DNA from: Synechococcus sp. RCC307
Lineage (GTDB): Bacteria; Cyanobacteriota; Cyanobacteriia; PCC-6307; Cyanobiaceae
Direction of reading: 5' to 3'
Assembly: GCA_000063525.1 (NCBI GenBank)
Contig: CT978603.1
Span: 367,105 to 431,104, forward strand
Length of the DNA: 64,000 bases
A program made the position numbers and the translations under genes. This document shows, one piece after another, positions 1-64,000 of the stretch (position 1 is the stretch's first letter; each line of letters starts with the position of its first letter). The notes beneath the pieces are model-generated. The model was not told where the DNA came from and did not search any database. It worked only from the letters and a program-made list of their open reading frames with translations.

Positions 1-74
1 TCGTAGAAATTGATCGGACCCTGCTGGGAGTCCTGGGTGAAATTGGGAACGGTGTCCCCAAGCTGGAGCGCCAT
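1..74 (-). CDS. 1-Cys peroxiredoxin (Prx6-like), 5' fragment
   Basis: This is the first 24 codons of a minus-strand gene that runs off the left edge. The peptide starts MALQLGDTVPNFTQDSQQG and continues into PINFY, which is the typical N-terminus of cyanobacterial thiol-specific antioxidant proteins of the Prx6 / 1-Cys class; these reduce peroxides in the cytoplasm. The active-site Cys would lie beyond the edge, so the class rests on the N-terminal resemblance only. It is divergent from the glycosyltransferase gene, and the gap of about 50 bases must hold both promoters. Confidence 0.75.
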   Translation of the reverse strand, partial: MALQLGDTVPNFTQDSQQGPINFY

Positions 75-127
75 GACTGTGGACAAAGTGTCTTTTTGAT
101 CGTGGCACATGCCCTGCGCCGCAGGCC

Positions 128-1192
128 ATGACCCACTGTGAGACCGTAACGCTCATGCAAACTCCCCTCGCTCTTTTTAACGGCAGCTATGTCGGAGAGC
201 GGCCCACGGGGATTGGCGTTGTGGCGAGGGATTTGGCCGCCGCCTTGGGTCCTGAGCAGGTGCCAGCCGTGTGGCCCCAAGGCATGGCGCCCGATCAGGG
301 CAGCGCGGGCCATGGCCGGCGTCTGTGGTGGACCCAGAGGCAGCTTCCGAAGCTGTGGCGAGCTAGTGGCGCGCCGCTGTTGTTATCGCCATTGCCGGAA
401 GCCCCTCTGTTGGCAGGCGTGCCTTCGGTGGTGCTGGCCCATGACCTGCTGCCGCTGCGGTACCCGCAGCTGACGCCGCTGCTGGCTTACCACCTGGCCT
501 ATGTGCCGCTGGTGCTGCGCCGCGCTCGCCACGTGCTCTGCAATTCCGAGGCGACGGCCCGGGAGGTGCATGGCCGCATTGGTGTGCCAACACGCCGCTT
601 GTCCGTCTTGAAGTTGGGCTTCAACCCAGGACAGCTTCGCCCTTTGGGCTATCAGCGCGAAGCGGAATTGCTGGTGCTCGGCCGCCATGACCCCCACAAA
701 AACCTGCGCCGGCTGTTGAAGGCGGTGGCAGCGCTGCGCGATCGCGAGCACCGCATTCACTTTGTGGGGCCCCACGATCGCCGCTACACACCCAAACTTC
801 AGGCGCTGGCCCAGGAGCTGGGTATCGCCTCGCGTTGCCGCTGGACCGCTTGGGTGAGCAACGACGAGCGCTTGGAGTTGCTGAATCGGGCCCGCGCCTT
901 GGTGATGCCGAGCCTCTGGGAGGGATTTGGTTTGCCAGCCCTCGAAGCGATGGCTTGCGGCACGCCGGTGTTGGCCTCCACGGCTGGTGCTTTACCGGAA
1001 GTGGTGGGAGAGGTGGCCGTTCCCCTTGATCCGATGTCTTCAGCGCAAATGGCTGCGGCTATCGACGACTTTTTGCAGTCGAGTGCGCTGCAACAGCAGT
1101 TGGGCCAGCAGGGGCCGTTGCGGGCGGCTGGCTTTAGTTGGGCGCAAACCGGGGCCGATTTGAAGCAGCGTTTGCAGGCCTTGTGCCCCTGA
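128..1192 (+). CDS. Glycosyltransferase family 4 (group 1)
   Basis: Predicted cytoplasmic GT-B fold retaining glycosyltransferase of 354 residues. The N-terminal domain has an acceptor-side glycine loop (residues 20-31, YVGERPTGIGVV). The C-terminal nucleotide-sugar domain begins near GRHDPHKN (185-192), a typical 'G-R-x-x-x-x-K-N' donor site, and carries the EX7E motif EGFGLPALE (265-273) followed by ACGTPVLAS. An ATG at 155 (MQTPLALFNG) leaves six residues before the first beta strand and is an equally good start; neither start has a clear Shine-Dalgarno sequence. No sugar genes flank it, so donor and acceptor are unknown; a role in envelope polysaccharide or glycolipid is an inference. Confidence 0.85.
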   Translation: MTHCETVTLMQTPLALFNGSYVGERPTGIGVVARDLAAALGPEQVPAVWPQGMAPDQGSAGHGRRLWWTQRQLPKLWRASGAPLLLSPLPEAPLLAGVPSVVLAHDLLPLRYPQLTPLLAYHLAYVPLVLRRARHVLCNSEATAREVHGRIGVPTRRLSVLKLGFNPGQLRPLGYQREAELLVLGRHDPHKNLRRLLKAVAALRDREHRIHFVGPHDRRYTPKLQALAQELGIASRCRWTAWVSNDERLELLNRARALVMPSLWEGFGLPALEAMACGTPVLASTAGALPEVVGEVAVPLDPMSSAQMAAAIDDFLQSSALQQQLGQQGPLRAAGFSWAQTGADLKQRLQALCP

Positions 1193-1196
1193 GCTC

Positions 1197-1847
1197 TTAG
1201 GGCACCAGCAGACCGCTGGGGCGCTGCAAGCGCAAACAGCGCATGCCGGCCGCTGCAGCCGCCTGCTCATCGGCGCCGCTATCGCCAATCAGCAGGGCTT
1301 GCTCAGCGCTGCAGGGCACTTGGCCGAGGGCTGCCTCCAACAGGGCGGGATCGGGTTTGGCGGCTCCGGCTTCGCTGGAGACCAGCACGCCATCAACGGC
1401 ATCACGCAGGCCAAGACGCTCGAGTAAGCCGTGCAAACGGCGATCGAAGTTGCTGACCACCATCAAAGCCAGCCCGCTTTGGCGCCAGCGCTCCAAGGCA
1501 TCAGGCACCTCGGCATAGACCGCCCATGGCTCGGGTTGCGCGAAGCGATCAAACAGCTCACCGGCCAGGCCAATCGGAAGCTGCTTCACGCCCACGGCCT
1601 TGAAGGTGGCTTCAATCCGCTGCTGCCACCAGGACCGTTCGGCTTGCTCCAGATGAGCGGGGGCAACTCCTGGGAACGCCAGCGGAGGGGCTTGGCTGTA
1701 GGCCTGCGCGAAGGCGCGATCGAGGGCTTCAGCTTCCAGGTCCAAGCCGTAGTCGGCTGCCGCTGCGCTGTAGAGGGTGCCCACCGATTGGCGCAAGCCG
1801 ATCAAGGTCCCCATCGCATCGAGCAGGAGGGCCTTGGCTTGAGTCAT
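1197..1847 (-). CDS. HAD-superfamily hydrolase, REG-2/HDHD3-like
   Basis: Soluble HAD phosphatase of 216 residues if it starts at the ATG at 1847 (MTQAKALLLDAMGTL). The start overlaps the stop of the upstream NDH-2 gene as ATGA, indicating translational coupling. Motif I reads DAMGTL: the nucleophile Asp is present, but the second Asp of the usual DxDGT is replaced by Met, as in the REG-2/HDHD3 branch of HAD proteins. Motif II is VVSNFD, motif III lysine is in GAAKPDP and motif IV is LIGDSGADEQAA. The substrate cannot be deduced. It lies tail to tail with the glycosyltransferase, with only four bases between the two stops. Confidence 0.85.
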   Translation of the reverse strand: MTQAKALLLDAMGTLIGLRQSVGTLYSAAAADYGLDLEAEALDRAFAQAYSQAPPLAFPGVAPAHLEQAERSWWQQRIEATFKAVGVKQLPIGLAGELFDRFAQPEPWAVYAEVPDALERWRQSGLALMVVSNFDRRLHGLLERLGLRDAVDGVLVSSEAGAAKPDPALLEAALGQVPCSAEQALLIGDSGADEQAAAAAGMRCLRLQRPSGLLVP

Positions 1848-2974
1848 GGGCGAGGGGCGCTGAGCCAGCCCGCCGCCACCTGAAGCGGTAAACGGCACCC
1901 TGGCAAGCGAGTGAGGTAGGTCCAGCGGCGGAGCTGATAGGCGGAGGATCCGGCCAAGGTCAGCCCCATGCCTGTGAGGGTGGCATCACCCACACCCAAG
2001 CTCAGCATTTCTCCGAGATCTTTCCACTTGAACTCCTCGAGGGGTTGGTTCTCACGGGCCAGCAGCAGGTTGCGGGCTAGGAGCTGGGACTGCTGAAACG
2101 CCACTTGGGCCGTGGCTGGAAGTTCGGGGTCATGGGGGATGGCCGCGGTATCGCCAAGGCTGAAGATGCGTGGATCACTCTCCAGCTGCAGGCTGGCGTT
2201 GCAGCGCAAGCGGCCGCGACCGTCGGTGGCCAAGGTTCCGCCGGGCAGAGCGGTGCGCTGGCCCGCTGTCCACACCACGGCGTCCACCGCCAAGCTGCTG
2301 CTTTGGCCTTGGGCGTCTTGGAGGGTTAGCTCTCCGGGTTGAACGGCTTTCACCCCGCATTGGCAGCGCAGGCGCACATCGCGTTGCTGCAAGGCCAGTT
2401 CGGCTTGGCTGCGGTTGAAGGCCTTGGCCTGGGGCAAGCAGCGCTCACCGCGTTCAATCAGCTCGACGTTGGCTTGGCCGCGCAGCAGGTCGGCCAACTT
2501 GCAAGCCAGCTCAACGCCGCTGGGGCCAGCGCCAACGATGGCCACCCGATTGCGAATGGCGGGCAGTTGCGCCTGCAGGGCTTCAACATCCTCCAGGCTG
2601 TGGAAGCGCAGGGCATGCTCTTCAACCCCTGGGATGCCAAAGCTGTCGGGCTTGGCGCCGGTGGCGATCACCAGCTGGCTATAGCCCAAGCGTTGACCGC
2701 TCTCCAGCACCACTTGGCAGGAGCCTGGCTCCACCGCCGTCACCCGATCACGTTGCCAGCCAATGCCATGGCCAGCGAGGAGGGCGTCGTAGCGGGGAGC
2801 CATTTGCCAGAGCGGCAATTCGCCGCTGAGGCGCTCGTAAAGGAATGGCAGAAAGACGAAGCGATCTCGCGGTTCCACCAGCAGCAAGGGCGGATGTCCG
2901 GGGCGCCGCGCCAGCTCCAGGGCGGTGTAGAGGCCGGCGAATCCGCCACCCACGATCACGATGGGAGAGGTCAC
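1844..2974 (-). CDS. Type II NAD(P)H dehydrogenase (FAD-dependent oxidoreductase)
   Basis: A 376-residue two-dinucleotide-binding-domain flavoprotein of the NDH-2 family, which passes electrons from NAD(P)H to quinone at the membrane surface without pumping protons. The FAD site is the N-terminal IVIVGGGFAGLYTALELA, the NAD(P) site is VAIVGAGPSGVELA near residue 145, and the second FAD motif is IFSLGDTAAI near residue 270. Length fits the short cyanobacterial Ndb proteins. It is cotranscribed with the HAD gene through an ATGA overlap and is divergent from cysH over about 80 bases. The quinone specificity cannot be read from the sequence. Confidence 0.85.
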   Translation of the reverse strand: MTSPIVIVGGGFAGLYTALELARRPGHPPLLLVEPRDRFVFLPFLYERLSGELPLWQMAPRYDALLAGHGIGWQRDRVTAVEPGSCQVVLESGQRLGYSQLVIATGAKPDSFGIPGVEEHALRFHSLEDVEALQAQLPAIRNRVAIVGAGPSGVELACKLADLLRGQANVELIERGERCLPQAKAFNRSQAELALQQRDVRLRCQCGVKAVQPGELTLQDAQGQSSSLAVDAVVWTAGQRTALPGGTLATDGRGRLRCNASLQLESDPRIFSLGDTAAIPHDPELPATAQVAFQQSQLLARNLLLARENQPLEEFKWKDLGEMLSLGVGDATLTGMGLTLAGSSAYQLRRWTYLTRLPGCRLPLQVAAGWLSAPRP

Positions 2975-3055
2975 CGTTTGCTCGGAACTGGGGCGAGGCT
3001 AAGAGGCCAGAGCCGGGTGATGCGGCAGGCTGTCTAGAGCTGGGGAGGGTCTGCG

Positions 3056-3772
3056 GTGCAGCTGGTTCAGGATCTGGAAGCCACCCAGGCTGAGCTGGAG
3101 GCGCTTGAGGCCCCTGAGCAATTGCGCTGGGCCAATGATCATTTCGGCAGCGGCTTTGCTGTCACCACCAGCTTTGGCACCCAGTCAGCCGTTTTGCTGC
3201 ATCTGTTGGTGGCTGTGGCGCCAGATGTGCCCGTCTACTGGATTGATACGGGGTATCTATTCCCTGAGACCTACCAATACGCCGCGGATTTAACGCAGCG
3301 CCTCAAGCTGAATCTCAAGGTGGTGCAGCCTGAGTTGAGCCCAGCGCGCATGGAAGCGCTGCTCGGCCGGCTTTGGGAGAGCGAAAACCCCGACGACCTG
3401 GTGACCTACCACCGGCTGCGCAAGGTGGAGCCCTTGGATCAGGCCTTGGATGCTGCTGAGGTGAGCTGCTGGGCTAGCGGTGTGCGGGCTGGTCAAACTG
3501 ATAACCGCGCCGCCATGCGGCCGCTGGAGCGTTTGCGCGGGCGTTGGAGTTTGCGGCCGCTGCTGCGCTGGACCCGGCGCGACGTCTACTACTACATGGA
3601 GAAGCACGAGCTGCCTCAACATCCCCTGTTCGAGCAGGGCTACAGCACCGTGGGTGACTGGCACTCCAGTGCACCCGACGATGGTTTGGGTCGGGCTAGC
3701 CGCTTTGGCGGTCGCCATCAGGAGTGCGGCTTGCATCTGCCGGAACCTTTGGTGGAAGGCGCCGGGATTTGA
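3056..3772 (+). CDS. cysH: Phosphoadenosine phosphosulfate (PAPS) reductase
   Basis: Reduces PAPS to sulfite with thioredoxin in assimilatory sulfate reduction. The 238-residue protein has the adenine-nucleotide alpha-hydrolase core (TSFGTQSAVLLHLL near the P-loop, then YWIDTGYLFPETYQYA) and the catalytic ECGLH motif near the C-terminus (RHQECGLHLPEP). The paired cysteines (CC...CxxC) that bind the iron-sulfur cluster of APS reductases are absent, which favours PAPS over APS as substrate. The start is a GTG at 3056. It lies four bases upstream of coaX and probably shares its transcript. Confidence 0.9.
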   Translation: MQLVQDLEATQAELEALEAPEQLRWANDHFGSGFAVTTSFGTQSAVLLHLLVAVAPDVPVYWIDTGYLFPETYQYAADLTQRLKLNLKVVQPELSPARMEALLGRLWESENPDDLVTYHRLRKVEPLDQALDAAEVSCWASGVRAGQTDNRAAMRPLERLRGRWSLRPLLRWTRRDVYYYMEKHELPQHPLFEQGYSTVGDWHSSAPDDGLGRASRFGGRHQECGLHLPEPLVEGAGI

Positions 3773-3775
3773 GCG

Positions 3776-4465
3776 ATGCGGCGTTGGCTGCTGATTGGCA
3801 ACAGCCGCTGGCATTGGGCGGCTCTGGCGCCTGATCAGTCGCTTCAGCTCTGGCACACCAGTGCGGCCGCTGGCCTCAAGCAGCTGCAGCAGGCTCCGGA
3901 AGCCTGGGCTGCTGTGGGGCCTGTGCCAAAAGACCTCGAGCGCTGGCAGCCGCAGCGCCTGCTCACCTCTGATGTCCCCTTGGCCAACCTTCCCCCGACC
4001 TTGGGCGTGGATCGCGCCCTGGCGGCTTGGGGCGCATGGCAGCAGTGCCGCCAACCTGTGCTGGTGGCTGATGCCGGCACGGCCTTGAGCCTGACGCTGG
4101 TGGATGCCGCCGGTTGTTTCTTGGGGGGGCGGCTGATGGCTGGCGGGCGCTTGCAATTGCAGGCGCTACATCAGGGCACCGCAGATCTGCCGCAGCTGGA
4201 GCCGGTGGAGGCGGCAGGACCGCTCTGGGCCACGCAAACCTCCGAGGCCATGGCCAGTGGTGTGGCGCGGGGGCTGGCTGCAGCGATTGCTTTGGCTTTT
4301 CACGACAGACCCCAGCCGCCGTGGCCGTGGCAGCTGTGGCTCACCGGTGGTGATGCCCCCGTCTTGATGCCCTTACTGCAGGCCCAAGGCCTGCAGCCTC
4401 ACCACGATGAAGGCCTGGCTTTAGCGGCGTTGGTGGCGCTTAGCCGGCCAGCTCAAGATCCTTGA
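3776..4465 (+). CDS. coaX: Type III pantothenate kinase, divergent
   Basis: Catalyses the first step of coenzyme A synthesis. The 229-residue ASKHA-fold protein shows the CoaX signatures: IGNSRWHWA at the N-terminus, PTLGVDRALAAWGA, VADAGTALSLTLVD and FLGGRLMAGG. The first motif is usually D-x-G-N-T/S; here the Asp position is Leu (LLIGNS, residues 5-10), so one acidic residue of the phosphate site is missing while the Asp of VADAGT is kept. The 3' end overlaps the convergent bcp gene by 26 bases. Assignment is firm at family level; activity with the altered motif is inferred. Confidence 0.88.
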   Translation: MRRWLLIGNSRWHWAALAPDQSLQLWHTSAAAGLKQLQQAPEAWAAVGPVPKDLERWQPQRLLTSDVPLANLPPTLGVDRALAAWGAWQQCRQPVLVADAGTALSLTLVDAAGCFLGGRLMAGGRLQLQALHQGTADLPQLEPVEAAGPLWATQTSEAMASGVARGLAAAIALAFHDRPQPPWPWQLWLTGGDAPVLMPLLQAQGLQPHHDEGLALAALVALSRPAQDP

Positions 4466-4910
4466 GGATGTCATCGGCCATGGTGGCGGCTTTCACCTTT
4501 TTGTAGATCTTCTCGAGCTTGCCGTCGGCATCGATCACAAAGGTGTGGCGCATCATGCCCATGTATTCGCGGCCCATGAACTTTTTGAGTCCATAGCTCT
4601 CGTAGGACTCGGCTACCGGGCATGGCTCGCTGTCGCTGAGCAGGGTGAAGGGCAGGGTGTACTTATCAATGAACTTGGCGTGGCTTTTGGCGTTGTCTTT
4701 GCTGATGCCCAACACCTTGATGCCATGGCTTTTGAAGCTGTCCCACTGATCGCGGAAGTTGCAGGCTTCCTTGGTGCAGCCGGGGGTGTCGTCCTTGGGA
4801 TAGAAGTAGATCACCACCCGCTGACCGCGCAGATCTTTGAGAGCAACGGGTTGGCCGTCCTGATCTGGGAGCGTGAAATCAGGCGCGGGGTCACCGATTT
4901 GAAGGGCCAT
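4440..4910 (-). CDS. bcp: Thioredoxin-dependent peroxiredoxin (BCP/PrxQ)
   Basis: A 156-residue peroxiredoxin that reduces hydrogen and alkyl hydroperoxides using thioredoxin. It begins MALQIGDPAPDFTLPDQDG; the peroxidatic Cys is in the motif YPKDDTPGCTKEACNFRD, and the second Cys five residues on (CTKEAC) is the resolving Cys of the PrxQ type. The ATG at 4910 is chosen because homology begins there, although the frame is open for another 68 codons upstream. The start lies inside the palindrome CCATGG shared with the divergent phosphopantetheinyl transferase gene, so the promoter must lie within that gene. Confidence 0.93.
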   Translation of the reverse strand: MALQIGDPAPDFTLPDQDGQPVALKDLRGQRVVIYFYPKDDTPGCTKEACNFRDQWDSFKSHGIKVLGISKDNAKSHAKFIDKYTLPFTLLSDSEPCPVAESYESYGLKKFMGREYMGMMRHTFVIDADGKLEKIYKKVKAATMADDILKDLELAG

Positions 4911-5568
4911 GGCTGCAATGCAATCGGGGAGCGAGCCTAAGCAGCCGCAGCTCTGGTGCGGTCTCCTGCCGGGCTGCTCTGACGATCGGTTGGCATCGCT
5001 ACTCAGCGCCCAAGAGCTGGCCTGGGGGGAAGCGTTACCGCAGCGCCGGCGCCTGATCTTTTGGCAAACCCGCGCTGTGGTGCGCCAGCAGCTTGCTGCT
5101 TGGCTGGGCTGCACTCCAGAGGCTGTGCCGTTGCTGGCACCACCGGCCCACTATCCCCAGCTCGCCGCTGGCTGGGGGTATGTGAGTTGGAGCCACAGCG
5201 GCGAGCAGCTGCTCTTGGGTTGGTCGCCTCAGCCTGTGGGGGTGGATCTTGAACCTGCAGATCGCCCGATTCGAGCGGACTCTTTGTGGCGGCGTCTTTG
5301 CCCTGGGGAGCCTCCGCCTGCTGCCTTGGCTGATGCGGTGTTGCAGCGCTGGGTGGCGCTGGAGGCATTGACCAAACGCCGCTGCAGCAGCATCGCCGTG
5401 GAACTGGGGCGCTGGTCATGGCAATTGGAGCAAGGTCGAGCTGTGCATCGCGGTGATCAGCACAACGTCGATGTTGTGGCCCAGCGCCATCACCTGCAGC
5501 AGCGCAGCTGGTGGCTGGGCTGGAGTGGTGGTGCGATGCCCGCTGTAGCGCTTGAGGAAGGCGGCTAA
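4909..5568 (+). CDS. 4'-phosphopantetheinyl transferase (Sfp/HetI type)
   Basis: Transfers phosphopantetheine from CoA to acyl, peptidyl or polyketide carrier proteins. The 219-residue protein has the GVDLE magnesium-binding motif (residues 111-115) and RWVALEALTK (147-156), matching the W-x-x-K-E-A-x-x-K motif except that the first Lys is Leu. Cyanobacteria commonly rely on a single Sfp-like enzyme, so this may serve fatty-acid synthase as well. The ATG at 4909 would overlap the bcp start by two bases; the ATG at 4918 is an alternative. No polyketide genes are nearby. Confidence 0.88.
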   Translation: MAAMQSGSEPKQPQLWCGLLPGCSDDRLASLLSAQELAWGEALPQRRRLIFWQTRAVVRQQLAAWLGCTPEAVPLLAPPAHYPQLAAGWGYVSWSHSGEQLLLGWSPQPVGVDLEPADRPIRADSLWRRLCPGEPPPAALADAVLQRWVALEALTKRRCSSIAVELGRWSWQLEQGRAVHRGDQHNVDVVAQRHHLQQRSWWLGWSGGAMPAVALEEGG

Positions 5569-5577
5569 GGTCCGCCC

Positions 5578-6099
5578 ATGGTTCAACCCCTACGGCTCAG
5601 CATGATCGTGCTGCTCACCCTGCTTGGGGTGTGTGGCTTGGTGCGTTTGCCGTTGATGCCACCGTTGTTGGCCCGTTCGGGTTCCGATACGCAGCTCTCC
5701 GATCTCGAAGCCCAGGAAGCGTTGTTGGAAGCTCGGCAAGAGGCGGCCTCACAAATGACGCGATTTGTGGGCGGGCAGATCACGCGCCACTACTGGGGCG
5801 GTTTCACCCCTTATCTGGATGTCTTGGGGGTGGAGATCCCCGAGACGATGGAATCAACCCTCACGGTGGGTGATGACCGGGCGCGCTTGGTGCTCGATCC
5901 CAAGCGGGTGAATGAGCGTTATGTCGCTGAGGTGGTGCGCGCCGGAACGCGCGCTCGCGGTGTGGTGTGCCGCGGCCAAGGGGAGCCGGGTGCGTTTGTG
6001 TTGCGCGGCCGACGTCTCGATTGTCCGGAGGGTTGGCTTGTGATTAACGACCCCCTATTGACGTCGTCTGGAGAACAACAACCAGAGCCGATTAATTAA
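5578..6099 (+). CDS. Membrane-anchored conserved hypothetical protein
   Basis: I do not recognise a family. The 173-residue protein has one N-terminal hydrophobic segment (about residues 7-30, MIVLLTLLGVCGLVRLPLMP) followed by a polar, probably lumenal or periplasmic domain with two cysteines (VVCRGQ and LDCPEGW) near the end. A short Ala/Glu-rich helix (SDLEAQEALLEARQEAA) follows the anchor. It begins nine bases after the phosphopantetheinyl transferase stop and is probably cotranscribed with it; a terminator follows. Confidence 0.75.
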   Translation: MVQPLRLSMIVLLTLLGVCGLVRLPLMPPLLARSGSDTQLSDLEAQEALLEARQEAASQMTRFVGGQITRHYWGGFTPYLDVLGVEIPETMESTLTVGDDRARLVLDPKRVNERYVAEVVRAGTRARGVVCRGQGEPGAFVLRGRRLDCPEGWLVINDPLLTSSGEQQPEPIN

Positions 6100-6113
6100 A
6101 ACAATCAGAGACT

Positions 6114-6137
6114 CGCCAATCTTGTTGGCGGTTTTTT
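6114..6137 (+). terminator. Rho-independent terminator
   Basis: A six-base-pair stem (CGCCAA / TTGGCG) with a five-base loop is followed at once by G and six T. It ends the transcript that includes the phosphopantetheinyl transferase and the membrane-anchored protein. Confidence 0.75.
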
Positions 6138-6180
6138 ACCCCGTGGCTAAGTTTTTGAGTGACGTGTCCGCCTCGCTCTC

Positions 6181-6828
6181 ATGCTGAAGCGCATCTCTGC
6201 TGGCCTCGCTGCCGGCGCTGCTCTTTCCTCCCTGGCTGTTCTTCCCGTTCAGGCAGAAATCAACACCCGCTCCACTGTTCGTTGGAACAGCGGTGGCGCC
6301 GTGTACACCACCAAGCTCAAGGACTTCCAGAAGTTCCTGAAGAGCGGTGGTGAAATCACCTCCAGCACCAACCGTGCCCTGGCCGCCGGTGTCAACAACT
6401 CCGGCTGGACCGCTGAAGAGATCGCTAAGGGTCTCTCCAAGCAGTACAAGGTCAACGTTGTCTACGTTGCCCGCTTCCTGTACTCCAAGAAGGGCTACAA
6501 GTTCCTCGAGAACCAAACCAAGAGCTACTTCCCCTACTGGGGCATGAAGAAGACCGCCGTTCAGGCTCTTCGCTCTGCCATCGTCCTCGACTCCGTCGAC
6601 GGCAAGCTGTCCTCTGCCGGCATCATGAAGATGCTGCCCGTGGACATGCGCCTGGCTGACACCTGCGGCACTTTCGATGGTGCTCAGAACGTCTGCGCCA
6701 AGGGCAAGTGCCAAGGCGACCAGCAGTGCACCTCCCTGCTCTCCTGGTATGTGTTCCTGCCCGCTTGCGTGCAGGCCAACCAGATCAAGGACAAAGTTGC
6801 CGCCCGCCCTGTGCGCGGCCTCTGGTGA
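6181..6828 (+). CDS. Secreted stand-alone DUF1400 protein with Cys-rich tail
   Basis: A 215-residue exported protein. Residues 1-25 are a signal peptide (MLKRISAGLAAGAALSSLAV, then LPVQA) with cleavage likely before Glu26. Residues 30-157 resemble the DUF1400 domain that precedes alpha/beta-hydrolase domains in cyanobacteria, most clearly VQALRSAIVLDSVDGKLS (127-144). No hydrolase domain or GxSxG motif follows; instead the last 60 residues hold five cysteines (162, 172, 177, 183, 196). Codon choice is strikingly biased (AAG, CTC, TCC, ACC, AAC), unlike its neighbours, suggesting very high expression. It stands alone between two terminators. Function unknown; the domain match is from memory. 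Confidence 0.8.
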   Translation: MLKRISAGLAAGAALSSLAVLPVQAEINTRSTVRWNSGGAVYTTKLKDFQKFLKSGGEITSSTNRALAAGVNNSGWTAEEIAKGLSKQYKVNVVYVARFLYSKKGYKFLENQTKSYFPYWGMKKTAVQALRSAIVLDSVDGKLSSAGIMKMLPVDMRLADTCGTFDGAQNVCAKGKCQGDQQCTSLLSWYVFLPACVQANQIKDKVAARPVRGLW

Positions 6829-6860
6829 TCAGCTGATCAACCGCAAGGTTCTTCTTCAAA

Positions 6861-6885
6861 CCCCCGCCATTGGCGGGGGTTTTTT
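6861..6885 (+). terminator. Strong Rho-independent terminator after the DUF1400 gene
   Basis: An eight-base GC stem (CCCCCGCC / GGCGGGGG) with a three-base loop is followed by six T and preceded by AAA. It lies between the DUF1400 stop and the convergent rarA stop and could act weakly for both strands. Confidence 0.85.
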
Positions 6886-6891
6886 CATGGC

Positions 6892-9042
6892 TTAGCGCCG
6901 TGCAACCAGGTGTTGATGGCTGATGGTTTGGCGCAGCTTGGTGCCAATGCGCTTTTGATAGCTCTCCTTGAGAGCCTTGATGGCTTGAACGCCAAGTTGT
7001 CCCTCCATGGCTTGCCGGTAGGTGGCTTGCTTGGAGAACCAGCGCGTGATCAGGCCTGAATCCACCTGCAGGCTGACCTGATCAGTCCACTGTTCCTTTG
7101 TCACGCTCCAGTTTGCAGCGGCTAGCAGCTGCTGCAGCTGTTCGAGCGGTTGGCGTTTCGCCAGCCAGCCCTGCTCGGCTTCGACCAGGGGAGGGTGGTC
7201 TGAATTCAGCAATTCAGCAGGCCCCGCTTGCGGCTGGCTGCTCATCAGATGGATTTCGGCGTTGTCGTAGAGCAACGTCTCCAATTGCTTCACCCACGCC
7301 TTGAGGGCCCGCTGATTGGCTCCCTGCAGCAGGTTGCGGCCAATCAGCAGTTCGAAACGCTCATCCCCCAAGCCCTCAACGGCATGGGCTGGTGCTTCGA
7401 TGAGGGCAGGTTGCTGCAACGGGTCCAGCACTTGCAGCTGGGCCTTGATGCGCTCGATGTCGGCGCTGCTCTCAAGCTGCAGGGTGACGCCGCCTTCGGG
7501 TGTTCCGCTTAGGGCGGGTAAGGCCCATAGCAGGCTGCGGCTGCCCATGACGAGCACGTTGTGGTGCCGCTGCAGTCCAATGGCATGCCAAAAGCGTTGC
7601 TGCAGCCTCACCAGCCGTCCTTCTTCTAAAGCCAGTTGGCGCTGAAGCCAGCGTTCCACCGCAGGGTCATCGGGGCCACTGCTGAGTGGCTCTCCCTGTT
7701 GGCTATCCCATTCCACGGCCGCCGCGAGCTGGGCGGCCCTATGCGTGAGTAGTTGCTGGCGGCGCTCACCTTCCCAGCCCAGGCTCCCAGGTTGATAAAA
7801 CACCTGCCCCTGCAATGCATTGGGGAGGTATTGCTGCGCCACCCAGTGGTCGGCATAGGCGTGCGGGTAGCGATACCCCACGCCATCGCCGAAGGCTGAG
7901 CCATCACGGTTGGCATCGCGCAGATGCTTGGGAATCTGCTGCGCTTTTTCTTGGCGCAGCTGCTTGACCGCATCAAAAAATCCCAGGGCGCTGTTGCTCT
8001 TGCTGGCACCGGCGAGATACAGCGTCGCTTGTACCAACGGATAAAGCCCTTCCGGCAGGCCAATCCGATCAAAGGCTGTAGCGCAGGCCTCCACCACAAC
8101 GATCCCCTGGGGATCAGCCAGGCCGATATCTTCCCCAGCTGAAATCAGCAGACGCCGGAAGATGAAACGCGGATCTTCCCCGGCTTCCACCATGCGTGCC
8201 AGCCAAAACAGGGCGGCATCGGGGTCACTGCCGCGAATCGATTTGATGAAGGCGCTGATGGTGTCGAAATGGGCATCCCCTTGCTTGTCGTAGAGAACGG
8301 CTTGTTGTTGGATCGACTCCTCAGCTACCGCCAAGGTGATCTGAATCGCTCCTGAGGCATTGGCATCAGTCGTTTCAACGGCGAGTTCCAGCGCATTCAG
8401 CAAGCTACGGGCATCACCACCAGCCACCTCCACCAGATGGGCTCTGGCCTCAGCATCCAGTTGGATCGAGCGTTCGCCGTAGCCATGGGTCCGATCGCTG
8501 AGGGCACGATCGAGGACCTGGTGCAGCGCGGCTTGATCGAGCGATTGCAGTCGAAATAGGCGCGAGCGGCTCACCAAGGCCTTGTTCACCTCAAAGAAGG
8601 GGTTCTCGGTGGTGGCTCCGATCAAGGTGACGGTTCCGTTTTCCACCCAGGGCAGTAGGGCGTCTTGCTGACTGGTGTTGAAGCGATGCACTTCATCGAT
8701 GAACAGCAGGGTGCGCAGGCCATGGCGGCCGAGGCGCTCCTGCGCTTGCTCCACTTCCGCGCGCAGGTCCTTGATGCCTGCCAGCACGGCGTTGAGGCTG
8801 CTGAAGTGGCAGCGCGTGGTGTTGGCGATGATCCGCGCCAGGGTGGTTTTGCCCGTGCCCGGCGGGCCATGCAGGATCAAGCTGCCGAGTCGATCGGCTG
8901 CGATCGCACGGCGTAGCAGGCGGCCTGGCCCCAGGATGGCGTCTTGGCCAATGAACTCATCAAGGCTGCGCGGCCGCAGTCGCTCCGCGAGCGGGGCTTG
9001 TTGCTGCAGCTGTTGATCGGCGTGGTGGCCGAACAGGTCCAT
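6892..9042 (-). CDS. rarA: RarA/MgsA AAA+ ATPase with extra C-terminal domain
   Basis: RarA-type clamp-loader-like ATPase acting at stalled replication forks. The start is the ATG at 9042 ([10 protein letters not shown]); a TTG three codons upstream is not needed. Residues 1-430 form the standard RarA: Walker A GPPGTGKT (59-66), Walker [10 protein letters not shown], sensor [10 protein letters not shown] and the tetramerisation region ending near GYRYPHAY. The remaining 280 residues are not part of ordinary RarA. They contain [16 protein letters not shown] and later alternating hydrophobic strands that resemble a Rossmann or methyltransferase-like domain, but I see no intact SAM-binding glycine loop. 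At 716 residues it is far longer than the usual 430-450. Confidence 0.9.
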
Positions 9043-9104
9043 GAACCACAAGTGGATGGAGCCACTCTGCTGCGCCAGGCAAGAGCTGGCAGGCTGAAGG
9101 GGCA

Positions 9105-10307
9105 GTGGATGGTTCTGTGCGCCTCTTCCGCGGGTTAATTGTGTTGGCCTTGTGCCCTTTGGCTGGCTGCAGCTGGTTGGGCAGTCAGGGTCCGAAGCCC
9201 CTGCAGGTGTCCACTGCCGTGCTCCAGCCTGAGCAGTTCAGGGAGCTCGGTGATTACGTCGCCACGTTGGAGGCGGTGAATCAGGTGCAGTTGGCGGCTT
9301 TGGCCGATGGCCGTGTGGTGGAGCTGCCCGTTGAAGAAGGCCAACAGGTGGAGCAAGGGGAGGTGCTGCTGCGGCTCTCTAGCGAGGAGCGCCAAGCTGA
9401 ATTGATTCAGGCGCAGGCCGAACTCTCAAGGCGCCGCGCTGATGTTGCCGCTGTCCAAGCTGATCTTGAGCGCGACAGGCGCAACTTTGAGCGCTATCGC
9501 TACCTGGCCAAAGAGGGCGCAGCCAATGCGCTCGACCTCGACTCGTTCAAGGCCAGCTTCCTGGCGAGCCAAGCCAAACTGGAAGCCAACCAAGATTTGG
9601 TGGAGGCCGCTGAGGCGGGTCTGGGCGTCGCTCGCACCAGGTTGGACTACAAGACCGTGCGGGCCCCGATTAGCGGCCAAGTCAGTGACCTCAGCGTCAA
9701 GCTCGGCGATGTGGTCAAAGAGCGCGACCCATTTACCGCGATCGTGCGCAATGACCGTCTCTACACCCAGATCACCATCCCTGTGACGATGGCGGAGCGC
9801 ACCAAACCTGGTTTGCCGGTGTGGCTGCTGGATCCCACCAATGGCATTGAGTTGGCCAAAGGGGAACTGAAGTTTGTCGACCCCGATGTGAAGGTGGCCA
9901 CCCAGGGGCTGTTGGCTAAGGCGGAATTCAGCAACCCTGGCAATCGCTTGCGCAGCGGCATGCGGGTGCGCACCTTGGTGGGCTTTGGCAGCAGTCGGCA
10001 GTTGGCGGTGCCGTTTGATGCGGTGATCCGCAGTGCCGGCCAGAGTTTTGTGTATGTGATTGGGCCGGCCAGTGAGCTCAACGCCAAGCAGCGCCAACAC
10101 TTCAAGCAGCTCAAGGACGACACACCGGTTGCGCTCAAGCGGGCCGTCAGCCTTGGGCCATTGCAAAACAGTTGTTATCCCGTGCTGTCAGGCCTTGAGC
10201 CCGGTGAGCAGTTGATCAGTAGCCATCTGTTGAGTTTGCGTCAGGGAACAGCCGTGAAGGCCAAGGCGTCTTCGCTCGAGGTGCCTATCTGTCGCCCATT
10301 GCGTTGA
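9105..10307 (+). CDS. RND efflux adaptor lipoprotein (HlyD/AcrA family), copy 1
   Basis: Periplasmic adaptor that links an inner-membrane RND pump to an outer-membrane channel. The 400-residue protein has a lipoprotein signal (VLALCPLAGCS, Cys about residue 22), a split biotinyl-lipoyl domain (residues 65-95 and 180-210, ending RAPISGQVSDLSVKLGDVV), a coiled-coil hairpin between them (residues 100-175) and beta-barrel and membrane-proximal domains. The start is a GTG at 9105; a GTG at 9117 is possible. It is the first of three collinear genes and is followed 49 bases later by a second, different adaptor. Confidence 0.88.
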   Translation: MDGSVRLFRGLIVLALCPLAGCSWLGSQGPKPLQVSTAVLQPEQFRELGDYVATLEAVNQVQLAALADGRVVELPVEEGQQVEQGEVLLRLSSEERQAELIQAQAELSRRRADVAAVQADLERDRRNFERYRYLAKEGAANALDLDSFKASFLASQAKLEANQDLVEAAEAGLGVARTRLDYKTVRAPISGQVSDLSVKLGDVVKERDPFTAIVRNDRLYTQITIPVTMAERTKPGLPVWLLDPTNGIELAKGELKFVDPDVKVATQGLLAKAEFSNPGNRLRSGMRVRTLVGFGSSRQLAVPFDAVIRSAGQSFVYVIGPASELNAKQRQHFKQLKDDTPVALKRAVSLGPLQNSCYPVLSGLEPGEQLISSHLLSLRQGTAVKAKASSLEVPICRPLR

Positions 10308-10356
10308 CCCGCTCAAATCCTCGCTTTAGGTTGCGCCCCATCGAGAGGCACCTCCT

Positions 10357-11445
10357 GTGGCTGCTGCCAGACGCAACAGGATCAGGCTGTCGGTGATGGT
10401 TTGGCTGGCGGTGTTGGCGGGCTGCCAGTCGCCCAAGCCGCCGGCTGTGCGCGGCCATGTTGAGTTGATTGCTCCCAAGCAGTTCCGCTTTCAGGAGCAG
10501 GCCACCTACCAGAGCACGCTCGAATCGATCAGCAATGTTGCGATGGCGGCTGAGATTGACGGTCGGATCACCTCGATGCCCATGCAACAGGGCCAACAGG
10601 TGCAGCCAGGTGACTTGCTGTTCACCCTCGATCAGGTGCAGCAGCGCGCGCAGGTGGATGCAGCAGCTGCAGAGGCGCGTAAAACCAGGGTCAATGCCAA
10701 TCGCTACATCTTTCTGAACGACCAGGGCGCCGTTTCCACCAAAGACCGCGACTATTACGTCACCCAGGCGATTGAAAGTGCTGATCGGCTCAGGGCCGAT
10801 CAGGCCACCCTCGATTACAAGAACGTGGTGGCGCCGATTGCTGGCCAGGTGGGCAGCATCCAGCACAAGCTCGGATCGGTGGTGAGCCAAGGCGAGACCA
10901 TCGTCAACATCGTTGACAACTCAAAGCTCTGGGTGCGTTTGGACGTGCCATCGGAGCTGGCTTATCGCCTCAGACTCGGCATGCCCGTTGTCTTGAAAGC
11001 ACCAGGTTTGCCAGCTGACCTTCCTGAAGGTGAGGTGTCCTTCATCGCTCCCTCGCTGGATCGTAGTAGCCAGACCGTGCTGGTTAAAGCCACCTTCGAT
11101 AACCCAAACGGCGTTCTGCGCGATCAACAGCGGGTAGCGGCCGTTCTGAGCTTCGGCTCGAACTCTTTGTTGTCAGTCCCTGTTGGTGCGGTTTTGCTGC
11201 AAGCCGGACAGACCTTTGTGTTTACGGCAGTGCCGGCAGCCAAGGCGCAGAAACAATTGGGGCGTGAGCTCAAGCCCAAGCCAGCCAAGGGTGATCTCGT
11301 TGCTGTCCAAACTCAAGTGGGCCTTGGCACGCTGCAGGACGGCCGCTATCCGGTCTTGAAAGGACTCGATGGCACCGAAAAAGTGGTGATGGGCAACTTG
11401 GCGCAGCTGCGCAGCGGCATGGTGCTGCCTGTGACTGGCCAATGA
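10357..11445 (+). CDS. RND efflux adaptor lipoprotein, copy 2
   Basis: Second AcrA-like adaptor, 362 residues, GTG start, lipobox WLAVLAGCQ with Cys near residue 23. The lipoyl halves are MAAEIDGRITSMPMQQGQQV and VVAPIAGQVGSIQHKLGSVV. Between them the helical hairpin is much shorter than in copy 1 (about 50 instead of 75 residues), so the two adaptors should differ in the length of the coiled-coil arm. The stop overlaps the pump start as ATGA, so this copy is the one most tightly coupled to the permease. Confidence 0.88.
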   Translation: MAAARRNRIRLSVMVWLAVLAGCQSPKPPAVRGHVELIAPKQFRFQEQATYQSTLESISNVAMAAEIDGRITSMPMQQGQQVQPGDLLFTLDQVQQRAQVDAAAAEARKTRVNANRYIFLNDQGAVSTKDRDYYVTQAIESADRLRADQATLDYKNVVAPIAGQVGSIQHKLGSVVSQGETIVNIVDNSKLWVRLDVPSELAYRLRLGMPVVLKAPGLPADLPEGEVSFIAPSLDRSSQTVLVKATFDNPNGVLRDQQRVAAVLSFGSNSLLSVPVGAVLLQAGQTFVFTAVPAAKAQKQLGRELKPKPAKGDLVAVQTQVGLGTLQDGRYPVLKGLDGTEKVVMGNLAQLRSGMVLPVTGQ

Positions 11446-14400
11446 GCCTTTCGGACACTTTCATTCGTCGCCCGGTGCTTAGCACCGTGTGCAGCATCTT
11501 GATCCTGATGGCCGGGCTGATTTCCCTGCCGCTGCTGCCGATCGAAAACCTGCCAAACATCGCGCCGCCCACGGTTCAGGTGTCGGCCAACCTGCCCGGC
11601 GCTGATGCGGTCACGGTTGAAAGCGCAGTGACTGGTCCCCTTGAGGAGCAGATCAATGGTGCCCCAGGGATGGACTACATCACCTCCAGTAGCACCAGCG
11701 AAGGCAGCAGTCAGATCAGTGTCTATTTCCAGGCGAATACGAATGCCGATATCGATCAGGTCAATGTGCTCAACAGGGTTCAGACGGCTACTCCCCAGCT
11801 GCCGCAACAGGTCAGTGCGCAGGGGATCACGGTTCAGCAGACCTCCAGCAGCATCCTGCTCGTCTACAACCTCACCTCCACAGAGGGCCAATACGACGCT
11901 AGCTATCTCAATGGCCTGTACCAGCTGAACCTCGCCTATCCCCTCGCACGGGCTCAGGGCGTTGGCCAGGTGAATGTCTATGGAGCTTCTAATCCGGCTT
12001 ACCGCCTATGGGTTGATCCAGAGAAGCTGACGCGTTTCAACCTCTCGGTGATGGATGTCATCGATGCCCTGGAGGCTCAAAACCAGATCGTGGTCGGCGG
12101 CACGATCGGTGGTCCACCAGCCCCGCAGGGAACCACCACCACCTTCCCGATCCTGGTCGACGGCAATCTCGAGACGGTTCAAGAGTTCGAGAACTTGATC
12201 CTTGCCCGTGGTGGCGCTGGTCAAGCCACTGCAAGAGGCCCTGATGGCAGCCTGATTCGCCTGGGTGATGTGGGCCGGGCGGAATACGCCTTCCAGAACT
12301 TCAACACCGCCGGCATCAATGGCATCACCGGCCATCCCTGCATCGGCTTTGGGGTGGTACAGCTGCCGGGGAGCAATGCCATCTCCACAGCCAAGGCAGT
12401 AGAGAAAGTGCTGGATCAGTTCCGCAGCACCCTGCCCCCAGGGGTGCAACTCGAGAAGGTCTTTGATCAGACCGACTTCATTAACGCGTCCATCTATGGA
12501 GCGCTTGATGCACTCCGTGATGCCGTGGTGCTGGTCCTGCTCATCATCTTCCTGTTCTTGCAGGATTGGAAAGTCACGATGGTGCCAGCGTTGGCGCTGC
12601 CAATTGCCCTGTTGGGTGCCTTGGTGTTCGTCAAGGTGTTTGGCTTTTCCATTAACGAGCTCACCTTGCTGGGGATCATCCTGGCAACGGGCTTGGTGGT
12701 GGATGACGCCATCGTTGTGGTGGAGGCAGTGGCGGCTCGCATTGAAGCTGGCGACAAGCCCTTCGCGGCTGCCTCCAATGCGATGAAAGAGCTGACCGGA
12801 GCCATTCTCGCCACCGCCTTGGTGCTGATGGCTGTGTTTGTACCGGTGACCTTCTTCCCTGGAGCAACTGGCGTGATTTATCGCCAGTTCGCCTTAACGA
12901 TCGTGTTCTCGATCATCGTCAGCACCTTCAACGCCATCTCCGGTAAGCCGTTGCAATCAGCTCTGCTACTCGGTGGAGGCAAGACCGAAGTGGGAGGTCG
13001 GCGTTGGCTCTGGATTGGTGCCATCTTCGGCGGGGTCTACGGCTTTCTGTTCGGCGGTGTTCTGTGGCTGCTGCTGTTTGCTGGCCTCGGTGCCCTGATT
13101 GGAGGCAACCTTAAAAGCATCTTCCAACGCTTCAATCAGGGCTTTGACCGGTTGGCTCGGGCTTACGCCACATTGGTGGCGCAAGCCATTCGCTTTCGCC
13201 GCATCCTGGTGAGTGGCCTGCTAGGTGGGGTGGTGCTGACGGCACTCGCCTTTCTGACGATTCCAACCGGCTTTGTGCCCACCGAAGATCAGGGCTATGG
13301 CCTGGGCATCATTCAGCTGCCGCCGCAAGCCTCCTTGGAAGCCACGATGGAGGTGGCCGATCAGGCACGCACCATCCTCGCCAAGCAGCCCGAGGTAGTG
13401 AGTGGTGAGTTCATCGGTGGCGCTGGCTTTAATGGCGGCTCTCTCAATCAGGGGCTGTTCTTTTTTGGACTCAAGCCCATTGACGAGCGCACCAAGAAGA
13501 GTCAATCAGCTCAGGCCATCATCAAGGACCTCAACCAGCAGTTCCAGAGCATCAAGGGAGGACTGGTCTTGGCTCAGTCGCCGCCAGCCGTACCAGGATT
13601 CAGCGCGCAAGGTGGTCTCTCTTTTCAGTTCAATGATCTGAGCAACGGTGGCTACAGCTTCACCGACCTCAGGGAGATGGCTGATGAGCTGATCGCTAAA
13701 GCCAAGAGCACCGGCGACTATTTCAACCTCTATTCCCAGTTCGTCAGTGATGCGCCGGTCTGGCGGCTTGAGCCTGACCGTGATCGCATGGCATCGCTAA
13801 ACGTCAACTTCAGTGATGCCATGCAGGGCTTAGAAGCCATTTATGGCGGCAGTTTTGTCAACCAGACCTACGAAGGCGGGCAGTATCGCCAGGTGTATGT
13901 CCAAGCGGAGGGAAGCCAGCGGGCTGTGATTGAAAGCCTGGACAACCTCTACGTGAACTCAGTTTCGGGAGACCAGATTCCTGTTTCCGAGCTGGTGACC
14001 GTCAAGCTCGATAGCGCCCCACCGATCATTAACCACTACGACCTCTACCGCACGGTGCTGATTCAAGGGGTCAATGCGGTGGGCAAGAGCAGTGGTCAAG
14101 CGATCGACACGCTGCAGTCGACTTTCAAACAGATGAATTTCGCCAACATCGGTATGGCCTGGTCTGCTCTGAGCCGCTCCGAGGTGGCTGCCGGATCGCT
14201 GGCAGCGCTGGTTTTTGCGCTGGGCTTGGTTGTGGTCTATCTGGTTCTGTCGGCCCAGTACGGCAGTTACATCGATCCGCTGGTGATTCTGATGACCGTT
14301 CCCCTGGCGATCCTTGGTGCTCTGATCTTTCTGGTGCTTCGCGGCCAAGTCAACAATGTCTATGCCCAGGTGGGGCTGGTCACCCTGATCGGCTTGGCTG

Positions 14401-14735
14401 CCAAAAACGGCATTCTCATTGTGGATATGGCGAATCAGCGCATGGAGGCTGGGATGGATGTGATCGAAGCGGCCAGCAGCGCTGCGCAGTCGCGTCTACG
14501 CCCGATCCTGATGACAGCAGCTGCTGCACTCTCGGGCTTTTTCCCGCTGGTTGTGGCCTCTGGTGCGGGGGCTTTGAGCCAGCGCTCCATCGGTGCTGTC
14601 ATTTTTGGCGGTCTGCTGGTGGCCACAGTGCTGAGCCTGTTTGTGGTCCCAGCGTTTTACGTGCTGATGAAAAAGCTGGAGGCCAACTGGTTCCCGGCCA
14701 GTCATGAGCAGCAGGACCCACTCCCGCAACCCTGA
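11442..14735 (+). CDS. RND family efflux permease (AcrB/HAE1 type)
   Basis: Proton-driven inner-membrane exporter of 1,097 residues, close to the usual 1,030-1,050 with a somewhat longer middle loop. The first helix follows FIRRPVLSTVCSILILMAGL. The proton-relay Asp pair of TM4 is present (ATGLVVDDAIVVVEA), which marks the hydrophobe/drug (HAE1) type rather than the heavy-metal type. Two large periplasmic loops follow TM1 and TM7. Substrates are not predictable. It forms a unit with the two adaptors; no TolC-like outer-membrane gene is in the window, so the channel must be supplied from elsewhere. Confidence 0.93.
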   Translation: MSLSDTFIRRPVLSTVCSILILMAGLISLPLLPIENLPNIAPPTVQVSANLPGADAVTVESAVTGPLEEQINGAPGMDYITSSSTSEGSSQISVYFQANTNADIDQVNVLNRVQTATPQLPQQVSAQGITVQQTSSSILLVYNLTSTEGQYDASYLNGLYQLNLAYPLARAQGVGQVNVYGASNPAYRLWVDPEKLTRFNLSVMDVIDALEAQNQIVVGGTIGGPPAPQGTTTTFPILVDGNLETVQEFENLILARGGAGQATARGPDGSLIRLGDVGRAEYAFQNFNTAGINGITGHPCIGFGVVQLPGSNAISTAKAVEKVLDQFRSTLPPGVQLEKVFDQTDFINASIYGALDALRDAVVLVLLIIFLFLQDWKVTMVPALALPIALLGALVFVKVFGFSINELTLLGIILATGLVVDDAIVVVEAVAARIEAGDKPFAAASNAMKELTGAILATALVLMAVFVPVTFFPGATGVIYRQFALTIVFSIIVSTFNAISGKPLQSALLLGGGKTEVGGRRWLWIGAIFGGVYGFLFGGVLWLLLFAGLGALIGGNLKSIFQRFNQGFDRLARAYATLVAQAIRFRRILVSGLLGGVVLTALAFLTIPTGFVPTEDQGYGLGIIQLPPQASLEATMEVADQARTILAKQPEVVSGEFIGGAGFNGGSLNQGLFFFGLKPIDERTKKSQSAQAIIKDLNQQFQSIKGGLVLAQSPPAVPGFSAQGGLSFQFNDLSNGGYSFTDLREMADELIAKAKSTGDYFNLYSQFVSDAPVWRLEPDRDRMASLNVNFSDAMQGLEAIYGGSFVNQTYEGGQYRQVYVQAEGSQRAVIESLDNLYVNSVSGDQIPVSELVTVKLDSAPPIINHYDLYRTVLIQGVNAVGKSSGQAIDTLQSTFKQMNFANIGMAWSALSRSEVAAGSLAALVFALGLVVVYLVLSAQYGSYIDPLVILMTVPLAILGALIFLVLRGQVNNVYAQVGLVTLIGLAAKNGILIVDMANQRMEAGMDVIEAASSAAQSRLRPILMTAAAALSGFFPLVVASGAGALSQRSIGAVIFGGLLVATVLSLFVVPAFYVLMKKLEANWFPASHEQQDPLPQP

Positions 14736-15016
14736 TGCCATTGCCCCATCCAACTGGGTATCGCCCGCGGCAGCAGAGCCGGGTTGATCGCCGTCGGATC
14801 GTGCTTGCTGGGATGTTGTTCGGTTTCTTTGCTGTGCTGCTGATGGTGTTGGGCCATCGAGCGGCTAGAGCGCCGGGCTCAAGCCTCAAGACGATGTCTC
14901 TTGATCACGTGCTGGTGGTGATGTTTGGTGTGGGGTTTTGTGGCAGTTGGGGTGAAACGATGCGTCAGCTTTCTCTGGTTGCTCGCAGCCGGCAGACGCG
15001 GAATTCATTGGAGTGA
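14735..15016 (+). CDS. Small membrane protein of unknown function
   Basis: 93 residues with a basic N-terminus and two hydrophobic segments (about 25-45, VLAGMLFGFFAVLLMVLGH, and 57-72, HVLVVMFGVGFCGSWG). The start overlaps the RND stop by one base (TGATG), so it is probably translated from the pump mRNA and might be an accessory subunit, as small membrane proteins are for some RND pumps; that is inference. Its 3' end overlaps the convergent K+ channel gene by 12 bases. No family recognised. Confidence 0.6.
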   Translation: MPLPHPTGYRPRQQSRVDRRRIVLAGMLFGFFAVLLMVLGHRAARAPGSSLKTMSLDHVLVVMFGVGFCGSWGETMRQLSLVARSRQTRNSLE

Positions 15017-15844
15017 GGTTGGCAGCAGCGTGCCGCAGCGGTCGCAAAATTCGGCACCGTGTCGGTGGCCTCGGTAGCCGCAGTGGCTGCATTGGCGTTG
15101 GTCGTTTTGTCCCTGGCGGATGGCCTCATAACTCACGATGCCGGTTGGGATGGCAATGATCCCGAAGCCCAGCAACATCACCGCTGCTGCTAGGAGCCGT
15201 CCGAGCACTGTTTGCGGCACCACATCGCCGTAGCCCACGGTGGTCATCGTCACCACAGCCCAGTAGACCCCTTGCCCAACGCTTTGAAATTGACTGTTGG
15301 GGTGACCGCTTTCCACCAAAACCATCAAGTAGCCGAGGAATACCTGCAGAATCACCACAAACAGGATGAAGACGGCGATGCGCCGTGCACTGGCCCGCAG
15401 GCTGATCAGCAATCGATCGGCTTCATCAACAAATCGCAGCAGCTTGAATACCCGCAGGATGCGGCCAAATTTGAACATCCACAGCACCACGCCGCTGCTG
15501 ATCTGCGGCACCATGAAAAACAGCACGGCGATCAAATCGATGACGCCGTAAAAGCTGCGGATGTAGCGCCATGGCTGCGGGCTCAGGGCCACATGCAGCA
15601 GGTAATCGATCAGAAAAACGAGCAGGCAGAAGCCGTCGATCCAAACGACAGCTCCACCTCGTTGCAGCTCGCGGCTGAAGCTCAGCGGTTGTGGCTCGAG
15701 CAACAGCCCCACCACGCTGAGCAGGATCGTGCCAAAGATGATGAGGTTGTAGAGCCTGCCGCCTGGGGTGTCGGCTTCCAGCACAACCCGCTGCAGTTGC
15801 CTTCGGCTTAAAGAGGGCAGAAGGCGAGAAGCGCGGGGCGCCAT
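15005..15844 (-). CDS. Voltage-gated K+ channel with C-terminal zinc ribbon
   Basis: Six-helix potassium channel subunit of 279 residues. S1 is near residues 33-50, S4 carries the spaced charges in FKFGRILRVFKLLRF (124-138), and the pore loop has the K+ selectivity filter TVGYGD (202-207), followed by S6 (215-238). The cytoplasmic tail ends in a zinc-ribbon: Cys252-x2-Cys255 and Cys267-x2-Cys270. Bacterial Kv channels usually end soon after S6 or carry an RCK domain, so the ribbon is unusual and may sense metal, redox state or a partner protein. S4 has few arginines, so voltage sensing may be weak. Confidence 0.88.
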   Translation of the reverse strand: MAPRASRLLPSLSRRQLQRVVLEADTPGGRLYNLIIFGTILLSVVGLLLEPQPLSFSRELQRGGAVVWIDGFCLLVFLIDYLLHVALSPQPWRYIRSFYGVIDLIAVLFFMVPQISSGVVLWMFKFGRILRVFKLLRFVDEADRLLISLRASARRIAVFILFVVILQVFLGYLMVLVESGHPNSQFQSVGQGVYWAVVTMTTVGYGDVVPQTVLGRLLAAAVMLLGFGIIAIPTGIVSYEAIRQGQNDQRQCSHCGYRGHRHGAEFCDRCGTLLPTSLQ

Positions 15845-15849
15845 TGGAA

Positions 15850-17535
<1,686 letters not shown>

Positions 17536-17583
17536 TTAAAGCGATTTTCTCACTAGCTTGGATATATACCTAACACCGCAGCA

Positions 17584-17913
17584 ATGGCACGCCGACTTTT
17601 GCTCACCAGCCTTGGGTGGTTCGCTTTGCTTGCAACACCGGCAATGGCCGCGCCTGAAACCTCTTGGGCTGAAGCGGTGCAGCAGGGGCGCGAGGCCTCG
17701 CAAGCGGTTCTGGGTCGCACGGGCACCGAAACCTGCCTGCAGGGAAAGATGATCAATGCCCTGATCGAGGTGTCCAATCGCTGTGATGAGGGTGATGGCA
17801 ATCCCGAGCTCTGTGAGTTGGCGGAAGCCAACGTGCTCAGTGGTGTTCAGCCCCTCTCCGTCCTCGATCAGGTCTCCAGCGACTTTCTCAAGCTGACCTC
17901 TGCCCAGCCATAA
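17584..17913 (+). CDS. Small secreted protein of unknown function
   Basis: 109 residues with a signal peptide (MARRLLLTSLGWFALLATPA, cleavage likely after AMA near residue 22). The mature part is helical and acidic with three cysteines (TETCLQG, SNRCDEG, PELCELA). I recognise no family. It is divergent from pgm and convergent with another small secreted protein three bases beyond its stop. Confidence 0.7.
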   Translation: MARRLLLTSLGWFALLATPAMAAPETSWAEAVQQGREASQAVLGRTGTETCLQGKMINALIEVSNRCDEGDGNPELCELAEANVLSGVQPLSVLDQVSSDFLKLTSAQP

Positions 17914-17916
17914 GGC

Positions 17917-18360
17917 TTAGTTGAGTAGATCGAGAACGTTGATCTTGTTGTCGTTGGTTTTGTTCTCATCCAGCTCGCCATAAACCGGACGCGGGTCTTC
18001 TTTGCCCTTGCAAAGATCCATCGTGTCGCGCGCTAGACGCACCAATTCGTCTTTGCGCTCAAAGGAGTTCATCTCGGCCGTTTTGGCTTGTTGGGTCACG
18101 GCAAAGGCCGTGTCTTTGCAGAACGCCGTCACAAAGGGTCGATCCATCAGCTCATCAGCCAATTGGCGGGCGGCGAGGCAGCCAGGCTCTTGATTGCGCC
18201 GCGCACATTCGACGATCGCGAAATAGGTGGGCTTGAGTTCCTCTCGGGTTAGTGGCTCGGCCAGTGGGTCTGGGCTGGTTTGGGCCAAGCCGCTGCCAGC
18301 GATGAGGGTCAAGAGCGGCACCACCGCGATGGCTGCAGCGTTTTGGAGCAGACCAGACAT
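17917..18360 (-). CDS. Secreted hypothetical protein
   Basis: 147 residues with a signal peptide (about residues 1-26, ending GSGLAQ). The mature part is helical with four cysteines (IVECARR, PGCLAAR, TAFCKDT, MDLCKGK) and an Asn/Lys-rich end (ENKTNDNKINVLDLLN). No family recognised. Start ATG at 18360; the divergent GtrA-YdjC gene begins about 70 bases away. Confidence 0.7.
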   Translation of the reverse strand: MSGLLQNAAAIAVVPLLTLIAGSGLAQTSPDPLAEPLTREELKPTYFAIVECARRNQEPGCLAARQLADELMDRPFVTAFCKDTAFAVTQQAKTAEMNSFERKDELVRLARDTMDLCKGKEDPRPVYGELDENKTNDNKINVLDLLN

Positions 18361-18433
18361 CGTCTGAGGGCATGCATGGGCTGCCAGTCTGCGTCCTTCA
18401 TGGCACTGTGACCAGCGCAGATTGAACTGAGGC

Positions 18434-19732
18434 TTGGTCTTGCTGCAGACACTGATTCGCTACGCCCTGGTGGGCGGCGGTGCTGCAGCGATTCATCTGC
18501 TGCTGCTCCTGCTGCTGCCCCGCCTGGGGGCGCCATTGCCCCTGGCCAATGTGGCGGGCTATCTCACCGCATTGCTGTGGGGCTATGTCCTGCATGCCGT
18601 GCTGACGTTTCGCCGGCAAACCTCAGGGGAATTGTTTCCGCGCCGTTGGTTGCTGCTGCAGCTGGTGATCAACCTCAGCCTGAGTTTGGGCCTGCCCCAG
18701 CTGATGCCGCCGTTGGCAACCCATCCCGTTGGCATTGCCCTGCTGGTGTTCACGCCAACGGCTGTGAATGCTTTGGTGTGGTGGCTGGCGGCCCATCAGG
18801 TGCAGCGGCTACGCCGCGGCGATGGGCTAGCGACGTCGGCCCTGCAGTTCCATGCCGATGACCTCGGCCTTTGCGCAGCGGTCAATGCCTCGATCTTGGC
18901 GTTGGCGGACCGCGGGCTGTTGCAAGGCACCAGCGTGATGCTCAATGGCAGCGATCTGAGTGGGGCTGTGGCTGGATTGGCCCTGCGCCCCCAGCTGAAT
19001 TTGGTGTTGCATTTGGTGCTGACCGAGGGGCTGCCGATTGCTGAGCAAGAGCAGGTCCCCGATCTGCTTAACGGGAGGGGTGAGCTTCAGCTCAAGGTGC
19101 ATCGCTTGTTGTTGTTGTCGTTTTGGCCGCGGTCATGGGATTGGCCTCAATTGCGCAGGCAACGCCATCAATTGCGTCTGGAAGTGGATGCGCAGATCGA
19201 TCGCTTTTGTTCGCTTTGGCCTGATCGCCCCCTGCAAGTCGATGGCCATCAGCATGTGCACCTGATGCCGGTCGTGTGGCGGCAGCTGATGGCGTCCCGT
19301 CCCCAGCACCCTTTGGCTTGGGTTCGCACGGTGCATGAACCGTTGCCAGTGGGACTGCCTCTTGGGGAGTGGTGGAGCGTGTTGCGGAGTGCTGGCTGGT
19401 TGAAATGGCTGCTGTTGCAGTCCCTCAGTGAGCTGCAGCGCCCTGATTTGGCGGCACGCGGCATTGCCACCAACCAATGGTTTGCCGGGGTGCTGTGCAC
19501 TGGGCGCATGGGTGATCGCGCCCTGCAGGCCTCACTTCGCAGCCTGCGGGCTTGTTTGTTGGGCCAGGAACATCAGCACGCGTTGGTCTTGCTGCATCCC
19601 TCTGAACCGCTCCAGAGCGACCGGGAGCTTGAGCGCTTTGCAGAATCGCAAGCCTTCTATCGCTCGCCTTGGCGCCAGCGTGAGGCTCAGGCCTTGCTGT
19701 CAAGAGCTGGGTGGATGTCGCGCACGAAATAG
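18434..19732 (+). CDS. GtrA flippase domain fused to YdjC/ChbG-type deacetylase
   Basis: Two-domain protein of 432 residues. Residues 1-125 are a four-helix GtrA-like domain (RYALVGGGAAAIHLLLLLLL ... LANVAGYLTALLWGYVLH ... FTPTAVNALVWWL); GtrA proteins are thought to flip polyprenyl-phosphate sugars. Residues 135-425 are a YdjC/ChbG-like carbohydrate deacetylase with HADDLG (140-145), His193 in VLHLVLTEG and DGHQHVHLMP (270-279), so metal and catalytic residues are kept. The start is TTG at 18434, with a stop just upstream. It converges on a GtrB-like glycosyltransferase with a 46-base overlap. The fusion suggests that a lipid-linked N-acetylated sugar is deacetylated and flipped by one protein. 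Confidence 0.88.
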   Translation: MVLLQTLIRYALVGGGAAAIHLLLLLLLPRLGAPLPLANVAGYLTALLWGYVLHAVLTFRRQTSGELFPRRWLLLQLVINLSLSLGLPQLMPPLATHPVGIALLVFTPTAVNALVWWLAAHQVQRLRRGDGLATSALQFHADDLGLCAAVNASILALADRGLLQGTSVMLNGSDLSGAVAGLALRPQLNLVLHLVLTEGLPIAEQEQVPDLLNGRGELQLKVHRLLLLSFWPRSWDWPQLRRQRHQLRLEVDAQIDRFCSLWPDRPLQVDGHQHVHLMPVVWRQLMASRPQHPLAWVRTVHEPLPVGLPLGEWWSVLRSAGWLKWLLLQSLSELQRPDLAARGIATNQWFAGVLCTGRMGDRALQASLRSLRACLLGQEHQHALVLLHPSEPLQSDRELERFAESQAFYRSPWRQREAQALLSRAGWMSRTK

Positions 19733-20643
19733 GCCGGGCGACGTTTGCTTTCCATGTAGATGCGCCCGACGTATTCCCCGAGGATGCCAATGCCGATCAG
19801 TTGCACCCCGCCGAGGAACAAGATCGCCACCACCAGCGTCGTCCAACCGGGCACGTCGATGCCAAAGACCAAGGTGATCGTGAGTCTGTAGAAGGCGTAG
19901 ATCAGGCTCAGCAACGAAATCACCAAGCCCAGCAAGGTCCACACCTTCAAGGGCAAGACGGAAAAGCTGAAGATGCCATCGAGGGCATAGAGCCAGAGTC
20001 GGCGTGGGTTCCAAGCCGAGGTTCCGCTGCTGCGCGGTGGCCTGAGGTAGGCGATGTTGACGCTGCGGAAGCCAGTCCAGGGGTACAGCCCTTTGGAGAA
20101 ACGATCGTTCTCCCGAAGCTCCGTGAGGGCTTGCACCACGGGAGCGCTCAACAACCGGTAGTCGCCGGCGCCATCGGTGAGCTCAATGGAGTCGACCATG
20201 CGGTTGAACAGCCTGTAAAAGCCGCTCGCACTCAGGATCTTGAGCCGTGATTCTTGATCGCGCTCATCGCGAACAGCCGTCACCATTTCGGCGCCAGCGT
20301 GCCAATGCTGCACCATCTCAGCGATCAGCTCTGGTGGGTGCTGCAGATCGGAATCGATTTGGATCACCGCTCCGCAGCGGCCAACGGCTTGATCCAAGCC
20401 CGCCAACATGGCGGCCTCTTTGCCGAAATTGCGGGTGAGTTCCACCAGCGTGATCGGGGCTTGTGGTTGAGCCTCCATCCACTGACGGATGGCACCGGTG
20501 GTGTGATCGCATGAGCCATCGTCGATCAGCAGGAGACGATCAACGGATGGCTGCGCCAGCACGGCTTCGATGAATGTGATGATGCCGGCTTCTTCGTTGA
20601 AACAGCAGGCAATGGCCCACAGCTGGTTGTTGGTGGTGTTCAT
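19687..20643 (-). CDS. GtrB/ArnC-like polyprenyl-phosphate glycosyltransferase (GT2)
   Basis: Inner-membrane GT2 enzyme of 318 residues that should transfer a sugar from a nucleotide donor to polyprenyl phosphate on the cytoplasmic face. The GT-A domain has CCFNEE, LIDDGSCDHT, ELTRNFGKEAAM and QIDSDLQHPPE (the DxD-like metal site), then DGAGDYRLL. Two C-terminal hydrophobic helices (about residues 230-255 and 268-292) and the cytoplasmic tail GEYVGRIYMESKRRP are typical of GtrB, ArnC and DPM1-like enzymes. It overlaps the upstream DUF2079 gene as ATGA. Confidence 0.92.
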   Translation of the reverse strand: MNTTNNQLWAIACCFNEEAGIITFIEAVLAQPSVDRLLLIDDGSCDHTTGAIRQWMEAQPQAPITLVELTRNFGKEAAMLAGLDQAVGRCGAVIQIDSDLQHPPELIAEMVQHWHAGAEMVTAVRDERDQESRLKILSASGFYRLFNRMVDSIELTDGAGDYRLLSAPVVQALTELRENDRFSKGLYPWTGFRSVNIAYLRPPRSSGTSAWNPRRLWLYALDGIFSFSVLPLKVWTLLGLVISLLSLIYAFYRLTITLVFGIDVPGWTTLVVAILFLGGVQLIGIGILGEYVGRIYMESKRRPAYFVRDIHPALDSKA

Positions 20644-22316
20644 CGCTGCCGCTGGTTCAGCACCTGCTGGGCGCGTTCAAATTCTTGATGGAGGCACTGT
20701 TTGAGGTTGGCCTTGGTGCTCAGGTCACCCGTTGCCGTTGTGCTGCGGTGCTTGAGCAGGATGCCGCTTGGCCCGCAACGGGCAATCTCATAGCTGCCGC
20801 TCGCAAGCAAGTGCTGGGTCAGATTCATGCCGTGCTCCAGGGTGTTGGCTTGCCGGCGGAAGGCTGGGGCATAGGTGGCTTTAAAGCGCGGCTGCAACAC
20901 GATCCACTCGACGTCATGGGCTTGACCCTGCTCGTCGGTGTAGCGGTAGTTGAAGGGATAGCGCAGCAGCACACGCCGTTCAGCCAGCATGGGAATCAAT
21001 TGCGTTTCAGCTGAGACGCTGGCGTCTTTGGGAATGTTGCGGGTCAGGGCCCGGCTTTGGTGGCCCCGCTGCAGTTGTTGCCACGGGGAGACGTAGACCC
21101 ACGGGTTGAGGCTGTCGGGAATCAGCATCGACAGGCTGTGGTGGGGGTTGCCGATTAAGGCAAACACCAGCGATGCCACAGCGCAGCTTTGCCAGAGCCG
21201 CCGCACCCAACGCTGCTCAAACAGGGCCTGGCGTGAGCGCCACCAGATCACTGATCCAGCGAACACCCCTGGCACGAGATACAGCATGAAGCGCAGATTG
21301 ATCGAGAGGGCCGTTACCCCTTGAGCTGCCAGGGCCAAGAACAAAGGCACCGCCATCAACAACCAAGCATCGAGGCCAAGGATCGGCAGGAACCCCAGTG
21401 GCAACCAAAGGGCAACGAGTAGCTGCAGCGTTGGCCCCAAAGGGGTGAGCAGTTCTTGCACAACGCGTTGGGGCTGTAGGGCCATGGCCTGCAGCAGATC
21501 AAGGGTGGAGCCCTTGCCACCTTGATCACTCAAGAAATGGCCGAACCTGGCGCTCAGCAGCCGATCGGAGACCTCAGTGCCAAAAAGGGGTTGAACCGTG
21601 TTGGTGATCAGAACAACCGCCGCGGTGGCATACAGGCAAAGCCCCACTCCAGCCAAGCGCCAGCGGGGCTGGCGCAGCACCATCCAAAGGCCCAAGCTGA
21701 AGGCCAGCAGGCCCACGTCTTCGCGCACCAAGGGCAGCAACAGAGCGGCCGTTCCATAGAGCCAGCGATTGCTGCGCCGAATCCCCAGCAGCAGGCTGAA
21801 CACCAGCACCGGCACGGCGCAAAGGTCGTGGAAGTTCTCCAAGCTGGGACCAATCACTGTGCCGCTAGCGAAGTAGCTCAGGGCGATCCAGCAGGCGATG
21901 CGTTCATCGAGATCGCAGCGGGCCAGTTCATAGAGCACCAGGCCGCCAGCGCTGATCAGGCCGATCTGAACGATGGGCAAGCTCCAGGGACCCAGTAGGG
22001 CCACCAGCGGCACCCACAGCAGCAACAGCGGTGTGAAGTGTTGGCCGAGGTGCAGATAGCCCAGGGTTGGCAGGGCTGTTTTATCCAGCAGCACCGGTGA
22101 TGACAGCTCTGAAGCGAGCGTGCTCTCAAAGGGCCGGCCGCCTAAGGCACTCCAGATCTCCTGCAAAAACAGCCCCTGATCAAAGGTGGCCGTGAGCGTG
22201 TAGATCCGCCAGAACTGCAGAGCCAGGGCAAGGGCTGTGAACAGACCTGCCCCAAGCAGCAAACGTTGCCGCGGCGAGATGGGCCGCGGCGTGAATTCAA
22301 TGGGCGGGTTGCTCAT
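20640..22316 (-). CDS. DUF2079 polytopic membrane protein (predicted GT-C-like)
   Basis: Integral membrane protein of about 558 residues with some ten hydrophobic helices and a C-terminal soluble part of about 150 residues. The segment TATFDQGLFLQEIWSALGG, followed by LHLGQHFTPLLLLWVPL, matches the DUF2079 pattern; the Asp in FDQG sits where GT-C glycosyltransferases have a catalytic acid. It is translationally coupled to the GtrB-like gene. In an Arn-like scheme it would be the final transferase using the lipid-linked sugar; that role is inferred. The ATG at 22316 is preferred; one five codons earlier (22331) overlaps the sulP stop more. Confidence 0.82.
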   Translation of the reverse strand: MSNPPIEFTPRPISPRQRLLLGAGLFTALALALQFWRIYTLTATFDQGLFLQEIWSALGGRPFESTLASELSSPVLLDKTALPTLGYLHLGQHFTPLLLLWVPLVALLGPWSLPIVQIGLISAGGLVLYELARCDLDERIACWIALSYFASGTVIGPSLENFHDLCAVPVLVFSLLLGIRRSNRWLYGTAALLLPLVREDVGLLAFSLGLWMVLRQPRWRLAGVGLCLYATAAVVLITNTVQPLFGTEVSDRLLSARFGHFLSDQGGKGSTLDLLQAMALQPQRVVQELLTPLGPTLQLLVALWLPLGFLPILGLDAWLLMAVPLFLALAAQGVTALSINLRFMLYLVPGVFAGSVIWWRSRQALFEQRWVRRLWQSCAVASLVFALIGNPHHSLSMLIPDSLNPWVYVSPWQQLQRGHQSRALTRNIPKDASVSAETQLIPMLAERRVLLRYPFNYRYTDEQGQAHDVEWIVLQPRFKATYAPAFRRQANTLEHGMNLTQHLLASGSYEIARCGPSGILLKHRSTTATGDLSTKANLKQCLHQEFERAQQVLNQRQR

Positions 22317-23874
22317 CACCGATGCGCTCAAACAAGTCGAGGCTTTCCTCGTTGAGGCCTTCCACCTCCACTTGGGAGCCGCCCTTGCGCAGTTTGCGGA
22401 TCAACTGATTGAGGGCGCCCACGCCGCTTTGATCCCAGATGTGGGCATTCGACATGTCGATGGTGATCTTGGCGGGGTGCTCGTGCACATCAAATCCCTG
22501 CAAGAAATAGATCTTGCTGACAAAGAACAGCTGCCCCCTCACCACATAGCGGCGGGCATCGGGGCCCATCTCTTCCACATCAACGCGGATCACCTTGGCC
22601 ACCTTGCGGCTGAACAAGATGGCGGCCAGCGCCACACCGGCCAACACACCCAAGGCCAGGTTGTGGGGGGTGGTGAGCATGGTGACGGCGAAGGTCATCA
22701 GCATCACCGAGGTGTCGCTTACAGGGATGCGGGCCAAGCGGCGCAGGCCTGCCATATCGGCTGTGCTGATGGCGATGCTGATCATGACGGCCACCAAGGC
22801 CGCCATCGGGATTTGCTCGAGCCAGGGCCGAGCCAACAGGATCATCGCCAGCAAGCTGACGCCTGAGAAGAAGGTCGAGAGGCGGGTGCGGCCGCCGTTG
22901 TCGATGTTCATCACCGACTGACCCACCAGAGCGCAGCCCGCCATGCCTCCAAAGAACGAGGACACGATGTTGGCGATGCCTTGCCCTCGGGCTTCGGTGT
23001 TCTTGTTCGAGTTGCTGTCGGTTTTGTCGTCGAGGATGTCTTGGGTGAGGAAGGTTTCCATCAAGCCCACCAAGGAAATGGCTAGGGCTGTGGGCAACAC
23101 GATCCCCAATGTTTCGAAATTGAACGGCACGCGGCCATCAGCTAATGCGCCAAAGGGGATACCAAAGCTGGGCAGGCCCAAGGGCAGCTCACCAAGGCTG
23201 CGCACCGTTGGGATATCAAAGCCAAACAGGATGCTGATCAGCGTCAGCACCACGATCGCCACCAGCTGCGAGGGGACCACGCGGGTGAGGCGCGGTAGGC
23301 CGTAGATGATCACGAGCCCCAACACCACCAAGCCCCAAATGATTGGCAGCTGAGCGCCATGGGGCAGCAGGTCATGGGCATGGCCGGCCGCTTCGGTTTC
23401 GCCGAAGTGCAGGTTGATGCCGAGTTGCGGGAACTGGGCCTGCAGGATCAATAGGGCCAGTGCATTCACAAAGCCGCTCAGCACCCCCTGGGGCACAAAG
23501 CGCATTTGATAGGCCAGGCGCAGATAGCCCCAGAGGATCTGCAAAACACCTGTGAGGATGCCGGCCACCAGCAGATAGCTGAGACCCAGTCCTTCGCCGC
23601 GGGCGTTGCCGGTGGCCACCAGCCCAGTCATCAGCAGGGCTGTGGAGCCTGTGGCGGAGGTGATCATCGCCATGCGGCCGCCCACCACGGCGATGGTGAG
23701 CGACAGGCAGAAGGCACCAAAGAGCCCCACCTGCGGATCCACCCCCGCAATGCCCGAGAAAGCAATGGCTTCCGGGATCATGGCGAAAGCCACCACCAAG
23801 CCCGAGAGCAGGTCGCGCTGGGGGTTTCCCAGCCACTGATCAGCCAGGCTGCTGGGCGTTTTGCTCACAGGCAT
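22297..23874 (-). CDS. SulP family anion transporter with STAS domain
   Basis: Twelve-to-fourteen-helix SLC26/SulP transporter of 525 residues. The membrane part starts [20 protein letters not shown] and has the family's conserved [10 protein letters not shown] region; the cytoplasmic STAS domain fills the last 110 residues ([20 protein letters not shown]). Members carry sulfate, bicarbonate (BicA) or dicarboxylates; the N-terminal segment is not obviously BicA, so substrate is left open. ATG at 23874 ([14 protein letters not shown]) is preferred over ATG 23940, which would overlap the pyrC start. The 3' end overlaps the DUF2079 gene slightly, implying cotranscription. Confidence 0.9.
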
Positions 23875-23938
23875 CGGTGAAGAGCGGCTGCGACCGTAGG
23901 GCACAGCTGCTTTAAATAAAGGCAGTGCACTGCAGCTC

Positions 23939-24979
23939 ATGACTCCGGCTCCCGATCAGCTGGTGCTGCGCAGGCCTGATGACTGGCATGTGCATTTGCG
24001 TGATGACGTGATGCTCGAGCAGGTGCTGCCGGCCACGGCGCGTCAATTTGCGCGCGCGATTGTGATGCCCAACCTGCGGCCGCCGGTGACCACCGTGGAT
24101 GCGGCGATCGCTTACCGCCAGCGCATTGAGGCGGCATTGCCTGATGGGATGGCCTTCACCCCATTGATGACGGCCTATCTCACCGATGACATCAGCCCTG
24201 ATGAGCTGGAGCGCGGTCATCGGGAGGGTGTGTTCACAGCCGCCAAGCTCTATCCAGCCAATGCCACCACCAATTCAGCGGCGGGGGTGAGTGATCTGGC
24301 CTGCATCACAGCGGTTTTGGAGCGGATGCAGGCCATTGATATGCCCCTGTTGATTCACGGTGAGGTCACCGATCCCGACATCGACATCTTTGATCGGGAG
24401 GCGGTCTTTATTGAGCGGCATCTGATCCCGCTGCGCCGTCAGTTCCCGCAGCTGCGCGTGGTGTTTGAGCACATCACCACCGAGCAGGCCGCCCAATTTG
24501 TGGTTGATGGCGACCCATTGATGGCGGCAACCATCACGCCCCACCATTTGCATATCAACCGCAACGCCATGTTCCAAGGCGGTTTGCGTAGCGATTTCTA
24601 TTGCTTGCCAGTGGCCAAGCGGGAGCGCCATCGCTTGGCGTTGCGCCAAGCGGCTACCAGCGGTGATCCCTCGTTTTTCTTGGGCACGGACTCAGCGCCC
24701 CATCCGCGCGCCGGGAAGGAAAGCAGCTGTGGGTGCGCTGGCATCTACAACGCGCCCTATGCGCTGGAGAGCTATCTGGCGGTGTTTGAAGCCGAAGGCG
24801 CGCTGCAGCATTTCGAGGCCTTTGCCAGTGAAAACGGCCCGCGCTTCTACAAGTTGCCTCTCAATGAGGACACCATCACGCTTAAGCGCACAGCACAACT
24901 GGTGCCGGCTCAACTGGAGGGGCAGGGCCTGGTGCCCTTCCATGCCAGTGAGGTGTTGGATTGGCGTTTGGCCGATTAA
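23939..24979 (+). CDS. pyrC: Dihydroorotase
   Basis: Cyclises carbamoyl-aspartate to dihydroorotate in pyrimidine synthesis. 346 residues, the length of the class II (E. coli PyrC-like) enzymes. Metal ligands are visible in [10 protein letters not shown], in [13 protein letters not shown] (the carbamylated Lys), in LIHGEVTD, in VFEHITT and in [15 protein letters not shown]. It is divergent from the sulP gene with about 64 bases between starts. Its stop overlaps the convergent phospholipase-D gene by three bases. Confidence 0.96.
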
Positions 24980-26328
24980 TCAGCGATTTGACTCTGGCCG
25001 CAGAGCCGTTGGCTGCGCTCCAGCTTGCGTTGCAGTCGCGGGGTGATGCCGAGCTCAGCGCTCTGCCAGAGCCGGTCCATTTCACGGCTGAAGTGAGCAG
25101 CCAGTGTTGGTGAGTCGATCACCAAGAGCGTTTCATCATTGGTGTGGGCCGCCGCTGGGCTCCAGTTGAAGCTGCCGGTGATCACGGTTTGGCCATCGAT
25201 CACGGCGAACTTGTGATGCAGCTTGTCGCCTCTGCTTAGTCGCGGCGTGCCGACGTTCTTCAAGGGCGTGGCCCAAGGGTTGTTGCCAGCTTCCAGGCGG
25301 CAGCGGTGGTCGGCCATCGCCAGCCCCTTGAGATCAAGCCATTCGGAATAGCTGCGGTGGGCAAAGCCTGGATCCACCAGCACCCGGATCTGAACGCCCT
25401 GATCACGTTTGAGCGCCAGCACATCGGCCAGCTCTTGGGCTGAGAACACAAATAAGGCCAAATCAATGCTGCGTTGGGCTTGCTCCAGCTGCTGGCGAAT
25501 CAGCGCGAGGCCGTGATCGGGGTTATTCCGCCGGTGGGGGGCAAACAGCACACCGGCGCGATCGCTGCCGAGTTGCGCTTGCTGCAGCTGGCGGCTGTGT
25601 TTGCCAAGGCCAAAGCGGCTATCGGGTTTGCCGCCTGGCCCATCACCCCAGAGCTGCTCAAACTCCTCGGCAAACAGCTCTGCCAGCTCTGGGCTCTCCA
25701 GCTGCAGCAGGTGGTTCACATTGCCGCGGCTGCTGGCTTGGCCGGCATCGCCATGGAGGCCGGAGCTGGTGAAATTGGCTGAGCCCGTGAGCAACCGCTG
25801 GCGGTCGATCACCACAAATTTGTGGTGCATCAACCCGCTGCCAGCACTGCCATCGGCGGTGTCATCCAGCAGTGGCACACCAGCGTGTTGCAAGAGCGCA
25901 ATCGCATCCCTCCAGCCCAACTTTTGAAGCCGGCGCAGTCGCTTTTGCTGGTGAGGTTCCAGACCCGCAGGATGTTGCAGGCTCCAAGGGGCGCTGTAGT
26001 TGTTCTCCAGCACCAGCTTCACCGTCACGCCAGCGCGGTGGCGCTCGATCAGGGCCTCAGCTATGGCCGGCAGGGTGAGCTCTTGAACCGCCACCAGCAC
26101 TTCCCGTTGAGCGCCTGCAATGGCGGTGATGAGCTGCTGCTCAAGGTTGTCGCCATCGCGCCTTTGACCCGTTAGCGGGCTGATGTAGCTGCTGCCGAGG
26201 CGGTGGTTGAAGCCTGCCGTGATGAACTCCGGCTGCGGCAGGGTGGCTTCAGGCCATGGGCGGTACTGCGCCGCTGCTGTGCAGCCACTGCAAAGGGCTG
26301 CCAGCGCCAGGGCGCTGAGGCGATGCAT
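24976..26328 (-). CDS. Phospholipase D-family lipoprotein
   Basis: 450-residue PLD-superfamily protein with two HKD motifs: [20 protein letters not shown] (about residues 167-186) and [20 protein letters not shown] (about 378-397). The N-terminus [20 protein letters not shown] is a lipoprotein signal with Cys16, so it should sit outside the cytoplasm on a membrane. Such proteins may be phospholipases, phosphatidyltransferases or nucleases; location outside the cell argues against cardiolipin synthase. It is the last gene of a long collinear minus-strand run; 17 bases separate it from the DUF2470 gene. Confidence 0.88.
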
Positions 26329-26345
26329 GGCCAGCCGCTGGGGGC

Positions 26346-26627
26346 TTAGTCAGCGTTCCCCGGTTGGGGCATGGCGCGCAGCATCGCCACCAGGGTGCGG
26401 TGGGCGTCTTCGCTGTCGCTGAGGGTGTGATCAAAGGCGATGCTGAGCTCGCTGCCATCGACATCCAGCAGCATCCGCTCGGGTTCCACCTTCAGCATGC
26501 GGGCCTGGCTTGGGTTCTCCGCGCCGCCGTAATGGCGCGCGTAGGCCACCACCGCCTCGGCGTGGTCGTCGTTCATGTGAGCGCAAATGCGATCGCTAAC
26601 GGCGGAGGTGAGGGGATCAGCTGCCAT
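26346..26627 (-). CDS. DUF2470 domain protein
   Basis: 93-residue single-domain protein. ICAHMNDDHAEAVVAYARHYGG is the hallmark of DUF2470, the C-terminal domain of heme-utilisation (HugZ-like) proteins and chloroplast heme-oxygenase-binding factors. Here it stands alone, without the split-barrel domain. In plants such proteins interact with tetrapyrrole enzymes; a similar role is possible but inferred. Lies between a 40-residue membrane protein and the PLD lipoprotein. Confidence 0.85.
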   Translation of the reverse strand: MAADPLTSAVSDRICAHMNDDHAEAVVAYARHYGGAENPSQARMLKVEPERMLLDVDGSELSIAFDHTLSDSEDAHRTLVAMLRAMPQPGNAD

Positions 26628-26653
26628 GGAGTGCAGAACGGAAGGGGAAGGGG

Positions 26654-26776
26654 TCAGGCCAAGCCTGAGAAGCGCTGCCAGAGCAGCCAGCCCAGCCTGA
26701 TGGCACTGAAGGCCACAAAGCCACTGAGGATCACGAACAAACCCATCGAGACGATGGTGCGAACGCGTTCAGGCAT
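26654..26776 (-). CDS. 40-residue single-helix membrane protein
   Basis: ATG at 26776 opens a 40-codon frame: MPERVRTIVSMGLFVILSGF, then VAFSAIRLGWLLWQRFSGLA and TGA. One transmembrane helix (about 8-34) is flanked by basic residues on both sides. It starts five bases after the stop of the FGGY kinase gene and ends 26 bases before the DUF2470 start, filling what would be the only gap in this operon, which supports it being real. Function unknown. Confidence 0.65.
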   Translation of the reverse strand: MPERVRTIVSMGLFVILSGFVAFSAIRLGWLLWQRFSGLA

Positions 26777-26781
26777 GGGCT

Positions 26782-28062
26782 TCAGCCACTGGACTGTTCC
26801 AGTTTGGCCGTCTGTCTAGCAAGCAGCGCCATGGCGGCGGCTGGACTGGCCTTGCTGCGGTTGAGAACGGGCTTGTTGAGCAGCTTTTGGCGCAGGGCGC
26901 GCCACTGGGGATTGCTGGCCCCGCCACCAACGCTCAACACCCGCCGCACCTTCGGAGCCCCCAGCTCTTCTAGGCGCTGCCAGCCCTGGCGCTCAATGCT
27001 GCTCAGCCCCTCCAACAGCGCTTGGAGATACAGCGCATCACTCACCGGCCGCGGCTCCAGCACCGGCTCGAGCTCGGGATCATCAACTGGGAATCGTTCG
27101 CCCCGTCGCGGCAGCGGACGCAGGCTGAGGCCTGAGGAGCGCTCTGGATTGATTTGGCGGCTGAGCTCCTCCAGTTGCTCCTGGCTGAAGAACTGCCGCA
27201 ACACCCCGCCGCCGGCATTGGAGGCGCCGCCCACTAGCCAGCGGCCAGCGATGCGGTGGTTGTTGATGCCCGGGCCGCTCAGGGGCTGAGGCGCAAATTG
27301 CTTCAGCACCAAGGTGGTGCCAAGCACGGCGATGCCATCGCCCTCTTGAGGCTCAGCCGCCAGCACAGCGGCGTTGGCATCGGTTGTGCCGCTAACGATC
27401 TGGCAGCTCGCTGGCAGCTGGAGTTCGGCTGCGGCTGCATTTCCGATCGGGCCCACTAGCTGGCCACTGGGGATCACCGCTGGCAGGGCGCTTGCCCAGC
27501 TGCTGCGCGTGATCTCGCCAGTCCATTGGTTGCTCCGTAGATCCCAGCCCAGCCGCAGGTTGTTGCCTTCTTCCCCCCAGCTCCAATTCCCCAGGAGCCA
27601 TCCCATCAGCCAATCGGCTTGATGGCGCAGCAGCAGCTCGCTGCCGGGCTGCTCATTGAGCTGCTCCAGCAGCCGCAAACTGCGGGCAACACTGCCGCTA
27701 CTGCTGCCGGCACTGCCGCCATTGGGCACCAGTTCGCGGGTTTGCTGTGCCTGCTCAGGGCAGGCGTCGTTGTAGGCCAGCGCTGGAGCCAAGGGCTCTC
27801 CGGTTGGTCTGCAAGCCAACAGGGTGCCGGAGGTGCCATCGATAGCAATCGCGCCAATTTGCTGGCGCTGCTCTTCTTGGAGTTGGGCGAAAAGCTGCTG
27901 AACGCCCAGGCGCCAGCTTTCAGCTTGACGAAAAGCTCCTGGATAGGGGCAGCTGAGTTGCTGGATGGGCCCAGTGGCATCGACCAGGGCCAGGCGGCAG
28001 CCGCTGGTCCCGAGATCAATGCCACAGCCGAGCAAGGCCTCAGCCCTTGAGCTTGGCGGCAA
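26782..28062 (-). CDS. FGGY-family carbohydrate kinase
   Basis: ASKHA-fold sugar kinase of 426 residues, shorter than typical 480-500-residue FGGY kinases. Phosphate-1 motif [20 protein letters not shown], catalytic Asp in [13 protein letters not shown], adenosine region [17 protein letters not shown]. The compact size and the cyanobacterial setting suit the D-ribulose-kinase-like (plant XK1/SePSK) branch, but the substrate is not proven by the sequence. The longest frame starts with TTG at 28062 and overlaps metK by 23 bases; no ATG precedes the phosphate motif, so the true start is uncertain. Confidence 0.85.
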
Positions 28063-29263
28063 TCACGCTCACGTCTTCCCAGGGCAGGTTCAGGTCGCTG
28101 CGGCCGAAGTGGCCGTAGGCCGCCACTTCGCGGTAGAAGTTTCCTCCCCGCTGTTGGGGCAGGTTGCGCAGCTTGAAGTTTTCGATGATGGCGCCGGGGC
28201 GCAAATCGAAATTGGCGTTGACCAGCTCGGTGAGCTCGTCGTTGCTGTGGCTGCTGGTGCCGAAACTCTCCACCAGGATGCTGACGGGTTTGGCCACGCC
28301 GATTGCGTAGCTGAGTTGCACCTCGGCTTTACGGGCCAGGCCGGCGGCAACCAAGGCTTTGGCCACAAAGCGGGCGGCATAGGCCGCGGAGCGATCCACT
28401 TTGGTGGGGTCTTTGCCGGAGAAGGCGCCGCCGCCGTGGCGCGCGTAGCCGCCGTAGGTGTCAACAATGATCTTGCGGCCGGTTAGGCCGGCATCGCCCT
28501 GGGGACCACCCACCACAAACTTGCCGGTGGGGTTCACCAGGTATTTGGTGGTGTCCTTGCTGGGCTTGAGGCTCAGATCAGCGGTGGCTGGCTCCACCAC
28601 GTGGGTCCAGAGATCTGCGGAGATGCGCTCCCGCAGGCCCTTCTCATCACTTATGCCATCGATCTCAGCAATGTGCTGCGTGGAGATCAAGATCGTGTCG
28701 ATGGCCACCGGTTGGTCGTCTTCATAGACGACGCTCACCTGGGTTTTGCCATCAGGCAGCAGATAGCCAAGAGTGCCGTTGTGACGCACCTCCGCCAAAC
28801 GCCGGGCCAGGCGGTGCGCCAGGCTGATCGGCAGGGGCATCAGCTCTGGAGTCTCGTCACAGGCATAGCCAAACATGATGCCCTGATCGCCCGCGCCCAC
28901 CTTGTCGAGGGGGTCGCCGGCATGGTCATCGGCCTCATCCACGCCCTGGGCAATGTCAGGCGACTGTTGATCGAGGGCCACCAACACAGCGCAGCTGTTG
29001 GCGTCAAAACCACCCGCTTTGGCACTGCTGTATCCGATATCAGCGATCACACCGCGCACCAGGGTGTTGAAGTCCACGCGCGCTGTGGTGGTGACTTCAC
29101 CGGTGATGATGCAGAGGCCTGTGTTGACCACCGTTTCGCAAGCCACGCGGCTGGCTGGATCCTGCGCCAGCAGCGCGTCGAGCACGGCATCACTGACCTG
29201 ATCGCAGATCTTGTCGGGATGTCCCTCGGTGACGGACTCAGAAGTAAAGACGTACCGGGACAT
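28040..29263 (-). CDS. metK: S-adenosylmethionine synthetase
   Basis: Makes SAM from methionine and ATP; 407 residues. [20 protein letters not shown] holds the ATP-binding His; [12 protein letters not shown] and [19 protein letters not shown] are the two PROSITE signatures. It sits in the rpsA-HAD-metK-kinase run, 24 bases after the HAD stop; there is no room for a SAM riboswitch directly upstream. SAM use links it to mtnB/mtnC and prmC elsewhere in the window. Confidence 0.97.
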
Positions 29264-29287
29264 GCATAGCCGCTGGGGGCCAGCAGA

Positions 29288-29986
29288 TTACAGGTTTGGG
29301 CTCTGGTCCCAGTTCGCAAATGAGCCATGACTGCCCTCCAGTTTGAAGGGCACCGACCAGCCGCCTGTGAAGGCCAGGCTCCAGGCCAAGCCAGCCCCTT
29401 GGGACATGGCCAGATCATCGGCTGCATCGCCAATCAAGCCGCAGCGCTGGGGCTCGACACCAAGCTCTTGGCATAGCGCCAGGGCCGCAGCTGGATCGGG
29501 CTTGCGGGGGCTGCGCTCAGCGCCATGGACGGCGCAGAAGAGATGGCGCAGGCCATGGGTTTGCAGAAATGCTTCCAGGCTGGGGCCCAGATCGCTGCTG
29601 ATCACAGCGAGCTTCAGCCCTTGCCGGTGCCAGCGCTCCAGCACCGGCTGGAGTCCGGGCAGGGGCGGGGTGGATTGGGCTTTGCTGCCCGCCAGTTGGG
29701 CATCGGCTTGATCGAGTGCCGCTTGGGCCCATTGGCGGGCTTGCCCCCAGCTATGGCCAGCGGCCGCCAGCACTGTGGCGGTGCTGATCAGGTTGTCGTG
29801 GCGGCTGGCGACGGCGGTACTGCCGCTGGGATCAAGCTGGCTGTTGTGCAGCCCGTAGGCCAGCAGCAACGGTTCGGTGATGCCAGGGTCCCCGCTGAGC
29901 TCTGCACAACAAAGCGCCCTGGCCTGGGCCAGGGCGCTGAGGAAACCATCACTGCGGCAGAGGGTGCCGTCCTTGTCGAACAGCAC
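29288..29986 (-). CDS. HAD-superfamily phosphatase
   Basis: HAD hydrolase of about 232 residues: motif I LFDKDGTL, motif II AVISSDLG, motif III Lys in SPRKPDP, motif IV CGLIGDAADDLAMS. With the GTG at 29986 the nucleophile Asp would be residue 4, unusually close to the N-terminus. The frame continues upstream through GAA/ACC/CCC codons into the rpsA stop region, where only CTG or ATT codons could serve, so a non-standard start near 30010-30013 is possible. The substrate is unknown. Confidence 0.85.
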   Translation of the reverse strand: MLFDKDGTLCRSDGFLSALAQARALCCAELSGDPGITEPLLLAYGLHNSQLDPSGSTAVASRHDNLISTATVLAAAGHSWGQARQWAQAALDQADAQLAGSKAQSTPPLPGLQPVLERWHRQGLKLAVISSDLGPSLEAFLQTHGLRHLFCAVHGAERSPRKPDPAAALALCQELGVEPQRCGLIGDAADDLAMSQGAGLAWSLAFTGGWSVPFKLEGSHGSFANWDQSPNL

Positions 29987-30009
29987 TGCCTCGGTGGTGG
30001 GGAGCTGAA

Positions 30010-31113
30010 TCAGCTCATCTCCATGTCCATGCCGTCTTCGTCGGCCTGCTCCATCAGCATTTGCTTGTAGCGAGCAGCCATTTCCTCGGCGTTGTCGAAC
30101 ACCTTCTGGGGGTCGGTGAGCATGTCGCCCGGCTCTGGCTCAAGGGCCTTGGTGGACAGCGAGATGCGGCCGCGCTCGGCGTCGAGGTCGATGATCATCA
30201 CCTTCATCTGATCATTCACGTTGAGAACGCTGTGGGGCGTCTCGATGTGCTCGTGGCTGATCTCGGAGATGTGCAGCAGACCACTGACACCGCCGATGTC
30301 GATGAAGGCGCCGTAAGGCTTGATGCCGCGGACCGTACCCAGCACCACTTCGCCCACTTCGAGGCGATTCATCTTGCGCTCCACCAGGGCGCGGCGATGG
30401 CTGAGCACCAGACGGTTGCGCTCTTCGTCCACCTCGAGGAACTTCAGAGGCAGGAATTCAGCCACCAGCTCCTCTTTGGGCTTGCGGGTGCTGATGTGGC
30501 TGCCAGGGATGAAGCCCCGCAGGCCTTCGACCCGCACCAGGGCACCACCACGGTTGGTGGCAAACACCTCGCTGTAGATCGTGGCGTCTTCTTTTTGCAG
30601 CTGACGCACCCGCTCCCAGGCGCGCTGATATTCGATGCGGCGGATGGACAGGGAGAGCTGGCCGTCCTCGTTCTCCTCGCTGAGGATGAAGAACTCGCGG
30701 GTTTCGCCGGGCTCGAGAACGTCTTCGAGGGTTTCAACCCGGTTGATCGACACCTCGGGCAGAGGCATGAAGGCGGCCGTCTTGGCGCCGATGTCGATCA
30801 GAGCACCTTTGGGCTCCAGGTTGAACACGGTGCCGTTAACAACGTCACCGGGTTTGAAGTGATAGTCGTACTTGCTGAGAAGGGATGTGAAGTCCTCCAG
30901 CGTGAAGCCAACGTCTTCGTTGTTGGCACTGGGAGTGCGCTGGCCGTCATCAGCACTGGGCACCTCCTCAGGGATGTCATCAGCCATGTCCTGGGCCATG
31001 GCATCCAGGCTTTGCTCCACATCCAGCAGGTTCTCTGCCTGCTCAGTTGCGGTGCTCTCCAGTTCCGGCTGCTCTACAGCGCTGGACTCAGAAGAGGAGG
31101 GGGTCACGGTCAT
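30010..31113 (-). CDS. rpsA: 30S ribosomal protein S1
   Basis: 367 residues with three S1 RNA-binding domains (about residues 83-155, 170-240 and 255-325; GDVVNGTVFNLEPKGALIDI, then GALVRVEGLRGFIPGS and GEVVLGTVRGIKPYGAFIDI). The acidic, low-complexity N-terminus (residues 1-75, Glu/Asp/Ser-rich) precedes the first domain and the tail is Met/Glu/Asp-rich. Three domains are usual for cyanobacteria and chloroplasts versus six in E. coli. ATG at 31113 (MTVTPSSSES) is preferred over one eight codons earlier. Confidence 0.95.
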   Translation of the reverse strand: MTVTPSSSESSAVEQPELESTATEQAENLLDVEQSLDAMAQDMADDIPEEVPSADDGQRTPSANNEDVGFTLEDFTSLLSKYDYHFKPGDVVNGTVFNLEPKGALIDIGAKTAAFMPLPEVSINRVETLEDVLEPGETREFFILSEENEDGQLSLSIRRIEYQRAWERVRQLQKEDATIYSEVFATNRGGALVRVEGLRGFIPGSHISTRKPKEELVAEFLPLKFLEVDEERNRLVLSHRRALVERKMNRLEVGEVVLGTVRGIKPYGAFIDIGGVSGLLHISEISHEHIETPHSVLNVNDQMKVMIIDLDAERGRISLSTKALEPEPGDMLTDPQKVFDNAEEMAARYKQMLMEQADEDGMDMEMS

Positions 31114-31205
31114 GGAGGAGGTGCGGCGGCCTGCCAAGCAGCAGGGCGAATGGAATGGTTGACGCGATCAGCTCCGCCGAAGCCACACGTCGATCGACCA
31201 CGCTA

Positions 31206-31691
31206 TCAGCTGATCTTCGCGAGTTGGCGCTTGACCTGATTGCGTTGCCGCAAGGCATCCAGCGTGGTGATGAAGTCACTGATGCCGCTGAATTTGCCGT
31301 AGACCGAAGCAAAACGGACATAGGCCACCTCGCTGAGGTCGCCGAGTTCTTCGAGCACCAAATCACCCAACTGCTGGCTGGTGATTTCTTTTTGGTTGCG
31401 CTGCTGAAGTTGCAGCTCGATCTCTTCAACGAGCAGCTCGAGGCGATTGGTTTCCAGCCCCGTTTTTTCGCAAGCGCGAACCAGGCCCGTCAACAATTTG
31501 CTGCGACTGAATGTCTCCCTGGTGCCGCTGCGTTTGACCACGGTGATGGTCATGGTTTCCACCCGCTCATAGGTGGTGAACCGAAACTCACAATTCAGAC
31601 ATTCGCGGCGCCGGCGCACACTCTTCCCTGAATCAGCTGCCCGTGATTCGAGCACCCGACTGTCGGTGTGTTGGCAGGACGGACACTGCAA
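31206..31691 (-). CDS. nrdR: Transcriptional repressor NrdR
   Basis: Represses ribonucleotide reductase genes according to ATP/dATP level. 161 residues: an N-terminal zinc ribbon ([17 protein letters not shown] ... [13 protein letters not shown]) and an ATP-cone domain starting [19 protein letters not shown]. Lies between the psbB-psbT terminator and rpsA; 92 bases separate it from rpsA. Confidence 0.95.
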
Positions 31692-31834
31692 AGGCTGGCT
31701 ATTTACCGCTGTCAGAGTGTAGTCAGCCTGTCGCCCTTTGAGAAGCCCTGGCCTGCCATGGGTCTCGCCCGAGCCTGGGCCGGCTTCCTTTCAAGGCCAT
31801 GAGACTGGCGCTTATGCATTGCAGCCCTGAGACG

Positions 31835-31860
31835 AAAAAACCCCCGCCGAAGCGGGGGTT
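31835..31860 (-). terminator. Rho-independent terminator of psbB-psbT
   Basis: Read on the minus strand: stem CCCCCGC / GCGGGGG with a TTCG tetraloop, then six T. It lies just after the psbT stop and before nrdR, closing the psbB-psbT operon. Confidence 0.88.
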
Positions 31861-31868
31861 TGAAGGGG

Positions 31869-31964
31869 TCACTTGCCGATCTTGGGGGGATCCCTCAAGG
31901 CGATGGCAAAGAACAAAGTGCCAATTGAGAAGGCAAGGATGAGGATGTAAGCAAAGCTTTCCAT
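31869..31964 (-). CDS. psbT: Photosystem II protein PsbT
   Basis: 31-residue single-helix PSII subunit located at the dimer interface. Sequence begins [19 protein letters not shown] and ends [10 protein letters not shown], the conserved PsbT pattern. A good ribosome-binding site (GGAGGAAAT) lies eight bases before the ATG. It follows psbB by 21 bases and is cotranscribed with it. Confidence 0.97.
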
Positions 31965-31985
31965 CGGTTATTTCCTCCGGAAGGG

Positions 31986-33545
31986 TCAGCTGAGGGGTGT
32001 GCCAGCGGGGGGCACGTAGCCCTCCGGCAGACGACGGGTGGATTTGTCTCCGAGCTTTTGGAACAGGCCGAATTCAACCTGTTCGCCGAGGTCGGGGTCA
32101 ATTCCAGCGAACACATCGCGGTAGAGGGTGCGAGCACCGTGCCAGATGTGGCCGAAGAAGAACAGCAGGGCGAAGGTGGCGTGGCCGAAGGTGAACCAGC
32201 CGCGCGGTGAACTGCGGAAGGTGCCGTCGGAGTTGTAGGTCTCGCGGTCGAAGTTGAAGGCTTCACCCAGCTGGGCTTTCCGGGCCAAACGCTTCACATC
32301 AGCAGGGTCAGTGAAGGTTTGTCCGGCCAGCTCGCCGCCAAAAACAGTCGCGGTGACGCCGGTTTGTTCGAAGGAGTACTTCGCTTCGGCGCGGCGGAAG
32401 GGGATGTCAGCGCGAACGATGCCGTCCTTGTCTTCGAGCACCACAGGGAAGTTCTCGAAGAAGTTGGGCAGGCGGCGCACCTGCAGATCACGGCCGTCTT
32501 TGTCCGTGAAAGCAATGTGGCCAATCCAGCCGGTCGGCAAACCATCGCCGTTCACCATCGGACCAACACGGAACAGGCCGCCCTTGGCGGGGCTGTTGCC
32601 GACATAGTCGTAGAAGGCGAGCTTTTCAGGGATCGCGGCGTAAGCCTCCTCAGCTGAGGCGCCTTCGGCAATCGCGCCCTGAGCGCGGCGTGCAATCTCT
32701 TGCTTGAAGTAGTCCTGGTCCCACTGGTAGCGGGTGGGGCCAAATAGTTCGATCGGAGTCGCAGCAGCTCCGTACCACATGGTTCCGGCCACGATGAAGG
32801 CGGCAAAGAACACAGCAGCGATGGCGCTGGCGAGCACCGTCTCGATGTTGCCCATGCGCAGAGCCTTGTAGAGACGCTCAGGCGGGCGGGTGGTGATGTG
32901 GAAGATGCCCGCAATGATGCCGACGATGCCAGCAGCGATGTGGTGGGCAACGATTCCACCGGGGTTGAAGGGGTTGAACCCTTCTGGGCCCCAAGCGGGT
33001 TGAACCTTCTCGAGGTGGCCCGTAATGCCATAGGGGTCACTGACCCACATGCCCGGGCCAAAGACACCGGTCAAGTGGAAAGCGCCAAAGCCGAAGCAGC
33101 CCAGGCCGGCGAGCAGCAGGTGAATACCAAAGATCTTGGGCAGGTCGAGGGCAGGCTCACCCGTGCGGGGGGCTTGCCAGATCTCCAGGTCCCAATAGGT
33201 CCAATGCCAGATGGCCGCTAAGAACAGCAGGCCACTGAACACGATGTGGGCGGCAGCAACGCCTTCGAAGCTCCAGAAACCCGGTTCCACGCCAGTGGCC
33301 CCGGTGATGCTCCAGCCACCCCAGCTATCGGTCACGCCCAGGCGGGCCATGAAGGGCATCACGAACATGCCCTGACGCCACATGGGGTTCAGGACAGCGT
33401 CTGAGGGGTCAAAAATGGCGAGCTCATACAGAGCCATCGAGCCGGCCCAGCCGGCAACCAGGGCGGTGTGCATCAGGTGCACAGCCAGAAGGCGGCCCGG
33501 GTCGTTGATGACAACGGTATGAACCCTGTACCAGGGCAATCCCAT
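31986..33545 (-). CDS. psbB: Photosystem II CP47 chlorophyll-binding protein
   Basis: Core antenna of photosystem II in the thylakoid membrane, 519 residues. N-terminus [19 protein letters not shown]; six helices with paired chlorophyll-ligating His (e.g. [46 protein letters not shown]) and a large lumenal loop before the last helix ([20 protein letters not shown]). Full length for the family. Divergent from the ferredoxin gene over 199 bases that hold both promoters. Confidence 0.98.
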
Positions 33546-33744
33546 GGGTTCGGCGCAGTAAAACGAGACGGAAGCTCCGCAGCGAGTGCAGAGGTCGCAC
33601 GATCGTAAGGGGTTTCAGCCGCAGAGCGGTTTGAGGTTTCAAAGGGAAACAGTCATCTGCCCCTGGATCGGAGGGCTGATTGCCTCTTGGTGTCACAAAA
33701 CGCAAACTCCCGCCTGCAGAATGCAGCGTCTTTGGGAGCGGCCC

Positions 33745-34185
33745 ATGCCGGTGGTGCGGTTTGTGCGGGAGGGGCGAGAGGTGTTGTGTCCCCCTGGAAC
33801 CAATTTGCGGGAGCTGGCCCTTCAAGAAGGTGTTGAGCTCTATGGATTGAAGGGTCGGCTGGGTAATTGCGGCGGCTGCGGCCAATGCATCACCTGCTTC
33901 GTTGAAGTTGTGGCCGAGCGCAAAGAGGGCGCGTTAACGCCACTGACGCCGGTCGAGCAGCAGAAGTTGCGGCGTCGCCCGGAGTCGTGGCGTTTGGCGT
34001 GTCAGGCCTTGGTGCAGGAATCGGTGGCGGTGCTCACGCGTCCGCAGGCTGGCCGCGACGCGCAAAAACAAGCGATTGCTGCAGCCCAAGCCGAGCCATT
34101 GCCTGAGGGCCGGATGCCTGAGCCCGACCCCGAAGAGGGTGCTGACGATGAGGTGGATAGCGGGGCTGAGAGCGACGAGCTGTGA
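33745..34185 (+). CDS. [2Fe-2S] ferredoxin with acidic C-terminal extension
   Basis: 146 residues. The cluster loop NCGGCGQCITC gives Cys42, Cys48 and Cys51, with a fourth at Cys86 (LACQ): the C-x5-C-x2-C spacing is adrenodoxin-like rather than the C-x4-C-x2-C of photosynthetic PetF. An additional Cys45 lies in the loop. After residue 90 the chain is an Ala/Glu/Asp-rich tail of about 55 residues (PEPDPEEGADDEVDSGAESD), likely disordered. Conserved in position beside psbB and psbM; the electron partner is unknown. ATG 33745 preferred; ATG 33721 also in frame. Confidence 0.9.
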   Translation: MPVVRFVREGREVLCPPGTNLRELALQEGVELYGLKGRLGNCGGCGQCITCFVEVVAERKEGALTPLTPVEQQKLRRRPESWRLACQALVQESVAVLTRPQAGRDAQKQAIAAAQAEPLPEGRMPEPDPEEGADDEVDSGAESDEL

Positions 34186-34194
34186 ACCCAGGCT

Positions 34195-34236
34195 GAGGAG
34201 GCCCCAACGGCGGTGATACCCTCCCGGGGTCTCCTC
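34195..34236 (+). promoter_or_regulatory. Long hairpin in the psbM leader
   Basis: GAGGAGGCCCC (34195-34205) pairs with GGGGTCTCCTC (34226-34236) over 11 pairs, one of them G-U, with a 20-base loop. The 3' arm ends eight bases before the psbM ATG. No T-run follows, so it is not a standard terminator for the ferredoxin gene; it may protect the mRNA end or influence psbM translation. Confidence 0.55.
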
Positions 34237-34244
34237 CAGTGGTC

Positions 34245-34349
34245 ATGGAAACCAACGATCTCGGCTTTGTGGCCACCTTGCTGTTCGTGTTGGTTCCCGC
34301 CATCTTTTTGATCATCCTTTACATCCAGACCAACAGCCGAGAGGGTTGA
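34245..34349 (+). CDS. psbM: Photosystem II protein PsbM
   Basis: 34-residue single-helix subunit at the PSII dimer interface: begins [20 protein letters not shown] and ends in [11 protein letters not shown]. Full length and colinear with the family. It lies 59 bases after the ferredoxin stop and only 12 bases from the convergent universal-stress-protein stop. No strong Shine-Dalgarno sequence precedes the ATG; the leader is mostly hairpin. Confidence 0.97.
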
Positions 34350-34361
34350 TCTGGGCTGGCG

Positions 34362-35207
34362 TTAGCGGGATTCCGGTTCCCGTACCAGCAACACCGGGGC
34401 GGGAGCATGCACCCGCACAAAATCACTGACGGATCCACCTAGCAAACGGTCGAGATCGACCAAGCCGCGCGCGACCAGAGGGCGCCGGTCTTGGGAGGCG
34501 ATCACCACCATGTCGGCATTGAGCTCTTCGGCGGCTGCGCAAAGCCCCCTGGCGATATCTCCAGTCCGGTGCACCGTTTGCAAGTCCACGCCGAATTGGC
34601 GGGCCCGCTGTTTGGCTTTTTCCAGCAGGCTGTCACTAGGGCTGTTGCCGCTGCGGGATGGAGCCAGGTCGTGGTGACTGACGTGAACGCCATGGAGCAC
34701 GCAGCCGGGAATGCTCTTGGCGAGCTCGCAAGCCAGCTTGAGGGCGTCATCGCCGACGCCGGTGCCGTCAATCCCCACCATCAAACGATTGATGTGGCGC
34801 ACATAGAGGTCGTCGCGCACCAGCAGCATCGGGCGCGTCGAGAGTTGGAAGACGTATTGGCTGGTGCTATTGGCCAAGATCGATTGCAGCCGGCCAAGGC
34901 CGCGTGACCCCATCACGATCAGGTCGGCATCGAGTTCGTCGGCGACCTTGAGCACGGTTTGTTTGGTATCGCCCTGGCGCAAGATCGTGTTCACCTCACC
35001 GGGGTTGAGGCCAAGCCGTTGAACGGCTTCGGCCAGCAGGGCGCCACCCTCTTTCCAATGCTCCTGAAGATTGCTGCTGTTTTGGTCGGAGACCACGTGC
35101 AACAGGTTGAGCCGCGTGCTGGCAAAACCGGGGATATCGCGGAGCATGCGAATCATTTCTTCCACATGCCCCTTGCCAGAGTCGGCGATCAACAGGTTGC
35201 GGAACAT
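34362..35207 (-). CDS. Tandem universal stress protein (UspA)
   Basis: 281 residues with two USP domains (about 1-135 and 140-281). ATP-binding G-2x-G-9x-G(S/T) is present in domain 1 (VMGSRGLGRLQSILANSTSQ) and altered in domain 2 (VIASQDRRPLVARGLVDLDR ... GGSVSDFV). The start is the ATG at 35207 (MFRNLLIADSG). Tandem USP proteins are often linked to stress or growth arrest; no direct clue here. Confidence 0.9.
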   Translation of the reverse strand: MFRNLLIADSGKGHVEEMIRMLRDIPGFASTRLNLLHVVSDQNSSNLQEHWKEGGALLAEAVQRLGLNPGEVNTILRQGDTKQTVLKVADELDADLIVMGSRGLGRLQSILANSTSQYVFQLSTRPMLLVRDDLYVRHINRLMVGIDGTGVGDDALKLACELAKSIPGCVLHGVHVSHHDLAPSRSGNSPSDSLLEKAKQRARQFGVDLQTVHRTGDIARGLCAAAEELNADMVVIASQDRRPLVARGLVDLDRLLGGSVSDFVRVHAPAPVLLVREPESR

Positions 35208-35263
35208 CAGTGTCTGGAGCTCGTAGCGGCAGCCTATGGCGAGCAATTGAGCTGGGCTAGGGA

Positions 35264-35707
35264 ATGGCTGGGGATGTAACGCGCTTGCCGTGGGTCTGTC
35301 GCAAACAGGTGCTGCCGCAAGACGCCGACCATGCCGGGGTGCTTTGGCATGGGTCCTATGTGGCCTGGCTTGAGGAGGCGAGGGTTCTGGCCTTGGCCGA
35401 GGCCGGTTTGGCCTATGCCGAGCTTTCGGCCCAGGGGTTGGAATTGATGGTGGTCGATTTGCAGATCCGCTATCTGCAGGCGTTGGCCCATGGAGAAGCG
35501 GTGGAGTTGCACAGCTGGTTGCAGCCCCACAGCGGTGTGCGCCTGCCGTTGCTGACGCGCTTCATCCAGGGCGATGGGGCTGTGGCTGCTGAGGCGATCG
35601 TCACCTTGGCGCTGGTGGATCGCCGGCGCGGACGGCTGCAACGCCAGCGCCCGCCAGAGCTGGAGGCGGCGTTGAAGCAGTTGGCGGCGGGCCCTGTGGC
35701 AGGCTGA
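35264..35707 (+). CDS. Hotdog-fold acyl-CoA thioesterase (4HBT family)
   Basis: 147 residues with the catalytic motif DADHAGVLWHGSYVAWLEEAR (Asp21-x2-His... arrangement of 4-hydroxybenzoyl-CoA thioesterases). In cyanobacteria members of this family hydrolyse 1,4-dihydroxy-2-naphthoyl-CoA for phylloquinone; that assignment is plausible but not proven. ATG start 35264; followed 24 bases later by dprA on the same strand. Confidence 0.85.
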   Translation: MAGDVTRLPWVCRKQVLPQDADHAGVLWHGSYVAWLEEARVLALAEAGLAYAELSAQGLELMVVDLQIRYLQALAHGEAVELHSWLQPHSGVRLPLLTRFIQGDGAVAAEAIVTLALVDRRRGRLQRQRPPELEAALKQLAAGPVAG

Positions 35708-35731
35708 TAATACAAATGAACTAATAGCTAG

Positions 35732-36826
35732 GTGATTGTTGGGCGCAGGAGTTGGTGGTGGACCTGGCTTCAGGTCCCTGGTGTTGGGATCAGCCGGATC
35801 AAGCAGCTGGAGCAGGCCTTTGGCAGCTTGCAAGCGGCGTGGTGGGCGCCTGCTGAGCAGCTGTTGGCGTTGCCAGGCGTGGGGCCATCGCTGCTGGCAG
35901 GCCGTGATCAGCTGCAGCAGCGGGCTTCAGCGCTGCCCTTGCCAGTGCCGCCCAAGGTGTTGCTGCCCAGCGATTTAGCCATGCCACCGGCACTAATGGC
36001 GCTGCCGCAGCCGCCCGCAGCGCTGTTTTGGTGCGGTCGCGGCGCGCTATGGCCGTTGCTGCGCCGCCAGCAGGCCATTGCCGTGATTGGTAGCCGCCGG
36101 GCTTCTCCCTATGGCTGCCGCTGGGCGCAGCAGTTGGGCGTTGCCCTGGCTGCTGCGGGCTGGCCGGTGATCAGTGGGCTGGCGGAAGGCGTTGATGCTC
36201 AGGCCCACCAGGGCTGTTTAGAGGCTGGGGGCACGCCCATTGCCGTACTGGGCACCTCGCTGGAGCGGGTCTATCCGCGCCATCACCAGCGGCTTCAAAG
36301 CCAGGTGGGTAGGCGGGGTTTGTTGATCTCCGAGCAAGCGCCAGGGGCTCCTGGATTGCGGGGCGCGTTTGCCAAAAGGAATCGCTTGTTGGTGGCGATG
36401 GCCCAAGCCGTGGTGTTGGTGGAGTGCCCGCAGCGCAGTGGTGCCCTCTTGGCGGCCCAGATCGCCTGGTCGCTGCAGCGGCCGCTTTGGGTGGTGCCTG
36501 CTGATAGTGATCGCGCATCGGCTGCTGGCAGCAATGGCTGGCTCAACCAAGGGGCGACCGCCCTGCTCGATCCCACTCAACTTGTGGAGGCCTTGGGCCC
36601 AGGTCCGTTGCAGCCGCTGGCGCTGCCGCAGCGGCCAGACCCATCACCGCTGCTGAGCGCCTTGGGTTCGGGAGCCAGTTTTGAGGCGCTGCAACGGCGA
36701 TTGCACCTCTCCCCAGGAGCCTTGGCGCAGCAACTGCTGCACCATCAGCAGCAGGGCTGGATTGAAGCTCTGCCTGGGTTGTGCTGGCGTCCGCGTCACA
36801 CTGAGATTGATCTGCCTGTGGCCTAG
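35732..36826 (+). CDS. dprA: DNA processing protein DprA
   Basis: Loads RecA on incoming single-stranded DNA during natural transformation. 364 residues with a helix-hairpin-helix-like N-terminus (QVPGVGISRIKQLEQAFGS, LLALPGVGPSLLAG), a Rossmann core (VIGSRRASPYGCRWAQQLG, ISGLAEGVDAQAHQGCLEAG, ERVYPRHHQ, SEQAPGAPGLRGAFAKRNR) and a C-terminal winged-helix (LHLSPGALAQQLLHHQQQGW). GTG start. Heads the dprA-prmC-sua5 unit. Confidence 0.95.
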   Translation: MIVGRRSWWWTWLQVPGVGISRIKQLEQAFGSLQAAWWAPAEQLLALPGVGPSLLAGRDQLQQRASALPLPVPPKVLLPSDLAMPPALMALPQPPAALFWCGRGALWPLLRRQQAIAVIGSRRASPYGCRWAQQLGVALAAAGWPVISGLAEGVDAQAHQGCLEAGGTPIAVLGTSLERVYPRHHQRLQSQVGRRGLLISEQAPGAPGLRGAFAKRNRLLVAMAQAVVLVECPQRSGALLAAQIAWSLQRPLWVVPADSDRASAAGSNGWLNQGATALLDPTQLVEALGPGPLQPLALPQRPDPSPLLSALGSGASFEALQRRLHLSPGALAQQLLHHQQQGWIEALPGLCWRPRHTEIDLPVA

Positions 36827-36831
36827 CAGCC

Positions 36832-37716
36832 ATGACTTGCCTCAGCGGCTCCGAGTTGCAGCTCTGGCGGCGTGAGCAATTGCTGGGCCAGCAGGAGCAA
36901 GCGGCCGCGCTGGATTGGTTGCTGGAGCTGGAAGCAGGTCTGCGGTGGCGGGAGCTTCAAGCCAGCTATCTCCACCCTGAAGCCCCTGTGCAGCTGGATT
37001 GTTCGCTACAGCGGCTGGAGCAGATCTGGCAGCAGCACTGCCAGCAGCAGGTGCCCTTGCAGCATCTGGTGGGGCGTTGTCCCTGGCGGGATTTTGAGCT
37101 GGAAGTCAGCCCAGCGGTGCTGATCCCCCGTCAGGAAACCGAGCTGTTGGTGGAGCTGGCGATGGGCTGTTTTGAAGCTTCCGACGCACCCCAGCGCTGG
37201 GCGGATCTCGGCACGGGCTCAGGTTGTCTGGCTGTGGCCTTGGCGCGGCATTGGCCCAGCAGCTGCGGCTGGGCTGTCGACTGCAGCCGCGAGGCCTTGG
37301 CTGTGGCCCGGCGCAACGCAGCAGCGCTTGGACTGCTTCAAAGCGCTGCGTTGCAGTGGTGTGAGGGGCTGTGGTGGCAGCCCTTGCAGCCTCTGGCGGG
37401 CCAGTTGGATCTGGTGGTGAGCAATCCTCCCTATATCCCCAGTGCCGTGGTGGATGGCCTGGAGCCTGTGGTGCGCGATCACGAGCCGCGCTTGGCGTTG
37501 GATGGAGGCAGCGATGGCTTGGATGCCTTGCGTTTGATCATCGAGGCAGCCCCGCAAATGCTGGCCCCGGGGGGATGGTTGGTGCTTGAGCACCATCACG
37601 ATCAAGCTGCTGCGGTGGCTGAGCTCTTGGGCGCTGCCGGCCTGCAGGAGCGCCGTCAGGAGAGGGATCTGGAGGGGCAAATGCGTTTTGCGGTGGTGCG
37701 CCGCTCCAACCCATGA
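36832..37716 (+). CDS. prmC: Release factor glutamine methyltransferase PrmC
   Basis: Methylates the GGQ glutamine of peptide release factors with SAM. 294 residues; N-terminal helical domain, then DLGTGSGCLAVALA (SAM loop) and VVSNPPYIP (catalytic NPPY). It starts five bases after the dprA stop and ends overlapping the next start as ATGA. Confidence 0.95.
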   Translation: MTCLSGSELQLWRREQLLGQQEQAAALDWLLELEAGLRWRELQASYLHPEAPVQLDCSLQRLEQIWQQHCQQQVPLQHLVGRCPWRDFELEVSPAVLIPRQETELLVELAMGCFEASDAPQRWADLGTGSGCLAVALARHWPSSCGWAVDCSREALAVARRNAAALGLLQSAALQWCEGLWWQPLQPLAGQLDLVVSNPPYIPSAVVDGLEPVVRDHEPRLALDGGSDGLDALRLIIEAAPQMLAPGGWLVLEHHHDQAAAVAELLGAAGLQERRQERDLEGQMRFAVVRRSNP

Positions 37717-38300
37717 CGGCGGAAGGGTTCCAGGTGCTGGCGCAGCGGTTGCAACAGGGGGAGCCGGCCCTGTTCCCCACCGACACCTTGCCGGCATTGG
37801 CCGCGATTCCATCTGCTGCCCAGGCGATCTGGCAGTTGAAGCAGCGACCTGCCGATAAGCCCTTGATCTTGATGGGGGCCTCTGTGGAGCAGCTGCTCCC
37901 TTGCTTGGGCCAAGAGCCCCCCGCTGGCTGGCAGCGCCTGGCCGAGCTGGGTTGGCCCGGGGCACTCACGCTGGTGCTACCGGCCTGCGGGCCGGTGGTG
38001 GAGGCCCTCAACCCAGAAGGCGGGTGCAGTCTTGGCTTGCGGGTGCCCGCCTGTGAGGCGGCCTTGCAATTGCTGCGCTGCAGTGGGCCGCTGGCCACTA
38101 GCAGTGCCAACCGCTCCGGTGAGCCCGCTTGCCGCACGGCAGCTGAGCTGGCGCACTGCTTCCCCGAGGTGATTCGCTTGGCGCCAGAGCCTTGGTTGCC
38201 AGGCTCTGGGCAGGCCAGCACCGTGGTGAGCTGGCAGAGCGATGGTTGGCGCGTCCTGCGTCAGGGACAGGTGGTTGTGCCTGAGATCCTTGGCCCCTAG
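37713..38300 (+). CDS. YrdC/Sua5-family threonylcarbamoyl-AMP synthase
   Basis: 195 residues with ALFPTDTLPALAAIP, KQRPADKPLILMG and SSANRSGEPA, the signature of the family that makes threonylcarbamoyl-AMP for tRNA t6A37. The usual KRxxxxP contact is KQRPADKP here. ATGA overlap with prmC (both act in translation). Lacks the extra C-terminal Sua5 domain, so it is a TsaC-length protein. Confidence 0.9.
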   Translation: MTAEGFQVLAQRLQQGEPALFPTDTLPALAAIPSAAQAIWQLKQRPADKPLILMGASVEQLLPCLGQEPPAGWQRLAELGWPGALTLVLPACGPVVEALNPEGGCSLGLRVPACEAALQLLRCSGPLATSSANRSGEPACRTAAELAHCFPEVIRLAPEPWLPGSGQASTVVSWQSDGWRVLRQGQVVVPEILGP

Positions 38301-38323
38301 GCCAGCTCCTTGGGGATCGCTGA

Positions 38324-39334
38324 TTAGGCCGGAAACAAATCCTCGTTGCGGTTGGCGATCGCCACCAGTGAAAGCATCACTGGGACCTCCACCAGCACGC
38401 CGACAACAGTGGCCAGGGCCGCTCCAGAGTTGAGGCCAAAGAGGCTGATGGCAACCGCTACCGCCAGCTCAAAAAAATTCGAGGCGCCGATCATGGCTCC
38501 CGGTGCCGCAATGCTGCGGGGTTGGTGCCACCGGAGCATCCACTGCGCCGCGATCCAGAAGATGAGATAGGTCTGCAGGATCAGTGGAATGGCAATGAGC
38601 ACAATCGCCAGGGGATTGCCAAGGATCGCCTGGGCTTGAACCATGAACAGCACCAGCACCGTTGCGATCAGCGACAGCATCGCCACGGGCTTCAATTGCA
38701 CTTCCAGGCGTTGAATTCGGGTTTCAGAGCGCAGGAGTAGTCGGGTTAGCCACCCTGCTGCCAGGGGCACCACCACAAACAAACCAACCGCGGTGAGCAT
38801 CGTGTCCCATGGCACCAGCACATCGCTGACGCCCAGCAGCCAGGTGGCGATGGGGGCGAATGCGAACACCATGATCAGGTCGTTGATCGCCACCTGCACC
38901 AGGGTGTAGTTGGGATCCCCATCGCTCAGACGGCTCCAGACGAAGACCATGGCGGTGCATGGGGCCACCCCAAGCAGGATCATGCCGGCGACGTACTCCT
39001 GGCCCATGGCGGCTGGGATCCAGGGGCCGAACAATCCGCGTATGAACAGCCAGGCCAGCGCTGTCATGGTCAGTGGCTTGATCAACCAATTCACCGCCAC
39101 GGTGACCAGCAGGCCGCGGGGTTGACGGCCGATGCCGCCGATGGCCGAAAAATCCACCGCCAACATCATCGGGAAAATCATTCCCCAGATCAGGAGTGCG
39201 ATCAGCAGGTTGATGCCTGAGAGCTGCAGAGCCGTGATGGTGCTAGCTGCTCCTGGCAGTAGCCAGCCCAGCAACACGCCAGCAACGATCGCCAGGCCAA
39301 TCCATAGGGAGAGGTAGCGCTCGAAAAGCCCCAT
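38324..39334 (-). CDS. acr3: Arsenite efflux permease ACR3
   Basis: Ten-helix BART-superfamily transporter of 336 residues that expels As(III) using the proton gradient. Recognised by [35 protein letters not shown], the conserved Cys in LLGVAPCTAMVFVWSRLSDG (essential in characterised ACR3) and MIGASNFFELAVAVAISLFG. It starts at the TGATG overlap with arsJ; the frame stays open far upstream, but that part is out-of-frame arsJ. Last gene of the GAPDH-arsJ-acr3 operon. Confidence 0.95.
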   Translation of the reverse strand: MGLFERYLSLWIGLAIVAGVLLGWLLPGAASTITALQLSGINLLIALLIWGMIFPMMLAVDFSAIGGIGRQPRGLLVTVAVNWLIKPLTMTALAWLFIRGLFGPWIPAAMGQEYVAGMILLGVAPCTAMVFVWSRLSDGDPNYTLVQVAINDLIMVFAFAPIATWLLGVSDVLVPWDTMLTAVGLFVVVPLAAGWLTRLLLRSETRIQRLEVQLKPVAMLSLIATVLVLFMVQAQAILGNPLAIVLIAIPLILQTYLIFWIAAQWMLRWHQPRSIAAPGAMIGASNFFELAVAVAISLFGLNSGAALATVVGVLVEVPVMLSLVAIANRNEDLFPA

Positions 39335-40593
39335 CAATTGGCCTGTGAGAGTCGCGGCACGGGGGGCAGCCGCAGGCTGCTCAACCACGAGAGCAGCACC
39401 AGCAGTGATGACACCCAAAGGCAGGCCTGCATGCCGCCACTCGCGGTGCGCCCCAGCATGAACACCGCTCCGGAGAGCAGCGTGCCCACCAAGCGGCCAG
39501 CCGCGTTGGCCATGTAATAGAAGCCGACGTTGAGGCTGACGCTCTCGGCATCGGTGTAGGCCAGCACCATGTAGGAGTGGATCGAAGAATTCATCGCAAA
39601 CACCACGCCAAAGGCGGCCAGGCCAGCGGTGATCGCCAGGCCTGGATCGCTGTTGCGCCAGAGCGCAATCGCAATCAGGGCGGGAATGGCACTCAGTGCG
39701 GCACTCCAGAACTGCACCGCACTGGCGCCTGGTGTGGTGCTTTGGCCCCAGAGCCGCCGCAGGCTGGGCGCTCCCCCTTGCACAAAGCCGTAGCCGATCA
39801 CCCAGAGGCCGAGGAATCCGCCGATCTCCCAAAAGCTCCAGCCCAGGGACGCTTCTAAAAACACCGGCAATGCCACCACAAACCAAACATCCCGGGCGCC
39901 AAACAGAAAGAACCGCGCCAGCGATAGGACGTTGATGCCCTTGGATTTGGAGAACAGTGCGCTGAAGCCTGGCTTCTGCTTCATGCGGCCGATCTCGCCA
40001 GGCAACACCAGGGTGAGCGCGAAGGCCAATGCCAAGCCTGCAGCCATCAGGCCCACGGCTGAGTTGAAGCCAACCGCTGTCAGCAGCACACCGCCGAGAA
40101 AGAAGCCCACCCCTTTGAGCGCATTTTTCGAGCCAGTGAGGATGGCGACCCACTTGAACAGTTGCTTTTGCCCCTGCTGCTCGTCATCTGGGGTTTCGGG
40201 CACCACGGTTTTGATGGCGCTCTTGGCGCTCATCTTGTTGAGGTCTTTGGCGATGCCGCTGATTGCCTGGGCGGCCATCACATAAATCACGCTGAGCAGC
40301 TTCGGCCAGCTGGCAGCCACGGGAATCAGCATCACCAGCGCCAGGATCTGCAGCAGCGTGCCGGCCCAGAGGGTCAGCCTGAGGCCATAACGCGCGCCGA
40401 TCCAGCCGCCATAGAGGTTGGTGAGAACACCAAAGAACTCATAAAAAAGGAAGAGGAAGGCAATCTCAAGCGTGCTGTAGCCGAGCTGGTGGAAGTGGAA
40501 CACCACCAGCATGCGCAGGGCGCCATCGGTGAGGGTGAAGGCCCAGTAGTTGGCGGTAACGATGCCGTATTGCTGCAGCGGAGAGAGCTTCAT
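39334..40593 (-). CDS. arsJ: Organoarsenical efflux MFS transporter ArsJ
   Basis: Twelve-helix MFS transporter of 419 residues. It begins [20 protein letters not shown] and contains [14 protein letters not shown] (MFS loop 2-3) and [17 protein letters not shown], typical of ArsJ. ArsJ exports 1-arseno-3-phosphoglycerate, formed by the neighbouring GAPDH, which then decays to arsenate outside the cell. ATGA overlap with the GAPDH stop (start 40593) and TGATG overlap with acr3 mean strict coupling. Confidence 0.93.
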
Positions 40594-41612
40594 GGCTCCA
40601 GCGCCACCACATGGCAAGCCAGATCAGCCATGCGGCAGCTGTAACCCCATTCGTTGTCGTACCAGGCAAACACCTTCAGCTGGTTGCCATCCACCACCAT
40701 CGTTGAGGGCGCATCGATGATCGAGCTGCGGTTGTCGTTGGTGTAGTCACACGACACCAAGGGTCGCTCCTCGTAGCCAAGGATTCCCTGCAGAGGGCCA
40801 TCGGCAGCGGCTTTGAAGGCTGCATTCACCTGCTCGGCGGTGACGTCTTGCTTGAGTTCAAACACCGCATCGGTGAGCGATCCATTCAGCAACGGCACCC
40901 GAACGGCATGGCCATTGAGCTTGCCTTGCAGCTCCGGGAAAATCATGGCGATGGCCTTGGCTGATCCCGTGGTGGTGGGAATCAAGGAGTTCAAGCCAGA
41001 GCGAGCCCGCCGCAAATCACTCTTGAAGGCATCGATCGGCACCTGGGTGTTGGTGATGTCGTGAATGGTGGTGATCAGCCCGTGCTCAATGCCGAAGGTT
41101 TCATGCACCACCTTCACCACAGGGGCCAAGCAATTGGTGGTGCACGAGGCTGCTGTGACTAGGCGGTGCTGGCTTGGCTCGTAGAGCTGATGGTTGATGC
41201 CATAAACGATGTTGAGAGCTTCAGCGCCGGCGATCTGGCCTTTGACCGGGCAGGCCACGATCACGCGGCGAACCTTGGTTTGATCGAAGTAAGGCTGAAG
41301 GGTTTCGGGGGTTTTGATCTTGCCGGTGCACTCCAGCACCACCTCCACCCCGGCTTGATCCCACGGAACAGCTGTTGGATCGCTGTGCTGGGAATAGCTG
41401 ATGGTGTGGCCATCGATTTGAAAGCCGCTGCCTGTGGCGTGTGCTTCTTGGCTCCAGCGGCCGTGAACTGAATCAAACGTCAGCAGGTGGGCGGCGGTGA
41501 CAGCGTCACCGGCGTTGTCATTGACGTGCACCAGTTCAATGCCGGGACGACCCCACAGGGCACGAAAAACCAGGCGACCGATTCGCCCGAAGCCATTTAC
41601 ACCTATTTTCAT
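40590..41612 (-). CDS. ArsJ-associated glyceraldehyde-3-phosphate dehydrogenase
   Basis: 340-residue GAPDH with NAD site [18 protein letters not shown] and catalytic Cys in [15 protein letters not shown], plus His in [13 protein letters not shown]. Because it is fused by an ATGA overlap to arsJ in an ars operon, it is assigned to arsenate detoxification: it makes 1-arseno-3-phosphoglycerate from arsenate and glyceraldehyde-3-phosphate. It is probably not the Calvin-cycle enzyme, which should be encoded elsewhere. Divergent from arsR over 46 bases. Confidence 0.92.
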
Positions 41613-41644
41613 TGGTTAGGCCCCGCGCTTTGCCCCCAAGATAG

Positions 41645-41660
41645 ATCAACGAAATTTGAT
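41645..41660. promoter_or_regulatory. Putative ArsR operator
   Basis: ATCAA-N6-TTGAT, an exact inverted repeat of the form described for ArsR-family operators. It covers the arsR start codon (ATG 41659-41661) and lies in the 46-base divergent gap, so binding would block arsR translation start and both promoters. Confidence 0.6.
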
Positions 41661-41982
41661 GGATTCACTGCTGGCGACTGATCTCAAGGCTGATTCTGCA
41701 AGGACGTTGCTGAAAGCCTTGGCTGATCCGTTGCGGCTGCGAATCATTGAAACCTTGGCCGAGGGTGAGCGCTGCGTTTGTGACCTCACCACCGATCTCG
41801 AGTTGGCGCAATCCAAGCTCTCGTTCCATTTGCGGGTGCTCAAAGACGCCGGTTTGCTGAGCCAGCGGCTGAGTGGCCGTTGGGTCTACTACCGCTTGGA
41901 ACCTGGCGCGATCGAAGAGTTGCGCTCCTGGTTGGGGGCTGTGCAGCAGTGCTGTGAGAAGACAGCCCCCCCCTGTTGTTAA
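41659..41982 (+). CDS. arsR: ArsR arsenic-responsive repressor
   Basis: 107-residue winged-helix SmtB/ArsR regulator. The alpha-3 metalloid site ERCVCDL gives Cys39 and Cys41; the C-terminus has two further pairs, Cys98-Cys99 and Cys106-Cys107, as in the alternative C-terminal As(III) site of some ArsR proteins. DNA-recognition helix is LAQSKLSFHLRVLKDAGL. A TTG one codon upstream is also in frame. Divergent from the GAPDH-arsJ-acr3 operon it is expected to control. Confidence 0.95.
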   Translation: MDSLLATDLKADSARTLLKALADPLRLRIIETLAEGERCVCDLTTDLELAQSKLSFHLRVLKDAGLLSQRLSGRWVYYRLEPGAIEELRSWLGAVQQCCEKTAPPCC

Positions 41983-42021
41983 GCCTGAATCTCGTTACGT
42001 TGCAGGTGTTGCGCCATTGCC

Positions 42022-42216
42022 ATGGGCGGTCTGGTCCTGTTTGTGATCGCTTTGATGGCGCTGTTTGAGTGGGCCTTAGAGCCGTTGATGATCAGCTTGC
42101 AGCGGTTGTTCACCCTGCGGGAGCTGATCTGGATCCCGTTGATGTTGTTGGTGGCGTTGCTGCTCAGTCCCAATGGGGATCCTCACAAAGCCATCACAAA
42201 GGGGAAGACTCCCTGA
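42022..42216 (+). CDS. Small membrane protein of unknown function
   Basis: 64 residues with two hydrophobic segments (about 3-20, GLVLFVIALMALFEWALE, and 35-49, IWIPLMLLVALLLS) and a basic tail. ATG 42022. It lies between arsR and a sigma factor on the same strand. No family recognised. Confidence 0.6.
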   Translation: MGGLVLFVIALMALFEWALEPLMISLQRLFTLRELIWIPLMLLVALLLSPNGDPHKAITKGKTP

Positions 42217-42285
42217 ACCCTTGGCCTAGAGCCCTTGCTGCTCTGCGCTGCCGCCGGTATCGATGAGGCGCGCAGACCTGCTGCT

Positions 42286-43128
42286 ATGGCGGAACCGGTT
42301 CGTGCCTATCTCGAGCAGATTGGTCGTTATGCCCTGCTGCGGCCTGAGCAGGAGGTGGAGCTGGCACGCTTGGTGCAGCGGGCGCAGCAGCTTGAGCAGC
42401 AACTCCAACTAAGCCCCACAGAGCAACGGGAACTGCGGCGCGGCCGCCGGGCTCGAGAACGCATGATCCAAGCCAACCTGCGCTTGGTGGTGACCGTTGC
42501 CAAGACCTACCAAGGGCGAGGTTTGGATTTGATGGACTTGGTGCAAGAAGGCTCGCTCGGATTGATCCGAGCGGTGGAGAAGTTCGACCCCACCCTGGGT
42601 TACCGCTTCAGTACGTACGCCTGGAATTGGATCCGGCAGGCCATCAGCCGGGGCTTGGAAACCAAAGGCCGCACGCTGCGTTTGCCCATCCATGTCACCC
42701 AGCAGCTCAGGGCATTGCGTCGGGCCCATGAACGCCTCTGGCAACAGGGGCTCAGTACCGATCTCGTTGCGGTGGCAGCGGAAGCTGGCGTTGATCTCAA
42801 GGCCGCCAGCCTGGCGTTGCGGATGGCGCCGGGAACCCTGTCGCTCGACACGCCGGCGGCCGGTAGTGAGAGCGATCTGCTGCAGCTGTTGCCATCAGCG
42901 GAGCCTTCGCCTTTGGATGAGGCTGAGCGCCACGACGGTTGGGAGCGTATGGGCAGGCAACTTCGCCATTTGCCCGAACGTGATCAACAGGTGTTGCAGT
43001 GGCGCTACCTCACGCCCGAGCGCCAGAAGCTGAGTGTTGTCGGTGAGCAGTTGGGCTGCAGCCGCGAGCGGGCTAGGCAGATTGAACAGCGCGCCTTGCT
43101 GCGGCTGCGGCTGCGCATGGCGAGTTGA
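42286..43128 (+). CDS. RNA polymerase sigma-70 family factor (group 2/3)
   Basis: 280 residues starting MAEPVRAYLEQIGRYALLRP (region 1.2). Region 2 is LRLVVTVAKTYQGRGLDLMDLVQEGSLGLIRAVEKFDPTLGYRFSTYAWNWIRQAI, region 3 follows RTLRLPIHVTQQL and region 4 ends VVGEQLGCSRERARQIEQRALLRLR. It lacks the long region 1.1 of the principal factor. Target promoters are unknown; a frame open upstream of the ATG adds nothing conserved. Confidence 0.92.
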   Translation: MAEPVRAYLEQIGRYALLRPEQEVELARLVQRAQQLEQQLQLSPTEQRELRRGRRARERMIQANLRLVVTVAKTYQGRGLDLMDLVQEGSLGLIRAVEKFDPTLGYRFSTYAWNWIRQAISRGLETKGRTLRLPIHVTQQLRALRRAHERLWQQGLSTDLVAVAAEAGVDLKAASLALRMAPGTLSLDTPAAGSESDLLQLLPSAEPSPLDEAERHDGWERMGRQLRHLPERDQQVLQWRYLTPERQKLSVVGEQLGCSRERARQIEQRALLRLRLRMAS

Positions 43129-43188
43129 TCGTGGTGAACATCACATTCCAAGAAACTTTGATACGACAGAGCTAGGTGAATTAAGTCT

Positions 43189-43350
43189 TTGTTGGTTCGC
43201 ACAACTCACGGCAGCATCAGTGTGGTTGGTGGCTATGGCTGGGTGAATGTGGTTCCGGAACGTCCCAGCCGCTTTGAGTCACGCCGTCCGTTGCATTGGG
43301 CTGGTTGGGTTTGGGACGTGATCTCCCAACGCTCCCTGACACCATCCTGA
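43189..43350 (+). CDS. Possible 53-residue protein, weakly supported
   Basis: From a TTG at 43189 (or GTG at 43222) a frame runs 53 codons to TGA: LLVRTTHGSISVVGGYGWVN, then VVPERPSRFESRRPLHWAG and WVWDVISQRS. It fills most of the 280-base gap between the sigma factor and the SepF-like gene. There is no ATG and no clear ribosome site, so it may be a decayed gene or chance. The same DNA holds a hairpin (see next). Confidence 0.25.
   Translation: MLVRTTHGSISVVGGYGWVNVVPERPSRFESRRPLHWAGWVWDVISQRSLTPS
43237..43270 (+). promoter_or_regulatory. Inverted repeat upstream of the sepF-like gene
   Basis: GGCTGGG (43237-43243) pairs with CCCAGCC (43264-43270); the loop contains the palindrome GTTCCGGAAC (43252-43261). 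It lies 140 bases upstream of the SepF-like start and may be RNA structure or a protein site. No T-run follows. Confidence 0.35.
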
Positions 43351-43408
43351 ATTCCTGAATCTTTCAGCGTTCCATGCGGCAGCTGTTGAAACTCAGCAGA
43401 CTGCTTCC

Positions 43409-43687
43409 ATGTTTGCTAGCCAATACTCCCCGCTCGAAATCGTTCTCCTCAAGCCTGAGCGGATTGAGGAGATGGAGCAGGCTGTGCAATGGCTGCAGCG
43501 CCACTCAACGGTTGTTGTCGACATGGCCTTGCTGGATGACAGCAACGCCCAGCGTTTTATTGACTTCCTCTCTGGCGCTGTTTGGTCGCTGGATGGTTCG
43601 ATCCAGCGGGTGAGTGATGAGGTGATCGTGGCGGCGCCCATGGCGATCCGTCTCACCTCAGGTTCAGAGGCAGAGACCGAAATCTGA
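43409..43687 (+). CDS. SepF-like cell-division protein, short form
   Basis: 92-residue protein made almost only of the SepF (DUF552) fold: EIVLLKPERIEEMEQAVQWLQRHSTVVVDMALLDDSNAQRFIDFLSGAVWSLDGSIQRVSDEVIVAAP. SepF bundles FtsZ filaments and anchors them to the membrane with an N-terminal amphipathic helix; here that helix and the linker are absent. The in-frame stop upstream leaves no room for a longer N-terminus from ATG or GTG. Convergent overlap of 24 bases with the next gene. Could be a regulator or partner of a full-length SepF encoded elsewhere. Confidence 0.8.
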   Translation: MFASQYSPLEIVLLKPERIEEMEQAVQWLQRHSTVVVDMALLDDSNAQRFIDFLSGAVWSLDGSIQRVSDEVIVAAPMAIRLTSGSEAETEI

Positions 43688-43966
43688 TCCCACCCAGCAA
43701 CTCTTGCCAACTTTGCGAGCTTCGCCCCAGAGCGTTTCATCGCCTTGGCTGTTTAGTCCGCGCACATGCACCTGGCGGCGCCCTTTGGGGCTGACCTCAA
43801 TGGTTTGGTCTTCCCCGGTGAGCTCGTTTGGAGCCGTCAGCGAGGTTGTTCCTTGCTGCTTTCGGACATCACATAGGCCGCTGTAGCTCAGGGCTTCTCG
43901 CACACTCCAGATCCTGCAGGGTTGTTGCAGTTGAGCCCAAAACACTGGCAGCAGCAGCAGAGGCAT
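43664..43966 (-). CDS. Secreted hypothetical protein
   Basis: 100 residues with an N-terminal hydrophobic signal-like segment (MPLLLLPVFWAQ). The rest contains Cys in CRIWSVRE, GLCDVRK, SCWVGS and GLCL and a basic patch GRRQVHVRG. Start ATG overlaps the stop of the DUF3887 gene by one base (TGATG), so the two are coupled. No family recognised. Confidence 0.6.
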   Translation of the reverse strand: MPLLLLPVFWAQLQQPCRIWSVREALSYSGLCDVRKQQGTTSLTAPNELTGEDQTIEVSPKGRRQVHVRGLNSQGDETLWGEARKVGKSCWVGSDFGLCL

Positions 43967-44685
43967 CAACGCACGGCTCCATCGATTGGGAAATCAAGTC
44001 CGGTGATCTGCCCAGCCGGGTTGAGGATCACAAAGATGTTGTCGGTGGTGCGGTTGAAGCGCATGGTGACGAGCACCAGGGAGCCGTTGCTCCCATGCTC
44101 AGCTTCCATCACCTTCTCGATCGCCTGGAAATTCCCGGTGGTCTGCTGCAGCCTCAGCCACTTGTTCTGCAGCTTTTGAGGGCTGATCTCTTTTTGCAGG
44201 TCGAGGGCTAGGAGGCTGCGGGCGCTGATGAATTGGCCATCGCTCACCGCATCGATGAAGGCCCGCGCCACCTTGGTGGAGTCTTTGTCTGAGACGTTGA
44301 ACAGCTGGGCGACGAGGCGACCTTGGGGGTTGATTACCAAGGTGGCTTCACGGCTGCCATTTTCGCTTTGAAGTAACACCTCAACGGAGCTGTTGCCGCT
44401 GAGGCCAGTGCGCACCGACTGAATGGTCCAGCTCTCGAGCTGAGGCAATTGATCGAGGGTGCCTTGCACCATTGATGGGCTGCTGGTGGTTTGCAGAGCC
44501 TTGCTGAATTGGGAGTAGCGCAGAGCGCCGTCACGTTGACGCACTGCTTCGAGAATTTGATCAGCTGCTTGCTGGGCGGCTGCTTCGCTCAGGGGGCGCG
44601 CCACGCGGCTGCTCTGGGCAGCTGCGGGGAGGGTGAAGGGTGTGATGGCGGTGCAAGCCAGCAGGGCGGCCGCTGCTTTGGCCAT
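43966..44685 (-). CDS. Exported DUF3887 protein, two repeats
   Basis: 239 residues with a signal peptide (MAKAAAALLACTAITPFTLP, cleavage after AAA/Q). The mature part has two DUF3887-like halves (about residues 25-115 and 120-235), each ending in a strand pattern (EATLVINPQGRLVAQL; NIFVILNPAGQITGLDF). The ATG 44685 is chosen; a GTG at 44703 would add MLKRSA before it, giving a slightly longer signal. Function unknown; the domain resemblance is from memory of cyanobacterial families. Confidence 0.7.
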   Translation of the reverse strand: MAKAAAALLACTAITPFTLPAAAQSSRVARPLSEAAAQQAADQILEAVRQRDGALRYSQFSKALQTTSSPSMVQGTLDQLPQLESWTIQSVRTGLSGNSSVEVLLQSENGSREATLVINPQGRLVAQLFNVSDKDSTKVARAFIDAVSDGQFISARSLLALDLQKEISPQKLQNKWLRLQQTTGNFQAIEKVMEAEHGSNGSLVLVTMRFNRTTDNIFVILNPAGQITGLDFPIDGAVR

Positions 44686-44778
44686 TGCAGAACGCTTCAA
44701 CACAGGCAGGCCCAATCCAAAATCGGAGCCATTGTGGCCCAATCAGAGAAAAAAGAATCCCACGGGTGGACGGCCTTA

Positions 44779-44850
44779 AGCCGGCTAACGGATTTGAACC
44801 GATGGCCTTCGCTTTACAAAAGCGCTGCTCTACCGCTGAGCTAAGCCGGC
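44779..44850 (-). tRNA. tRNA-Thr (TGT)
   Basis: 72-nt cloverleaf on the minus strand: acceptor GCCGGCT / AGCCGGC, D-arm GCTC...GAGC, anticodon loop TTTGTAA giving TGT, T-arm ATCGG-TTCAAAT-CCGTT, discriminator T. The first anticodon-stem pair is a G-A mismatch. CCA is not encoded. It lies between the DUF3887 gene and minE. Confidence 0.93.
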
Positions 44851-44857
44851 TGAAGCC

Positions 44858-45151
44858 TCACTGTACTGCTGGCACCTGGGGCAGAACGTCGTCGCGGACG
44901 CGGCGAATGGGCAGGTTGGCGACCAGGGCGGTCGCCCGCTCCTCGGTTTCCAGGCTGACGTCTCCCCCCTCGAGGTCGAGCTCCACGTAGCGGTTCACCA
45001 CTTCGAGAATTTCGCGGCGCATCTGCTCCATTAAGTCAGGATTCAGATCGCTGCGGTCGTGGGCCAACACCAGCTGCAGCCGGTGCTTGGCGGTGGTGGC
45101 ACTGGCCTGCTGACGACCCAGCAGGCGATCAATCATCTCGCGCAGGGTCAT
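44858..45151 (-). CDS. minE: Cell division topological factor MinE
   Basis: 97 residues; [20 protein letters not shown] is the amphipathic, MinD-stimulating N-terminus and the C-terminal part ([33 protein letters not shown]) is the topological domain. It lies three bases after the minD stop and eight bases from the tRNA-Thr. Confidence 0.96.
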
Positions 45152-45154
45152 GGC

Positions 45155-45973
45155 TCAGAACAGTTTGGTTTGCATGAGTTGGCGCATCTTGGCCCGCAGG
45201 CCGCGGCGCTGTTTGGTGGGATCGGGCAGCGGCACTTCTTCGCCTTGCAAGCGCTTGGCGACATTGCGGTAGGCAATCGCCGCTGGTGAGCTCGAGCCAT
45301 TGAGGGTGAGGGGCTCACCCCGGTTGGTGCTGACGATCACCTGCTCGTCTTCAAATACCAAGCCCAACAAGGGCAGCGCCAGGATGTCGGTGACATCGGT
45401 GACGCCCAACATCTCCTGGGACTGCATCATTTTGGGGCGCACCCGGTTGAGCACCAGCTGAATCGGCTCCACCCCACGGGTGTTAAGCAAGCCGATCACC
45501 CGGTCGGCATCGCGCACGGCAGAGACCTCCGGGGTGGTGACCACGATGGCTTCATCAGCTGCAGCAGCAGCATTTTTGAAGCCGTCTTCGATGCCGGCCG
45601 GTGCGTCGATCAACACCACATCGAAGTGGGGTTGGATCAGCCCCACGATCTTCTGCATGTCCTCGGGCTTGAGCCACTCGAGCATGCGTGGGTTGCCAGC
45701 GGGCAGCAGCGCCAGGTTGGGCTGAAGCTTGTGCTTCACCATCGCCTGCTCCAGGCGGCAGTTGCCCGCGAGCACTTCTTGTGCGGTGTAGACGATCCGG
45801 TTTTCCAGGCCCAGCAGCAAGTCGAGGTTGCGCAGGCCGAAGTCGGCATCGAGAACGGCAGTGCGCACCCCCTGGGATGCCAGGGCGATGCCGAGGTTGG
45901 CCGTCAAGGTGGTTTTGCCCACACCGCCTTTGCCGGAGCAAATCAGGATGGTGCGAGTGGATGAGCCAGTCAC
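45155..45973 (-). CDS. minD: Septum-site determining ATPase MinD
   Basis: 272 residues with deviant Walker A SGKGGVGKTTLTANLG, Walker B DVVLIDAPAG and the C-terminal membrane-targeting helix (LRAKMRQLMQTKLF). GTG start at 45973. MinD recruits MinC to the membrane and is removed by MinE. minC is not directly upstream as expected but 2.2 kb away behind three plus-strand genes. Confidence 0.97.
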   Translation of the reverse strand: MTGSSTRTILICSGKGGVGKTTLTANLGIALASQGVRTAVLDADFGLRNLDLLLGLENRIVYTAQEVLAGNCRLEQAMVKHKLQPNLALLPAGNPRMLEWLKPEDMQKIVGLIQPHFDVVLIDAPAGIEDGFKNAAAAADEAIVVTTPEVSAVRDADRVIGLLNTRGVEPIQLVLNRVRPKMMQSQEMLGVTDVTDILALPLLGLVFEDEQVIVSTNRGEPLTLNGSSSPAAIAYRNVAKRLQGEEVPLPDPTKQRRGLRAKMRQLMQTKLF

Positions 45974-46085
45974 AGAGGCTGTGATCCGAGCACTGTGGCT
46001 CAGACAATTAGGTGAATCCGAGGAAATTACAGCCCTTTAATCGATTTATTTGCATCGTTGGTGGCAGCGCAACGAATGGTTCGCA

Positions 46086-47093
46086 ATGACGCGTGGGGTA
46101 ACCACAGCAGGTCATCACCAACAGCTGTTGGTGATGCCTGACGACGGCGTTGAGCCGGTGACTGATTTCATCGCATCGGCCCAGCAGGAGCTGCGTTTAA
46201 AGCAATTCAAGCTGCAGTCGCCTGCCGTTCTCGAGGCGCTGCGTCAGGCCCACGAGCGAGGCGTGCAGGTGCGCGTGATGCTGAATCCCCACACCTCCGG
46301 CGGGGATCGCTGGAACGATCAGGCCTATGCCGCCCTGCAGTCGTGGGGGGTGGCTGTGGCCTGGACGAGTGAATCGTTCCCGGTGACCCACGAGAAATCG
46401 ATCGTGGTGGATGACAGCGCGGCGCTCATTGCCACGTTCAACCTCTCGGATAAGTACTTCACCGAGACCCGTGATTACGGCGTTATCACCTATGCGGCTC
46501 CAGCGGTGGAGCAGGTGATCGATGGCTTTGAGCACGACTGGAACCGCAGCTTCTTCAATCCCGATCTCAGCGTTGGTTTGGTGTGGAGCAGTTTTCACAG
46601 CCGTGGCCAGATGGCCAAAGTGATTGATGCGGCTAAGGAACGCCTGTGGGTTCAGCACCCCAAATTTGTTGATGCGGTCATCCTTGAGCGCTTGATTGCC
46701 GCCTGCGAACGCGGGGTGAAAGTCAGGGTCCTGTGCGGCGGCAAGCACGGCATCTCTGATTGGGACATCTACGACACCTTCGCCAGCCTGCGGGTGCTGA
46801 GCCGCTCAGGGGTGAAGGTTCGCCGCCAGAAACACCTCAAGCTGCACGCCAAGTTGATCGTCGTCGATAAGAAGATGGCGTTGATTGGCTCGATGAACAT
46901 CGATCGCAGTGCGTTCGATCTGCGCCGCGAGCTGGGCATCGAAACCGATGCGCCGGAGGTGCTGGCCCGTTGCGTTGAGCTGTACAAGCACGACTGGAAT
47001 GAAGCCACGCCCTACGCCGCACCGGATCCGTTGGATCCCGCGATGCATGAGGAGGGGGAGCTGCCTCCGGATCCCCACTTCATTCACGAGTGA
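46086..47093 (+). CDS. Phospholipase D-like protein
   Basis: 335 residues with two HKD motifs: THEKSIVVDDSAALIATFN and LHAKLIVVDKKMALIGSMN. There is no signal peptide; it starts MTRGVTTAGHHQQLLVMPDD and should be cytoplasmic. The C-terminus (PDPLDPAMHEEGELPPDPHF) is acidic and flexible. The first HKD motif has Glu between His and Lys (H-E-K) but keeps the pattern. The TTG at 46050 is a weaker start. Followed by a TGATG overlap with the first chromate-transporter gene. Confidence 0.85.
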   Translation: MTRGVTTAGHHQQLLVMPDDGVEPVTDFIASAQQELRLKQFKLQSPAVLEALRQAHERGVQVRVMLNPHTSGGDRWNDQAYAALQSWGVAVAWTSESFPVTHEKSIVVDDSAALIATFNLSDKYFTETRDYGVITYAAPAVEQVIDGFEHDWNRSFFNPDLSVGLVWSSFHSRGQMAKVIDAAKERLWVQHPKFVDAVILERLIAACERGVKVRVLCGGKHGISDWDIYDTFASLRVLSRSGVKVRRQKHLKLHAKLIVVDKKMALIGSMNIDRSAFDLRRELGIETDAPEVLARCVELYKHDWNEATPYAAPDPLDPAMHEEGELPPDPHFIHE

Positions 47094-47668
47094 TGGCAGC
47101 TCAGCTGGATCAAGAACCGTTGGCTGCAGCCCCAAGCCGTAAGGGGTTGTTCCTGGGCATGTTGCAGGTGGCGCTGTCCTCCTTTGGTGGGGGCATGTCG
47201 GCCTGGAGTCAGCGCATCGTTGTTGAGCAGCGCCGCTGGATGAGCAACGAAAGCTTCATCACTGGCCTCACGGTGGCTCGTCTCTTCCCCGGCCCCAATC
47301 AAATCAACATGGCCGTCTACATCGGCGCGCAGTTCCGGGCGTTTGCTGGCGCGGTGGCGGCTGTGGGCGGGATTTTGCTCGTGCCCTTCAGCCTGTTGAT
47401 GCTGATCGGGGTGGTGTATTTCCAGTTCCACGCGGCTCCAGCGGTGGACCGGGTGCTCACCGGGGTGGTGGCAGCGGCAGCGGGCATGGCCCTGTCCATG
47501 GGCTTCAAGATCCTGCACGTGTATTGGCGTGATCCGCTGGCCTTGGGGTTGGCGGCGCTCACCTTTGTGGTGCTGGAGTTCAAGGGGATTGGCCTGATCC
47601 CGGTGGTGCTGGTGTTGGGGCCGATTGCCATGGCCCTCTACTGGCCGCGGCAGCAGCGCCATGGTTGA
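47093..47668 (+). CDS. Chromate transporter, N-terminal half (CHR family)
   Basis: 191 residues with SSFGGGMSAWSQRIVVEQRRW and FPGPNQINMAVYIG, the conserved signature of the first half of ChrA. Five or six helices follow. Two half-size genes encode what is usually one 400-residue exporter. Overlaps the second half by eight bases. Confidence 0.88.
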   Translation: MAAQLDQEPLAAAPSRKGLFLGMLQVALSSFGGGMSAWSQRIVVEQRRWMSNESFITGLTVARLFPGPNQINMAVYIGAQFRAFAGAVAAVGGILLVPFSLLMLIGVVYFQFHAAPAVDRVLTGVVAAAAGMALSMGFKILHVYWRDPLALGLAALTFVVLEFKGIGLIPVVLVLGPIAMALYWPRQQRHG

Positions 47669-48230
47669 TCCCAGCAGCGCTTGGGACACCTGGCTTCAGG
47701 TGGTGTGGACCTTCCTGCGCCTGTCGCTGTTTTCCCTCGGCGGCGGCAACACCTTGCTGGCGGAATACCACCACCTCTCGGTAGAGCGCTTTGGCTGGAT
47801 CACCAGCTCCCAGTTCGCTGACATCTATGCCCTCGCTGAAGCAGCGCCTGGGCCCAGCTCCATGATCGTGGGGCTCTTGGGGCTGGGGGCTGGCTGGGAC
47901 CACGGCCTGGGGTGGGGCCTGTTGTGTGGGGTGAGCGCTGAGGTGGCGGTGTTGCTGCCCTCCACCGTGGTGATGGTGGCGGCGGCCTTGAGCTGGAACC
48001 GGCTCAAAGATGCACCGATTCGCACCGCCTTTGAACGGGGCTTGGGGCCAATCACATTGGGAATCCTGTTCCATGTGGGCCTCACCGTGCTGCGCACGGC
48101 GGACCACAGCGTGGTGGCTTATTTGGTTTCGGCTGTGGTCTGCGCCTTGATGTTGTTCACGCGCATCTCACCGCTGTATTTCATGGCGGTTGCCGGGGTG
48201 CTGGGCGCCATTGGCGTCATCCCCAGCTGA
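47661..48230 (+). CDS. Chromate transporter, C-terminal half (CHR family)
   Basis: 189 residues with FSLGGGNTLLAEYHHLSVER and ALAEAAPGPSSMIVGLLGLG, the second CHR repeat. Functions with the preceding gene as a two-chain CHR exporter of chromate, or possibly another oxyanion. The 3' end overlaps minC by 14 bases. Confidence 0.88.
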   Translation: MVDPSSAWDTWLQVVWTFLRLSLFSLGGGNTLLAEYHHLSVERFGWITSSQFADIYALAEAAPGPSSMIVGLLGLGAGWDHGLGWGLLCGVSAEVAVLLPSTVVMVAAALSWNRLKDAPIRTAFERGLGPITLGILFHVGLTVLRTADHSVVAYLVSAVVCALMLFTRISPLYFMAVAGVLGAIGVIPS

Positions 48231-48897
48231 TCGGCACCCCTAATTGGGCGGCACTGATTGCAATCTCATCGCCCTCGAGCCGCGCTTGCTCGGTGACTCC
48301 TTCCGGCGGCGGTTCTTCCGGGCCGCGCGCCACGGCATCGGCAATGCGCAACTGCAGCGGCCGCAGTTGCAGCGCCACGATGCGCGCGTTGCGGGCGCCG
48401 TGGCATCCGGCATGGGCAATGCCGCGCAGCCGCCCCCAAATCAACACATCACCGCGGGCGCTGATGCGCGCACCAGGATTCACATCGCCCAGCACCAGCA
48501 CCGCGCCATCCACTTCCAGATGTTCGCCGGCGCGCACGGTGCCGCGGTGGACGTGCAACTCGCGCCCAGTGCCCTTGGGCTCTTCAGCGTTCTGAGGAGC
48601 TGGTGGTTCGGCCTGGCTGCGCAGCCCCAGAGCTGCTGAGGCCACCAAGGTGCTGGGCTCGCTGCTGCTCAGCTCCTCGAGTTGAAGACCGGCTTGCTCG
48701 AGGTGCTGAGCAATCGCCTGCAGATGGCTGCATTGCAAAGGCCAGGGACCGGCCTCCATCACCACCCGGCCCTGGGGCGGGTCGGCGCCAAGGGCATGCA
48801 GCACCGCTTCACAAGGATCAGCCCCCGCTTGCCAATCGCCCAGCTGCAGCCGGTGGGGCCAGCCCGGAGCGGGGGCAGGGTCTAGGCGGGCGACCAT
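48217..48897 (-). CDS. minC: Septum-site determining protein MinC
   Basis: 226 residues. The C-terminal beta-helix is clear (LHVHRGTVRAGEHLEVDGAV, LVLGDVNPGARISARGDVLI, WGRLRGIAHAGCHGARNARI), while the N-terminal FtsZ-interacting domain is divergent. ATG at 48897. Normally the first gene of minCDE; here separated from minD by about 2.2 kb of opposite-strand genes. Confidence 0.92.
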   Translation of the reverse strand: MVARLDPAPAPGWPHRLQLGDWQAGADPCEAVLHALGADPPQGRVVMEAGPWPLQCSHLQAIAQHLEQAGLQLEELSSSEPSTLVASAALGLRSQAEPPAPQNAEEPKGTGRELHVHRGTVRAGEHLEVDGAVLVLGDVNPGARISARGDVLIWGRLRGIAHAGCHGARNARIVALQLRPLQLRIADAVARGPEEPPPEGVTEQARLEGDEIAISAAQLGVPISWG

Positions 48898-48944
48898 GGA
48901 GCGAATCCGGCCCGCTCAAGCTAGGGCCACACTTCACCGCTGCC

Positions 48945-49604
48945 ATGGACTGCCCTGCCGCCACGGTGTTCTGCGATTTTGATGGCACTGTCACCAGCGT
49001 CGACACCTTCGATGCGGTGGCCGCTCGTGCTGCGCCGGAGCTCTGGGCTGACCTCAAAGCGCAGCTGTTCCAGTTCGACATCACCCTGCTTCAGGGCATG
49101 CAGGCCTTGGCCGATGCACTGACCCCCCAGGACCTGGAGGCCATGGTGGCTCACATGGGCGAGTACGCCCCGCGCCCTTGCTTCCTGCCGTTTTTGGCGG
49201 AACTGGAGCGGGCTGGTTTGCCGTTTGTGTTGGTGTCCGGTGGGCTTGTGCCCTTGGTGGAAGCGGTGCTGGGGCCCCATCGCCATCGCCTTGATCAATT
49301 GGTTGCGGCTGAGGTGCTGCCCCATCTAGGTGGTGGGCTGCGCTTTGCGTCTCCGTTTGCCAATGGGCAGGAGCTGGTGGCCAAAGCCGAGGTGGTGAAG
49401 CGTTATGGCCGCGGCCGCAGCGTGGTGATTGGTGATTCGATCACCGATTTGGGAATGGCTGAGGTGGCGGATCTGGTGTTTGCCAGAGAGCCCCTCAGTG
49501 GCTGGCTTGAGCAGCGCGGCATCGCCTTTCACCCCTGGGACAGCTTTGCTGATGTGGAGGTTGTTCTCAGGCAGCAGGGGTTGCTGCCTGGAGCTGCTGC
49601 CTGA
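48945..49604 (+). CDS. HAD phosphatase, MtnX/PSP-like (HAD-IB)
   Basis: 219 residues with motif I VFCDFDGTVTSVD, motif II VLVSGGLVP and motif IV VVIGDSITDLGMAEVAD. The pattern fits MtnX or phosphoserine-phosphatase-like enzymes. mtnC in the same window already covers the MtnX reaction, so another substrate is likely. Starts 48945; divergent from minC over 47 bases; overlaps the HD gene by 38 bases at the 3' end. Confidence 0.85.
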   Translation: MDCPAATVFCDFDGTVTSVDTFDAVAARAAPELWADLKAQLFQFDITLLQGMQALADALTPQDLEAMVAHMGEYAPRPCFLPFLAELERAGLPFVLVSGGLVPLVEAVLGPHRHRLDQLVAAEVLPHLGGGLRFASPFANGQELVAKAEVVKRYGRGRSVVIGDSITDLGMAEVADLVFAREPLSGWLEQRGIAFHPWDSFADVEVVLRQQGLLPGAAA

Positions 49605-50823
49605 GCTGATCCCGCACCTCCCTGGGATGCAGCAACCAGGCCAGTTCTTGGGGTTGGCTGAGGCTGTTCACCAGTGGTGAGACCTGCTCAAGCGCTTGCA
49701 GATCTTGACCGTTCCAGAGCCTGAGGCCACCGACATAGGGGCGATAGCCCGTGCTGCGGCGCTCCCTGAGTCCGCAGCACAGGTCGGGATCAAGGCCAGC
49801 GGCTTGTGACAAGCGTTGGGCCATGGCCAGGGCTTCCAGCCGTTGGGTGTGGTCGAGGCCTCGCACGTCGGTGGCTTGCAGCAGATCACGATCGAGCAAT
49901 CGCCGGCAGAGTTCTTGCAGTGGCGCTGGCCCCTCTTCCCGCCAGCGCTGCAGATGATAGCCGGTGCGCAGGTCGTCGTTGGCCAGATAGGTGCTGCTGT
50001 CCATGGCATCGGGATCCCAGAGCCAGCGGGCCATCACGGCATCGGCAAACAGCGCATCGGGTTGGCTTTGGCGGGCTTGTCGCACGATCTGCTGCAACAA
50101 CCAGTTGGCCACGATGTTGAGCCGGTGGTTGTAGACGGTGCTGTACATCAATGAGCGCACCACCAAGTAGTGCTCAACAGCGCTGCGGCCGCGTGGGTGC
50201 AGCGCTAACTGACCATCGGGAGCCAAGGTCAAGGCGGCAATCAGCCGATCGAGATCGAGCTGGCCGTAGCTGGTGCCGGTGCTGTAGCTATCGCGGCGGA
50301 GGTAGTCGAGGCGGTCGCAATCCAGCTGGCTACTGATCAGGGCTTTGGCGGCGGGGTGGGGGCTGCGGCCATGCTCCAGCAGCTCAGCCACCGCCTTGGC
50401 GGTTCCTGGAGCCCAGGCCTCCAGCGGGTCGCGCAGGTCTGGGCACTCCTGCACCAGCCGCGCCGACCAGGCCTCGTGATGCAGGCCAAACATCTCCTCG
50501 CCGGCATGACTCAGCGGGGCATGGCCCACGTCATGGAGCAGGGCGGCCCCATAGATCAGTCCGCGATAGTCGGCCAGCTCTGGAGTGAGGCGTTCGAGGT
50601 GTTGCAGGGCGCGGCGCGCCAGGTGAAGAACGCCGATGGAATGGGTGAAGCGGCTGGATTCCGCGCCATGGAAGGTGAGAAAGGCAGGGCCCAGCTGGCG
50701 GATGCGCCGCAGGCGCTGAAATGCCGGGGCATCGATCAGGGCGATCACCATCGCCTCGGCTGGATCGTTGCTGTCGAGAACGATCTCGCCGTGGAGCGGA
50801 TCGTGGTACGAGCGCCGCTTCAT
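49567..50823 (-). CDS. HD-domain phosphohydrolase (SAMHD1/dGTPase-like)
   Basis: 418 residues. The HD metal site is present: FTHSIGVLH and ALLHDVGHAPLSHAGEE. The N-terminus MKRRSYHDPLHGEIVLDSND and the RLRRIRQLG motif match the YdhJ/SAMHD1-like subfamily that hydrolyses dNTPs; substrate is not certain. ATGA overlap with the upstream ctpA gene shows coupling. Confidence 0.88.
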   Translation of the reverse strand: MKRRSYHDPLHGEIVLDSNDPAEAMVIALIDAPAFQRLRRIRQLGPAFLTFHGAESSRFTHSIGVLHLARRALQHLERLTPELADYRGLIYGAALLHDVGHAPLSHAGEEMFGLHHEAWSARLVQECPDLRDPLEAWAPGTAKAVAELLEHGRSPHPAAKALISSQLDCDRLDYLRRDSYSTGTSYGQLDLDRLIAALTLAPDGQLALHPRGRSAVEHYLVVRSLMYSTVYNHRLNIVANWLLQQIVRQARQSQPDALFADAVMARWLWDPDAMDSSTYLANDDLRTGYHLQRWREEGPAPLQELCRRLLDRDLLQATDVRGLDHTQRLEALAMAQRLSQAAGLDPDLCCGLRERRSTGYRPYVGGLRLWNGQDLQALEQVSPLVNSLSQPQELAWLLHPREVRDQLRQQLQAATPAA

Positions 50824-52052
50824 GCCTCGAGTTGCGTGATCAGTGCCTCTTCAGCGCTGCGCAACCAGGCGTCATCGTCGCTGCCGATGCTGCTGCCACT
50901 GGGCTCGGTGCTGCTCAGGGGCTCATCGGGCTCAAGCCCTTGCCCCTGAATCGCTCGGCCATTGGGCGTTAGGTACCGGGCCACGGTGACGGCCAAGCCG
51001 CTGCCATCGCCAAGGGGCAAGAGCGTTTGGATCTCCCCTTTGCCAAAGCTGGTGCTGCCCAAGAGCTGCGAGCGATCGTTGTCCTGCAAGGCACCAGCCA
51101 AAATTTCGCTGGCACTGGCCGTGCCGCCATTGATCAAGGTGAGCATGGGGCCATCAAAGAGCCGGCCGCCGTTGGCCGGACGTTGCTCATTAATGCCATT
51201 GCGGTCCTGGGTTTCAACAATCACATCGCCAGCGAGGAAGTCGTCGGCAACGGCTAGCCCGGCGCTCACGAGGCCGCCGGTGTTGTTGCGCAAATCCAGC
51301 ACCAGCCCTTCGATGCCCTTGGCTTCGAGATCTGCCAAAGCTTCTTGAACAGCTTCTGGCACCGGTTCGCTGAATTGATTGATGCGCAGATACCCCAGGG
51401 TGTGATCACCACTGCGTAGCCGGCGGCTGCGAACGGGGCGTAGGTCAATCGCCCGCCGTTCGAGATCGAGGCTTTGCTCCTCGCCATCGGGGAGGGTCAC
51501 CTCCAGATGCACGCTGCTGCCGCTGTCGCCCCGCAACAGAGCAGCGCTGCCATCGAGTCCCAGCTCGCTGGTGGCTTGCCCATTGATGCTGCGCAGCAGG
51601 GTTCCATCCACCAGGCCAGCCTCGGCAGCGGGCGAGTCTTCCACCGGGGCGATCACCACCACGCTGCCGCTGTCGTGATGGATGCCGAGCTGAAGCCCGA
51701 TGCCGCTCACCGTTCCTTTGGTGGCCGCTTCCAGTTGGCCGTAGGACTCGGGCCTCAGCAGGCGGGTGTAGGGGTCATCCAGGGGCGCCAGCATGGCGTC
51801 GATCGCGTCATAGGCATCGCCGCGATTGCTGATCGTTTTCTCCAAAGCCTTTTGCCGCAGGCGCCGCCATGGAACGCCGCTGAAGCTGGGGTCCACATAG
51901 CTCTCATTCACCAGCCGCCAAACATCCACCACCAGGGTTTGATCGTCTGTGAGGGCCAGGGCGGAACCGCTGAGCTGCAGGATCAGCAGCAGGGGCAACG
52001 CCAAAACGAAAGCCGGCCTGAAGAAGGCATGCCAAAGCCGAAGCCGGGTCAC
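50820..52052 (-). CDS. C-terminal processing protease (S41, CtpA/CtpZ)
   Basis: 410-residue exported serine protease; the N-terminal signal (AFVLALPLLLILQLSGSALA) directs it to the lumen or periplasm. A PDZ domain (TVSGIGLQLGIHHDSGSVVV ... LRSINGQATSELGLDG) precedes the catalytic Ser-Lys dyad: GGTASASEILAGALQ (Ser) and STSFGKGEIQT (Lys). Cyanobacterial Ctp proteases process the D1 protein; with three paralogs usual, the exact one is not fixed. Divergent from petB. Confidence 0.9.
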   Translation of the reverse strand: MTRLRLWHAFFRPAFVLALPLLLILQLSGSALALTDDQTLVVDVWRLVNESYVDPSFSGVPWRRLRQKALEKTISNRGDAYDAIDAMLAPLDDPYTRLLRPESYGQLEAATKGTVSGIGLQLGIHHDSGSVVVIAPVEDSPAAEAGLVDGTLLRSINGQATSELGLDGSAALLRGDSGSSVHLEVTLPDGEEQSLDLERRAIDLRPVRSRRLRSGDHTLGYLRINQFSEPVPEAVQEALADLEAKGIEGLVLDLRNNTGGLVSAGLAVADDFLAGDVIVETQDRNGINEQRPANGGRLFDGPMLTLINGGTASASEILAGALQDNDRSQLLGSTSFGKGEIQTLLPLGDGSGLAVTVARYLTPNGRAIQGQGLEPDEPLSSTEPSGSSIGSDDDAWLRSAEEALITQLEA

Positions 52053-52117
52053 GGGCTACTCGTTGCTATCAGTAGACTCTCGCCACAACCTGCTTCCGGG
52101 CAACCCTCCCCACCGGC

Positions 52118-52774
52118 ATGGCGAATTCATCCCCTGTCTACGACTGGTTCAACGAGCGTCTTGAGATCCAAGACATCGTTGACGACATCTCTTCGAAATA
52201 CGTGCCGCCCCACGTCAACATCTTTTATTGCCTGGGCGGCATCACCCTGGTCTGCTTCCTAATTCAGTTCGCCACTGGATTTGCGATGACCTTTTATTAC
52301 AAGCCCACGGTGGTGGAGGCCTACAGCTCCGTTCAGTATTTGATGACGGATGTGAGCTTCGGTTGGTTGATTCGCTCGGTGCATCGCTGGAGCGCCAGCA
52401 TGATGGTGCTGATGCTGATCCTGCACGTCTTCCGCGTGTATCTCACTGGTGGCTTTAAGCGTCCCCGCGAGCTCACCTGGGTCACCGGCGTGACCATGGC
52501 TGTGATCACCGTGTCCTTCGGTGTGACTGGCTACTCCTTGCCTTGGGACCAAGTCGGCTACTGGGCCGTGAAGATTGTGTCTGGGGTTCCTGCTGCAGTT
52601 CCTGTGGTCGGCGACTTCATGGTTGAGCTGCTTCGCGGTGGTGAGAGCGTTGGCCAATCAACCCTCACGCGCTTCTACAGCCTCCACACTTTCGTGTTGC
52701 CCTGGTTGCTGGCGGTGTTCATGCTTGCCCACTTCCTGATGATTCGTAAGCAAGGCATCTCTGGTCCCCTCTGA
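52118..52774 (+). CDS. petB: Cytochrome b6
   Basis: 218-residue four-helix heme protein of the thylakoid cytochrome b6f complex. [20 protein letters not shown] at the N-terminus, heme-ligand His in [18 protein letters not shown] and SLHTFVLPW / FMLAHFLM, and the Cys35 (FYCLGG) for the covalent heme c'. Full length; cotranscribed with petD, 58 bases apart. Confidence 0.98.
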
Positions 52775-52832
52775 TCGGCCAGAAACTTCCTAACCTGATT
52801 ACAACGGTTCAACTCCTTACTTCCCTCCAGCG

Positions 52833-53315
52833 ATGCACATCCTCAAGGAACCGGATCTGAACGATCCCAAGCTGCGCGCCAAGCTCGCCAAGGGCATGGG
52901 CCATAACTATTACGGCGAGCCCGCTTGGCCGAACGATCTCCTCTACATCTTCCCGGTGGTGATCCTCGGAACCATCGCTTGTGTGGTGGCTCTGGCTGTT
53001 CTCGATCCAGCCATGCTGGCTGACAAGGCTGATCCGTTTGCCACTCCTCTGGAAATCCTTCCTGAGTGGTACCTCTATCCGGTCTTCCAGATCCTGCGTG
53101 TGGTCCCCAACAAGCTGCTGGGTATTGCTCTGCAAACCATGATTCCGCTGGGCCTGATGCTGGTGCCCTTCATTGAGAGCTTCAACAAGTTCCAAAACCC
53201 CTTCCGCCGCCCGGTGGCCATGGCCGTGTTCCTGTTCGGCACTGCCTTCACCATCTACCTCGGTATTGGTGCTGCTCTGCCTATCGACAAGTCCCTCACC
53301 TTGGGCCTGTTCTGA
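52833..53315 (+). CDS. petD: Cytochrome b6f subunit IV
   Basis: 160 residues, three helices, starting [20 protein letters not shown]. The quinol-site PEWY motif is in [16 protein letters not shown]. Full length for the family. Follows petB and ends in a terminator that overlaps the invertase gene. Confidence 0.98.
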
Positions 53316-53328
53316 TCTCAGCGTTCAA

Positions 53329-54882
53329 TCAATAGTTTTTGAGAAAGCTCTTCCGCTCGTCGGTAGAGCTTTTTTCATGTTGATCTTGGAATGAGAGCCT
53401 GAGTGGCCCGACATCGTCGAGGTCGAGCAGCTTCACATCCTGCGGGGCTTTGCGCATCAAGTGATGCAGCAGCAAGAAGCCCACGATCGTCCAGGTTTGG
53501 TTGATGCGAGCTTGTTGCCCCACCCACGTGCCGGTGGGACCATCGAAGTATTCAGCCCACTGCTGACGCGGTAGTTGATTGAGCTGCTGCCAGTAGCACT
53601 CCTCGAGCATGGTGCGGGTTTGGCCCAGCAGCAGCAGGTCATCGTTGGGGTAGAGGCGCTGGTGCATCAGCACCGCCGCAGCCATGGGCCATAACAAGCT
53701 GGGCCAATGGCCCCCGTTGTGATAACTCCAGGGCCAATTTTTCGGGTCCATTCCGGTGTTGGTGATCCATTCGTCTTGATCCATTGGCGGATGGCAGATG
53801 CGCATCGGCATCTCCGCCATCAAGTGCTGGCGGTTGTGGATCACCAGGCGGAACAGGGCCAGCTGCTGGGGGCCCGTCAGCAGCCCAAAGAGCGAACCCA
53901 AGGCATTGCCCAGGCTGTAGAAGCGGAAATCGGGCCGGCCGGTGCGCATGTTGCCGATCAAATAGCCGCCGCGGTCATCCAGCCATTCCTGCAACCAGTG
54001 GGGAATCACCTCCGGTTGCACGTTGAATTCATTGCGTGATTGGTAGTCGCCGTACTGCTCGGTGGGCCTGCGGCGCAGCACCTGCATTGTCTTGCTGGTC
54101 ACCCAGTAGTGGTTGAGCAGGTAAACGCGCAGATCCCGCATCCAGGTGCGAGTGAGTTCCAGCCGCTGCTGGATCAAGGGGCCGCCATGGCCGCCCCCTT
54201 CCACCAGGCTCATCAATTGGCAACAGCTCTTGAGGCAGCCGAACAGCAGCACCTCCACTTCCAATGGCGCACCCCAGACGTCCATCGGACGGTCAATCAT
54301 GAAGGCGCAATCGGGAACGAACAGCACCGGCGGTTCGTAGAAGCTCGGTTGCAGCACCAAATCCAACAGCAGCTGCACAGCCCGCTGCACCTTGGGGCTG
54401 GTGCCATAGCTGGTGTCGCCGCTGGCCCGTACATACATCCAACAGAGCACCGGCCACCACAGGGAGGCATCGACTGATGTGATGCGGCCAATGGAGCGTT
54501 GGCCGTAGTCGGCCAGGATTTTGTCGTCTTCTTCCACAAAGCTGGTGGGGAAGACACCGCGGGTGCGGTAGGAGCGGCTTTGCAGCTCGAGGCACAGATC
54601 CAGGAAGTGCCGCACGATCTCAAAACGGCCACGCAACAGCAGGTAGACCATCACCGGCACGTTGTCGCGCAGGAAGATCTCGCCGTAGTTCAGCTCGCTG
54701 TCATGAACGGAGCTTTCCAGTGCTGCCACAGCACCAGCCAGCTGGCCGCGCACGTTGACCAGGGTTTGCTCGAACAGCTCTTCGGCCTGGCGCACCACCT
54801 CCGATTCGCCGGAGTTGGGGCGGGTCGTGTGTTCCGACTTTGATGGTGACCGCGGGACCTTGGGTATGGCTGGCGCCCCCAA
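53329..54882 (-). CDS. Neutral/alkaline invertase (GH100)
   Basis: Hydrolyses sucrose to glucose and fructose in the cytosol. 517 residues; the (alpha/alpha)6-barrel sequence includes GEIFLRDNVPVMVYLLLRG, VDASLWWPVLCWMYVRASGD and MPMRICHPP, all typical of cyanobacterial InvA. The first 28 residues (Pro/Ser/Arg-rich) look disordered and the start is TTG at 54882; GTG codons near residue 29 are alternatives. Ten bases upstream lies the mtnC stop. Convergent with petD. Confidence 0.9.
   Translation of the reverse strand: MGAPAIPKVPRSPSKSEHTTRPNSGESEVVRQAEELFEQTLVNVRGQLAGAVAALESSVHDSELNYGEIFLRDNVPVMVYLLLRGRFEIVRHFLDLCLELQSRSYRTRGVFPTSFVEEDDKILADYGQRSIGRITSVDASLWWPVLCWMYVRASGDTSYGTSPKVQRAVQLLLDLVLQPSFYEPPVLFVPDCAFMIDRPMDVWGAPLEVEVLLFGCLKSCCQLMSLVEGGGHGGPLIQQRLELTRTWMRDLRVYLLNHYWVTSKTMQVLRRRPTEQYGDYQSRNEFNVQPEVIPHWLQEWLDDRGGYLIGNMRTGRPDFRFYSLGNALGSLFGLLTGPQQLALFRLVIHNRQHLMAEMPMRICHPPMDQDEWITNTGMDPKNWPWSYHNGGHWPSLLWPMAAAVLMHQRLYPNDDLLLLGQTRTMLEECYWQQLNQLPRQQWAEYFDGPTGTWVGQQARINQTWTIVGFLLLHHLMRKAPQDVKLLDLDDVGPLRLSFQDQHEKSSTDERKSFLKNY
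53344..53375 (+). terminator. petBD terminator inside the invertase 3' coding end
   Basis: AAAGCTCT / AGAGCTTT, an eight-pair stem extended by CCG/CGG around a small mismatch, followed by T-rich sequence (six T in the 53370-53375 region). It lies within the last codons of the convergent invertase gene, so the same bases encode the C-terminal SSTDERKSF segment. Confidence 0.75.
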
Positions 54883-54891
54883 ACCTCAATT

Positions 54892-55641
54892 TCAACGTAG
54901 TCCTGGCGGTCCTGATGGCGCCAATGCCTCCAGGCTGGACACCACAACGGGCCACTTGGCACTCAGCGTCTCGGGGTTGCCAGGACGCTGGCTGCCGCAA
55001 ATTTGCAGCCCAGCGGCTTGGGCAGCGGCTAATTCCCCGCTGGAATCACTAATGAACAACACCGCATGGGCTGGCAGCTGCAGATCAGCAGCCAACAACG
55101 TGTAGCTCTGGGCTTCGTTTTTTGGCCCCAGTCGGGTGTCATACCAGCGCTCAAACAGGTCGCTCAGATCGCCATCGCTGGTGTGGCCATAAAACAGCTG
55201 CTGCGCAGCTACCGATCCGGAGGAATAGACGGCCAAGCGCAAACCGCGTTGCTGCCAACGCTTGAGTGCTGGCGCGACATCGGCGAACAGCGGAGTGGTT
55301 AAGGCTCCAGATTGGTAGCCGTGGCGCCAGGTCAGCCCCTGCAGCTCTTTGAGCGGCGCCAGTTTGCGGTCTTGATCAATCAACCACTGCAAATAGGGCA
55401 GTAGGGCAAGGGGATCTTGGGAGTCGCTGTAGGCCGGGGCTTCAGCGGAGTTTTCATGCTTCCAGGCGATTCGCACTTCATCAAGCAAGGGCTTGAGCGG
55501 CGCCTGTTGATCGTCTTGGCTCAGCAGGGTGCCCAGATGCTGGCGGGCATAGGGGAACAAGCTGCCCGTCACAAAATCCACCGGGCAGGTGGTGCCTTCG
55601 ATATCAAGAACGATGGCCCGTAGCGACTCCCAATCGATCAC
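54892..55641 (-). CDS. mtnC: Acireductone synthase (enolase-phosphatase E1)
   Basis: 249-residue HAD enzyme of methionine salvage that converts diketo-5-methylthiopentyl-1-phosphate to acireductone in two steps. Motif I is VLDIEGTTCPVDFV, then VYSSGSVAAQQLFYG and SDSSGELAAAQAAG. ATGA overlap with mtnB. Downstream only invertase; mtnA and mtnD are not in the window. Confidence 0.95.
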   Translation of the reverse strand: MIDWESLRAIVLDIEGTTCPVDFVTGSLFPYARQHLGTLLSQDDQQAPLKPLLDEVRIAWKHENSAEAPAYSDSQDPLALLPYLQWLIDQDRKLAPLKELQGLTWRHGYQSGALTTPLFADVAPALKRWQQRGLRLAVYSSGSVAAQQLFYGHTSDGDLSDLFERWYDTRLGPKNEAQSYTLLAADLQLPAHAVLFISDSSGELAAAQAAGLQICGSQRPGNPETLSAKWPVVVSSLEALAPSGPPGLR

Positions 55642-56267
55642 GGCTGAACCCCTAATCCCTGCAGCAACAGTTGGCGCCAGCGCTGCTCCAGCAAAAACTC
55701 AAGAATCTCGAGATGGCGCGTGGCGCTGAACAGATCCTCGCCCCAGGCGTAGAGCCCATGGCCGGCAATCAACAACCCATGGGGCGCTCCGGCGAGGTGC
55801 GGCTGCGCCGCCTCGCTGAGCCGTTGCAGGTCTTGGTCATTGGCGAGCACCGGCACGCTCACGCTGCTTTGGTGTGTGCTCACTTCAGCCAAGCCCTTGA
55901 GCATCTCCAGGTCTTGGAGCTTGAGGTGCCCGCGGGGTAAGGCCCATTGCGAGAGCAACGTGCCGGCCTGGGAATGGCTATGGAGCACGGCGCCCGCCGC
56001 GCAGCTGCGCACAATCGTGAGATGCAACAGCGTTTCGGCGCTGGCTTTGCCGGTACCTTCGATCACCGCAGCGTTGCCATCGACAACGATCAGCTCATCG
56101 GCGGAGACGTTGCCCTTGTGCACGCCGCTGGGTGCCATCACCAGCTGCAAGGGCTCGCGGCTCATGAGGCAGCTGAAGTTACCGCCGGTGCCATCACACC
56201 AACCGCGGCGGTGGACATCGGCCATGACATCCACCAGCTCTTGTCTCAGCGCTGACAGCTTGGACAC
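55638..56267 (-). CDS. mtnB: Methylthioribulose-1-phosphate dehydratase
   Basis: 209 residues, class II aldolase fold. GGNFSCLMSREP near the N-terminus, catalytic Glu in GKASAETLLHL, zinc His in AVLHSHSQAG and LIAGHGLYAWG. Start is probably GTG 56267 (VSKLSALRQELVDVMADVHR), which overlaps mutM by 22 bases; the frame is open beyond. Coupled to mtnC. Confidence 0.93.
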   Translation of the reverse strand: MSKLSALRQELVDVMADVHRRGWCDGTGGNFSCLMSREPLQLVMAPSGVHKGNVSADELIVVDGNAAVIEGTGKASAETLLHLTIVRSCAAGAVLHSHSQAGTLLSQWALPRGHLKLQDLEMLKGLAEVSTHQSSVSVPVLANDQDLQRLSEAAQPHLAGAPHGLLIAGHGLYAWGEDLFSATRHLEILEFLLEQRWRQLLLQGLGVQP

Positions 56268-57094
56268 CAGTGACTGCTTCGTCCCCCCAGTGTGTCGCGC
56301 CGCAGGATCGTGCCGCACTGGCGGCAGGGTTCCCCGCCGCGCCTGTACACCCTGGCCTGGCCGCCGTAGTTGCCATTGGTGCCAGTGAGGTCGCGGAAAT
56401 CGCTGAAGGTGGTGCCGCCAGCGCCAATGCTCAGCTCCAACACCTTCACCAAAGCTGCCCGCAGCTTCTCCAGCCGCGCTGCGCTCACGCTCCCCGATGG
56501 GGTGTGGGGGCGAATGCCGGCCATAAACAGGCTTTCATCGGCATAGATGTTGCCCACGCCAGCCACCAGGGCCTGATCGAGCAAGGCATTTTTGATGGGG
56601 CGGCTGGATCCCTTCAGTCGCTGACGCAGGTAGTTGGCGTTGAACGCGTCGCTGAAGGGTTCGGGCCCCAAACGGGTGAGGCCGGTGATCACCTGCTCGG
56701 TTGGCGTGCCCAGGGGCACAAACCAGAGCTCCCCAAAGGAGCGCACATCAACAAAGCGCAGCTCATGCTTTTCAGAGAGAAAGCGAACCCTGGTGTGCGG
56801 GCAAGGCGGTCGCTCCTCGCGCTGGAGCCATTGAAATTGGCCGGTCATGCGCAGATGCACCCCCAGCTCACCGGCTGGTGCGCCATCGCGCTCAAGCTTG
56901 GCCACCAAATACTTGCCGCGCCGGCGCCAACCGGCCAACTCGCATCCCCTCAGGGCAGCGGTAAATCCGTCGGGGTCACCCTTGGGGGCTGCAACGGCTC
57001 GGCTGCGGCAAACGATTGTTTCACCAATAGGAAAACGGCCCACCTGCAGCTCGAGGCCGCGGCGAACCGTTTCAACTTCCGGAAGTTCCGGCAC
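56246..57094 (-). CDS. mutM: Formamidopyrimidine-DNA glycosylase
   Basis: Removes 8-oxoguanine and related lesions. 282 residues: catalytic N-terminal Pro in MPELPEVETVRRGLE, the H2TH region VGNIYADESLFMAGI and a C-terminal zinc finger (CRQCGTILRRDTLGG...CPSC). Follows psaE closely (six bases), so the photosystem gene and the repair gene may share a transcript. Confidence 0.96.
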   Translation of the reverse strand: MPELPEVETVRRGLELQVGRFPIGETIVCRSRAVAAPKGDPDGFTAALRGCELAGWRRRGKYLVAKLERDGAPAGELGVHLRMTGQFQWLQREERPPCPHTRVRFLSEKHELRFVDVRSFGELWFVPLGTPTEQVITGLTRLGPEPFSDAFNANYLRQRLKGSSRPIKNALLDQALVAGVGNIYADESLFMAGIRPHTPSGSVSAARLEKLRAALVKVLELSIGAGGTTFSDFRDLTGTNGNYGGQARVYRRGGEPCRQCGTILRRDTLGGRSSHWCPSCQR

Positions 57095-57100
57095 CTGAGA

Positions 57101-57310
57101 TCAAGCTGGGTCGAGCTCGGCCTCAGCGAAGTTATTGGTGTTGATGCCGCCATCAACGCCAGAGAAGCCGTTGTAGTTGACCTTCTCGAAGCGCACCACG
57201 ACCGGATAACGGATGCCAGAGGTGTCGATCGAGGCCACGGTGCCCACTTCGTTAAACCAATAGGACTCTGGGCGCCTGATGCGCACTTTGTCGCCGCGAG
57301 AAATCGCCAT
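57101..57310 (-). CDS. psaE: Photosystem I subunit IV PsaE
   Basis: 69-residue SH3-like stromal subunit that helps dock ferredoxin on photosystem [31 protein letters not shown] and [14 protein letters not shown] are hallmark sequences. First gene of the psaE-mutM-mtnB-mtnC direction. Upstream gap to the divergent gene is 99 bases. Confidence 0.98.
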
Positions 57311-57409
57311 GTCGGCAGAACAAGGTTCGTTCGTTCAGAAACTTACCTGTGCTGACGCAATCGTTCGATGAGCCGTCATGATTCGTCGCGGCCCCCCGCT
57401 TGATCTGCT

Positions 57410-58462
57410 TTGGTCGCTACGCCAGCCAGCCTTGAGGCACCCACGCTGCATCTCGACCTGCCCGATCCCGAGCAGGACGACCTCAGCACCCTGGAGTTCC
57501 ACGCCCGCTTGGAGCAGGCCTGGGAGCTGTGCGACCGCTTTGACCTGCAGACCGAAATTTGGCGCGGACGGATCTTGGCGGCGGTGCGGGATCGCGAGAA
57601 GCGTGGTGGCGAGGGCCGTGGCGCTGGCTTCCTGCAGTGGCTCAGGGAGCGGGAAATCAGTAAGACCCGGGCCTACAGCCTGATCCAGCTGGCTGAATCA
57701 GCTAACAGCCTGGTGGGCGACGGGCTGCTGGAGGAGAGCAGCGTCAACAACTTCTCCAAGCGCGCCTTTGTGGAAACCGCTCAGGCTGATCCGGAGGTGC
57801 AGCAGATGATCAGCGAGGCGGCCAACGAGGGTCAGCAGATCACCCGGAAGCAGGTGCGCCGCCTCACCGATGAATTCACGGCCGCCACCAGTCCGCTCCT
57901 GCCCGATGAGATTCGCGAGCGCACGCAGCAGAATCTGCTTCCCCCGAAGGCTGTGGCCCCATTGGTGCGGGAACTGGCGCGGTTGCCGGAACCCCAACAG
58001 GAGGACCTGCGCCGAGTTTTGAAGGAGGAACCCGAGCTCGATCGCATCAAGGACGTCACAGCCACAGCCCGTTGGCTCAGCAAGGCGGCGGAAGCGGGCA
58101 TGGCCGTGCGGGCGCTCCAGCACGAGAGCATCGATTTGGAAAAGGCGATGCAGGAAGCCACCCGCCTGGACATGCTCGGGTTGGTGGCGGATGTGGTGGG
58201 CCAAGCGCAGCAGCTGGAGCAGGCTGTGCTGAAGCTGCACACCAGCTGGCGCCGCCTGGGCGGTTTGCATGAGCGCCTCTGGCTGGAAAGTGGCAGCAGC
58301 ACGCCCTATCTGCGCAGCCTGTTGCAGGGCCTAGAAACCCTCAGCGGCAGCAATCTGCGCGTGTCGCTCGGGGAGCTTGCTGGCGGCAAGCGCTTGCGGC
58401 TTCAGCTGGTGGAAGAGGGGGCAGATCAGCTGGAGGCGCCACCGCTGCAGCAGGCCGCCTGA
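57410..58462 (+). CDS. Conserved cyanobacterial hypothetical, ParB-like features
   Basis: 350-residue soluble helical protein. Residues 60-135 contain GFLQWLREREISKTRAYSLI and later ITRKQVRRLTDEF (about 143-155), which resemble helix-turn-helix segments of phage or ParB-like regulators. The rest is Glu/Leu-rich with likely coiled-coil (QAQQLEQAVLKLHTSWRRL). The start is TTG 57410, with a stop nine bases upstream in frame. It precedes recQ by 38 bases, suggesting a role linked to DNA. No firm family assignment. Confidence 0.75.
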   Translation: MVATPASLEAPTLHLDLPDPEQDDLSTLEFHARLEQAWELCDRFDLQTEIWRGRILAAVRDREKRGGEGRGAGFLQWLREREISKTRAYSLIQLAESANSLVGDGLLEESSVNNFSKRAFVETAQADPEVQQMISEAANEGQQITRKQVRRLTDEFTAATSPLLPDEIRERTQQNLLPPKAVAPLVRELARLPEPQQEDLRRVLKEEPELDRIKDVTATARWLSKAAEAGMAVRALQHESIDLEKAMQEATRLDMLGLVADVVGQAQQLEQAVLKLHTSWRRLGGLHERLWLESGSSTPYLRSLLQGLETLSGSNLRVSLGELAGGKRLRLQLVEEGADQLEAPPLQQAA

Positions 58463-58500
58463 GGCCTTGCGCCCCGGGGGGCAACCGGTACCGTCCGTGG

Positions 58501-60093
58501 GTGAAGGAATCCAGTGCATCTCTGCTGCAGTCGCTGCAGCAGCACTTCGGTTACAGCGACTTTCGTCCCGGTCAGCGCGAGGTGGTTGAGGCCCTGCTTG
58601 AGGGCCGTGATTGCTTGGCTGTTTTGCCGACGGGGGCGGGGAAGTCGCTTTGTTATCAACTGCCGGCCCTGGTGCGCGGTGGGGTGGTGCTTGTGATTTC
58701 TCCACTGGTCGCCTTGATGCAAGACCAGGTGGCTCAGCTGCGCCGCCGCGGCATCGCCGCGGCTTGTTTGCATAACGGGTTGCCGTTGCAGGAGCTGCGC
58801 AAGCTGCAGCAGCAGATTCAGCAAGGCACGCTGCGGCTGTTGTATCTCGCCCCTGAGCGCCTGCAGGGTGAGGCTTGCCGCCAGTTGCTGGAGGATCTGC
58901 ATGATCAACGCCAGCTCGTGGCATTGGCGGTGGATGAAGCCCACTGCATCAGCAATTGGGGCCACGACTTTCGGCCTGATTACCGTCGCTTGGGCCAACT
59001 GCGCCGGCTGTGCCCTGGCGTTCCCCTGGTCGCGCTGAGTGCCACGGCCCCACCGCGGGTGCGGGCCGACATCATTCGCTTGCTCAGCTTGCGGCGACCG
59101 TTGATCCAGGTGCGCTCAGCCCAGAGGCCCAACCTGCGCTACCGCATGCTTTGGCGCCCGGAGGATCCCTTGGAGCTGGTGCTGGCGGAAGCCCGCAGCG
59201 CCCGCGGTGCCGTGCTGATCTACAGCCGCACTCGCCGAGGTGTGGAGCGTTGGGCGGCCAAGTTGCGTCAGGCCGGATTGCCGGCCTTGGCGTATCACGC
59301 CGGCATGGATGCTGAGAGTCGCCTGTTGGCGCTGCAGCAATTTCAAGAGGAGCCCCAGCCGGTGCTGGTGGCCACCGTGGCCTTTGGGATGGGGGTCGAC
59401 CGCCCGGATGTGGGCTTGGTGCTGCACCTCGAACTGCCGGCCAGCCCGGAGGGCTATTTGCAGGAATCAGGCCGTGCCGGCCGTGATGGTCAGCCCGCTG
59501 AGGTGCTGCTGCTGTATTCCGATAGCGACCGCAGCCGCTTGGCCTGGGCTGTGCGCCAGGGCCGCGATGGCGCGGCAGCTCAGCTGCGGCGGATGGAGTC
59601 GATTGCGGAAGGTCCTGATTGCCGCCAGCAGGCCTTGCTCTTGGCGGTTGGTGAGATGGCTGAACCTTGCGGTTGTTGCGACCGCTGCGAGGAGCCAGTG
59701 TTGATTCAAGACGGCCAACAGTTGGCTCAGCCCCTGCTGCGCGCGCTTCAGCAAGCCGAGGAAGGCCTCGAAGCGGCTGATCTGGCGGCTGATTTGGCTG
59801 ATCAGGCCCACCCAGCACCGCTGTGGCGCTGGGCCTTGCGGCGCCTGGTAGAGGCGGAACTGGTGAAGGAAGACGCCAGCGGCAAGCGCCACTGGCTCAG
59901 CAGCGCTGGAGCTGGTTGGTTGCGCCGGCCCAGGCCGCTGCGCTGGCCTCAGCCTTTGCCGATTTTGGGATCGGCGCAGGCGGCTTTCACCAAGTCGCGC
60001 TCAAAGGCTTCAGCCGGAGATTCCCAGGTTTTCCAGGTGCCGCCTGAGCCGGTGATGTTGAGCTTGCGGGCGCCGCAGTTAACGGCCACATAG
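58501..60093 (+). CDS. recQ: ATP-dependent DNA helicase RecQ, extended tail
   Basis: 530 residues, GTG start. Superfamily 2 motifs: PTGAGKSLCYQ (I), VDEAHCISNWGHDFRPDY (II, DEAH), SATAPP (III), VAFGMGVDRPDVG (V), QESGRAGRDGQPAE (VI); zinc site CRQQ...CGCCDRC. A winged-helix region follows. The HRDC domain of larger RecQ is missing. The last 48 residues are encoded opposite the final codons of the LysM gene, which overlaps by 145 bases; the tail looks like read-through of the antisense strand. Confidence 0.92.
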   Translation: MKESSASLLQSLQQHFGYSDFRPGQREVVEALLEGRDCLAVLPTGAGKSLCYQLPALVRGGVVLVISPLVALMQDQVAQLRRRGIAAACLHNGLPLQELRKLQQQIQQGTLRLLYLAPERLQGEACRQLLEDLHDQRQLVALAVDEAHCISNWGHDFRPDYRRLGQLRRLCPGVPLVALSATAPPRVRADIIRLLSLRRPLIQVRSAQRPNLRYRMLWRPEDPLELVLAEARSARGAVLIYSRTRRGVERWAAKLRQAGLPALAYHAGMDAESRLLALQQFQEEPQPVLVATVAFGMGVDRPDVGLVLHLELPASPEGYLQESGRAGRDGQPAEVLLLYSDSDRSRLAWAVRQGRDGAAAQLRRMESIAEGPDCRQQALLLAVGEMAEPCGCCDRCEEPVLIQDGQQLAQPLLRALQQAEEGLEAADLAADLADQAHPAPLWRWALRRLVEAELVKEDASGKRHWLSSAGAGWLRRPRPLRWPQPLPILGSAQAAFTKSRSKASAGDSQVFQVPPEPVMLSLRAPQLTAT

Positions 60094-60551
60094 AGGGGCT
60101 GTTTTTGCTTATTCAGGGTTGGGGCCACCAGGCTGCCGGCCATGGTGCGCCAGTTGTTCCAATCCACCTGCAGTGGGCCGAAATAACGCCAGTCGGTGGT
60201 TGGCGTCTTTTTCGCCAGCACTGCGGTGTCGTCGTCCTCGCTTTCAACAGTCGTCACGACTGCCGTTTCGGTGGTTGTTGGGGCGGTGCTCTCAGGAACC
60301 GATTGGGTGGCCAGCGTCGTGGCTGGTGAGTTCACGGCCTTGGTGCCGGCCGGAAGGCGGATGGCGGTGCCGACCTTGATCTTGTTGGGGTTAGCGAAGT
60401 TATTGATCTGCAGCAGCGTCTTCACTGGCACGCCATACATGCGCGAGACCGCATAGAGGGTCTGCTTGGGCTGCATCACATGCACCCCTTCCTGCGCCCG
60501 CGCAGGAAGAGCCGCCATCACCACCAGCAGGGCAAGCAGGGATTTACGCAT
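59949..60551 (-). CDS. Exported LysM-domain protein
   Basis: 200 residues with a signal peptide (MRKSLLALLVVMAALPARAQ). One LysM domain follows (about 24-68: VHVMQPKQTLYAVSRMYGVP ... GTAIRLPAG), a Thr/Ser-rich linker with acidic residues (70-112), then a C-terminal domain with WRYFGPLQVDWNNWR and two cysteines (VNCGARKL, KAACADPK). Peptidoglycan binding is expected from LysM; the catalytic role is unknown. Convergent with recQ. Confidence 0.88.
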   Translation of the reverse strand: MRKSLLALLVVMAALPARAQEGVHVMQPKQTLYAVSRMYGVPVKTLLQINNFANPNKIKVGTAIRLPAGTKAVNSPATTLATQSVPESTAPTTTETAVVTTVESEDDDTAVLAKKTPTTDWRYFGPLQVDWNNWRTMAGSLVAPTLNKQKQPLYVAVNCGARKLNITGSGGTWKTWESPAEAFERDLVKAACADPKIGKG

Positions 60552-60623
60552 GACCAGCGAATAATTCGATGGGCGCACCATAAGCAGCCAAAAGAGCTGC
60601 GCCAGTCCCCGTGTGCCCCTCTG

Positions 60624-61967
60624 TCAGCCGAGTAGTCGCTTAAGAAGTGACAGCCTGTTTCCGTAGGGGGGGTAGCGCCAGGCCAAATCGAGAGCAAAGG
60701 GCCGCTGGTAGACCGATTTTTGATTCGACAGGCTGCGGAATCCAGCTTCCCCATGGCAGCGGCCAATGCCGCTGGGGCCCACGCCGCCAAAGGGCAACCC
60801 CGGTACGCCGGCCTGCACGATCACGTCGTTGAAGGCCACGCTGCCGGATTGGCTGCGTTCAATCAGCTGCTGGCGGGCGGTGTTGCTGCGGCTGAATAGG
60901 TAGGCCGCCAATGGTTTGGGGCGCTCTGCAATGAAGCGCAGGGCTGCTTCGAGATCGCTGACTTCAATCAGCGGCAGGACCGGGGCAAAGATCTCCTCCT
61001 GCATTAAGGCGCTATTGGGATCTCCCTCAACCAGCGTTGGGGCGATATAGCGCTCCTCGCGCACGCGCTCGCCGCCGTGCAACACCGTGGCGTCTTTTAA
61101 AAGTGCATCAACCCGGTCGAATTGGCGGGTGCTCACCAGCCGGCCGAAGTCCGGCGATTGGCGTGGATCAGGCCCATAGAACTCAGCGATGGCTTCCTTG
61201 AGCGCGGCCTCGAATGGCTGCCGCATGGCCGGGGTCACCAGCACGTAGTCCGGGGCCACGCAGCTTTGGCCGGCATTGAGGAAGCGGCCCCAGGCAATGC
61301 GCCGGGCGCTCACCTGTAGATCCGCGTCATCCAGAACGATGCAGGGGCTCTTGCCCCCTAGCTCAAGCGTCACCGGAATCAATTGCTCAGCAGCGGCTTT
61401 CATCACCTCGCGGCCGATTGTTGTGCCGCCGGTGAAGACCACGTGATCAAACGGCTGCTTCAGCAAGGCCTGGGCCGTTTCCGCTCCTCCCAGTTCCACC
61501 CGCACCACATCAGCCTCGAAATGGCGCGGCACCATCTCGGCCAGCAGCTGGGCCAGGGCGGGAGCCTGCTCAGAGGGTTTCAACACAGCCGTGTTGCCGG
61601 CGGCCAGGGCTGAGACCAGAGGCCGCAATACCAGCATCAATGGGTAATTCCAGGGGCCCAGGATCAACACGGTGCCCAGGGGTTCGTCTTGCACCCAGGT
61701 GCGGCCTGGTTGCTGCACCGCTGGCAAGGTCACACGCCGCGGGGCCATCCAGCGTTTGAGTTGCTTTTTGGCGAGCTTGAGCTCGCCTTGCACGCCCACG
61801 ATTTCGAAAAAGGCTTCCACCGCTGGCTTGCCCAGATCAGTGGCTAGGGCTGCCCGAAGGGGTGTTTCCAGCTCCTGCAGCAGCGCTTCCAGGTTGTTGA
61901 GTTGCTGTTGGCGCCAGGCCAGCTGGCGGGTGCTCCCAACGCGCACCAGCTGTTGCATTGCCTCCAC
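60624..61967 (-). CDS. NAD(P)+-dependent aldehyde dehydrogenase
   Basis: 447 residues, the short, fatty-aldehyde-type ALDH. LILGPWNYPLMLVLRPLVSA and FTGGTTIGREVMKAAA bind NAD(P); general base Glu in VTLELGGKSP and nucleophile Cys in NAGQSCVAPDYVL are intact; the substrate lid is PFGGVGPSGIGRCHGEAGF. The C-terminal basic tail (PPYGNRLSLLKRLLG) resembles membrane-associated class 3 enzymes. Probably oxidises long-chain aldehydes (inferred). ATG 61958 is an alternative start. Confidence 0.92.
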   Translation of the reverse strand: MEAMQQLVRVGSTRQLAWRQQQLNNLEALLQELETPLRAALATDLGKPAVEAFFEIVGVQGELKLAKKQLKRWMAPRRVTLPAVQQPGRTWVQDEPLGTVLILGPWNYPLMLVLRPLVSALAAGNTAVLKPSEQAPALAQLLAEMVPRHFEADVVRVELGGAETAQALLKQPFDHVVFTGGTTIGREVMKAAAEQLIPVTLELGGKSPCIVLDDADLQVSARRIAWGRFLNAGQSCVAPDYVLVTPAMRQPFEAALKEAIAEFYGPDPRQSPDFGRLVSTRQFDRVDALLKDATVLHGGERVREERYIAPTLVEGDPNSALMQEEIFAPVLPLIEVSDLEAALRFIAERPKPLAAYLFSRSNTARQQLIERSQSGSVAFNDVIVQAGVPGLPFGGVGPSGIGRCHGEAGFRSLSNQKSVYQRPFALDLAWRYPPYGNRLSLLKRLLG

Positions 61968-62061
61968 TGGCCTTGTCCAACTGCGGCCATCGTGACGGGC
62001 TGCCGGGACGAGTGTGAGGAGAGGTCTTGGCTTGTCTCCAGTGGTGCCATCTGGAGGATGA

Positions 62062-62133
<72 letters not shown>

Positions 62134-62143
62134 ATGTGGCGGA

Positions 62144-62225
62144 TGGGCCGGGTTGGATTTGAACCAACGTAGGCAGAGCCAGCGGATTTACAGTCCGCCC
62201 CCATTAACCACTCGGGCACCGACCC
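62144..62225 (-). tRNA. tRNA-Tyr (GTA)
   Basis: 82-nt class II tRNA: acceptor GGGTCGG / CCGGCCC (one T-G pair), anticodon loop CTGTAAA giving GTA, anticodon stem GCGGA/TCCGC, long variable arm, T-arm GTTGG-TTCAAAT-CCAAC, discriminator A. CCA not encoded. Probably cotranscribed with tRNA-Thr(GGT). Confidence 0.95.
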
Positions 62226-62315
62226 GAACCACACCGGAAGAACTTACCAGCCGGTTAGCGGCTTTTCGGCGGCCCTGGCAGACGCCCTTACGATCGGTGC
62301 AACCTTCAAGGCCCC

Positions 62316-62759
62316 ATGCGGATTCTGGTGCTGCACGGCCCCAATCTGAACTTGCTGGGTAGTCGCGAACCCGGGCTCTATGGCCGCGACACCCTTTCGG
62401 AGATTGATGCGGAACTTCAGCAGCAGGCGGAACGCCTTGGTGCTGAGCTGGTCTGTTTCCAGAGCAACCACGAGGGGGCTTTGGTGGATCAGATCCAGCA
62501 GGCTGCCTCTGAGATGGACGGGATCTTGATCAATGCTGGTGCCTTCACCCACACCTCCGTGGCCATTCGTGATGCGCTGCTGGCGGTGAAGCTGCCGTTT
62601 GTGGAGCTTCATCTCAGCAATGTCCATGCCCGCGAGGAGTTTCGGCACAGCTCCTATCTGGCTGACAAGGCAGTGGGTGTGATCTGCGGCTTTGGTCCGA
62701 TCAGCTACTACCTCGCCCTTGAAGGGATGGTGGCCCACTTGCGCAGTAGCCAGCTGTGA
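62316..62759 (+). CDS. aroQ: Type II 3-dehydroquinate dehydratase
   Basis: Third step of the shikimate pathway; 147 residues, full length. [20 protein letters not shown], catalytic Tyr in [35 protein letters not shown] and [20 protein letters not shown] are all present. Its stop overlaps the miaE start as GTGA. Confidence 0.97.
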
Positions 62760-63427
62760 CGGCCACCCCCAGTAAGCCGGTGGCTTCGATTCGTTGGCTC
62801 GCGGCCCCCAGCAGCAGCCTTTGGCTGGAGCAGGCGATCAACCGCCCGGACGAGGTGTTGATCGACCATGCCCATTGCGAGCGCAAAGCCGCTGGGGCGG
62901 CCCTGCAGCTGATGTTTCGCTATCCCTCCAGCGAGACCTTGGCCGAGGCGCTCAGCCCCTTGGCCCAAGAGGAGTTGGAGCATTTCGATCAGGTCTTGGC
63001 GCTACTGCAGCGCCGCGGCATTGCCTTGCGGCCCTTGCCGGCTCCGGCCTATGGCTCGCGGCTGGCCGGAGAGATTCGCCGCCAGGAGCCGCTGCGACAA
63101 CTCGACAGCTTCCTGGTGGCGGGCTTGATTGAAGCCCGCAGCCATGAGCGCATGGCACTGCTGGCCGAGCACAGCCCCGATCCTGAGTTGCGGGCCCTCT
63201 ATGGCGATTTGCTCGCCAGCGAAGCGCGCCACTTCGGCCTCTATTGGCTGCTGTGTGAGCAGCATTGGCCCCGTGAGGTGATCATTCCCCGTCTTGAGCA
63301 GCTGGCAGCGGTGGAAGTTGAGGCCCTCAGTGGTGAATTGGCGCGCCCGGAGGATGTGCGCATGCACTCGGTGGGCGTTCAGCTCCCAAGGAAAAATCTT
63401 GACCCTGTGGCTTTTACGCCCACTTAA
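62756..63427 (+). CDS. miaE: tRNA-(ms2io6A) hydroxylase MiaE-like
   Basis: 223-residue ferritin-like di-iron protein that hydroxylates the isopentenyl side chain of ms2i6A37 in tRNA. Di-iron ligand motifs: [35 protein letters not shown] and [15 protein letters not shown] start at 62756, overlapping the aroQ stop. Confidence 0.93.
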
Positions 63428-63450
63428 GGCCAAGCCCCTGGCGTTTTTTT
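63416..63450 (+). terminator. Possible Rho-independent terminator after miaE
   Basis: ACGCC (63416-63420) can pair with GGCGT (63440-63444), the last T beginning a run of seven T. The hairpin spans the miaE stop codon and has a long loop with a short inner GCCA/TGGC option, so it is only moderately convincing. Confidence 0.45.
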
Positions 63451-63458
63451 GTTGTTAA

Positions 63459-63477
63459 TCACCCTGGCCCAGGGTGA
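63459..63477. promoter_or_regulatory. Perfect 9-1-9 palindrome upstream of acid phosphatase
   Basis: TCACCCTGG-C-CCAGGGTGA is an exact inverted repeat ending 21 bases before the phosphatase ATG. There is no T-run, so an operator is more likely than a terminator. It does not resemble the direct-repeat Pho box. Confidence 0.5.
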
Positions 63478-63498
63478 AGGGGCTTCTTGTTTCTCCCC

Positions 63499-64000
63499 AT
63501 GAAGCGAAGCATCTCTCTGGTCGCTGCCGGGCTGAGCATTGTTGTGGCGCCCTGGCCAGCGCTACGGGCCAACCCCGCCGCGGGCCTTGCGCTTAACGCC
63601 GAGGCTTACAGCGCCGTTGTTGGCCAGCCTCCCGCTGCCGGCAGTGCTGAGGAGGCCAAGGATTTGGCCATCCTGCGCTGGAATCAGCGCACCCGATACC
63701 CCCAAGCGGTCGAGCATGCCTGGGGGTTCCTCAACCGGGATATCGGTGTGTTTGACACCGCCATCGGCGCGAATCTGGCCAAAGCGGCTCCAACCCTGGC
63801 CAAGGGCCTGCGGTTTTTTCTCAAGGAAGTGGACCGGGTCAAAAATGTGCTCAAGGAGCGCTTCCGACGGCCCCGACCGTTTCTGACCCACAAGGACCTC
63901 AAGCCTTGTCTCCCCCTGGAGTCCAGCTTTTCTTTCCCCAGTGGGCATTCCACCTGGTATTCCGCCGCCGGTCTGCTCCTGGCTGATCTGCTGCCCCAGC
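63499..64000 (+). CDS. Class A acid phosphatase / PAP2 family, 5' part
   Basis: ATG at 63499; 167 codons are present and the gene runs off the right edge. Signal peptide MKRSISLVAAGLSIVVAPWP (cleavage near ANPA). Two PAP2 phosphatase motifs are visible: KERFRRPRPF (KxxxxxxRP) and SFPSGHS (PSGH). The third motif would lie beyond the edge. Such exported phosphatases release phosphate from esters. A 19-base palindrome lies just upstream. Confidence 0.85.
   Translation, partial: MKRSISLVAAGLSIVVAPWPALRANPAAGLALNAEAYSAVVGQPPAAGSAEEAKDLAILRWNQRTRYPQAVEHAWGFLNRDIGVFDTAIGANLAKAAPTLAKGLRFFLKEVDRVKNVLKERFRRPRPFLTHKDLKPCLPLESSFSFPSGHSTWYSAAGLLLADLLPQ

Follow-up and report, generated by a model that had tools for sequence, protein, structure and literature searches.

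The window analysed here, a stretch of 64,000 nucleotides from Synechococcus sp. RCC307, holds three neighbouring genes that may serve a lipid-linked sugar pathway. The first (18434–19732, forward strand) opens with a TTG start codon and encodes, in a single uninterrupted frame, a GtrA-YdjC fusion protein of 432 aa in which both Pfam domains score above their cut-offs. The second (19687–20643, reverse strand) encodes a GT2 polyprenyl-phosphate glycosyltransferase of 318 aa resembling PgfS, GtrB, and ArnC (Pfam GT2, 2.2e-23), and the third (20640–22331, reverse strand) encodes a DUF2079 membrane protein of 563 aa (Pfam, 2.6e-162), a candidate GT-C transferase. Both lie opposite in strand to the fusion, with DUF2079 upstream and GT2 downstream, and the stop codon of DUF2079 overlaps the start codon of GT2 in an ATGA (20640–20643, reverse strand), the coupling that the initial annotation had described. 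GT2 is therefore convergent with the fusion gene, and the 3′ ends of the two overlap by 46 bp (19687–19732).

Domains and topology of the encoded proteins

The AF2 model of the fusion is confident (pLDDT 94.2, pTM 0.89). The GtrA domain (residues 1–125; 18434–18808, forward strand) matches the Pfam profile GtrA_DPMS_TM (PF04138) over residues 9–82 (E 1.4e-10; 41.8 bits vs. a cut-off of 26.1) and comprises four model helices (2–30, 35–62, 70–90, and 98–130), the last of which joins TM4 and the linker without a break. The mean number of Lys plus Arg residues per sequence is 2.4 at the N-terminus, 0.35 in loop 1, 4.1 in loop 2, 0.4 in loop 3, and 3.6 after TM4, so that four transmembrane helices with an N-in/C-in charge pattern accompany the profile match. 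By the positive-inside rule, this pattern supports a cytoplasmic position for both GtrA termini, which would place the YdjC domain in the cytoplasm, i.e., on the side required by the logic of the Arn pathway.

The YdjC domain (residues 137–424; 18842–19705, forward strand) scores 134.5 bits against a cut-off of 29.7 (PF04794, E 8.4e-39). Its two signature motifs, reported as intact by the initial annotation, are both present on the forward strand: HADDLG (residues 140–145; 18851–18868), aligned to NADDFG of ChbG, and DGHQHVH (residues 270–276; 19241–19261), aligned to DSHHHVH of ChbG. In addition, H193 of LHLxLTEG (19010–19012, forward strand) aligns to the histidine of HFVLTLG in ChbG. The catalytic residues H140, D142, D143, H193, D270, H272, and H276 are invariant across 55 homologues. 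A fold search with the whole fusion model gave matches that were all taken up by the YdjC half, including ChbG (7vi8, Z 22.5) and Mn-bound CmCBDA (8jqe, Z 20.8); the residues of the metal site are intact. The intact active site and the fold of metal-dependent N-acetyl-sugar deacetylases support a predicted deacetylase activity for this domain.

Judged by sequence, the GT2 protein belongs with the polyprenyl-phosphate glycosyltransferases GtrB, ArnC, and PgfS. Its NCBIfam matches to PgfS (6e-73) and ArnC (3e-36) both fall under the cut-off, and its score of 124.9 bits against the ArnC equivalog NF007986 (cut-off 529) marks it as related to ArnC but not as ArnC itself. The closest solved relative is GtrB sll0501 (5ekp, 2.5e-81), a UDP-glucose enzyme; a HexNAc donor for GT2 is therefore not certain.

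Distribution of the fusion and its GT2 partner

The full-length fusion occurs in 71 of 300 genomes of the same family, and a partial or single-domain copy in five more. Compared with a 93%-identical homologue, its dN/dS is 0.15 overall, 0.05 in GtrA, and 0.18 in YdjC, and the gene is thus under purifying selection that is strong in GtrA. Given 71 genomes and this dN/dS, the fusion reported by the initial annotation is real, and an assembly artefact was rejected. A wider search for fusions across cyanobacteria, as then recommended, located them within the family; none was found outside it among the matches listed from 386 genomes of the phylum, where the matches covered YdjC only. A contig scan limited to close relatives yielded one further fusion, in a near-identical MAG. 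Phage and plasmid records gave partial YdjC matches and no fusion, and a mobile or phage origin was rejected on that basis.

GT2 orthologues, defined by E<1e-110 and at least 57% identity, were found in 72 genomes, all of which carry the fusion or part of it. An orthologue is present with 69 of the 71 full-length fusions, one of the exceptions being at a contig end, and GT2 is convergent with and adjacent to the fusion in 56 of 57 testable loci despite differing flanking genes. The fusion and GT2 form a conserved unit. Furthermore, in a distant family an unfused YdjC and an ArnC/PgfS-like GT2 are divergent neighbours in all 22 loci, with an ArnT-like gene alongside in 3 of them.

Phylogenetic analysis indicates a single origin of the fusion, and its YdjC domain forms a clade of its own that does not group with any biochemically tested YdjC protein. 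This bears on two other readings of the domain. The first treats it as a catabolic enzyme of the ChbG kind that deacetylates chito-oligosaccharides after their import, has become fused to a membrane anchor, and has no relation to GT2. ChbG is indeed the best solved homologue (7vi8, E 2.4e-7); however, the fact that a polyprenyl-phosphate GT2 strictly co-occurs with the fusion and lies next to it, the separate clades of ChbG and the fusion YdjC, and the conservation of GtrA, unlike the drift of a plain anchor, make this reading very improbable, and no chitin-use genes were found beside the fusion in the loci examined. The second is a hopanoid-type role as HpnK, acting on glucosaminyl hopanoid. 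In the HpnI–HpnK pathway, a glycosyltransferase is followed by a YdjC-family deacetylase acting on lipid-linked GlcNAc, an order similar to the one proposed here; HpnK (TIGR03473) is also the best NCBIfam match of the fusion (1.3e-29), and the stand-alone YdjC of other cyanobacteria is HpnK. Nevertheless, the fusion reaches 103.3 bits against the TIGR03473 cut-off of 232.6, its YdjC domain and HpnK are separate clades, and hopene cyclase was not found in any of the 40 GtrA-carrying genomes tested (G000 and 39 others), while 7 of 10 other genomes have it, exactly the 7 with stand-alone HpnK. Since the hopanoid pathway is thus absent from the carriers tested, a role as HpnK can be set aside almost entirely. 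As a separate observation, HpnK lies beside an EamA transporter in three cyanobacterial loci.

Two genomes inform the relation between the fused domains. G131 has cleanly lost YdjC and kept GtrA and GT2, hence deacetylation is dispensable in that genome, and G183 encodes a closely similar stand-alone GtrA of the same subfamily beside GT2 and a PIG-V-like GT-C protein. Both undercut the claim of the initial annotation that only deacetylated lipid would pass. A strict gate, in which the GtrA domain flips only lipid that it receives from the YdjC domain of the same chain, would suit the single chain with its continuous TM4-linker helix in a confident model, as well as the retention of a fusion of single origin; set against G131 and G183, it appears unlikely. 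The fusion of a deacetylase with a flippase domain may raise local concentration and nothing more. Both His21 and His54 of GtrA recur in the stand-alone protein of G183, and the idea that they are specific to deacetylated lipid was therefore abandoned.

DUF2079 and the choice of GT-C enzyme

The AF2 model of DUF2079 (pLDDT 88.9, pTM 0.89) returned GT-C enzymes as its top-ranked structural matches in a fold search, including Pmt4 (Z 19.4 over 317 residues) and ArnT (5f15, Z 19.3 over 413 residues), the latter being the closest over the full length. The model thereby supports a GT-C fold, from which glycosyl transfer is predicted; a conserved residue, D51, lies just past TM1. No paper on DUF2079 was found in the literature searched.

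The initial annotation had expected both GT2 and DUF2079 to accompany the fusion in relatives. This is true of GT2, whereas DUF2079 adjoins the pair mainly in the genus of the window and in genus g10, with a divergent copy in a third lineage; most carriers encode it elsewhere in the genome. DUF2079 is present in 48 of 49 high-quality carriers, and the exception, G081, carries ArnT-like GT-Cs immediately upstream of the fusion gene. One or two ArnT-like genes occupy this position in genus g45 (5ezm, E 1.4e-21), and G052 has a PIG-V-like protein and DUF2079 near the fusion. GT-C neighbours of the pair therefore occur in independent lineages (own genus, g10, g45, and G052), and about 45 of 58 loci have no GT-C gene beside the pair. 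Because adjacency is limited in this way, DUF2079 is only a candidate for the GT-C enzyme that serves the pair, and a clean swap of DUF2079 for ArnT was softened because many genomes with DUF2079 hold other GT-C proteins too.

It is conceivable, and the most serious of the alternatives, although on balance we lean against it, that the lipid-linked route holds and the acting GT-C is a different protein, the adjacent DUF2079 sharing the locus in two genera and serving another glycan. Besides the few genera with adjacency, this would agree with a separate locus in marine Synechococcus and Prochlorococcus that groups multiple GT-C genes with one for a GT2-GtrA protein, with carriers that are without the DUF2079 type of ~550 aa (G180, G192, G203, and G233), and with the three PMT_2 proteins and second DUF2079 encoded in the genome under study. 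The ATGA coupling to GT2 and the GT-C fold argue against it, as does genus g10, where close DUF2079 copies accompany all five of the fusion carriers tested, whereas the four non-carriers hold divergent copies at most.

A proposed pathway and its known relatives

We propose, as somewhat the more probable reading, an Arn- or Nax-like pathway for a lipid-linked amino sugar, in which one chain carries two of the steps. On the cytoplasmic side, GT2 would use a nucleotide sugar to load polyprenyl phosphate, probably with an N-acetylhexosamine; the metal site of the YdjC domain, held just beneath the membrane by the helix continuing from TM4 of GtrA, would then remove the N-acetyl group. Subsequently, the GtrA domain would move the polyprenyl-phosphate-hexosamine across the membrane, where an envelope glycan would receive the amino sugar from a GT-C enzyme; in this genome, the neighbouring DUF2079 protein is the most likely one. 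The same four Arn-type steps had been assigned to GT2, YdjC, GtrA, and DUF2079 from the outset; the GT2, YdjC, topology, and GT-C fold elements stand, while the partnership of DUF2079 is weaker than was stated.

In the Arn pathway, ArnD has a NodB/CE4 fold and ArnE/F are of the EamA/SMR type. The order of the proposed steps follows ArnC–ArnD–ArnE/F–ArnT, with GT2 matching ArnC, DUF2079 having the fold of ArnT, and ArnT-like genes present in g45; in contrast, YdjC stands in the place of an ArnD-type deformylase at this locus, and the sugar need not be Ara4N. Another relative is the pathway of Francisella and Acinetobacter, in which NaxD is a YdjC-type deacetylase and FlmK an ArnT-like GT-C. There too, a GT2 (FlmF2) and a YdjC-family deacetylase act on polyprenyl-phosphate-HexNAc before GT-C transfer, and the corresponding parts (GT2, YdjC, and an adjacent protein of GT-C fold) are found in the window as genes; here, however, the deacetylase is fused to GtrA, and the candidate GT-C is DUF2079. 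NaxD acts on undecaprenyl-phosphate-GalNAc (PMC10927774), and FlmF2 has been described as potentially ArnC-like (PMC8149597). This precedent, overlooked by the initial annotation, means that YdjC in the place of ArnD is already known; the fusion and the role of DUF2079, like the occurrence of such a system in cyanobacteria, look new in the literature searched.

The three-component glycosylation systems GtrA–GtrB–GtrC and GtcA–CsbB–YfhO likewise combine GT2, GtrA, and GT-C proteins (PMC7389260) but do not include the additional deacetylase, here fused to GtrA. Evidence for flipping is conflicting for Rv3789, and flipping is unproven for most of the GtrA family (PMC7389260). A more elaborate reading is rather doubtful as a whole. 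It takes the fusion for a coupled deacetylase-flippase, in which removal of the acetyl group licenses the lipid-linked sugar for transport or channels it, and DUF2079 proteins for GT-C amino-sugar transferases that add a positively charged sugar to the otherwise phosphate-free surface glycans of marine picocyanobacteria. Lipid A is phosphate-free in the strains WH8102 and CC9311 (PMC4515613); if the carriers share this feature, the acceptor could not be a phosphate of lipid A.

The conserved fusion and GT2 in marine picocyanobacteria suggest an Arn-like route that places free-amino sugars on the cell envelope. If this is true, a single chain would perform two steps that are split between separate proteins in Arn, and the uncharacterised membrane family DUF2079 would gain a testable job. 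G131, g45, and G183, with no YdjC, with ArnT, and with stand-alone GtrA, respectively, would offer natural comparisons for lipid choice by GtrA-family proteins. A free-amino sugar would also be predicted on the surface of abundant relatives of marine Synechococcus and Prochlorococcus, whose surface sugars matter in contact with phages and grazers.

Conservation of the fusion and its glycosyltransferase

The GtrA-YdjC protein is encoded by one frame (18434–19732, + strand), in which the putative flippase domain and the deacetylase domain each score above the Pfam cut-off. The fusion described in the initial annotation is real and not confined to RCC307, since it occurs at full length in 71 of 300 genomes of the same family (our count of search rows spanning both domains), with both halves under purifying selection (dN/dS 0.05 for GtrA and 0.18 for YdjC). 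No fusion was found outside the family in a phylum-wide sample, where the outside proteins among the matches listed all aligned over YdjC alone. The YdjC halves form one clade (support 99/99), apart from HpnK of the hopanoid pathway, ChbG, and a third group, which is consistent with a single fusion event. In one genome (G131), YdjC has been cleanly lost, leaving a 132-aa GtrA that adjoins the GT2.

The conserved unit is the fusion together with this GT2, a PgfS/GtrB/ArnC-like polyprenyl-phosphate glycosyltransferase. Sixty neighborhoods were fetched, 58 with the full fusion and 57 of these with sequence beyond it; the orthologous GT2 lies convergent, next to or near the fusion, in 56/57 loci, and a short insertion separates the two in L089. 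The sole exception, L088, carries a different GT2 (31%) at the same place. The orthologue is present in 69 of the 71 full-fusion genomes, and all 72 genomes that possess it contain the fusion or part of it. The genes flanking the pair differ between loci (heme oxygenase, icd, glycan genes, and others), which argues for a linkage that is more than regional synteny, though related genomes do share flanks.

In the window, a 147-aa ORF (− strand) just before the fusion is followed, after the fusion, by the genes for GT2 (19687–20643, −), DUF2079 (20640–22331, −), and a SulP transporter (22297–23940, −), and by pyrC (23939–24979, +; named from our own reading). The fusion and GT2 genes are convergent, their 3′ ends sharing 46 bp, and an ATGA couples DUF2079 to GT2. 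The SulP transporter gene runs on the same strand and shares 35 bp (22297–22331) with the beginning of the DUF2079 gene as annotated; an ATG at 22316 would be a likelier start for DUF2079.

Deacetylase site, topology, and unfused relatives

The intact deacetylase site initially proposed is borne out by catalytic and metal residues that are invariant in 55 sequences and align with those of ChbG, and by structural matches of the YdjC domain, at Z 22.5 to ChbG and at Z 20.8 to the Mn-bound form of CmCBDA. The AF2 model of the fusion is confident (pLDDT 94.2, pTM 0.89), and its helix 98–130 extends from TM4 toward the YdjC domain. The charges of the GtrA loops indicate an N-in/C-in topology, which places the YdjC domain in the cytoplasm.

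Independent support for the GT2-YdjC link is provided by a distant family within the phylum (f31), in which an unfused YdjC is divergent to a neighboring ArnC/PgfS-like GT2 in 22/22 fetched loci (L163, L164, and L165–L184), a fraction drawn from top hits that may be biased. An ArnT-like gene adjoins the GT2 in three of them (L163, L171, and L175). The other side of the f31 loci often holds a protein of ~590 aa weakly similar to the PLD-like ORF of the window.

The stand-alone YdjC of other cyanobacteria is HpnK, located among typical hopanoid genes (named from our sequence reading); hopene cyclase is present in the checked genomes with this HpnK and was found in 0/40 GtrA-carrying genomes tested. 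An EamA-type transporter adjoins HpnK in three loci (L155:2205–3875, L158:6634–8339, and L159:3669–6579), a further case of a deacetylase adjoining a possible flippase, and the two may constitute an unfused deacetylase-flippase pair in hopanoid modification. L159 additionally contains a GT21 glycosyltransferase. On an Azospirillum ramasamyi plasmid (L185:3955–5846), the genes for a DMT transporter and a ChbG/HpnK-family deacetylase share a strand and a 4-bp overlap.

Lineage-dependent candidate GT-C partners

The GT-C partner of the pair varies between lineages. DUF2079 is adjacent to or near the pair in the genus of the window and in genus g10, which together account for 8 fetched loci in addition to the window itself; L088 has a divergent form of it there. 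In genus g45, the fusion is immediately preceded by one or two genes for ArnT-like proteins (gaps of 7 and 4 bp in L034). L088/L134 additionally encodes a protein that matches PIG-V weakly, under the Pfam cut-off, and in the remaining carrier loci no GT-C gene adjoins the pair. Thus, of the expected association of the fusion with GT2 and DUF2079, the GT2 part holds, whereas DUF2079 stands beside the pair only in some lineages. Among 80 high-quality, phylogenetically non-independent genomes, DUF2079 occurs in 48/49 carriers (including G131) versus 11/31 non-carriers; the only such carrier devoid of it, G081 of g45, has an ArnT-like gene. Four carriers (G180, G192, G203, and G233) contain the shorter DUF2079 type only.

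The DUF2079 model (pLDDT 88.9, pTM 0.89) matches GT-C enzymes (ArnT, Pmt4, STT3, and PglB) far above all other structures, with Z 19.3 across 413 residues for ArnT. DUF2079 may already belong to the GT-C clan of Pfam.

Genomes of the marine Synechococcus/Prochlorococcus type repeatedly contain a dense locus that combines a GT2-GtrA protein with membrane proteins of GT-C type, namely DUF2079 of two sizes, PMT_2, and an unassigned one (L125:1811–11140, L128:6375–13823, and L132:4299–10227). In G183 (L143:3867–6879), a stand-alone GtrA of the fusion's subfamily is followed on one strand by a GT2 and a 452-aa protein that clusters with the weakly PIG-V-like protein; this set is a classic three-part system without YdjC.

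A putative amino-sugar route

The logic of the fusion, GT2, and GT-C system is like that of the Arn pathway. NaxD, which we take to be a YdjC-type deacetylase, is already a precedent, not named in the initial annotation, for action of such an enzyme at the lipid-linked stage. Its substrate is undecaprenyl-phosphate-HexNAc (PMC10927774). A flippase role has been proposed for GtrA proteins but continues to be debated (PMC7389260). An open-access literature search of incomplete coverage returned no paper combining YdjC with GtrA and no mention of DUF2079.

The most likely function of the system is a four-step amino-sugar route, in which GT2 would form polyprenyl-phosphate-HexNAc, the YdjC domain would remove its acetyl group in the cytoplasm, the GtrA domain would carry the deacetylated lipid-linked sugar over the membrane, and a GT-C enzyme would hand on the amino sugar. 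Our data show which parts are present, how the fusion is oriented in the membrane, which genes co-occur, and what folds the proteins adopt in the models; from these we infer the chemistry, flipping, and acceptor. In marine Synechococcus WH8102 and CC9311, lipid A is without phosphate and glucosamine is minor in the LPS (PMC4515613); the phosphate-free lipid A suggests that, unlike in the Arn pathway, the acceptor here is probably other than lipid A phosphate.
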